This document shows positions 1 through 28,255 of a stretch of DNA of 28,255 bases, piece after piece. Every line of letters starts with the position of its first letter. Within the stretch, counting starts at the first letter, position 1. Origin of the DNA: a virus; the IMG/VR virus record IMGVR_UViG_3300033145_000751, positions 1 through 28,255 of that record; one strand, written 5' to 3'. The notes below the pieces were generated by a model. That model did no database searches, was not told the DNA's origin, and was given only the letters and a program-made list of their open reading frames with translations. A program made the position numbers and the translations under genes.

Positions 1-2
1 CT

Positions 3-125
3 TATCTACAAGCAAATCACAACTGGAACACCTGGGAATATAAAGAAGAATGTTTGCCCATCCGCTACGGCAAATGGGTGGTAAGCTGTGGAGATTTTGC
101 GGCATTTCGTGGAGGTGATGAGTGA
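3..125 (+). CDS. 3' end of an unidentified phage gene (partial)
   Basis: An open frame enters from the left edge and ends at TGA 123-125. The 40 visible residues (ending CGDFAAFRGGDE) have ordinary amino-acid composition, with several Trp, Tyr and Asn. The stop overlaps the ATG of the next gene (TGATG), as in tightly packed phage operons, and its last codons contain that gene's GGAGGTG ribosome binding site. The start lies outside the window and I do not recognise a family. By position, just upstream of the small terminase, it could be a late regulator, an HNH protein or a hypothetical protein. Confidence 0.55.
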   Translation, partial: YLQANHNWNTWEYKEECLPIRYGKWVVSCGDFAAFRGGDE

Positions 126-499
126 TGGCAGGAAGACCGCTTAAATATAAGAGTGTAGAGGAAATGCAGCGCATGATAGATGCATATTTTGCAGAGTGCG
201 ATGAAAAAGGCGAGCCGTACACGATTACGGGCCTGGCGCTTGCGCTAGGTACTACGCGTGAAACGCTACTGGATTATGAGAATGCGGAAAGTCGTCGCGC
301 ATTTTCTGACACCGTAAAAAAAGCAAAAATGCGGTGTCAGCACTACGCCGAAAAGCGCCTTTTTGACGCAAAAAACCCCGTTGGCATAATATTCAACCTC
401 AAAAATAACTATGGCTGGCGCGACCGGCAGGACGTTGAGCTCACCGGCAAGGACGGCGGGCCAATCACTTTTGAGATACGGAAGCCTGAGGGCTTATGA
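125..499 (+). CDS. terS: Terminase small subunit (DNA-packaging, gp3-like)
   Basis: This 124-residue protein probably recognises the phage packaging site and hands DNA to the large terminase. It opens with MAGRPLKYKS, a typical start of the gp3-like small terminases. An HTH-like segment follows at about residues 28-55 (TITGLALALGTTRETLLDYE), and the C-terminal part (KNPVGIIFNLKNNYGWRD) is shared by many small terminases. The ATG at 125 is preferred to the GTG at 122 because GGAGGTG at 111-117 gives normal spacing. The stop overlaps the ATG of the large terminase by 4 nt (ATGA). Family and position agree; sequence specificity is unknown. Confidence 0.85.
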   Translation: MAGRPLKYKSVEEMQRMIDAYFAECDEKGEPYTITGLALALGTTRETLLDYENAESRRAFSDTVKKAKMRCQHYAEKRLFDAKNPVGIIFNLKNNYGWRDRQDVELTGKDGGPITFEIRKPEGL

Positions 500-1965
500 G
501 CAAAATAGTTGTCGATCTCACCCGCCTTCCCGAAGTTACGAACGAGGTTTATTACCCACTTTACGCCGACCGGAGCCGTTATCTTGTTTTGATGGGTGGC
601 GGTTCGTCCGGGAAATCGGTTTTTGCGTCCCAAAAACTCATATATCGTTGCCTAACAGAGACAGGACACCGGTTCCTATGTTGCCGGAAAGTGCGGGAGG
701 ATATACGCGACAGCGTTTTTGCCGAACTGAAGAATACCATTTACGCCTGGGGTATGGAAGAACTATTTAAAATCCCACAGGGCCGAAGTTCAGAGCTATA
801 CCTGAAATGCCTGAACGGGAACGAGATATTATTTTACGGCCTCGACGACGTAGAGCGCCGGAAGTCAATCCAAGGTATCACGTCTATGTGGATTGAGGAA
901 GCCAGCGAAATTACAGTTGAGGATTACCGCCAGTTGGACATACGTCTCAGAGGGAAGACACCGTACTACCAGCAAATGATTCTCACATTCAACCCAGTAT
1001 CAATCACACATTGGTTGAAAAGTGAGTTTTTTGACCGGAAAAAGCCTGATTCCATGACGTTGAAAACGACACATCGGGACAATCGGTTTCTTGACCAGAA
1101 GCAGCGAGACGTGCTGGAAGGGTTTAAAGATACCGATCCGTATTATTATTCCGTGTATTGCCTCGGTGAATGGGGTGTCCTTGGAAAGACTATATTCGAC
1201 GCGCAGAAAGTGAATGAACGGTTAGCGCAGATACGCAACAGGAAGCCTCTGAAAGAGGGCTTTTTTGTTTATGAGTATATCAATGAACGTATTATAGATA
1301 ATTCTATTCGCTGGGTTAACGAGCCAGGAGGATATATCAAAATTTATGAGGATGTGCAAGAAGGTTGTCCTTATGTAATTGGTGGAGATACTGCCGGCGA
1401 GGGTTCTGACTGGTTTGCAGGGCAAATAATAAACAATGTTACTGGCAAGCAGGTAGCAGTTTTACGTCATCAATTTGATGAGGATTTATATGCCAAGCAA
1501 ATGTATTGCTTAGGGCGTTATTACAACGATGCCCTCCAGAGTATTGAAACTAACTTTAGTACTTACCCAGTTAGGGAATTAGAGCGTTTAGGATATCCAA
1601 AACAGTACGTCAGAGAAACAGAGGATACCTTTACTCATAAGCCCCAAAAGGCTTACGGTTATAAGACAACAAAGCTAACACGACCAGTAGCGATTGCTGG
1701 ACTCGTAGAGATTGTGCGGGAACACATAGAGCTAATTAATGATGTTCAAACACTTGAAGAAATGTTAACTTTTGTACGGAATGAACAGGGTAAGGCTGAG
1801 GCGCAGGAAGGAAAAACGGATGACTTAATTATGGCGCTAGCTATTGCTTACTATTCGCGAGGGCAACAGTCTTTTGAATATAAGCCAGTGCAAAAAACAA
1901 AAAAAATAGAATTACCTTTCGCCCTGCAAACCGAAGAACCCGAGGAGGACTATCACGCATGGTGA
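496..1965 (+). CDS. terL: Terminase large subunit (packaging ATPase/nuclease)
   Basis: The 489-residue packaging motor drives DNA into the prohead and cuts it. The ATPase domain shows Walker A GGGSSGKS at residues 34-41 and a Walker B-like MWIEEASE near 131-138. The RNase H-like nuclease domain shows the acidic motif GGDTAGEGSDW (Asp298) and a C-terminal KTDDLIMALAIAY (Asp442/443), as in PBSX-type terminases. It starts inside the small-terminase stop codon. Base composition changes inside the gene: the ATPase part is GC-rich and regular, while from about 1261 (residue 256) onward it is clearly AT-rich. That suggests a recombination joint between the two domains. Confidence 0.95.
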   Translation: MSKIVVDLTRLPEVTNEVYYPLYADRSRYLVLMGGGSSGKSVFASQKLIYRCLTETGHRFLCCRKVREDIRDSVFAELKNTIYAWGMEELFKIPQGRSSELYLKCLNGNEILFYGLDDVERRKSIQGITSMWIEEASEITVEDYRQLDIRLRGKTPYYQQMILTFNPVSITHWLKSEFFDRKKPDSMTLKTTHRDNRFLDQKQRDVLEGFKDTDPYYYSVYCLGEWGVLGKTIFDAQKVNERLAQIRNRKPLKEGFFVYEYINERIIDNSIRWVNEPGGYIKIYEDVQEGCPYVIGGDTAGEGSDWFAGQIINNVTGKQVAVLRHQFDEDLYAKQMYCLGRYYNDALQSIETNFSTYPVRELERLGYPKQYVRETEDTFTHKPQKAYGYKTTKLTRPVAIAGLVEIVREHIELINDVQTLEEMLTFVRNEQGKAEAQEGKTDDLIMALAIAYYSRGQQSFEYKPVQKTKKIELPFALQTEEPEEDYHAW

Positions 1966-2183
1966 CTGCTATATATACGCTTATTGGATTTATATTTGGC
2001 ACTATTAGTGCCGTATACTGCTTGCGTCTAGGCATATTGTGGGCGCAGAAGTTAGCGCAAAAAGAAGCTGCACCCGTTAACCTGCCGATAATTCCTGTGA
2101 CTAAACCTCCCCCGAGCGAGCCGGAGCCAGCGCAGGAGAATAAAACGCTGGAGAAGTGGTTTCTAGGCGGTGAAGAAGAATGA
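1959..2183 (+). CDS. Small membrane protein between terminase and portal
   Basis: This 74-residue protein has one N-terminal transmembrane segment (about residues 3-28, TAIYTLIGFIFGTISAVYCL) followed by a Pro/Glu-rich tail (KPPPSEPEPAQEN). Its ATG lies inside the end of terL, behind GAGGAGG at about 1940, and its stop overlaps the portal ATG (ATGA). It is therefore translated as part of the packaging cluster. I do not recognise the family. Small membrane-anchored proteins at this position have no established job; a morphogenesis or packaging helper at the membrane is only a guess. Confidence 0.7.
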   Translation: MVTAIYTLIGFIFGTISAVYCLRLGILWAQKLAQKEAAPVNLPIIPVTKPPPSEPEPAQENKTLEKWFLGGEEE

Positions 2184-4075
2184 AATTACCGTGGATGAAC
2201 AAGAGCAAAGCGGAAAAAGAAGAAAAACAGCCTATTGTAGACCAAATAATGTACCAGCTTCAGGCGTCTATATCCTGGAAGCGAAGCCAGGGATACTACG
2301 ACGACTGGCCGGAATACGAGCGGTTCAAGCGCGGCGACCAGTGGCCGAGTGTGACGGCTGACACGAAGTACCACCCGCGACCGGTCGTTAATATTTTTGA
2401 GACAGTTATCGACCAGAAGGTTTCTGCGGTATTGTCCGAGGAACCCGAAATAACCTTCCTCCCCCGGGAGGGTATGCCGGAAGACGAGATATTAGCGAAG
2501 ATACCGCCTGATGTAGACACACAAACAGCACAAAAACTCAGACAGGAGCTAGCTCAAACAGCAGACGACGATGCCGCGCAGATGTTCACCAAGGCAGCGA
2601 AGTTTACGGCGGAGGAAGTAGAACTAGAGGACTTAAACGAAGAAGTTGTGGAAGCCGCGGCACTATTGGGCACGGGTATAACCTACTGGTGGTGGGACCC
2701 TAGCAAACGTGGCGGCAACCCGTCCAAGGCTACGGCCTATGAGGGTGATATTTGCGGTGAAGAAATAGATCCTGCCGACATTCACTTCGGCAACCCGCGC
2801 GAAAAGGATGTCCAGAAACAGCCGTGGATAATCATTACGGGTAGGACACCGCTAGAGGCATTCCGCGAGTTCTACCGCGAACATGCCAAAAAGCTAGGTG
2901 AAGACGTAAACGCTATACAGGGTAGTAAAAGTCAGGAGCGGCAGAAGGTATATGACGCTGAAAGAAACGAGGTAGAGGCAACCAAGTATGTTGATGAAAT
3001 CAGGCGGTTCCGCAAGGTTTACAACGAGGAAACGGACAGGGTGGAAGTATGGTATGAGGTTGTTGCCGAGGGCAAGTTAGTCAGGCAGGAGAGGCCGCTT
3101 TTCCAAAGATCCGACCTGTATCCCATAGCTATTTTTCGTTGGAAGAATGTCCGTCACAACATACTAGGCGAGGGTGAAGGGCGCAACCTTATCGAGGTGC
3201 AGAAGTCGATCAACAGGCTGTTGGCATTGGCAATATGGAACGGTTATCTTACGGCCTGGGCGAAGATGAGGGTCAAAAAAGGTGCTATTGAGAACAAACC
3301 TACAAATACACCTGCTGAAATAATTATTGACCAATCGCCGCCAGGGACTGGATGGGGCATTGACTATATGGCCCCACCTCAAGTGCCGTCATATGTCAAG
3401 GAGTTAATAGAAATTATGCCGCAGATGGTCAAGGATGAGGCAGGCGTGCATGAGGCCGCTGTTGGTAAAGCCCCATCTAGCGACCTGAACGCGGCGGCTA
3501 TCATGGCCTTGCAGAGAGCAGCAGGGGTGAGGATTAGTAAAGTAAGCCGCAATTTTAGGCGTTACTTAAGGGATGTAGCCCGTATATGGGAGGCGTTCTG
3601 GAAGGAATTTTACACCGAACGTCGTTTGATACGCATCACAGAAGATACTGGCAGGCAGTTTTTCTGGTTCCGCGGTACTGACTATGCCGACTTTGATTTT
3701 GACGTGAGGGTGACGGCGACACCAAGCGCGGCCTATAGCGAGTTTGTCGTGTTGTCTGAGTTGAAAGAGCACTTAGACAAAGGGCGTATCACCTTTGAGC
3801 AGTACCTTGAGAACGTCTCCAAAAACGTCCTGCCAATGGCTGAAAAATTACTTGAAGCGGTGCGCCAGGCCCAGGCAATGGGGGCGCAGATGGCGCAACA
3901 GCAGGCAGAACAGGGTGGCGGTATGGATATAAACGCCGTCTTAGCCGCCATGCCGCCGGAAGAACGAGAAGCATTCTTAAGCCAACCGCCGGAAGTGCAG
4001 CAGCAATTATTAACCGAACTGCAAGGAGGTGGTGCGGTTGATACGCAAGCAGGGCAGCCAATGGGTGCTGTATAG
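2180..4075 (+). CDS. Portal protein (P22-like family)
   Basis: The 631-residue portal should form the dodecameric ring at the capsid vertex through which DNA passes. Its N-terminal part has the typical order of P22-like portals: a Trp/Tyr-rich segment (YDDWPEYERFKRGDQW), then RPVVNIFETVIDQKVSAVLSEEP at about 69-91. The central part contains YPIAIFRWKNVRHNILGEGE and the NRLLALAIWNGYLTAW helix, and a KVSRNFRRYLRDVARIWEAFW helix follows. The C-terminus is Gln/Ala-rich and probably forms the barrel. Pairing with an N4-gp56 capsid protein and a gp10-like hub supports podovirus morphology. It starts inside the stop of the preceding membrane protein, so translation is probably coupled. Confidence 0.9.
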   Translation: MKLPWMNKSKAEKEEKQPIVDQIMYQLQASISWKRSQGYYDDWPEYERFKRGDQWPSVTADTKYHPRPVVNIFETVIDQKVSAVLSEEPEITFLPREGMPEDEILAKIPPDVDTQTAQKLRQELAQTADDDAAQMFTKAAKFTAEEVELEDLNEEVVEAAALLGTGITYWWWDPSKRGGNPSKATAYEGDICGEEIDPADIHFGNPREKDVQKQPWIIITGRTPLEAFREFYREHAKKLGEDVNAIQGSKSQERQKVYDAERNEVEATKYVDEIRRFRKVYNEETDRVEVWYEVVAEGKLVRQERPLFQRSDLYPIAIFRWKNVRHNILGEGEGRNLIEVQKSINRLLALAIWNGYLTAWAKMRVKKGAIENKPTNTPAEIIIDQSPPGTGWGIDYMAPPQVPSYVKELIEIMPQMVKDEAGVHEAAVGKAPSSDLNAAAIMALQRAAGVRISKVSRNFRRYLRDVARIWEAFWKEFYTERRLIRITEDTGRQFFWFRGTDYADFDFDVRVTATPSAAYSEFVVLSELKEHLDKGRITFEQYLENVSKNVLPMAEKLLEAVRQAQAMGAQMAQQQAEQGGGMDINAVLAAMPPEEREAFLSQPPEVQQQLLTELQGGGAVDTQAGQPMGAV

Positions 4076-4175
4076 CAAAGACGGAACTAAAGTTTTAGGC
4101 AGGCATAAGACCAAGGCTGAAGCATTAAAGCAAGAACAAGCAATTAATATTAACAAACACCGGAGGGGTAAATAA
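4038..4175 (+). CDS. Tiny basic phage protein overlapping portal 3' end
   Basis: A 45-codon frame starts at TTG 4038 behind AAGGAGGTG (4022-4031), overlaps the portal 3' end by 38 nt in another frame, and stops at TAA 4173. The product is small and basic: RKQGSQWVLYSKDGTKVLGR, then HKTKAEALKQEQAIN and a KHRRGK end. The pattern of a WxLYSKDGxKxLGxHxTKxxAxxQ core is one I associate with short phage proteins of unknown function near portal genes. The well-placed ribosome binding site and the protein-like sequence support it. GTG 4032 is in frame but sits too close to the ribosome binding site. Confidence 0.7.
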   Translation: MIRKQGSQWVLYSKDGTKVLGRHKTKAEALKQEQAININKHRRGK

Positions 4176-4210
4176 CTCCTATTTTTATTTTAAAATTCGG
4201 GCGTCGAAGA

Positions 4211-4229
4211 GCTATCGCCGCCGGATAGC
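4211..4229 (+). promoter_or_regulatory. Hairpin in the scaffold gene leader
   Basis: GCTATC (4211-4216) pairs with GATAGC (4224-4229) around a GC-rich 7-nt loop, directly before the AAGGAGG that serves the scaffold gene. No T-run follows, so it is not an intrinsic terminator. It could be an RNA-processing or stability element setting scaffold mRNA level, but that role is inferred only from position. Confidence 0.35.
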
Positions 4230-4243
4230 AAGGAGGATTAATT

Positions 4244-5095
4244 ATGAGCGAGGAATTAAACGAAATCCAGAGTGAATCGGGCGTTGAAGTGCAGGATGAC
4301 GCCGGCCTGCAAACGGAAACTGAGGAGAAAACCGAAAATCAAACTGCTACAGAAACAAGCGAACCGGGCGTTGAAGAACCTGCTGCCGCCGAGCAGGAAG
4401 AAACGCAAGAAGAAGAGCAAGAAGAAGGAGCAAGCGAGGAAGGAACGTCAGATAAGCTAGAAAAAGCGTTCGCCAAAAAGTGGGCCGACAAAGAGCAAAA
4501 GTTGCGGCAGGAAATAAAACAAGCTACCGAACAGGAATTGTTCCAGCGCTACGGTCCTATTTTCCAGCTTGCTTACCAGGAAGCCCAAAAGTACGGCATG
4601 GACCCCGTGCAATGGGCACAGGCCATCATGCAGACACAGGAGCAGCAGTATTACAAACAGCTTGAGGAACAGGGCATAGATCCACGGTTAATAGAGAACC
4701 ACCCGGCCCTGCTTCGTATCAAGCAAAAAGAGCAGGAACTGCAATTAAAAGAAAAACAGTTAGCCGAGAAAGAGCGTGTAACACAGGAAATTAACGAGTT
4801 TATTGAAGTCTTCCCTGACGTAAAAAAAATACCCCCCGAAGTGTGGGAACTCCGCGAAAAGCGGGGCTTATCTATTTTAGACGCTTATCTCAGGGTGAAC
4901 TACAAAAAACTTGCCGAGCAAGCCAAAGCGGAAGGCGAACAGGCGGCCATAGCCGCTATTCGCCAGCGCAAAGAGGCAAGTACCGGCCCTGCTAAAGGCG
5001 GGGCGACCCCGCAGAAGTCAGCCTGGGATATACCTAAAGAAGACTTTGAGCGCATGGTCGAGCGCGTCAAGCGGGGTGAAAAAATAACTTTCTAA
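4244..5095 (+). CDS. Capsid scaffolding protein
   Basis: This 283-residue protein fits a head scaffold, which assembles the prohead and then leaves. The first ~75 residues are very acidic (Glu/Gln/Thr runs). The middle is long alpha-helix/coiled coil (residues ~75-195, many EKQL/KEQELQ repeats). The C-terminal ~30 residues are short and basic (IPKEDFERMVERVKRGEKITF), the usual capsid-binding end of scaffolds. It lies immediately upstream of the major capsid gene, the canonical place, with AAGGAGG before the ATG. The call rests on composition, order and length rather than a catalytic motif. Confidence 0.85.
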   Translation: MSEELNEIQSESGVEVQDDAGLQTETEEKTENQTATETSEPGVEEPAAAEQEETQEEEQEEGASEEGTSDKLEKAFAKKWADKEQKLRQEIKQATEQELFQRYGPIFQLAYQEAQKYGMDPVQWAQAIMQTQEQQYYKQLEEQGIDPRLIENHPALLRIKQKEQELQLKEKQLAEKERVTQEINEFIEVFPDVKKIPPEVWELREKRGLSILDAYLRVNYKKLAEQAKAEGEQAAIAAIRQRKEASTGPAKGGATPQKSAWDIPKEDFERMVERVKRGEKITF

Positions 5096-5109
5096 AGGAG
5101 TGACGATAT

Positions 5110-6045
5110 ATGGCAACTCAAACCCAAACCTATACCGCAGCTGGTAATCAGCTGTCGGCTGAAGTTAAAACGTTCTACGAACGCGTGTTGCTTGAGAGGT
5201 TGCTGCCCAAACTTGTGTTCATGAAGTACGGGCAGAAGAAGAATATCCCGAAACGCGAAGGTGCTACGGTCAACTTCCGGCGTTTCAACAGTTTATCTAC
5301 TACCACTACGCCGCTAACTGAAGGAGTAACTCCTGACGGCGTTAACCTGTCAGTCACAGAAGTTACCGCTACCGTCAGTCAGTATGGCAGATATGTCCAG
5401 ATTTCCGATTTTATCGACATGGTTGGTATTGACCCTGTGCTCACCGAAACTGTCGAGCTGCTTGGTGAGAACGCCGGTGAAAGCCTGGACGAAATTGTCC
5501 GCGATGTTGTAGCTGCTGGTACTAATGTGCTGTATTCCGACGGCGCTTCCCGGGCTGAAGTTGCCAGCAACATTAATGCAACCTTGATTAAAAAGGCCCG
5601 CAGGTTTATGAAGCGCAACAACGTTAAGCCGATTACCAATAACGAGTATATTGGCATTATCCACCCGGATGTTGCCTATGACATTATGGGGCTTGCCGAG
5701 TGGACTAACGCCAACCAGTATGCTGGCAGCCAGAAGATTTTCGACGGGGAGCTTGGTAAGATTTACGGCATTCGGTTTATCGAGACTAGTAAGGCCCCTG
5801 TGTGGACTGGCGCAGGTGCTGCTGGCGCTGATGTATATGGAACTATTGTACTCGGTAAAGGCGGGTACGGTATCCCTGATATAGCTGGCAGTTCCAAGCC
5901 TGAAGTCATCGTTAAGCAGTTCGGTTCGGCTGGTACTGCTGACCCGTTGAACCAGAGGGCTACCGCGGGATGGAAAGCCGCCCTTACTGCTGTAAGGTTG
6001 CAAGAACTTGCTATCCTGCGCATAGAAACAACTGCCAGCGCTTAG
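5110..6045 (+). CDS. Major capsid protein, N4-gp56 family
   Basis: The 311-residue protein is an HK97-fold shell subunit of the N4-gp56 family. Recognisable stretches are the N-terminal LSAEVKTFYERVLLERLLPKLVF, the E-loop-like RREG/FRRFNSLSTTTTPLTEG at about 52-72, YGRYVQISDFIDMVGIDPVL, and the C-terminal domain with GIIHPDVAYDIMGLAEW and GWKAALTAVRLQELAILRIE. A good AAGGAGTG precedes the ATG. The gene is GC-balanced and regular in codon use, as expected for the most abundant virion protein. An intrinsic terminator follows at 6098-6126, which would favour high expression relative to downstream tail genes. Confidence 0.95.
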   Translation: MATQTQTYTAAGNQLSAEVKTFYERVLLERLLPKLVFMKYGQKKNIPKREGATVNFRRFNSLSTTTTPLTEGVTPDGVNLSVTEVTATVSQYGRYVQISDFIDMVGIDPVLTETVELLGENAGESLDEIVRDVVAAGTNVLYSDGASRAEVASNINATLIKKARRFMKRNNVKPITNNEYIGIIHPDVAYDIMGLAEWTNANQYAGSQKIFDGELGKIYGIRFIETSKAPVWTGAGAAGADVYGTIVLGKGGYGIPDIAGSSKPEVIVKQFGSAGTADPLNQRATAGWKAALTAVRLQELAILRIETTASA

Positions 6046-6097
6046 GGGTGTAGTGTATGAGCCAACTTGTTACTCTAAAAACCACGAAAGAATCATA

Positions 6098-6126
6098 GGG
6101 AGGGGATTATCCCCTCCCCTGTTTTT
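6098..6126 (+). terminator. Intrinsic terminator behind the capsid gene
   Basis: GGGAGGGG (6098-6105) and CCCCTCCC (6111-6118) form a perfect 8-bp GC-rich stem with an ATTAT loop, followed by CTGTTTTT. It lies between the major capsid gene and the next gene of the same operon, so it probably terminates only part of the transcripts. Confidence 0.8.
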
Positions 6127-6140
6127 AAGGGGGTAATACT

Positions 6141-6410
6141 ATGACTAAGGAAAAAGAAATTATGGCAGAGGGAATTAAAAAAAAGGATACACTTACTGAC
6201 AGCCAAATTGACCAGACTATCAAAGCTACCGGTAATATGCTGAAGAAGTACCCGAAGGTCAAAATACGTGTACCAAAAGATAATTTAAACCCTGGAGATT
6301 CGTTTGTAGTTGCGGCAATAAATGGGTACATCTTCCAGATTAAGCGTAGTGAAACTGTGGAAGTGCCAGAGCCAGTGGCTAAGCTGCTGGAACAGGGTGG
6401 CTATATCTAA
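6141..6410 (+). CDS. Conserved hypothetical phage protein after MCP
   Basis: This 89-residue protein has a charged N-terminus and an all-beta-looking C-terminal part (residues ~40-89: KVKIRVPKDNLNPGDSFV, then INGYIFQIKRSETVEVPEPV). The pattern KVxIxVPxxxLNxGDxxVxxxINGYxxxIKRGExVEVP is one I associate with small proteins found next to capsid genes in N4-gp56 phages. Its role is unknown; capsid decoration or head completion is possible from position. The ATG at 6141 has GGGGG at 6129-6133; an in-frame ATG at 6162 lacks such a site. Confidence 0.75.
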   Translation: MTKEKEIMAEGIKKKDTLTDSQIDQTIKATGNMLKKYPKVKIRVPKDNLNPGDSFVVAAINGYIFQIKRSETVEVPEPVAKLLEQGGYI

Positions 6411-6438
6411 TTGACCTCCAAAAAGGGGGTGATCCCCA

Positions 6439-7032
6439 TTGACACTTGACGAAATGTTTATTGAAACGGCGACATACGTTGATGAGACTATAGAAAAAAC
6501 AGACGGCGTTTATACTGGGGAAAGCCTGGCAATAGTTAATAAGTTTAAAAGTGCTATCAACAGGGCGTATATCAAAATAGCCAAGTTCAGGTTTAAGCTT
6601 GACCATTCCGAAGATGTTGTCTTGGACGCCAATAAGCAGTTCAGTTTATCTTCTTTATCAAAAACCTTCTACGAAATAATTAAAATCGAAAACGAAGATG
6701 AAGCCCCTGTTAGGCGGGCATTTGTCCCTGGTAATAAGGTAGAATGCCCCGACTACAACGAAGGAGACACGTTAACCGTTTATTATTACTATATACCTGC
6801 CAAATTGCAGAATCTTGACGACACGCCGGAATTCCCTGCTGGTGCTGTAGACCATAAAGTGCTGTGCTACTATGCGGCCTTTGAGTACCTTCATATGGAG
6901 GGTATGTATGACAGGACTAAAGCTGAACAGGCCGATAAGTGGCTGGCCTTTTGGAATGACGGTTATAACGAGATTAAGCAAAACCGTGGAGAAATAGAAC
7001 AGGTACAGGACGTACTTGGGTGGTGGCGTTGA
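6439..7032 (+). CDS. Head-tail connector/adaptor protein (gp4-like position)
   Basis: The 197-residue protein begins at TTG 6439 behind AAAAGGGGGTGATC (6421-6432). The first 60 residues are helical (TLDEMFIETATYVDET, then AINRAYIKIAKFRF). A beta segment follows with a YYYYIPAKLQNLDDTPEFP motif and then PAGAVDHKVLCYYAAFEYLHMEG, the arrangement of head-completion adaptors, where a short helical bundle binds the portal. Its place between capsid and tail hub matches P22 gp4-like tail accessory factors. The stop (TGA 7030) overlaps the next ATG. The exact family is inferred. Confidence 0.65.
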   Translation: MTLDEMFIETATYVDETIEKTDGVYTGESLAIVNKFKSAINRAYIKIAKFRFKLDHSEDVVLDANKQFSLSSLSKTFYEIIKIENEDEAPVRRAFVPGNKVECPDYNEGDTLTVYYYYIPAKLQNLDDTPEFPAGAVDHKVLCYYAAFEYLHMEGMYDRTKAEQADKWLAFWNDGYNEIKQNRGEIEQVQDVLGWWR

Positions 7033-8873
7033 TGAGAAATTACCCTAGGACGGCGCCTTTGCCGGAACAGCCGCCGTATGAGATAAAACGTATTGACGGC
7101 GGCTTAAACATAAGGAACGAGCAGAGCCAGATTGCCGATTCCCAATCGCCGTATACGCTTAACATGGTGTCTGACGGTAAGGGCGGGGTGCAGAAGCGCA
7201 AAGGGCAGCAAAAAGTCTATGCTACCACCCTTGGCCCTGGTGCGGTAAATGGTTATTTTGACTACCGGAAGATAGACGGCACGGTTATTACAGTGCAATT
7301 CCACGGGACGAAAATATATACACAATCCAGTAGCGAACAGCCGGTGGAAATATACGACGGGGTTGCCGACCAAAGGGTAACCCTGTTTGTTTTTAACGAC
7401 ATTCTTTATATCTTAGACGGCACCAACTACCTACAGTATGACGGCAATAGCGTAACGCAGGTAGTAGGTTATGTACCGTTGTATACTTTAGGCCGGGCAC
7501 CTTCCGGCGGCGGGACAAGAAACGAAGACCTTAACTACTTATCGGATTCATGGAAAGATTCATTCAGTGCTGACGGTAGCTCTACAGTATATTATTTAAC
7601 TTTTACTGATATAACTTCTGTTGATTCTGTAGTAGTTAACGGCGAAGAGAAAACGGCTGGCACAGATTACAGCGTTAATCTAACTGATGGGACTGTAACC
7701 TTTGCTACAGCGCCACCGGCTGGTACTGATAACGTCGTTATCCAGGCTACAAAAACCGGCCTGATGGACGCTTCGCTGGTAAAGAAAAACAGGTACGTTG
7801 CCCTGTACGGCGGCGAGAACGATACGCGGGTGGTGCTTACCGGCAACCCGGACGCGCCGTCTACCGTATGGTGGTCCGGCATAACCCAGTATGCGTTAGA
7901 CCCTACATACTGGCCGGAAAGCAACTATGCCGCTGTAGGCAGCGATGCCGACCACAACACGGCTTTGCAGCCTTTATACGACCAGCTAATCCTGTTCAAA
8001 GAACGCAGCATCCAGCGCGGCGAGTTTATGATTGACGAAACTGGCAGCGGCATAATTGCGTTTTACCCAATCAACGATAATATTGGCTGCGATATGCCTT
8101 ACACAGTGCAGCTAATAGATAATATGATAGTCTTCTGCAACACTTACAAAGGGCCGCATGTATTAGTAAGGACTGATGTGCGCGGCGAGAGGAACGTCAA
8201 GCCTATAGGCGGGCTTATTAACGGCGCTCCAGGTAGGCCGGGGCTGCTTGATGAAGCGAAATCAGACTTGCTGGCTGCCACTTCGGTCGACGACGGAACC
8301 CATTATATCCTTTGCGTGGGCAGTAAAGCATGGGCCTGGGACTATAAAAATACGCCCTACCTGGGCAATGAGGACGCCCTGGCTTGGTGGCATTGGGATA
8401 ACATTAACGCTAACGTCTGGCTGGTGCGCGACCGTGAACTGTACTATGGCGATAGGGATGAAGGCCTAGTCCAGAAGTTTATCACCAACAAGAACGATAA
8501 CGGCGTACCTATCAATGGTGTGTGGCGGTCAAAACTGTTCCACTTCGGCTTTATGGAGTGGCTGAAAACTATATACCAGGTATTCTTCCGCACCAATGTA
8601 GTCAACGCCGGCAATATTGCTATTAAGATACTCAGCGATACAGGCGAGACGCTATTTACTAAAAGCGTTACTTCTAATAGCTTTAACTGGGCTAATTGGG
8701 ATTGGGGCATGTTTACCTGGGCGGTTAATATTTTTGACCCTGTGTTTAAGCTTAAAACAAAAATTAAAAAGGCTAAATACTTTCAAATAGAGTTTTCCAA
8801 CAACAACTTGAATGAAGACTTATCAATCCTTGACTTGAAAGTTTACTTCAACCTTAGCAGTAAGGTTAAGTGA
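7032..8873 (+). CDS. Tail hub / DNA-stabilisation protein (P22 gp10-like)
   Basis: This ~613-residue beta-rich protein begins with a phage-hub signature: IKRIDGGLNIRNEQSQIADS, then a QSPYTLNMVSDGKGGVQKRKG segment. Repeated blades rich in Tyr/Asp/Gly follow (FNDILYILDGTNYLQYDG; LYDQLILFKERSIQRGEF; DNMIVFCNTYKGPHVLVRTD), as in propeller-type hubs that plug the portal exit after packaging. The ATG at 7032 overlaps the previous stop; in-frame GTG and TTG codons lie just upstream. The C-terminal ~90 residues (from about 8590) are more AT-rich and form a separate beta domain. Role by analogy with podovirus gp10; fold not proven. Confidence 0.7.
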   Translation: MRNYPRTAPLPEQPPYEIKRIDGGLNIRNEQSQIADSQSPYTLNMVSDGKGGVQKRKGQQKVYATTLGPGAVNGYFDYRKIDGTVITVQFHGTKIYTQSSSEQPVEIYDGVADQRVTLFVFNDILYILDGTNYLQYDGNSVTQVVGYVPLYTLGRAPSGGGTRNEDLNYLSDSWKDSFSADGSSTVYYLTFTDITSVDSVVVNGEEKTAGTDYSVNLTDGTVTFATAPPAGTDNVVIQATKTGLMDASLVKKNRYVALYGGENDTRVVLTGNPDAPSTVWWSGITQYALDPTYWPESNYAAVGSDADHNTALQPLYDQLILFKERSIQRGEFMIDETGSGIIAFYPINDNIGCDMPYTVQLIDNMIVFCNTYKGPHVLVRTDVRGERNVKPIGGLINGAPGRPGLLDEAKSDLLAATSVDDGTHYILCVGSKAWAWDYKNTPYLGNEDALAWWHWDNINANVWLVRDRELYYGDRDEGLVQKFITNKNDNGVPINGVWRSKLFHFGFMEWLKTIYQVFFRTNVVNAGNIAIKILSDTGETLFTKSVTSNSFNWANWDWGMFTWAVNIFDPVFKLKTKIKKAKYFQIEFSNNNLNEDLSILDLKVYFNLSSKVK

Positions 8874-8884
8874 GGTGACTTACT

Positions 8885-9916
8885 TTGGCACTAACTGAAT
8901 TCCAATTTGACCCTACGGATGGTTTAGAAAATAAGGTGTCCTTCCCTAAAAGCCCGGGCAGCGAGGAAGAAGCCAGGGCGCAGGTGCAGACGCCCATGAA
9001 CCAGATACGGGACTATATTAACACTACCCTTAAAACGGAAGTGGACGCTAAAGAAACTCCTGAAGGGGCGCAGGCGAAGGCGGACGCCGCAGAATCTAAT
9101 GCTAATAACTACACCGATTCAAAGGTAGACGACCTTGCTGGCACAGGGCGAACAACAGAGACGGTAAAAGGCAACGCTGATGATTTGGCAACTCACAAGA
9201 ACTCAAGTGATCATGATGGTAGGTATTATACCGAAACGGAAGTAGACGCAAAGGTAGACGACCTTGCCGGCGCAGGGCGAACAACCGAAACAGTAATGGA
9301 AAATAGAGGTTTTATAGGTACTCTTGCTAATCTGATAACTTCTGCAAAAGATAATTTAGTTAATGCAATTAATGAAGTGTTCAATAGCCTTAATGACCTT
9401 GCTGGTGCCGGTCGAACGACCGAAACTGTCAAGGGAAATGCTGACGACCTTGCTACGCATTTGGCCAAAAATGCGATAGATGCACATGCTGTAATACCTG
9501 CGGCAAGGGTTTATCATAGTGTAGCACAGAGTATAGCTAATAATACTCTTACAGCACTTGCTTTCGATAGTGAAAGGTTTGATACGGATAGTATACATGA
9601 CGTAACGACAAACAACACTCGTTTGACCTGTAATACCGCAGGCAAATATTTCATTTCAGGGAATATTAGTTTTGCTGGCAATGATACTGGTTATCGTTAT
9701 GTAAACATCACTTTAAACGGGACAACAAAGATTGCTATTAAACAATGTGTTGCAGTTGCAGGTGGTTATTCAACTATAGTAACAATTGGAACGGTATACG
9801 AGCTAGCCGCAAATGATTACGTTGAGTTGTGTGTACTTCAAAATAGTGGTGGAGCACTGGATATAGAGTTTATTGGTAATTATTCTCCTGAATTTATGAT
9901 GGTAAAGGTGGGATAA
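8885..9916 (+). CDS. Tail fibre / receptor-binding protein with C1q-like tip
   Basis: The 343-residue fibre starts at TTG 8885 behind GAGGTGAC. Residues 1-50 are a probable virion-anchoring part. Residues ~80-192 form a stalk with three DDLAGxGRTTETV units (about 82, 125 and 171), two of them followed by KGNADDLATH, plus a DHDGRYYTETEVDA motif common in fibres. Residues ~205-343 look like a C1q/TNF-type jelly roll: RVYHSVAQSIANNTLTALAF, TAGKYFISGNISFAG and YVELCVLQNSGG. The tip-coding DNA is more AT-rich than the stalk, as expected for an exchanged host-recognition module. It probably binds the host surface. Confidence 0.8.
   Translation: MALTEFQFDPTDGLENKVSFPKSPGSEEEARAQVQTPMNQIRDYINTTLKTEVDAKETPEGAQAKADAAESNANNYTDSKVDDLAGTGRTTETVKGNADDLATHKNSSDHDGRYYTETEVDAKVDDLAGAGRTTETVMENRGFIGTLANLITSAKDNLVNAINEVFNSLNDLAGAGRTTETVKGNADDLATHLAKNAIDAHAVIPAARVYHSVAQSIANNTLTALAFDSERFDTDSIHDVTTNNTRLTCNTAGKYFISGNISFAGNDTGYRYVNITLNGTTKIAIKQCVAVAGGYSTIVTIGTVYELAANDYVELCVLQNSGGALDIEFIGNYSPEFMMVKVG
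9128..9460 (+). repeat. Direct repeats in tail-fibre stalk
   Basis: Three imperfect copies of a unit coding DDLAGxGRTTETV lie near 9128, 9257 and 9395. The first and third are followed by the same KGNADDLATH continuation. Third-position differences (for example GGCACAGGG, GGCGCAGGG, GGTGCCGGT) show that the protein repeat is conserved more than the DNA. This points to old duplication rather than a recent slip. Confidence 0.8.
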
Positions 9917-9917
9917 T

Positions 9918-10298
9918 ATGAAGCTAACATATACAAAAACCGTTTTACTTTCAAAACTCCACGACGAACTTCTTGCTACCGGTGTTATAGTAGCAGGGCG
10001 TGACCGTGTTGAAGGTAAACCTGACGGCACAGAAGTAACCTGCTCAGAAGCTTATATCTATATACCAGATGACACACCACAAGAAGTCATTGACCAGATT
10101 GGAACTATAGTTAACGCCCATGACCCGACACCTCTACCATATCAACCAACAGTAGAAGAACAGATTATGCTTGCTTTAACTGATGCTCAACTAAAAATAG
10201 CTGACCAACAAGAACTAATAAGTAATCAACAGCAGTTAATTGACCAATTAGCCTTAGCTATTACAGATTTGCAGTTACAAGGGGGTACTGCCCAATGA
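9918..10298 (+). CDS. Tail-fibre-associated hypothetical protein
   Basis: This 126-residue protein has a globular N-terminal part (residues 1-70, KLTYTKTVLLSKLHDELLA, then an EAYIYIPDDTP strand) and a C-terminal Gln-rich helix (QLKIADQQELISNQQQLIDQ) likely to form a coiled coil. It starts one base after the fibre stop and overlaps the next tiny gene by 4 nt (ATGA). Position right after the fibre and before an XkdX-like protein resembles the small tail-appendage genes of Firmicute phages. A chaperone or linker for the fibre is plausible but not shown. Confidence 0.65.
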   Translation: MKLTYTKTVLLSKLHDELLATGVIVAGRDRVEGKPDGTEVTCSEAYIYIPDDTPQEVIDQIGTIVNAHDPTPLPYQPTVEEQIMLALTDAQLKIADQQELISNQQQLIDQLALAITDLQLQGGTAQ

Positions 10299-10426
10299 GT
10301 TTTAATCATTATATTTGGAAATATCTTTACCAGAAGGGGTTAAGGACTGCGGAGGAAGTTGAGTTGGCTTTTCAAAAGGGGATTTTAACACAGGCAGAAC
10401 GTGATGATATTTTAGGTATTGCGTAA
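10295..10426 (+). CDS. XkdX-like small tail protein
   Basis: A 43-codon frame starts at ATG 10295 inside the previous stop and ends at TAA 10424. The sequence has the XkdX arrangement: aromatic N-terminus (NHYIWKYLYQKGL), then TAEEVELAFQKGILTQAE, then DDILGIA. XkdX-type proteins are 40-60 residues long and sit just after tail-fibre genes in many Firmicute phages and PBSX-like prophages; their function is unclear. GGGGGT at 10281-10286 serves as ribosome binding site. The match is by pattern and position. Confidence 0.75.
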   Translation: MSFNHYIWKYLYQKGLRTAEEVELAFQKGILTQAERDDILGIA

Positions 10427-10469
10427 TAGGACTTAACTATGCAACAACTCCTGAAAGGGGGTTTTTATT

Positions 10470-11309
10470 TTGGCTCTCACAAGAGAACAATACTTGGGCC
10501 GGTACAAAGACTGGGCTAGCCACGTGTACGGCACCGAGAAAGACGAACGCGCCAGGGCCTTGCGCCAGGCATATGAACGCAACCTTTTAGGGTTTGACAC
10601 CAGCCGCAGTACGGTACAAAGCGACTATACGGCCGGGAGAAACCGCCTGGGCGAACTAAGGGGCACTACCGAAGCCGACTACACAGCGGCACAGAACCGC
10701 ATAAATGAACAACTCGCAGCGCAAATACCGCAGTACCAGCAGCAGCGCAACCAGGCGTCCGCGCAGGCGGCACGGGACGCCCAAAGGTTGCGTGAAATCA
10801 TGGCGGCGCGGGGCTTGTTCAGGTCGGGGAGTGCTGTTGGCAGGGAAGCGGACATTATGAACCGGGCGGCAGGCAGTATTAACGACATTACCACGCAGGA
10901 AAACCTTTTCAGGTCTGCTATTGCTAACCGCCTTGCCGAGTTGGGCGCCAGCAGGGCCAATGCTTTGTCGGCTATTGCCAACCGCCAGGCTGAATTAGAA
11001 CAAAACCTGGCTAATGAACTTGCCCGTATAGCGGCGGCTAAGGAACTGCTAGGCCAGCAGTACGGCGAAAATGAACAGGCTTTGGCCGACACATATGCGC
11101 GGCAGCTTTCAGCGGCACTAATGCAGGCGCCTTTGCTGTATGAGGACTATGCTAACAGGCTGTTTAACCAGGACCTGGCGGCCATGCAGTTTGCTCAGGG
11201 TGTATTGTCTGACGTGGCGCAGCAGACGGGTCAATACAACCTCCCCAGCCAGTATAAGCCTGGCGACATACTTGTAGCTTTGTACCGCAGGCTGTATGAG
11301 GGTAGATAA
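10470..11309 (+). CDS. Helical virion protein, possible ejection protein
   Basis: This 279-residue protein is nearly all alpha-helix, Ala/Gln/Arg-rich, with long coiled-coil stretches (residues ~60-215). Its TTG start follows GAAAGGGGG with 8-nt spacing. It has no catalytic motif that I see. It contains AARGLFRSGSAVGREADIMN, a glycine-broken helix pair also seen in phage internal proteins with flexible hinges. With the two next large proteins it forms the set expected for podovirus ejection (internal virion) proteins that build a DNA channel into the host. That role is inferred from size, composition and order. Confidence 0.55.
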   Translation: MALTREQYLGRYKDWASHVYGTEKDERARALRQAYERNLLGFDTSRSTVQSDYTAGRNRLGELRGTTEADYTAAQNRINEQLAAQIPQYQQQRNQASAQAARDAQRLREIMAARGLFRSGSAVGREADIMNRAAGSINDITTQENLFRSAIANRLAELGASRANALSAIANRQAELEQNLANELARIAAAKELLGQQYGENEQALADTYARQLSAALMQAPLLYEDYANRLFNQDLAAMQFAQGVLSDVAQQTGQYNLPSQYKPGDILVALYRRLYEGR

Positions 11310-11375
11310 CGGCAATGCTTGGCAGGAATCTTTAGGCGAATATGGAATATACTACCCCTAAAAGGGGGTATGTTC

Positions 11376-12020
11376 ATGCGTAAAGTTGTCCTTGCTGTAG
11401 TGTTGTGCCTGCTGTTTGCCGTGCCGGTGTATGCGACGCAAAATACGAGGCTGTATATCAACAGCCAACCGCAGGATGCGGAGGTTATCCTTAAAGACGG
11501 CAGGGCTTATGTACCTTTACGCTTAGTAAGTGAAAAACTTGGCGCTGAGGTTAGATGGGACGGTCAGGCTGCGTGGGTGGACACCACTAAAAAGAAACTG
11601 GTGCGGCCGGCAATAAAAGGAAGCTTGGCGTTTAAGCAGGTAGTGAATGAGGCACTGGACATGTTGGAGGAAAAGGATTTACCGCATTACGCTATGGTGT
11701 GTGAGAATACGAAAGAGATAACTGATAATAACTGGATGGGAATTAAGGTGCTTGCATCAAGTATGGATGGGGTTATAACTATAACAGAATACCTAAAGAA
11801 TGATGATAAACGATTTACACCAGAATATTTAGCAGGCGTTATTGCACATGAAGCAACACACCTTCTTTATCAAAACAATGGGATTTATGATTATGGAGAT
11901 AGCACAAAGGAACTTGAAGACATAGCTTTTAAGAATTCGGCTTTGGCTTTAAAATTAGTTAAAGCACCGGGATGGGCAATAGAGGAAAGTACAAATTGGG
12001 AAAGATATTATGATTATTAG
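11376..12020 (+). CDS. Secreted stalk-domain protein with HExxH metalloprotease motif
   Basis: Starting at ATG 11376 (AAGGGGG with 7-nt spacing) gives 214 residues. A signal peptide (RKVVLAVVLCLLFAVPVYA) ends near residue 20. Residues ~24-72 are a copper-amine-oxidase-N-terminal-like stalk repeat (RLYINSQPQDAEVILKDGRA, then YVPLRLVSEKLGAEVRWDG). The C-terminal half carries IAHEATHLLYQ with HEATH at 158-162, a zinc-peptidase HExxH motif, followed 17-19 residues later by KELEDIA, which could supply a Glu ligand. The 3' half is AT-rich. A terminator follows at once, so this may be an inserted cargo (moron) or a wall/S-layer-degrading factor. Activity is unproven. Confidence 0.7.
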   Translation: MRKVVLAVVLCLLFAVPVYATQNTRLYINSQPQDAEVILKDGRAYVPLRLVSEKLGAEVRWDGQAAWVDTTKKKLVRPAIKGSLAFKQVVNEALDMLEEKDLPHYAMVCENTKEITDNNWMGIKVLASSMDGVITITEYLKNDDKRFTPEYLAGVIAHEATHLLYQNNGIYDYGDSTKELEDIAFKNSALALKLVKAPGWAIEESTNWERYYDY

Positions 12021-12044
12021 AACCTCAACTGAGGTTCTTTTCAT
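12020..12044 (+). terminator. Intrinsic terminator behind the HExxH gene
   Basis: GAACCTC and GAGGTTC form a 7-bp stem with an AACT loop, followed by TTTTCATTT. It begins on the last base of the stop codon and separates this gene from the next virion gene. Confidence 0.75.
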
Positions 12045-12067
12045 TTACCCGAAAGGGGTGATTTAAA

Positions 12068-13288
12068 TTGGCTATTACACCAGAAGAATTCCAACGGCAG
12101 GTAGAAGAGGCTTTAAGAAGGACTACCAAGGCCGATGTGGACAGGATAGTAAGCGAGATTAGGGAGAAGTCCCCAGGCTTTGCACCTAGCTACCAAATTG
12201 GAAGTAGCGGTTCTAGCAGTAGAAGTTCTAGCAGCAGAAGTTCGAGTAAATCTTCTACTGCGAAAAGCACTAGCCCTTATGGTACTTCTGTTGCTGACGC
12301 CGGTGGTTGGGATGCGTGGAATAAGATGGTGGCTGCTACTGTTGCAAAGAATAAGGGGTTAGTTCCTAATTATCCTGATAATGGTAGCTTGATACCTATT
12401 AGACAAACAATGGAAAATTTGGGATACCAAGTAAACTATAATCCTGAAAGCAGGGTTATTTCTTTATTTGACCCTAGAAGTGGACGAACTGGTACTATTT
12501 CTCCTGACGCTTACACTATAAAAAATAATAAAGCCTATATTAATCCTAGTTATGTAGGGAGTTGGCTAAGTGGCGATTTATCAAGCAAGCCATTGCGCCA
12601 AGATTGGACTGTACCAAAACCCCCAGAACTATCTACTGTAGTACCCCGACCTGAACTACCCCCTGTAGTACCGCCTCCTGTCCCTCAAATGCAACTTAAC
12701 GCCTATACACCCTGGAGACCTAACCCCAACATACGTTTGAGTAGCGGGGAGGAAGTTGTAGTGCCTACCCTGCCCGGTCTCAACCAGTGGTACGGCTTGC
12801 AGGACAGCTTGTTCAGCCGTTATATGGCGCAGGAGGAACAGAAGGCGCGGCAGCAGGAAATAGCGCAGAAGATTGAAGAAGCTAGGCGTGAGGCTGCCCT
12901 GGAACGCTGGAAGATTGCCGGCGAAGTTTTGACGGACGAAGATGCGGCTATCCTGGGCGTACCTAAAGGGACTAAGACCAGCGACCAGCGGTATAATGAT
13001 GTCTATTTGAGCATACAGCGGCAGAAGGCGGCGAGTAGTAGAGGCACGTCTACTAGTGGAATAGACAAAGCTGCTACTAATGAAGCTATAGCGCAAATAA
13101 TGACTTATGACAATGTCCAGGATGCTGTTAATGACTTCAAAAAATATGCTGGTACGATGGCCAGTAGAGGTGTAGATATAAAAGCTGTTATGGATGCGAT
13201 TATTAACTTATGGCCAGAGGCTGCAACGCTTTTTTCGGGTAGTGACAGTAAAGAACCTGAAAAGCAATGGTGGCAGTTTTGGAAATAG
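12068..13288 (+). CDS. Modular virion protein with stalk-like domain and coiled coil
   Basis: This 406-residue protein starts at TTG 12068 behind AAAGGGGTGA. Modules in order: a helical N-terminus (1-35); a Ser/Lys-rich linker (46-68); a stalk-like repeat at ~105-168 (SLIPIRQTMENLGYQVNYNP is the clearest part); a Pro-rich linker (183-208); a charged coiled coil at ~250-290; and a C-terminal helical domain. Such linkered modules suit a fibre-like or internal virion protein. Low-complexity DNA codes the Ser linker. It lies between two other large helical proteins and probably belongs to the same ejection/tail-tip complex. No enzyme motif seen. Confidence 0.6.
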   Translation: MAITPEEFQRQVEEALRRTTKADVDRIVSEIREKSPGFAPSYQIGSSGSSSRSSSSRSSSKSSTAKSTSPYGTSVADAGGWDAWNKMVAATVAKNKGLVPNYPDNGSLIPIRQTMENLGYQVNYNPESRVISLFDPRSGRTGTISPDAYTIKNNKAYINPSYVGSWLSGDLSSKPLRQDWTVPKPPELSTVVPRPELPPVVPPPVPQMQLNAYTPWRPNPNIRLSSGEEVVVPTLPGLNQWYGLQDSLFSRYMAQEEQKARQQEIAQKIEEARREAALERWKIAGEVLTDEDAAILGVPKGTKTSDQRYNDVYLSIQRQKAASSRGTSTSGIDKAATNEAIAQIMTYDNVQDAVNDFKKYAGTMASRGVDIKAVMDAIINLWPEAATLFSGSDSKEPEKQWWQFWK

Positions 13289-13300
13289 GAGGTGTATCGA

Positions 13301-16249
13301 ATGGGTTTTGAAGTTTTCGCGCAGGAAACAAAGAAACAAAGTAATAAACAGCCCACAAAAGCCCATGGTAAAGGCTTTGCTATATTTGCTGATACGCTTC
13401 CTAAAGAAGAAACACCACAAGAGGTTACACTGCCCAAAACCGGCGTAGGTGAGTTTAGGAAACTAGATACGTCATTACCACTACCGGAACCTAAACATTC
13501 ATTCCTTGATATCTTAAAGCAATTCCCTGCTGGTATAGTCCAAGGTTTTCAGCAACTACCCGGTGCTAAAGTAGGCAATGAATTAGCATTGCAAAGCCTT
13601 AATGAAATGAACCGTGTTATAGGCGAGAGGCAAGGCAAAGAACTGCCAAAACACACTATAGGTACAGCCGCTTTTGCTTTTGACCCTGCCCGTATTGCTC
13701 CAGAACCTGCAACTACCGCAGAAAAGGCAACAAGGTTTGTGGGTACATTGTTGCCTGAAACTTTAGGTGTTGGTGGCGCGTATGGCACGTTGGGCAAGGC
13801 AGCCGTAAAAACACTGCCTAAGGCAGGTAAGTTACTTCAAGAAGGGGTAAGAGGTGCTACGTCTTTTGGCGGGTATGAGGGGCTTAAGGCTATTGGTGAA
13901 GGTAAATCTGCTGGCGAAGTAGCTAAACAAGCAGGCATAGGTGCGGCTATAGGGGGAGTTGGTGATGTAGCAATAGGGAGAATTGCTGCCCCATTAGCTA
14001 AACGGGTAGGCCAGGCAATATGGGAAAGGCTAAAAGTACAATCTAAACCTGCCACAGCGGGAGTAGCAGGTACAAGTAAGGTCACTTCTACTAAGCCAGA
14101 ACCTACGGTAGAACCTGGAGCATTTACCTTGAATGTGAAAGAACTTAAAGACATCAGCGGTTTTAGGGCCTATGCCCAGGATGTTTACCGTAACTTTAGG
14201 GATGTGTTTGGTAAACAATACAAGAAAGTTAAGAAAGCTATTTTAGACCCATTCGATGAAGCTAAAAAAGCCAATATTGAGTTCCAGGAAAAGTTGCTAA
14301 ACGAACTGGAAGAAAAGATCGTTAAAGGGTTGGGGATTACCAAAGGGAGCAAACTTTCTGCTTTGGTGCAGCGGTATGGTGAAAAGAAAATAACATTAGA
14401 ACAGCTTAAATCTATAAGGCCTAAAGATTGGCAGAAGGTTGTTGAGGCTGATAAGTGGTTCCGGCAGAAGTACGATGAATTACTTGATAAGGTTAACGAA
14501 GTTAGGCGAGAAATATATCCTAACAACCCTGAAAAGATTATCCCTAAACGCAAGGATTATTACCGCCACTTTAGGGAATTGTCGGAAACCCTGGGCGGCC
14601 TAAAGAATATATTTGATACTCCTGCCAACATTGACCCTAAACTTGTAGCTGTATCTGAATTTACTTTGCCTAAAACCAGATGGGCTAGTTTTATGCAACG
14701 GCGGGGTATGGGGCCGTATAAAGAAGATGCTGTCGGTGGGTTTTTAAACTATGTGCCGTCTGCTTCTTATGCCATCCATATAGACCCGCATATATCCAAC
14801 TTTGAAAGCCTAGCTAAATTACTTGCCGAGTCTACTACTGAAACACGGCACTTGAATAACTTTATTAACTTCCTGCGTAAATTTGCCCAGGATTTAGCCG
14901 GTAAAACCAACCCTGTTGATAGAGTAATCCAGGAAATTATACCTGGCGGCAGGATGACTTTTAACGCTATTAACTGGCTAAACAACAGGGTTAAAGCTAA
15001 TACGATACTTGGTAACGCTGCTTCAGCCCTAGCGCAGTTTGGCAATGTACCGCAAGGGATAGGGTTTGCGAAACAGTATTCTATCCCCGGAGCCGGTAAA
15101 ACTTTGTTGAATATTATTGACGATATAGGGCAGAAAAAACTCTTAAGAAACGACCCCATTAAAAAATCAGGGTTTCTTAAAGAACGTTTTAGTAGCAGAA
15201 TGTATGATAAGTTTGATACTAAATTGTTACAGCAACCCGTCAAGTTTGCCAAATGGGTATTAATGAAGACTGATGAAATAGGTTCTAAGTTTATTTGGAA
15301 TTCAGTTTACAGCAAAGCGGTAGCAGAAGGGATAACTAACCCTATAAAATATGCTGATGATATTACTCGCCAAATGGTAGCAGGACGGGGAATTGGCGAA
15401 GTACCTTTAATACAAAAATCACGGTTAATGCAAATAGTTATGCCTTTCCAGGTGGAAGTAGGCAACTTGTGGCATGTGCAAAGGGATTTTGTTAAGGCTA
15501 AAGACTTCGGCGGCCTGCTTACCCTTTACCTGGCAGCCTTTATTTTTAATAAAGCAATGGAGGCTACTAGGGGCTACGGAGTAGTCTTTGACCCTATAGA
15601 AGCTATAGGGGAAGCTTTGGCAACACCTGATTTAACGTTGGAACAAAGGCTAGGTAGGGTAGCTGGTGAAGTTTTGTCCAACATCCCTCTTGGGCAGTCG
15701 ATGGCAGCGTTATACCCTGAATACGGTATGACAATGTTTGGCAGGGAATGGCCTACTAGAAGGGAATTGTTTGGGGAAGGTGATCCAACGAGGTTTGGTA
15801 CAGGTTTATTAGTAAACAGGGCTTTGCAAAACCCCTGGTATAAACTGATACCTCCTTATGCTGGCGGTCAGTTAGAAAAGACTGCTAAGGGACTTAGGGC
15901 GTTGAAGGAAGAGGGAGTTTATACGCAGGATAAGAAACAGCTTAAATATCCCATAGTACCAAGTTTACCGAATACGGTAAGAGGGTTACTGTTTGGCCCT
16001 TCTGGGTTTAGCGAAACACAAGAATATTACCAAAATAACCGCAGGCCTCTTTCGAAAACGCAAACACAAGCAGTTAAACGTTCACCTAACCCGCAAACAG
16101 CTTACGAAAAGATCAATAAACAAAGGCGGTTGGAAAGTATTGAACGGAAAATTGCGGAAATAACGAGGGATAAAAAATTGTCAGCAGAAGAAAAACGAAA
16201 AGAAATAGAAAAATTAGTAAGGGAAAGAAACAGGGTATTAAAAAAGTGA
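13301..16249 (+). CDS. Very large internal/ejection-type virion protein
   Basis: From ATG 13301 (AGGAGGTG at 13288-13295) the product is 982 residues, the largest in the window. The N-terminus contains small-residue-rich segments (GVGGAYGTLGKAA; AGIGAAIGGVGDVAIGRIAAPLA, ~170-250) that look membrane-inserting. A charged helical part follows, then a globular central region (~400-750; YRHFRELSETLGG, then MPFQVEVGNLWHVQRDFV). The C-terminus is a basic coiled coil. The central part resembles the large proteins of N4-gp56 phages that I associate with DNA ejection. No enzymatic site is evident. Role inferred; the existence of the gene is certain. Confidence 0.75.
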   Translation: MGFEVFAQETKKQSNKQPTKAHGKGFAIFADTLPKEETPQEVTLPKTGVGEFRKLDTSLPLPEPKHSFLDILKQFPAGIVQGFQQLPGAKVGNELALQSLNEMNRVIGERQGKELPKHTIGTAAFAFDPARIAPEPATTAEKATRFVGTLLPETLGVGGAYGTLGKAAVKTLPKAGKLLQEGVRGATSFGGYEGLKAIGEGKSAGEVAKQAGIGAAIGGVGDVAIGRIAAPLAKRVGQAIWERLKVQSKPATAGVAGTSKVTSTKPEPTVEPGAFTLNVKELKDISGFRAYAQDVYRNFRDVFGKQYKKVKKAILDPFDEAKKANIEFQEKLLNELEEKIVKGLGITKGSKLSALVQRYGEKKITLEQLKSIRPKDWQKVVEADKWFRQKYDELLDKVNEVRREIYPNNPEKIIPKRKDYYRHFRELSETLGGLKNIFDTPANIDPKLVAVSEFTLPKTRWASFMQRRGMGPYKEDAVGGFLNYVPSASYAIHIDPHISNFESLAKLLAESTTETRHLNNFINFLRKFAQDLAGKTNPVDRVIQEIIPGGRMTFNAINWLNNRVKANTILGNAASALAQFGNVPQGIGFAKQYSIPGAGKTLLNIIDDIGQKKLLRNDPIKKSGFLKERFSSRMYDKFDTKLLQQPVKFAKWVLMKTDEIGSKFIWNSVYSKAVAEGITNPIKYADDITRQMVAGRGIGEVPLIQKSRLMQIVMPFQVEVGNLWHVQRDFVKAKDFGGLLTLYLAAFIFNKAMEATRGYGVVFDPIEAIGEALATPDLTLEQRLGRVAGEVLSNIPLGQSMAALYPEYGMTMFGREWPTRRELFGEGDPTRFGTGLLVNRALQNPWYKLIPPYAGGQLEKTAKGLRALKEEGVYTQDKKQLKYPIVPSLPNTVRGLLFGPSGFSETQEYYQNNRRPLSKTQTQAVKRSPNPQTAYEKINKQRRLESIERKIAEITRDKKLSAEEKRKEIEKLVRERNRVLKK

Positions 16250-16273
16250 GGGAGGTTTTATATCTCCCTCACT
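16245..16273 (-). terminator. Terminator for the antisense gene at the end of the ejection gene
   Basis: AGTGAGGGAG (16245-16254) and CTCCCTCACT (16264-16273) pair perfectly over 10 bp with a 9-nt loop. Read on the minus strand, the stem is followed by TTTTTTAAT, a proper intrinsic terminator for the minus gene whose TAG lies in the stem. On the plus strand no T-run follows, so it would act there only as a 3'-end hairpin. Confidence 0.8.
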
Positions 16274-16475
16274 ACATATAATCCCAAAAATTGCGATGAA
16301 TATTGTCGTTGCCGCCTACAGTATAATCGGGGTTATCTTTGTAACTTGACTTATAACTACCAGTTACTAATTTGAATAAAAACTTTAGCACCAGCCCGGC
16401 GGCGCATGGGCCTAAGACTAAAATATCGAGCCAGTCGAAATCCCAAAACGCGTGTTCAAATAACCAATCTGGCAT
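16272..16475 (-). CDS. Antisense moron: small membrane protein
   Basis: This 67-residue protein lies on the minus strand inside an otherwise plus-strand late region. Its ATG (16475) has GGAGGG 8 nt upstream; upstream of that is an extended -10 (TGGTATAAT), and a terminator lies at its end. The sequence is aromatic and acidic at the N-terminus (MPDWLFEHAFWDFDW), then hydrophobic (LDILVLGPCAAGLVLKFLFKLV, 17-38, written here in two halves of one helix), then a polar tail. One membrane span is likely. A self-contained transcription unit of this kind is typical of morons expressed in the lysogen, such as superinfection-exclusion proteins. Family unknown. Confidence 0.75.
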   Translation of the reverse strand: MPDWLFEHAFWDFDWLDILVLGPCAAGLVLKFLFKLVTGSYKSSYKDNPDYTVGGNDNIHRNFWDYM

Positions 16476-16504
16476 TGATAATCCCTCCAGGTATTTCTAT
16501 TTAA

Positions 16505-16513
16505 ATTATACCA
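16505..16513 (-). promoter_or_regulatory. Extended -10 promoter of the antisense gene
   Basis: On the minus strand the sequence reads TGGTATAAT, an extended -10 (TGn before a perfect TATAAT), about 30 nt before the start codon. I find no good -35 at 17 nt, which is usual for extended -10 promoters. Transcription should start near 16498. Confidence 0.65.
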
Positions 16514-16540
16514 CAATATTACTGTTTGCTATGTTAATAC

Positions 16541-16560
16541 ACCGCATTTGGCGGTTTTTT
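16541..16560 (+). terminator. Intrinsic terminator before the lysis block
   Basis: ACCGC (16541-16545) and GCGGT (16551-16555) form a 5-bp stem with an ATTTG loop, followed by a run of T (16555-16560). It ends plus-strand transcripts that cross the antisense gene. Its short stem suggests partial read-through into the lysis genes. Confidence 0.6.
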
Positions 16561-16576
16561 ATGAGAGGATGGAAAG

Positions 16577-16744
16577 ATGCCGGATAAGCTGCTCAAAAAA
16601 TGGAAACGCATACATCAAAAACAGTTGGAGTTGGCTTTATATCAGTATTCGCTTGGTGTTGTTACAGCGGGGACTATTTTAGAGGAACTACGGATGCTGA
16701 AGATGCTTGGTCAAATCGAAGGGGCCGCCAGGAGGCGGCTTTAA
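16577..16744 (+). CDS. Small helical protein upstream of XhlA
   Basis: A 55-codon frame starts at ATG 16577 behind AGAGGATGG and stops at TAA 16742. The product is helical and basic (KLLKKWKRIHQKQLELALYQ, then SLGVVTAGTILEELRMLK). The pattern of a QLELALYQYxLGxxTAGTIxEEL helix looks like a genuine small phage protein rather than a chance frame, and no better frame exists here. An intrinsic terminator overlaps its last codons. Function unknown; position suggests the lysis or late-regulation block. Confidence 0.55.
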   Translation: MPDKLLKKWKRIHQKQLELALYQYSLGVVTAGTILEELRMLKMLGQIEGAARRRL

Positions 16745-16748
16745 TTTT
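16724..16748 (+). terminator. Intrinsic terminator overlapping the 55-codon gene's stop
   Basis: GCCGCC (16724-16729) and GGCGGC (16734-16739) form a 6-bp GC stem with an AGGA loop, followed by TTTAATTTT. The stop codon lies in the T-run. It separates the small gene from the XhlA-like gene and would modulate lysis gene level. Confidence 0.7.
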
Positions 16749-16768
16749 GAGGGGAGGGGAGCGTTCTT

Positions 16769-17005
16769 ATGGAACTCACAGAAAGGGTGAATAAAATTGA
16801 GGTAGTGCAAGGGCGCCATGACGAAAGGATTACTGACCTGGAGGACTGGAAGGTAAAACAGAACGGTACTCTGGCAGATATACGAAAGGATTTGGAGGCA
16901 CTCCGAAAAGACTTCGGCTCACGACCAACGTGGGCCGTTACTGTTGTTATTACTATATTGACCGGGTTATGCAGCAGTATGGCGATGTATATTATTACGC
17001 ATTAA
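16769..17005 (+). CDS. xhlA: XhlA-like holin-associated membrane protein
   Basis: The 78-residue protein has the XhlA (haemolysin) build: an N-terminal coiled coil with the family-like pattern ERVNKIEVVQGRHDERITDL, then ADIRKDLEALRKDF, and a C-terminal membrane span (WAVTVVITILTGLCSSMAMYI, about 54-75). XhlA proteins cooperate with a holin and an endolysin in PBSX-type lysis. Here it precedes a cysteine protease, an amidase and a holin, which fits. GGGGAGGGGAG at 16751-16761 is the ribosome binding site. Confidence 0.85.
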   Translation: MELTERVNKIEVVQGRHDERITDLEDWKVKQNGTLADIRKDLEALRKDFGSRPTWAVTVVITILTGLCSSMAMYIITH

Positions 17006-17020
17006 AAGGGGGGAACAGTT

Positions 17021-18049
17021 ATGGACTGGGAAAAGCTTGTCAACACCAAGATGAAAGGCTGGCATATTAAGCCTTCTCCCCCTGATGAAAGGGACTGGCC
17101 ACTACAGGCAATAGCCGAACCCCCTGCAGAAATACCGGAAGCGGCTACGCTGGAGCACCATTTCCCGTTCGTGATGGATCAGGGGAAGAACCCTTACTGC
17201 GGCGGGTATGCAGGGGCAGGAATAGCTAATTCCTACTACTGGACTATGGGGCAGCTGCCTCCAGGCGGCTTCAGCCCGGAATGGCTTTACTGGCAGTCCA
17301 AGGAGATTGACGGCCTGCCTGGGCAGGATGGGACGACATTAAGGGCTGTACTGCAAGTCATGCATAAGGTGGGCATGTGTCCAGAAGCCCTATGCCCTAC
17401 CATGCCGGGGAATACGAAGCCTAAGTTTACGGACGCGATGTATAGGGAGGCCGAAAAATACAAGATTAAAGCCTACGCGCGTTTGAATGTTGATACTTTA
17501 GACGAAATACAGCAAGCTATTGCCTCCGGCAAGATGGTGTTGGTAGGTTCGATTGTGACATGGACTAACTGGGCCGACGGGTGGATAGTCCAGCCGGAAG
17601 GTGTCATAGCCGGCGGCCACGCCACTATGCAGTTAGCTTATGACAAAAATATGAAGCACCAGGAAAAAGGGCAAGTCTTTGTTAATTTTAACATAGGGCC
17701 TAATAGTTGGGGACGGGACTGGGGCTTCGACGGCTTTTACCGCATGTGTGAACATTATGCTAAATACAGGTTTGACGACCTGGGAGGGATGCCCGCGCTT
17801 ATGGAAGCGTGGGCCGTCGAGTTTGAAAAACCCCTGACGCCTAAAATCCCCCCTACTAAGAAGGAATTCGACGTGCCGCCGATTTTGCTGAACGGGCGTA
17901 CTATGGTCGAACTTCGTAGCCTAGCGAATATTGCCGGTGTGAAGGACATAGGGTGGGATGAGTATACACATAAAGTTACCTTAAAATACCCTGACAAAAT
18001 CGTAACCCTGTATATTGGGGAAAAGGAATACGAGGTGAAAAAGCTGTAA
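17021..18049 (+). CDS. Papain-like cysteine protease with stalk domain
   Basis: This 342-residue protein contains a complete C1A papain-type site: oxyanion Gln54 and catalytic Cys60 in DQGKNPYCGGYAG, His200 in GGHATMQLAYD, and Asn228 in GPNSWGRDWGFDGFYRM. The N-terminal ~45 residues contain PPDERDW, a motif seen at mature ends of bacterial C1 peptidases. Residues ~275-342 are a stalk-like repeat (PPILLNGRTMVELRSLANIA, then DEYTHKVTLKYPDK). No signal peptide is seen, so export would depend on the holin or on release at lysis. It could digest S-layer or peptidoglycan-linked protein. Such a protease between XhlA and an amidase is unusual for a phage lysis block. Confidence 0.88.
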   Translation: MDWEKLVNTKMKGWHIKPSPPDERDWPLQAIAEPPAEIPEAATLEHHFPFVMDQGKNPYCGGYAGAGIANSYYWTMGQLPPGGFSPEWLYWQSKEIDGLPGQDGTTLRAVLQVMHKVGMCPEALCPTMPGNTKPKFTDAMYREAEKYKIKAYARLNVDTLDEIQQAIASGKMVLVGSIVTWTNWADGWIVQPEGVIAGGHATMQLAYDKNMKHQEKGQVFVNFNIGPNSWGRDWGFDGFYRMCEHYAKYRFDDLGGMPALMEAWAVEFEKPLTPKIPPTKKEFDVPPILLNGRTMVELRSLANIAGVKDIGWDEYTHKVTLKYPDKIVTLYIGEKEYEVKKL

Positions 18050-18065
18050 GGGGGAGGGGTAGGGG

Positions 18066-18710
18066 ATGACTGTAGAAAATGCTGCTGGTGCGGTAAACCT
18101 TGTGGGCATGGCCCGGCGTAACTATTCGGACATACGCTATATCGTCCTGCACCATTCAGGTACGCATGAGGGAAACGTAAAGGTTTTCCGGGACTACCAT
18201 ATGAAGAAATTAGGATTTGCTGACATTGGCTACCACTATGTAATCTGTAACGGCAGCGGCGGCGATGACGGAGAAATCCAAGAAGGCCGCTACCTGCTTT
18301 TTACGGGGGCCCATGCGCCCGGAAGGAATGAAGACAGTGTAGGTATTTGCCTGGTGGGAGATTTTACGCAGAGCAAGCCTACCAGTGCCCAGATGCTGGC
18401 GTTATATGGGCTGATAAAAAACTTGATGCGGGACTACAAAATTACGCCAGATAAAGTATTGGCCCACAATGAGGTAAACCAAACTGACTGTCCGGGGTGT
18501 TTGAACGTGAGCGTTATTCGAGATATGTTGAACAAGTTGCCACAGCCAAAAGTCCAGATTGGCGACATTAAAATAAATGGGATTATGATTGATGACAGGG
18601 TTTATGTACCTGTCAGGGAATTAATAGACGCAATCAACCTTGAAATGGGTTTTAAGGTTGACTGGAATAAGGGAACACGTATAGTTAAAATTACAAAAGG
18701 GGTGTTTTAA
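18066..18710 (+). CDS. N-acetylmuramoyl-L-alanine amidase (endolysin)
   Basis: This 214-residue endolysin should cut the MurNAc-L-Ala bond in host peptidoglycan. The amidase-2/PGRP domain (~15-150) has the zinc ligands His29 (LHHSGT), His134 (LAHNEV) and Cys142 (TDCPG), with GYHYVI, TGAHAPG and SVGICLVGDF between them. Residues ~165-213 are a stalk-like repeat (INGIMIDDRVYVPVRELIDA, then FKVDWNKGTRIVKI) in place of the usual LysM or SH3b wall-binding domain. GGGGGAGGGG lies just upstream of the ATG. It sits in a lysis block with a holin immediately after it. Confidence 0.93.
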   Translation: MTVENAAGAVNLVGMARRNYSDIRYIVLHHSGTHEGNVKVFRDYHMKKLGFADIGYHYVICNGSGGDDGEIQEGRYLLFTGAHAPGRNEDSVGICLVGDFTQSKPTSAQMLALYGLIKNLMRDYKITPDKVLAHNEVNQTDCPGCLNVSVIRDMLNKLPQPKVQIGDIKINGIMIDDRVYVPVRELIDAINLEMGFKVDWNKGTRIVKITKGVF

Positions 18711-18711
18711 C

Positions 18712-18999
18712 ATGGATTTTTATAAACTACTTGTAGTGGGAGCTTCGCTTGAAGCCCTTTGGGAGACATGTAAGATGTTTTGGCAGGAAGGGAAAATATC
18801 CGCCGATCGCATAGGCGCCGTAACTCTCGGCGTTTTTTTATGCGTAGCGGCGGGAGTGGACTTCTTTGGCATGGTCGGTGTACCCCTGGCCGTCCCTTAT
18901 GCCGGCATGGTACTGTCCGGGCTGCTAGTAAGCCGGGGTGCTAACTTCCTGCATGACTTCCTGGCAGCGATGGAAGGGCTGAAGAAGAATGCTGGTTAA
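18712..18999 (+). CDS. Holin-like membrane protein
   Basis: The 95-residue protein has two strong membrane spans (about residues 36-53, AVTLGVFLCVAAGVDFFG, and 57-78, VPLAVPYAGMVLSGLLVS) flanked by charged ends; the C-terminus is basic (GLKKNAG). Size, topology and position directly after the endolysin fit a holin. It starts 1 nt after the amidase stop. Inside the gene, at 18816-18839, lies a terminator-like hairpin followed by seven T, an odd feature for a coding sequence. Confidence 0.8.
   Translation: MDFYKLLVVGASLEALWETCKMFWQEGKISADRIGAVTLGVFLCVAAGVDFFGMVGVPLAVPYAGMVLSGLLVSRGANFLHDFLAAMEGLKKNAG
18816..18839 (+). terminator. Terminator-like hairpin inside the holin gene
   Basis: CGCCG (18816-18820) and CGGCG (18828-18832) form a GC stem with a 7-nt loop, followed at once by TTTTTTT. 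By sequence it is a valid intrinsic terminator within codons for AVTLGVFL. It may be translated through when ribosomes follow closely. Confidence 0.45.
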
Positions 19000-19186
19000 G
19001 ATGAAAGTCGGCAGAGACCTCTACTACCCCGGCGAACTGGTCACCCTGGATGACGCTTCAGCAGAAGCATACATCGCTGCCGGCGTGGCTGAACCCGTTT
19101 TATGCCCCGAGTGCAGGGCGCAGATGGAAGATGCGGGGTGCGCGGTGTACTGCCGGAAATGCAGCTACCGGAGATGGAAAGATTGA
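18989..19186 (+). CDS. Zinc-ribbon protein at the end of the late operon
   Basis: The 65-residue protein has an N-terminal beta part (KVGRDLYYPGELVTLDDASA, with an AEAYIAAGVAEPV segment) like small head-tail proteins, then a zinc ribbon CPEC-x(12)-C-x2-C (LCPECRAQMEDAGCAVYCRKC). Its ATG overlaps the holin stop. It ends 4 nt before a strong terminator. Function unknown; a metal-binding regulator or accessory protein is possible. Confidence 0.7.
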   Translation: MLVKMKVGRDLYYPGELVTLDDASAEAYIAAGVAEPVLCPECRAQMEDAGCAVYCRKCSYRRWKD

Positions 19187-19189
19187 GAG

Positions 19190-19238
19190 AAGCCCCCCCT
19201 GGGCCTGCGGGTTGACCGTGGGGGCCGGGGGGCTTTTT
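19190..19238 (+). terminator. Strong terminator ending the late operon
   Basis: AAGCCCCCC (19190-19198) pairs with GGGGGGCTT (19227-19235), a 9-bp stem closing a GC-rich loop, followed by TTTTTTG. It lies just after the last late gene and before the AT-rich toxin-antitoxin unit. Confidence 0.85.
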
Positions 19239-19263
19239 TGAGTTTTTCAGCATAAACTAGAAG

Positions 19264-19299
19264 TATAAAAACATGATAAATATTTAATTATAAAAACAT
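19264..19299 (+). repeat. Direct repeat upstream of hicB
   Basis: TATAAAAACAT occurs at 19264-19274 and again at 19289-19299, 25 bp apart in an AT-rich intergenic stretch before the antitoxin gene. It could be an operator pair for autoregulation by HicB, or part of the promoter, since both copies contain -10-like TATAAA. I see no clear -35. Confidence 0.4.
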
Positions 19300-19388
19300 A
19301 AGTTTGGCAGGAAAATGCCGATAAAAATAGAAAGGAAAAATATTTGCTAATGAAAAAATTTATTAAACGAAAGGGGAGGGGGATAAAA

Positions 19389-19703
19389 GTGATTCTGCGG
19401 TGCGTTATTAAAAAAAAGGGCCACCGCTATATTGCTTATAATTTAGAACTAAGTCTTGCCGCAGAAGGGGCTTCCGCAATTGAAGCAAAAAAGCGTTTAA
19501 AAGAAGCTATAACGGCATATTTTGATGTTGTTGAAAGCTGTTTAAAGAAAGGTGAAAAGGTTAAAATTCGTCCTACATATTTTTATTGGTTTAAAAGAAT
19601 TTTGTTCGACATTACTTATAACTTTAATAAGCTAATTCATAGGTGGAAAGAAGGAACACATGTTTTTACTGAAGTAAGGGTTATGCCCTATGGTGTTTTT
19701 TAA
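19389..19703 (+). CDS. hicB: HicB-like antitoxin
   Basis: Starting at GTG 19389 (GGGGAGGGGG with 7-nt spacing) gives 104 residues. The first ~50 have the HicB partial RNase H-like pattern: VILRCVIKKKGHRYIAYNLE, then LAAEGASAIEAKKRLKEAI. A helical C-terminal segment replaces the usual HTH or ribbon-helix-helix DNA-binding domain. It should bind and block the HicA toxin encoded immediately downstream with a 14-nt overlap. AT-rich base use differs from the late genes, suggesting separate acquisition. An upstream ATG (19350) in frame lacks a good ribosome binding site. Confidence 0.7.
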   Translation: MILRCVIKKKGHRYIAYNLELSLAAEGASAIEAKKRLKEAITAYFDVVESCLKKGEKVKIRPTYFYWFKRILFDITYNFNKLIHRWKEGTHVFTEVRVMPYGVF

Positions 19704-19992
19704 AGGGCAAAAAACACCAAAAAGTTTAAGTTGGAAGGAAATCGAAACAATATTAAAATACTTGGGAGCAGAATATCATTCCACTGAAGGTAGTCATAAT
19801 AAATATAAAAGAAAGTTACCAGGGCATACATACATAATTATTGTACCCAAATATTCGGATATTGGAGGCACTCTTCTTAGAAGTATTATACATCAAATTG
19901 GAGTAAGTAAAAAGGAATTCTGGAAAGCGTACTTTGAAGGTTTTATAAAATCGTCTAAACTTGAAGTTGCAGTTACTAAACAAAATGAATAA
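19690..19992 (+). CDS. hicA: HicA-like mRNA interferase toxin
   Basis: The 100-residue protein matches HicA toxins, which cleave mRNA through a dsRBD-like fold. SWKEIETILKYLGAEYHSTE is the N-terminal helix and strand; GSHNKYKRK carries the catalytic His36; YIIIVPKYSDIGGTLLRSII, then GVSKKEFW complete the fold. The C-terminus (~20 residues) extends past the usual length of 60-80. The antitoxin gene comes first here, the reverse of the classical hicAB order. The pair is bounded by terminators at 19238 and 19997 and lies next to attP, a common place for lysogen-maintenance cargo. Confidence 0.85.
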   Translation: MVFFKGQKTPKSLSWKEIETILKYLGAEYHSTEGSHNKYKRKLPGHTYIIIVPKYSDIGGTLLRSIIHQIGVSKKEFWKAYFEGFIKSSKLEVAVTKQNE

Positions 19993-19996
19993 TTTC

Positions 19997-20022
19997 CCCG
20001 GTCCAGGGCGGGCCGGGTTTTT
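19997..20022 (+). terminator. Terminator of the hicBA unit
   Basis: CCCGGTCC (19997-20004) pairs with GGGCCGGG (20010-20017), 8 bp with one G-T pair, loop AGGGC, followed by TTTTTG. It closes the toxin-antitoxin transcript before attP. Confidence 0.8.
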
Positions 20023-20127
20023 GTTTGCCATTTCCAAAAAGTTGTCGCCAATTGCCGCCCAACTAACCTGATTTAATGTTCATACTTTACATATTACAAC
20101 ATGCCCAATAGGGTATAAATGCAAGCA

Positions 20128-20248
20128 TTGCAAGGGTTGTAAGCGATGTCTCATTTTATCAAAGCAATCCGATTCTGACTCTTAATCAGCGGGTCGAGGG
20201 TTCGAAGCCTTCCTGGCGCACCAGGAAAAGCTAGGAGTTGCAAGGGTT
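20128..20248. repeat. 11-bp direct repeats flanking the att core
   Basis: TTGCAAGGGTT is present at 20128-20138 and again, identical and in the same orientation, at 20238-20248. The two copies bracket the tRNA-derived core almost symmetrically and could be integrase or excisionase binding sites. Confidence 0.55.
20175..20223 (+). other. attP: attP core: 3' half of tRNA-Lys(CTT)
   Basis: From CTGACTCTTAATCAG to the terminal CCA this is the anticodon arm (anticodon CTT), variable region, T-arm (GAGGG-TTCGAAG-CCTTC) and 3' acceptor strand (CTGGCGC-A-CCA) of a tRNA-Lys. There is no D-arm or 5' acceptor upstream, so it is not a complete tRNA gene. A phage carries such a piece so that integration rebuilds the host tRNA. 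The integrase gene begins its 3' end 34 nt away. After integration the int side would follow the restored tRNA. The core limits are inferred. Confidence 0.85.
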
Positions 20249-20256
20249 TGCAGCTT

Positions 20257-21390
20257 CTATTTTTTTGCGTTATTGCCGCCAGACGGCGAGTTGCCGCCAT
20301 GTTGCCGCCCATTGTGTATTGCTGCCGCCAATCGTTCGGCGGCTTCTTTTTGCCAGCGGGGTAATGGGTGGGAGTACATCTTCGCCGTCGTGTAGGCATC
20401 TTTATGGCGAAGGATGCTTTGCACATTCGGCAGGGGTACACCCTGGGCCAGCAGGAGGGAGGCGCAGGTATGCCGCAGGTCGTGGGGGCGTAAATCGGGG
20501 AAGCCAGCGTCTTTGGCTATTTTTTTGATGGCCCGGTGAAGGTTGCGCTGAAGGAAGGGAGTGCCGTTGCCGGTTGTAAAAACGTAGCCGGAAGGATTCT
20601 TGTTTTTCAGTTTCTTTAGTTCTTCAACCAATTCTTGCGGTATAGGTATCAACCCGTAACTTTCATCTTTGGGACTTAATTCTGTATTCTTTTTTGTTTC
20701 CCGCAGCAGTTGCAGTTGCCGTTGAACGTTGATGATCCCTTGGGTTAAGTCCACGTCCTCCCATTTAAGGCCCGCTATTTCCCCCAGCCTCATGCCGGTA
20801 TAAATGGCTGTCAAGACAACAGGGTAATAGCGGGTTTGGGAAGCTACCTCAAGGAAGCGGGCCGCTTCTGTTTCTGACAGTACAGCAAATTTATTCTTCT
20901 TGTAGGCCGGTTTTTCCACATAGGCCGCCGGATTTTCTTTGAGAAGTTTATAAGGAATGACTGCTTTCTTTAAGGCGGCTGAAAGGATGGTCATGGTATA
21001 GGCTACCGTTCGCGGCGACAGGGTTTTTAGCTTTTCCGTCTTATACGCTACAATATGGCTGGCGGTCAGCTTTTGCAGTTGTATGCCGCCCAGGGTAGGC
21101 AACAAGTGCAACCGCAGCATCTGGCTGTAACTTTCGTAAGTACGCGGGGCGAGTTTTGATTTGTTTTCCTCCAGCCATTGTTCCAGCCACTGGCCGACAG
21201 TCAATTTTGACGGTTCTATATAAGCGCCATACTGCATTTCGGCCATGAGGCGCATAGCTTCCGCTTCAGCTTTGGCTTTAGTGCCTTCTACGGCTATATA
21301 GCGGCGCTGGCGTTTGCCGTCTGGCCCTTTGCCCATGTCGATGACGATGGTCCAGGAGCGTTTTGAACGTTTTTCGAGGTGGTAACGCAT
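20257..21390 (-). CDS. int: Tyrosine integrase
   Basis: This 377-residue tyrosine recombinase performs site-specific integration and excision at the adjacent tRNA-Lys core. An arm-binding N-terminus (~1-60, RSWTIVIDMGKGPDGKRQRR) precedes a SAM-like core-binding domain (~62-150). The catalytic domain has Arg201 (YTGMRLGEI), His303 and Arg306 (HDLRHTCASLLLAQG), His329 (ILRHKDAYTT) and nucleophile Tyr339 (AKMYSHP). GGGGTGA precedes the ATG. The last ~25 residues are a Gly/Asn-rich tail coded by TTGCCGCC repeats (complement) that resemble the att arm repeats, so gene and att region overlap functionally. Confidence 0.95.
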   Translation of the reverse strand: MRYHLEKRSKRSWTIVIDMGKGPDGKRQRRYIAVEGTKAKAEAEAMRLMAEMQYGAYIEPSKLTVGQWLEQWLEENKSKLAPRTYESYSQMLRLHLLPTLGGIQLQKLTASHIVAYKTEKLKTLSPRTVAYTMTILSAALKKAVIPYKLLKENPAAYVEKPAYKKNKFAVLSETEAARFLEVASQTRYYPVVLTAIYTGMRLGEIAGLKWEDVDLTQGIINVQRQLQLLRETKKNTELSPKDESYGLIPIPQELVEELKKLKNKNPSGYVFTTGNGTPFLQRNLHRAIKKIAKDAGFPDLRPHDLRHTCASLLLAQGVPLPNVQSILRHKDAYTTAKMYSHPLPRWQKEAAERLAAAIHNGRQHGGNSPSGGNNAKK

Positions 21391-21506
21391 GAGGTCACCC
21401 CAAATTTGAGAAATTATTTATAGTAAACCCAAAAAGAAGAAGGAACTTTAGTGTGCATAACGAATATATATAACAATAAATTAAACTGGAAGGAGGTAAA
21501 ATAATA

Positions 21507-21704
21507 ATGCAAGACAACAATATTTTTGAATACGAAATCCGAGAAGGAAAAGCTATTCCTCGTTCAATAGAAACTAAAACTATTTCGATTGCCCCGCAGA
21601 AGCCGACTAGTCATTATCTTCTTCATCGGTGGTATCCCTTTGAAAAGAAGGAGAAAGTTGAAATCGATAATCATTTTGCGAAGCAGACATGGACTGCTCC
21701 ATAA
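21507..21704 (+). CDS. Small plus-strand protein convergent with the lysogeny operon
   Basis: A 65-residue frame starts at ATG 21507 behind a strong AAGGAGG (21490-21496). The N-terminal half (QDNNIFEYEIREGKAIPRSI) looks like a genuine soluble protein. The last ~33 codons overlap, on the opposite strand, the 3' end of the minus membrane-protein gene. It is the only plus-strand frame between int and the repressor. It may be an independently expressed cargo or a gene truncated by insertion of its neighbour. No family recognised, and no convincing promoter found. Confidence 0.5.
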   Translation: MQDNNIFEYEIREGKAIPRSIETKTISIAPQKPTSHYLLHRWYPFEKKEKVEIDNHFAKQTWTAP

Positions 21705-21885
21705 TATCAGAATGCGCACCGACACTAATGTTAATATTTTGAGATTGGAATTGTTGTTGTGTCTGCCATGACTGTCGTATGGCAGACACTTCTTTTTGCG
21801 CTTTCCAAGCAGACCAAGCAACAAAGGGTAAACCCAAAATGGTTGCAATTTTAGCCGTAATATCCAGATAGTAATTCCATTTCAT
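21607..21885 (-). CDS. Small membrane protein of the lysogeny operon
   Basis: The 92-residue protein has one N-terminal membrane span (YLDITAKIATILGLPFVAWS, about 6-25) followed by a Gln/Ser-rich soluble tail ending DTTDEEDND. Its ATG overlaps the stop of the upstream DUF6941-like gene (ATGA), so the two are translationally coupled. AT-rich and transcribed with the repressor, it is probably expressed in the lysogen. A membrane partner of the DUF6941-like protein in superinfection exclusion or host conversion is plausible but unproven. Confidence 0.7.
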   Translation of the reverse strand: MKWNYYLDITAKIATILGLPFVAWSAWKAQKEVSAIRQSWQTQQQFQSQNINISVGAHSDIMEQSMSASQNDYRFQLSPSFQRDTTDEEDND

Positions 21886-22277
21886 GGCCGGCCACCTATT
21901 TCCAGCCGTCTTACTTCAAATACCGTGACATAAGTTAAAGTATCATTCAAATTTATTTTTATTTCATAAGGGCCAAAATCTGGCAATGGAAGATTATCTA
22001 ACCCCATAATATTTATTAATTCTCCGGCAGTATTTAACTTTAAATTTGGATTAGTTAGATCAATTAAAGGATCTTTGCCATCAGGTCTAACTATTTGTAA
22101 ACGGATTTTAACTACTTCATTGGGTTGCCCTTGAAGCTGGAAGACAAAAGCGCATCGGGTGTGTTGGGTTGGAATACGAGGAGCCACAATAATTTTAAAA
22201 ATACCTATTAGACATACTTTCCCATCACGATCAAAAAAAGCATAATCGCATAAGTGCGCCCACCCGACACTTGCCAT
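21882..22277 (-). CDS. DUF6941-like protein of the lysogeny operon
   Basis: This 131-residue beta-rich protein begins WAHLCDYAFFDRDGKVCLIG and continues FKIIVAPRIPTQHTRCAFVF, the start pattern of DUF6941 proteins (ADYA-DGKL-IGIF-I), with a C-terminal C2-like set of strands (GPYEIKINLNDTLTYVTVFEV). The function of the family is unknown. It lies downstream of the repressor on the same strand and is coupled to a small membrane protein. That context suggests lysogenic conversion or phage exclusion. AGAGG lies about 10 nt before the ATG. Confidence 0.75.
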   Translation of the reverse strand: MASVGWAHLCDYAFFDRDGKVCLIGIFKIIVAPRIPTQHTRCAFVFQLQGQPNEVVKIRLQIVRPDGKDPLIDLTNPNLKLNTAGELINIMGLDNLPLPDFGPYEIKINLNDTLTYVTVFEVRRLEIGGRP

Positions 22278-22281
22278 CTAA

Positions 22282-22518
22282 TTAAACCTCTCCCTTCTTA
22301 ATGGCTATTACCTCGTTATCGGTCAATGTGTACTCGCCAATTTCTTTGCCCTCCCATAAAGGAGGGCTATCTTAATCTCCAGCTACATCACCACCCAGAT
22401 GAACCCTGATGATTTCCAGGATTCGTTCCACAGGAAGGGCCGCGTCAATTAACAGAAGCTCGCCACAATAGAAATACTCTTGCGACAATTCGCCCACCAG
22501 GGCAACATACTTCAGCAT
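22282..22518 (-). pseudogene. Small ORF interrupted by an in-frame TAA
   Basis: On the minus strand, ATG 22518 with a strong GGAGGGG opens a frame of 48 codons (MLKYVALVGELSQEYFYCGE, then ERILEIIRVHLGGDVAGD) ending at TAA 22374-22372. The same frame continues without break for 29 more codons that read like protein (PLWEGKEIGEYTLTDNEVIA, then KKGEV) and ends at TAA 22284-22282, just before the DUF6941-like gene. Either the 48-residue product is the real gene, or a ~77-residue gene acquired a stop. A hairpin (GCCCTCC/GGAGGGC, 22350-22369) sits right after the first stop. No family recognised. Confidence 0.5.
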
Positions 22519-22536
22519 GCAACTACCCCTCCCGGA

Positions 22537-22557
22537 TAAATATTTCCGCTACTGAAA
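22537..22557 (-). promoter_or_regulatory. Hairpin between repressor and the small ORF
   Basis: CCGCTA and TAGCGG pair over 6 bp around an 8-nt loop in the gap between the repressor stop and the next minus gene. TATATATATAAT-like AT sequence lies beside it. It could be a weak attenuator or the leader of a separate promoter for the cargo genes; neither is certain. Confidence 0.35.
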
Positions 22558-22617
22558 AATAGCGGGTATATATATAATTCGGAAGGAATAGCCCTAAACT
22601 GATCCAAATTTTGCCTG

Positions 22618-22944
22618 TTAAGGTTTATTGGTAGAATATTTTTCCATGATTTCTTTTATTTTTAAGACGGTTTCGTCCAGCGATTTTTTATATTCTTCCA
22701 GTTTTTTCATGTCTTCGGGGGTGAGGGGAGGGGTAGGAAAAGGTGCTGAAATTCTACCGAGAAGCCAGTCCACAGAAACGTTGAGGTGATTCGCAATTTT
22801 AGTAACGGTTTCTAAGTCGGGTACATGAATATTATTTTCCCATTGAGAAACCGTGGATTTTCCAACATGAACTATTTTTCCTATATCTTCTTGCCTTAAT
22901 CCCTTTTTAATCCTCACTTTTTTAAGTCGTTCTCCGAACCCCAC
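22618..22944 (-). CDS. CI-like repressor (XRE HTH)
   Basis: The 108-residue protein has an HTH_3 domain at 1-62 (FGERLKKVRIKKGLRQEDIG, VGKSTVSQWENN, LNVSVDWLLGR) and a helical C-terminal tail (~72-104) that may dimerise. It has no LexA/CI peptidase domain, so RecA-driven self-cleavage is unlikely; the ORF6N antirepressor or another signal would inactivate it. It starts at GTG 22944 behind GAGGTGA and is divergent from the Cro-like gene with shared operators. Confidence 0.85.
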   Translation of the reverse strand: MGFGERLKKVRIKKGLRQEDIGKIVHVGKSTVSQWENNIHVPDLETVTKIANHLNVSVDWLLGRISAPFPTPPLTPEDMKKLEEYKKSLDETVLKIKEIMEKYSTNKP

Positions 22945-22962
22945 AAAATCACCTCGTTTATA

Positions 22963-22991
22963 AATATAGTTCAGGGTAAATGAAATTACAA
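22963..22991 (-). promoter_or_regulatory. Repressor promoter (PRM-like)
   Basis: On the minus strand TTGTAA (22991-22986), a 17-bp spacer and TATATT (22968-22963) form a sigma-A-type promoter for the repressor operon. The spacer contains a TTCA-N7-TGAA element, a likely operator. Confidence 0.7.
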
Positions 22992-23071
22992 CATTGGTTC
23001 AGAAAGTCTAAAATTACCTCTTGACAAGTTCAGGTTCAATAAACTATAATAAGTTCAGAGGTGGTGAACTT
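22969..23071. promoter_or_regulatory. GTTCA operator array of the genetic switch
   Basis: GTTCA half-sites occur at 22969, 22997, 23028, 23034 and 23053. Two have inverted partners at the same 7-nt spacing: TTCA-N7-TGAA (22970-22984) in the PRM spacer, and AAGTTCA-N7-TGAACTT (23051-23071) between the cro promoter and its start codon. This arrangement suits repressor/Cro dimers competing for both promoters. Confidence 0.65.
23021..23050 (+). promoter_or_regulatory. Early promoter (PR-like)
   Basis: A perfect TTGACA (23021-23026), 18-bp spacer and perfect TATAAT (23045-23050) precede the Cro-like gene. GTTCA operator half-sites lie in the spacer and just downstream. It is the strongest promoter by consensus in the window and drives the early plus-strand operon. 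Confidence 0.9.
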
Positions 23072-23073
23072 GA

Positions 23074-23352
23074 ATGCATAAATTAGAGCAGATAAGGAAA
23101 AAGCTCCAGATCACTAAAACTGAGATGGCTGTCAAGCTTGGAATGTCTAAAAGCAACTATTCCATGATAATCCACGGCCAACAAGGCATATCTAAAAAAG
23201 TTGCACTAAAAATTTATGAGGAATTCGGTGTTCCCCTAGAGGAATTACTACGCTTTAAGGTTCAGCCAGAAGAAACCAACGAACCAACCGGCACCGAAGG
23301 AGGCGGCCAAACGGGCAACAAGGTAAAAGACCTTAATTTTAAGGTTTCTTAG
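23074..23352 (+). CDS. Cro-like HTH regulator
   Basis: This 92-residue protein has an XRE-type HTH at ~1-60 (LEQIRKKLQITKTEMAVKLG, then SKSNYSMIIHG and ISKKVALKIYEEFG) and a flexible Gly/Thr/Glu-rich tail. It is the first gene of the rightward early operon and divergent from the repressor, the usual place for Cro. The 7-nt-spaced palindrome overlaps its leader and ribosome binding site, so it is probably autoregulated. Confidence 0.8.
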   Translation: MHKLEQIRKKLQITKTEMAVKLGMSKSNYSMIIHGQQGISKKVALKIYEEFGVPLEELLRFKVQPEETNEPTGTEGGGQTGNKVKDLNFKVS

Positions 23353-23363
23353 TTTAATGAATT

Positions 23364-23388
23364 TAGAAACCACAATTTTGTGGTCTCT
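23364..23388 (+). promoter_or_regulatory. Imperfect palindrome between cro-like and antirepressor genes
   Basis: AGA-A-ACCAC and GTGGT-C-TCT pair around an AATTTT loop with one mismatch. No T-run follows, so it is not a normal terminator. It could be an operator or an RNA element tuning antirepressor synthesis. Confidence 0.4.
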
Positions 23389-23416
23389 TCCTAATAAGGA
23401 AAAGGAGGCAAAATTC

Positions 23417-24217
23417 ATGGGTCAAGTAGTTCAGCTTACTATTGCCGGTCGCCAGCAGGAAGTCAGGATTAAGGAATACCAGGGACAGCGAGTAGTAACC
23501 TTCCGTGATATTGATGAACTACACCAAAGAACCGAAGGGACGGCAAGACGCAACTTCAACGAAAATCGGCACCATATGATTCCTGGCGAAGACTACTTTC
23601 ACTTAAGCGAATCCGAACTAAAAGCTATGGACGAATTTCGTACATCGGCTAATCCCAAAGGTTTAATCCTTCTCACCGAATCCGGCTACCTAATGCTGGT
23701 CAAATCCTTCACCGACGACTTGGCCTGGCAGGTGCAACGCCAGTTAGTCAATGTTTACTTCCGGGCCAAGGGGATGGCCAAGGAGTTAACGGAACAGGCC
23801 AAGCGAGCCGACGCCATGTTGCTAAACGCCAAAACCCGCCAGGCGGCCCTACTGCGGCAGATGGCCCGGGAGTTCAAAGATGTATTATCCCCCGAATCCG
23901 TCCAACTATTAGTTGCCGGGGCTACTGAATTGGTAGTAGGCAGACCGCTACTCCCTAAACCCCAAATCGACGTTACCTTCACCGCTACTGAAATCGCTGA
24001 GGAGGCCGGGGTATCGGCCAACAAGGTGGGGCGGGTAGCCAATAAGTACGGATTGAAAACCTCAGAATACGGCATGTGGGTACTCGACAAGTCGGCCAGC
24101 AGCGACAAACAGGTTAAAAACTTTGTTTATAACGAGAAGGGACGGCAGAAGTTGCTAGAGTTGATCAAGGTAGAATTGCGGCTGGTGCCTATGCCTGCAC
24201 CAGAAGGAGATGATTAG
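23417..24217 (+). CDS. ORF6N-domain antirepressor
   Basis: Starting at ATG 23417 (AAAGGAGG, 8-nt spacing) gives 266 residues; a longer in-frame start at 23357 lacks such a site. Residues ~8-100 are an ORF6N/KilA-N-type DNA-binding domain (RVVTFRDIDELHQRTEGTAR, NFNENRHHMIPGEDYF, LTESGYLMLVKSF). A coiled coil follows, and the C-terminal domain (~185-255) has an HTH-like TATEIAEEAGVSANKVGRVA and GMWVLDK. Proteins of this type inactivate repressors and favour induction. Its place after cro fits. Confidence 0.85.
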   Translation: MGQVVQLTIAGRQQEVRIKEYQGQRVVTFRDIDELHQRTEGTARRNFNENRHHMIPGEDYFHLSESELKAMDEFRTSANPKGLILLTESGYLMLVKSFTDDLAWQVQRQLVNVYFRAKGMAKELTEQAKRADAMLLNAKTRQAALLRQMAREFKDVLSPESVQLLVAGATELVVGRPLLPKPQIDVTFTATEIAEEAGVSANKVGRVANKYGLKTSEYGMWVLDKSASSDKQVKNFVYNEKGRQKLLELIKVELRLVPMPAPEGDD

Positions 24218-24433
24218 ATGCCGGAAAAACTGGCTTATTCTGCGAAAGAACTGGCCGTAATGCTTGGCATCAGCAAAACACAGGTTTTGGACTGGGCACA
24301 CCGCGGCATAATCCCTGCCAAGCAACCGGCGGGGAAAGGCGGGAGGGTAATATTCCCGAAGCGGCTGGTGGATGCCTGGCTGGAAGAGTTGCAAACGGAT
24401 GTCAAGCCGCGGAAACTACAAGCGGTGAGGTAA
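24218..24433 (+). CDS. Excisionase-like small HTH protein
   Basis: The 71-residue protein is a helix-turn-helix of the MerR/excisionase (HTH_17) type: AYSAKELAVMLGISKTQVLD, then WAHRGIIPAKQ, then a wing (GGRVIFPKRLVDAWLEE). Such proteins act as phage Xis or as regulators. It starts immediately after the antirepressor stop. It is the best excisionase candidate in the window, although it is not beside int. Confidence 0.8.
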   Translation: MPEKLAYSAKELAVMLGISKTQVLDWAHRGIIPAKQPAGKGGRVIFPKRLVDAWLEELQTDVKPRKLQAVR

Positions 24434-24487
24434 GCATGGACTACCAACTGGTACTGAAGGCTGAAAGGAGGTGAGGGGTAACGTTAT

Positions 24488-24748
24488 ATGGTTGCGGTTA
24501 TCGATGCAATAATGGCGGTCTGGCCAATAATCTTAATAATTGTTATCGCGGTATTGTATTCAGTGGAATACATACAAAATTTAATTTCTCTTAAAAACCA
24601 TCGTCGGTTATTGGAAAAAAGATGGCAAGAAACCATTGAAAAGACCGTAGATAAGAGAAGCGAAGTTTGTCCCAGCCACCCGTTCGGAGACAGCGATAAG
24701 GGAATATTGGTAGGTACAGGCCCTTGTACTACAAACGAGCGTCAATGA
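24488..24748 (+). CDS. Small early membrane protein
   Basis: The 86-residue protein has one strong N-terminal membrane span (AVWPIILIIVIAVLYSVEYI, ~10-29), a basic amphipathic middle and a polar C-terminal tail with two Cys and Gly/Thr (FGDSDKGILVGTGPCTTNE). An AAGGAGGTGAGG lies farther upstream than usual (~12-20 nt), so the start could be adjusted. No family recognised. Early membrane proteins of phages often act in exclusion or lysis control; unproven here. Confidence 0.6.
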   Translation: MVAVIDAIMAVWPIILIIVIAVLYSVEYIQNLISLKNHRRLLEKRWQETIEKTVDKRSEVCPSHPFGDSDKGILVGTGPCTTNERQ

Positions 24749-24775
24749 TAAGGCAAGCTGAAGGGAGGTGAGCAC

Positions 24776-24973
24776 GTGAAACTACTTCAGTTTTTGCGGA
24801 ACTGGATAAATTCCCGCAACCGCTGTGTTATATGCGAGGAAAAGGGTGCAATACTTCCGTTGGATGATGGAACTTGGATCTGCGAGGATTGTGCGCAATA
24901 CATGAACGATTTAGGGAATGAGTTAGAGGTGGCTGCCCGAAAAGAGGACGTAACTAAAGCAAAGCTGATTTGA
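24776..24973 (+). CDS. Small zinc-ribbon protein
   Basis: A 65-residue frame starts at GTG 24776 behind AAGGGAGGTGAG. It carries two Cys pairs (CVIC at about 17-20 and CEDC at about 36-39), a four-Cys zinc ribbon or treble clef, and an acidic helical C-terminus. Short zinc proteins of this type are frequent in phage early operons, often with host-takeover or regulatory roles that remain unknown. Confidence 0.7.
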   Translation: MKLLQFLRNWINSRNRCVICEEKGAILPLDDGTWICEDCAQYMNDLGNELEVAARKEDVTKAKLI

Positions 24974-24985
24974 GGTGAGGTAAAT

Positions 24986-25045
24986 TTGGCGGCCCCGCTG
25001 GCGGGAAGTTTGGGGACCGCCGGGAAGGAGGTGGAGTTGTGTTAA
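24986..25045 (+). other. Leader ORF containing a strong hairpin
   Basis: A 19-codon frame starts at TTG 24986 (GAGGTGAGG upstream) and its stop overlaps the GTG of the next gene. Within it GGCGG-CCCC (24988-24996) pairs with GGGG-A-CCGCC (25012-25021), nine pairs with one bulged A. Translation of the leader would open this hairpin, so it may couple expression of the following Cys-protein gene. Whether the leader peptide is made is not known. Confidence 0.35.
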
Positions 25046-25173
25046 AGCTTTGTAAAGACTGCAAAAACAATTGGGACGGTCATTGCATACAGGGCATGGA
25101 CAATTGGCGGTTTGAAAAAGCGGATGAGGATGCTGAATGCGAATGGTTTGAGCCATCGAAGGAAGGGGTGTAA
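25039..25173 (+). CDS. Tiny Cys-rich protein
   Basis: A 44-codon frame starts at GTG 25039 with a near-ideal AAGGAGGTGG. It contains CKDC-x6-HC and a later Cys (LCKDCKNNWDGHC, then DEDAECEWFEP), a probable zinc site, and is acidic overall. Function unknown; it belongs to the set of tiny metal-binding early proteins here. A GC-rich hairpin follows the stop. Confidence 0.65.
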   Translation: MLKLCKDCKNNWDGHCIQGMDNWRFEKADEDAECEWFEPSKEGV

Positions 25174-25202
25174 CCCCCGGCTACCGGCCGGACAACCGGG
25201 GG
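25174..25202 (+). promoter_or_regulatory. GC-rich intercistronic hairpin
   Basis: CCCCCGG (25174-25180) pairs with CCGGGGG (25196-25202), 7 bp, around a loop that itself holds the palindrome CCGGCCGG. A CGGTGGGG sequence follows and there is no T-run, so it is not a normal terminator. It may act as a transcript-stability or processing element in the 137-nt gap before the next gene. Confidence 0.4.
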
Positions 25203-25276
25203 CGGTGGGGAAGTATGTTGAGGACTGACTATAGACTACCACAACAACAACCTGCATAGTTCATTTTTTACAGAAC

Positions 25277-25288
25277 TTGCAATTGCAA
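25277..25288. promoter_or_regulatory. Perfect 12-bp palindrome TTGCAATTGCAA
   Basis: TTGCAATTGCAA is a perfect palindrome centred ~28 nt before the TTG start of an XRE-family gene and just before its ribosome binding site. It is a candidate operator for that regulator. Confidence 0.5.
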
Positions 25289-25309
25289 AGTTTGAAAGGA
25301 GGGATTTAG

Positions 25310-25573
25310 TTGGAGGTTTTAAGACTGGAGCGCGAAAAACGCGGCCTGCTACAGTTCCAAGTAGCAAGGGCGTTAGGTATTAGCGCGGCAACTCTTTGCC
25401 GGTACGAACTGGGAGCGCAGGGAGTGCCCCTAGACGTAGTTGCTAAAGCAACCCGGTATTTCCAGTGCCCGAAGATAGCAGACGCAGCCTGCCGGGACTG
25501 CCCGGTAGCCCGGGCGCGGCAGGACGTAACACAAAAATGGTCGCTGGGGCGCGGCTTAAGGAGGGCGGCGTAA
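25310..25573 (+). CDS. XRE HTH regulator with Cys-rich tail
   Basis: This 87-residue protein starts at TTG 25310 behind AAAGGAGGG. Residues 1-45 are an XRE HTH (LRLEREKRGLLQFQVARALG, then SAATLCRYELG). The C-terminal part adds CPKIADAACRDC, three Cys that may bind metal and make DNA binding redox- or metal-dependent. A 12-bp palindrome just upstream may be its operator. A middle-gene regulator is likely. Confidence 0.75.
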   Translation: MEVLRLEREKRGLLQFQVARALGISAATLCRYELGAQGVPLDVVAKATRYFQCPKIADAACRDCPVARARQDVTQKWSLGRGLRRAA

Positions 25574-25576
25574 AGC

Positions 25577-25720
25577 ATGGAAACTGTCATTTATTGCGAC
25601 TGCCAGGAGTGTATTTACTGCAAAGAAGGAGAGTGTCAACGTGTATGCATCAAAATCACAGAAAAGGGAAACTGCCTGGTCCGGGAAGCTGTACGACCTA
25701 GGACAGTACAGGAAGGATAA
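25577..25720 (+). CDS. Tiny Cys-rich protein overlapping the next gene
   Basis: A 47-codon frame starts at ATG 25577 behind AAGGAGGG and ends at TAA 25718. Seven Cys are spaced YCDCQECIYCKEGECQRVC and then NCLV, resembling DUF1540-like metal-binding peptides (C-x3-C-xYN-xGxC). The last 80 nt also code the N-terminus of the next gene in another frame. Both frames have ribosome binding sites. The Cys pattern is too regular to be chance, but the C-terminal ~20 residues may be under little constraint. Confidence 0.5.
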   Translation: METVIYCDCQECIYCKEGECQRVCIKITEKGNCLVREAVRPRTVQEG

Positions 25721-26060
25721 GGAAGCGGCCGAAATGGCGGTTCGGGAAGCAGTAGGAAGCAATGATATTAGAACCTTCACCGCTATGCTGGATGCCCTAC
25801 GGGCGGTAATGTTGCGGTACGGTAAGGAACGGCTGGAGTTTCGGGACTTTGTGGTGACGCTTACTAAAAACGGTATCCCCCTAATCCGGGGAAAAAAGAC
25901 GGCACGCAAATGCCCAAGTTGCGGAAGCCAAAAGGGCTGGCAGTACCTGCAAACTATTATGCAGGTTAAACCGAAAGGCCAGGACTTAGTGGCCTGGGGT
26001 TGCCGGAGGTGCGGCGAAGTTTTCAACCGGTGGGAGGCGAATTGGGATGACGCAGGGTAG
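25641..26060 (+). CDS. Zinc-ribbon protein, phage early region
   Basis: The 139-residue protein starts at GTG 25641 (AAGGAGAG, 8-nt spacing). A helical N-terminal ~80 residues (LYDLGQYRKDKEAAEMAVRE; FTAMLDALRAVMLRYGKE) precede a zinc ribbon CPSC-x27-CRRC (residues ~91-125). Zinc-ribbon proteins of this kind can bind DNA or RNA polymerase; no specific family is recognised. The stop overlaps the next gene. Confidence 0.7.
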   Translation: MYASKSQKRETAWSGKLYDLGQYRKDKEAAEMAVREAVGSNDIRTFTAMLDALRAVMLRYGKERLEFRDFVVTLTKNGIPLIRGKKTARKCPSCGSQKGWQYLQTIMQVKPKGQDLVAWGCRRCGEVFNRWEANWDDAG

Positions 26061-26256
26061 GCTTAACAGGTTGGCCGTAGCCTTGGAACGGTTTCTCAAC
26101 GCAAAAGCAGAACTCAGAGAGCGCGCAGTAATTGCAGAAACCAATAAGGTTTGGATGGGCATCGTTATTGGCTTCGGCCTGGTAATGTTCCTCATCTGGA
26201 GTATGCAGGCGTTGTTTATCGCAGTTAGGGGGATTGCAAAGGCAGGAGGGATGTAG
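26047..26256 (+). CDS. Small early membrane protein
   Basis: A 69-residue protein with a charged helical N-terminus (LNRLAVALERFLNAKAELRE) and one membrane span (WMGIVIGFGLVMFLIWSMQA, ~36-55). It starts inside the previous gene behind GGAGGCG and ends directly before the next gene's ATG. Function unknown. Confidence 0.65.
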   Translation: MTQGRLNRLAVALERFLNAKAELRERAVIAETNKVWMGIVIGFGLVMFLIWSMQALFIAVRGIAKAGGM

Positions 26257-26565
26257 ATGCCTAAGTTTACGCCTGGGCCGTGGAAAGTAACATATGACGC
26301 CGGATTCTATGTAGTATTCAGTGAAAGTACCGGAGATGTTATTGCGGTCATGTGTGGCAATTATGGTGAACGCGAAGGTAATGCTTACATGGTAGCCGCC
26401 GCGCCGGATATGTATGAAGCACTTAGATTGGCGTGCGATTACTTGCATAATTGGTTGAATGATAAAAGAAACCCGGAGTATGTGCGTTTAACCCTACAGC
26501 GAACTTGTGAATTAGTACGGCAAGCCCTAGCCAAAGCCGGGGGCAAAGAAAAAACCGGCGGCTAA
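26257..26565 (+). CDS. Conserved phage hypothetical (TPGPWKV/AAAPDMYEAL type)
   Basis: The 102-residue protein has two widespread phage motifs: KFTPGPWKVTYDAGFYVVFS at the N-terminus and NAYMVAAAPDMYEALRLACD in the middle. These are typical of a common hypothetical protein of phage early regions whose role is unknown. The C-terminus is helical and basic. GCAGGAGGG lies just before the ATG. Confidence 0.8.
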   Translation: MPKFTPGPWKVTYDAGFYVVFSESTGDVIAVMCGNYGEREGNAYMVAAAPDMYEALRLACDYLHNWLNDKRNPEYVRLTLQRTCELVRQALAKAGGKEKTGG

Positions 26566-26629
26566 GGCCGGCAAGTAAAAAATCCCAAGTCTTATTATAA
26601 CCCATACGGCTATAAGGAGTGTATCACAA

Positions 26630-26950
26630 ATGGGCCAAAAAAGCAAGATGAAACGCCTTGAATGCCTTGCAGAAAGGCTAATATCAACAGCTACTGAAAT
26701 AGCGAAGTTAGCCGGTATTTGCAGTAGCCCTGAAAGCATAGGGTATAGCTTTACTAGACACAGCTTTTGCGTCCAGATGTCGTACAAAGAGTTTTTCAAC
26801 CTTTTCGCAAACTATAAGGTGATTTACGTAGCAAGGAAGTGTGAGTTATACCCGTATGAAGCACAAGCAGAAATAAACGGGCTAGTTTTCTACACTTTGC
26901 TTAGCAGCGAGGACGCAAGGAAGTTAGGAATAGAAGTGCTTGTAGCATGA
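26630..26950 (+). CDS. Hypothetical early protein
   Basis: This 106-residue protein starts at ATG 26630 behind AAGGAGTG. A helical, basic N-terminus (KMKRLECLAERLISTATEIA) is followed by an alpha/beta region (FCVQMSYKEFFNLFANYKVI and AEINGLVFYTLLSSEDARKL). No family recognised. Its stop lies in a long hairpin (26943-26968). Confidence 0.6.
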   Translation: MGQKSKMKRLECLAERLISTATEIAKLAGICSSPESIGYSFTRHSFCVQMSYKEFFNLFANYKVIYVARKCELYPYEAQAEINGLVFYTLLSSEDARKLGIEVLVA

Positions 26951-26968
26951 ACTTTTGCAAGTTTGCTA
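26943..26968 (+). promoter_or_regulatory. Long hairpin over the stop of the 106-residue gene
   Basis: GTAGCA pairs with TGCTAC, and inside it AACTT pairs with AAGTT around a TTGC loop, leaving a small TG bulge: 11 pairs in total. No T-run follows. It marks the beginning of a 177-nt noncoding stretch and may protect or process the upstream mRNA. Confidence 0.5.
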
Positions 26969-27009
26969 CCCCGTTCGCGACTTAATACGGACACCAGGGG
27001 CTTTTGGGA

Positions 27010-27110
27010 ATAGGCGGCGGGGCGGCAGATAAATGGGTGGGTAGCTTAGCGTAACTTTATGTTACGACGGGCGAGGGTTCGGGTGGGGAATCCGGTCAAG
27101 TAAATTTTTT
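27010..27110 (+). other. Structured intercistronic element A
   Basis: This G-rich stretch precedes a 34-codon gene. It contains GTAGC, then hairpin CGTAAC-TTTAT-GTTACG (27050-27066), then a second stem GGGTTC/GAATCC with a G-rich loop, ending in AATCCGG. The order GTAGC-hairpin-GAATCCGG recalls element B, but primary sequence similarity is low. Confidence 0.35.
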
Positions 27111-27128
27111 TCGGAGGAGGTAAGAATT

Positions 27129-27233
27129 ATGTTTAAGAGAGAAGTTGCTAAGTATCAATGGATTGGCAAAATGAGGTGGAAATATAGGTTACTACATGCG
27201 TGGATGGCTTTACGTGGTTTTCATATAGCGTGA
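27129..27233 (+). CDS. Tiny basic protein (34 residues)
   Basis: A 34-codon frame begins at ATG 27129 behind a very strong CGGAGGAGGTAAG. The product is basic and aromatic (FKREVAKYQWIGKMRWKYRL, then AWMALRGFHIA). The ribosome binding site is the main support; function unknown. Confidence 0.5.
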   Translation: MFKREVAKYQWIGKMRWKYRLLHAWMALRGFHIA

Positions 27234-27241
27234 TTTAGTTT

Positions 27242-27344
27242 TTGCAGGGCGCGGCGTGGTGAGACACGTAGCAGGAGGGGTATACAATAAAAGTATACTT
27301 CACGGTGAAATGCCGGAGTCGGTTTGAATCCGGCCGCCCTGCAA
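27242..27344 (+). ncRNA. tRNA-like cloverleaf element B
   Basis: TTGCAGGGCG (27242-27251) and CGCCCTGCAA (27335-27344) pair perfectly over 10 bp. The closed region holds four hairpins in order: CGTG-GTGAGA-CACG (27255-27268), GTATAC-AATAAAA-GTATAC (27280-27298), TTCA-CGG-TGAA (27299-27309) and a T-arm-like GTCGG-TTTGAAT-CCGGC (27318-27334). This is the shape of a class II tRNA, but the anticodon-like loop has no U33, the T-loop lacks C56 and no CCA follows. It lies directly upstream of a zinc-ribbon gene. Function unknown. Confidence 0.5.
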
Positions 27345-27368
27345 CTTACAAAAAGGAGGAAGCCAACC

Positions 27369-27527
27369 ATGGAAACTTATAACAGCGTTGTTATAGATAA
27401 GATTGATTATGCTGGCAAGTTAGAAAAGGACGTAAATATGTTCCAATGCGAGTGTGGTTTCGATGAAATAGAACGAGAATTTTATTACTGCCCTAACTGC
27501 GGTAAAAAAATTGATTGGCAGTTTTAG
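27369..27527 (+). CDS. Small zinc-ribbon protein
   Basis: From ATG 27369 (AAAAAGGAGGAAG) the product is 52 residues. It has CEC...YYCPNCGKKIDW, a four-Cys zinc ribbon, preceded by a beta-like N-terminus (ETYNSVVIDKIDYAGKLEKD). An in-frame upstream extension runs into element B and is unlikely to be translated. One of several tiny zinc proteins in this region. Confidence 0.7.
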   Translation: METYNSVVIDKIDYAGKLEKDVNMFQCECGFDEIEREFYYCPNCGKKIDWQF

Positions 27528-27537
27528 CTTAGTCTTA

Positions 27538-27628
27538 TTGCAGGTGGCGGCGTGGTGGGACACCCGCGCTAGGAGCAGGGATGCAGCGGTGCCGGGTAAT
27601 TTCCCTAACCAGCTCCTATATCCGGCAA
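27538..27628 (+). ncRNA. Structured intercistronic element C
   Basis: The first 26 nt (27538-27563) match element B at 23 positions. It folds as hairpin GCG-(T)-GGTG-GGA-CACC-CGC (27550-27567) followed by a long arm TAGGAGC/GCTCCTA (27570-27576 with 27612-27618) that encloses AGGGA/TCCCT. A closing stem TTGCAGG/CCGGCAA (one mismatch) joins the two ends, as in B. It lies just upstream of a 43-codon gene. Confidence 0.45.
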
Positions 27629-27660
27629 GCAGATTCGAAAGAGGAAAGGAGATGAAAAAT

Positions 27661-27792
27661 ATGGACGATAACAAGGCAGAACTTGTGACACTTATTTGTA
27701 AGGAATGTCAAAAACGTGGTGTAACACTCAAAGAAGTACAGGAAGTTTTTGCAGCAGTATCGCAATTTTATTTTCAAAACGCAAGACCGTAA
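27661..27792 (+). CDS. Small early protein (43 residues)
   Basis: ATG 27661 with AAAGGAG at 8-nt spacing gives 43 residues: DDNKAELVTLICKECQKRGV, then LKEVQEVFAAVSQFYFQ. It has a helical build and one Cys pair (CKEC). The ATG at 27652 touches the ribosome binding site and is less likely. Function unknown. A hairpin GGAGG-AATTG-CCTCC (27800-27814) follows. Confidence 0.6.
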   Translation: MDDNKAELVTLICKECQKRGVTLKEVQEVFAAVSQFYFQNARP

Positions 27793-28016
27793 AAAATGGG
27801 AGGAATTGCCTCCTCCCCGGGCTATCCTTTATGGTATGGTCTGCAGCAATAATAACAACCATCAAAATTAGTCTTGCCAGTTTCTGATTCAGCTCGTTTG
27901 ATTGTAGCGTGGCAATCTGCCTCGTATCCAATATATTTCGATTATTAATGCTTGGCAGATATTGAAGAAAAAAGTTAAGAGTTATGGGTTTATCAAGATT
28001 GCTGATAGGTTTTAAA
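27793..28016. other. Noncoding AT-rich gap
   Basis: I see no convincing gene on either strand in this ~220-nt stretch. It contains the hairpin at 27800-27814 and inverted segments near 27912 (CAATCTGCC) and 27955 (GGCAGATATTG) that could pair at long range. Confidence 0.5.
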
Positions 28017-28075
28017 TTGGGGCGGTGGTGGAAGAGAGACACGGCGCAGTATGTGCAAAAATTGCACGTACTTAA
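28017..28075 (+). other. Structured intercistronic element D with an 11-bp hairpin
   Basis: After a G-rich GGGGCGGTGGTGG and a GAGACAC motif shared with B and C, AGTATGTGCAA (28048-28058) and TTGCACGTACT (28062-28072) pair over 11 bp (one G-T) around an AAA loop. TTAATCGG follows and then the ribosome binding site of the last gene. Confidence 0.45.
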
Positions 28076-28090
28076 TCGGAGGGGAAAATG

Positions 28091-28249
28091 ATGAACAGCC
28101 GTTTTGAAAAGTGCCCGTATTGCGGGGCCTGGCGTCTGATAGAAGAACTCGAAAACCATATAGGTGTTTGCTACACCTACAGAAACATAGCTAGTGTAAT
28201 GCTAAGCCCGGAAAATTACTATGTGGATGTATCCAGCGATGAACCTTGA
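28091..28249 (+). CDS. Small C2HC zinc-finger-like protein
   Basis: The ~52-residue product starts at ATG 28091 (or 28088) behind GGAGGGG. It has CPYCGAWRLIEELENHIGVC, a C-x2-C-x11-H-x3-C finger, followed by a Tyr/Asp-rich tail ending SSDEP. It may bind nucleic acid or protein. It is the last complete gene of the window, with its stop at 28247-28249. Confidence 0.7.
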   Translation: MNSRFEKCPYCGAWRLIEELENHIGVCYTYRNIASVMLSPENYYVDVSSDEP

Positions 28250-28255
28250 CCGTTT

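Follow-up and report, generated by a model that had tools for sequence, protein, structure and literature searches.

A putative phage-borne family of tRNA-like RNAs carrying a variable insert in place of the anticodon arm

The window analyzed here, a viral record of 28,255 bases, carries an intact cloverleaf-like RNA, element B, which from comparison with its relatives almost certainly belongs to a real RNA family. The family frame runs, from 5′ to 3′, through an acceptor stem, a CG linker, a D-like hairpin, an insert, a T-arm and the 3′ acceptor strand, with a near-invariant GGTGRGAC in the loop of the D-like hairpin and TTYRAAT in the T-loop. The insert replaces the anticodon arm, measures from about 8 to more than 200 nt, and has no arm in common across the family. 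Comparison of sequences settles the frame and its covariation, the variety of the inserts, a covarying structure within one insert class, the transfer of whole elements between unrelated neighborhoods, and their tight intercistronic placement. As to role, we regard it as evenly balanced whether B is at once a structured phage RNA whose frame imitates the upper half of a tRNA and a discrete RNA that would act in trans. The trans-acting reading itself, in which a discrete RNA would be freed from a phage transcript and work through its insert, we hold with a little less than even confidence.

The window phage is suggested to be a Clostridia phage by its large terminase, which at 55% over 231 aa is nearest to that of Thermoanaerobacterium phage THSA-485A. 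The last 5 kb of the window consist of small early-type genes, arranged as a rightward block after a promoter-like site, and a BLAST comparison of this early region with annotated phages gave no match. Proteins encoded next to the elements were tried as a route to close relatives; no relatives were found for the 106-aa neighbor, and four weak matches were found for the 52-aa neighbor. One close relative of the window phage is L303 (83% over 778 nt in the early genes). An earlier note on this DNA had pointed to four gaps in the block, each before an RBS-like site and a small ORF, and that arrangement is borne out by the four ORFs given here. The features, all on the forward strand, are as follows.

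23021-23050 (+), candidate early promoter TTGACA-18-TATAAT (12/12), a pattern match only, where the rightward block of early genes starts
26963-27031 (+), 69-nt block conserved with the related phage L303 (95.7% identity; L303 7625-7693)
27010-27110 (+), stretch A, membership not supported; no covariance-model match, fold z -1.14
27129-27233 (+), 34-codon ORF lying between A and B, with its stop 11 nt before the 7-bp acceptor of B
27242-27344 (+), element B, intact family member, cloverleaf-like RNA; 65.3 bits with covariance model R1, 54.1 bits with leave-one-out model R2, fold z -4.89 against dinucleotide shuffles
27245-27251 (+), 5′ acceptor strand of B, CAGGGCG, 7/7 pairs with 27335-27341
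27252-27253 (+), linker CG of B; the C at tRNA position 8 is invariant in the alignment
27254-27269 (+), D-arm-like hairpin of B, GCGT-GGTGAGAC-ACGT, carrying the near-invariant family loop
27270-27317 (+), 48-nt insert of B, replacing the anticodon and variable arms, with a 9-bp hairpin (27277-27301) and a small hairpin (27303-27315)
27318-27334 (+), T-arm of B, GTCGG-TTTGAAT-CCGGC, 5/5 pairs, with the family T-loop
27335-27341 (+), 3′ acceptor strand of B, CGCCCTG; no CCA encoded
27369-27527 (+), 52-codon ORF starting 27 nt past the acceptor of B, with zinc-ribbon-like CxxC motifs and a sub-threshold Pfam zinc ribbon
27538-27640 (+), element C, a 3′-truncated copy that retains the D-arm, the insert, the T-loop and the 5′ side of the T-stem but has lost the 3′ side of that stem and the 3′ acceptor strand
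27661-27793 (+), 43-codon ORF after C
28019-28080 (+), stretch D, possible remnant of a 5′ half; strong hairpin, no T-arm, no covariance-model match, fold z -4.09
28088-28249 (+), 53-codon ORF after D, zinc-ribbon-like

The closing stem of B reaches 10 bp, with TTG (27242-27244) and CAA (27342-27344) adding 3 bp to CAGGGCG/CGCCCTG (extended form TTGCAGGGCG/CGCCCTGCAA). In a constrained fold, B gives -39.3 kcal/mol against -41.1 for its minimum free energy structure. The 9-bp hairpin of the insert closes a 7-nt loop, AATAAAA, without U33, and comparison of inserts found that of B in no other element. A single ORF overlaps B on its own strand, and it encodes only 24 aa. No tRNA was called in the window by ARAGORN, and a scan of the window against Rfam gave no match at the gathering score. 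When the E-value was relaxed, B was aligned to tRNA-Sec at 19 bits against a threshold of 47, and ilvH appeared in the window at 17 bits, far under its threshold. The likeness of B to a tRNA was absent from the earlier note.

A search of IMG/VR with a 15-mer common to B and C (GGCGTGGTGRGACAC) returned 112 stretches. Applied to 1.04 Mb, a descriptor made up of a 7-nt acceptor, the D-arm, the T-arm and a complementary acceptor yielded 37 distinct elements, against none in the reversed control. Circularity was avoided by defining matches through the D-loop and T-loop only and then testing them for acceptor pairing. The 34 distinct elements so obtained paired at 7/7 acceptor positions in 29 cases and at 6/7 in the other 5, while 7/7 pairing occurred in 5.5% of controls with shuffled 3′ strands. 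Relaxing the D-stem recovered compensated variants around GGTGRGAC, including TCTA/TAGA, CACTT/AAGT and AATAC/GTAT. In an alignment of 17 sequences, both sides change in 15 of 16 pairs, and the covariation score is 0.948, compared with 0.224 after shuffling and at most 0.144 in slid controls; the percentage of paired cells in this alignment is partly circular, as members were picked for pairing, a reservation that does not extend to the variety of pair types. The third acceptor pair is variable, and position 8 is C in every aligned member. Model R2, built without B, recovers B at 54.1 bits (E 7.9e-11), with the next match at 13.8 bits, and R1 gives ordinary tRNAs no more than about 33 bits. 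The closing stem runs past 7 bp slightly further than chance would have it, tending to 1-3 bp beyond, and a strict rule of a 12-bp acceptor branch was dropped. CCA is encoded in 1 of 53 relatives.

The earlier note had proposed a family of structured RNAs for which no counterpart had been described, to be checked by covariation and an Rfam search, and this proposal holds: homologues are many, compensatory change is strong, and no Rfam family was matched at threshold by the members scanned. No description of such a family was found in Rfam or in the open-access literature, which was the literature covered. Cellular genomes gave few matches (3 true ones in a collection of 84,980 species, and 0 in 398 sampled genomes), so the family is virus-borne. 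Some phages carry two members (L109 2732-3250, L046 3895-4417 and L027 1772-9671), some of them called as tRNA-Ser(aga) by ARAGORN.

An ordinary or decayed tRNA gene of the Leu, Ser or Sec type would account for the T-arm, the acceptor stem, the sub-threshold tRNA-Sec match of B and the ARAGORN calls of tRNA-Ser(aga) in L046 and L109. We consider this extremely unlikely. The 7-bp acceptor and 5-bp T-arm with a TTCRANN loop are indeed present (6-7 acceptor pairs in 34 of 34 elements; 7 and 5 pairs in B). However, neither B nor most of the family has an anticodon arm with U33 and a readable anticodon, and the family has C8 and GGTGRGAC where a tRNA has U8 and an AGnnGG-type D-loop. Tools that model tRNAs do not recognize B, and ARAGORN calls few of its relatives. 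The covariation of the frame shows that the frame is maintained. Compared with tRNA (RF00005) and tRNA-Sec (RF01852), then, the family has in common the acceptor/T-arm geometry, the TTCRAAT loop and a D-like hairpin with GG; it differs in that most members lack an anticodon arm, and in the C8, the fixed D-loop, the large variable insert and scores below gathering.

Non-coding RNAs that resemble tRNAs are already a known kind, represented by T4 RNAC and RNAD, tmRNA, YrlA and pseudo-tRNAs. This family is set apart by its invariant D-loop and C8, by the lack of an anticodon arm, by inserts that are exchangeable and by its wide distribution in phages. Like the family, tmRNA holds an inserted domain on a tRNA-like domain without an anticodon arm; family members are much shorter, with no tag reading frame seen and no conserved G3-U70 pair. 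Membership in tmRNA was rejected on the variable third acceptor pair and on the 24-aa ORF being the sole one to overlap B on its strand. The bacterial Y RNA YrlA (RF02553) is likewise a non-coding RNA with a tRNA-like module, and it too was rejected: no element matched RF02553, and the sole match listed, which was sub-threshold, fell on a pair of ordinary tRNAs. T4 RNAC and RNAD (species 1 and 2 RNA) are stable phage-encoded RNAs of a tRNA cluster, and the 3′ end of RNAC consists of a T-arm and an acceptor-like strand; unlike the family, they have no GGTGRGAC D-loop. RNAC scores 28 bits with R1, within the range of ordinary tRNAs, and was set aside as a member, although it is of the same general kind. 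Functions of these two RNAs are still reported as unknown (PMC3014915, PMC9697503), and the family offers a way into such stable tRNA-like phage RNAs. The tRNA-Other of Bacillus cereus is a pseudo-tRNA reported to act inside a larger regulatory RNA rather than in translation (PMC3399842); it is a single cellular tRNA derivative, with neither exchangeable inserts across a family nor the GGTGRGAC D-loop.

The earlier note had described a series of four such elements in the window, and this did not hold up. Only B is a convincing and intact member; C is a broken copy, A and D are unproven, and the four are not equivalents. The common 5′ start of B and C was confirmed (86% identity over 29 nt). 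Both had been described as structured with paired ends, which was confirmed for B and not for C, whose whole stretch folds no better than its shuffles (z 0.17) and whose 3′ acceptor strand is lost. An RBS-like sequence occupies the place of the missing 3′ T-stem and acceptor strand. C scores 13.8-14.4 bits with the covariance models, and 94 nt of it (27546-27639) have 96.8% identity to an element that is intact in a different phage, L265 (700-811, minus strand), with which the C-carrying phage has no DNA similarity beyond the element. As judged from these matches, C is a genuine relative of the family that has lost its 3′ half, and it is probably non-functional. Neither A nor D matched R1 or R2. 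Of the strong hairpins ascribed to both, that of D stands, its fold significance being in effect due to this one hairpin, and stretch A folds no better than its shuffles. A possible likeness, noted by eye only, is that of the GTGGAAGAGAGACACG of D to the D-arm in members of the Pseudomonas type. The first 22 nt or so of A fall within the 69-nt block shared with L303. This block (CCCCGTTCGCGACTTAATACGGACACCAGGGGCTTTTGGG...) is non-coding and lies just 5′ of the RNA elements in both phages; in L303, it directly precedes that phage's single element.

The inserts are unrelated between groups, yet they are conserved wherever a comparison is possible. Sorting 73 elements by insert gave 44 groups. 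The element of L303, for example, has the acceptor, T-arm and 3′ flank of B but a different insert. The class to which this insert belongs, class (i) (GGGARGNGCGGGAACAAGCGCNCA), occurs in 65 IMG/VR stretches, and among 14 class (i) RNAs both sides change in 20 of 32 pairs, including helices inside the insert. Class (i) extends to the cultured P. aeruginosa phages phi297, AUS531phi and D14P; an element of the phi297 type was absent from all E. coli genomes searched. In Pseudomonas-type members, the D-loop is enlarged, the T-loop is non-canonical and the closing stem measures 10-20 bp. Whole elements also recur between otherwise unrelated loci. L087 and L136 have only the element in common (95% over 200 nt), with unrelated flanks, and L087 shares the 200 nt of the element, and little else, with a Sporomusaceae genome. 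Genes downstream differ among loci with the same element. The closing helix is about 21 bp in the elements of L149, L150 and L152.

Where these elements lie is compatible with a role in cis. Outside one clade of large phages, the L157 clade, a stop codon is found 4-15 nt upstream in 12 of 40 elements (30%, against 5.3% in the control), and a Shine-Dalgarno sequence with ATG is found 15-50 nt downstream in 14 of 40 (35%, against 6.4%). In the L157 clade itself (17 phages), the element is located within a tRNA cluster or next to one, usually behind tRNA-Lys, and the ATG of a conserved gene follows the acceptor by 3-8 nt, with no Shine-Dalgarno sequence and no space for one (L157, L160, L172, L190, L209 and 12 more loci). 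RNase P and RNase Z are the enzymes of 5′ and 3′ tRNA maturation, and the parts of a tRNA that such maturation enzymes recognize are those retained in the family frame. These observations would fit tRNA-style punctuation, in which the two enzymes would cut the ends of the element within a polycistronic phage transcript and the excised RNA would be a by-product. The downstream gene would gain a new 5′ end, and 3′ processing in the L157 clade would leave a nearly leaderless mRNA. Excision of intergenic tRNA-like structures sets mRNA ends in mitochondrial tRNA punctuation and at the t-elements of plant mitochondria; those cases are organellar. Punctuation would also explain why inserts vary freely between groups. 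However, a by-product would need neither the insert structure that class (i) keeps through compensatory change nor whole inserts common to otherwise unrelated loci. The 8-nt D-loop is conserved more than end processing should require, and the stem of B is 10 bp. We regard punctuation as rather unlikely.

Some elements precede recombination genes, as in L303 (YqaJ/RecT) and phi297 (PD-(D/E)XK/RecT). The phi297 element belongs to the early operon, where it separates a regulator from the exonuclease/RecT genes; a strong intrinsic terminator stands about 40 nt downstream, and no promoter-like site was found before the recombination genes. A hypothetical protein gene, phi297_00020, overlaps the RNA element (L349 2501-2691, equal to phi297 12974-13164) and is probably a spurious call. 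The put RNA of phage HK022 is a structured antitermination RNA found in early operons upstream of terminators, and a similar element acting in cis would let RNA polymerase pass the terminators of the early operon as the nascent RNA is made. The portability of the element between operons agrees with this, as does the frequency of terminators within 130 nt downstream, which is 8 in 74 for elements that are not of the L157 clade and 1.8% for control positions. For the phage family, position alone is suggestive of put, which has no tRNA-like frame. Downstream of most members, and of B among them, no terminator is detectable, and a terminator would suit a separate RNA gene equally well. Antitermination would leave the tRNA-like acceptor/T-arm geometry and the residence in tRNA clusters unexplained, and we consider it distinctly improbable.

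The earlier note had left the choice between a repeated cis-regulatory leader and an RNA processed from the early transcript. The latter is closer to the evidence, because the same RNA precedes unrelated genes and because of the phi297 terminator; a leader of the next tiny gene fared poorly. B, C and D do lie just upstream of an RBS, as do a third of the relatives, a placement that agrees with the family proposal of the earlier note. For a leader that governs translation of the next small gene, one would not expect the same element to precede differing genes at different loci, or just one of the four window stretches to be intact, and we judge this reading very improbable. The insert of the L157 group is pyrimidine-rich (TTATTCCTTTCTT) and resembles the anti-Shine-Dalgarno tail of 16S rRNA. 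Its complementarity to RBSs of the AAGAAAGG type, at genes some 200 and 500 nt upstream in the cluster, would favor control of translation but may only reflect common Shine-Dalgarno sequences. An RBS antisense role for this insert is at most possible, as it complements common sequences of that type and no single target is consistent.

The explanation that we prefer, a trans-acting RNA, is favored because the frame is free of decoding parts, inserts are conserved where this can be tested, and the element moves as a unit. The frame retains the features seen by proteins that bind or process tRNAs (acceptor stem, T-arm and elbow) and drops the part that decodes. We propose that the element would be transcribed as part of the early operon and then released as a stable RNA, for canonical members probably through RNase P and RNase Z. 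The released RNA would act in trans, the frame lending stability or tRNA mimicry and the insert specificity. The 10-bp closing stem of B, together with family stems slightly beyond 7 bp, means that tRNA maturation of B is not assured. Also counted against a trans-acting RNA are the non-canonical T-loop and the 10-20 bp closing stems of the Pseudomonas type, the intercistronic placement, which suits a cis role equally well, the position of some elements just upstream of recombination genes, as expected of a cis regulator, and the RBS-complementary L157 insert, whose complementarity does not consistently point to one target. One RNA could combine trans action, punctuation and antitermination. 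A broader and more tentative idea, which we think possible although we would not favor it, is that of a chassis and payload: an anticodon-less tRNA mimic, spread across phages of many hosts, that would use tRNA-style processing and stability to deliver swappable effectors against or upon the host RNA machinery early in infection.

Whichever reading applies, the family offers a defined fold, more than 70 examples from environmental phages and cultured temperate phages of P. aeruginosa, and tractable models in phi297 and AUS531phi. Should inserts be exchangeable while the frame stays constant, the family would be nature's equivalent of the tRNA scaffolds on which RNA engineers build. The cis alternatives, too, would involve something out of the ordinary, namely a tRNA-like element by which phage operons define the ends of their mRNAs or the readthrough of terminators. 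Many family members sit in phage tRNA clusters, and elements are often in early or tRNA operons. In two cases, a permuted (two-piece) phage tmRNA lies directly downstream of the element, inside a tRNA array (L148 860-1368, minus strand; L152 1774-2178, plus strand). An abiF RNA (RF03085, 57 bits) is found at L192 347-383 (plus strand), 13 nt 3′ of a family member. Finally, one big phage tRNA cluster contains a 154-nt tRNA match with a large insertion (L064 5151-5304, plus strand; 49 bits), possibly a further insert-bearing tRNA-like element.
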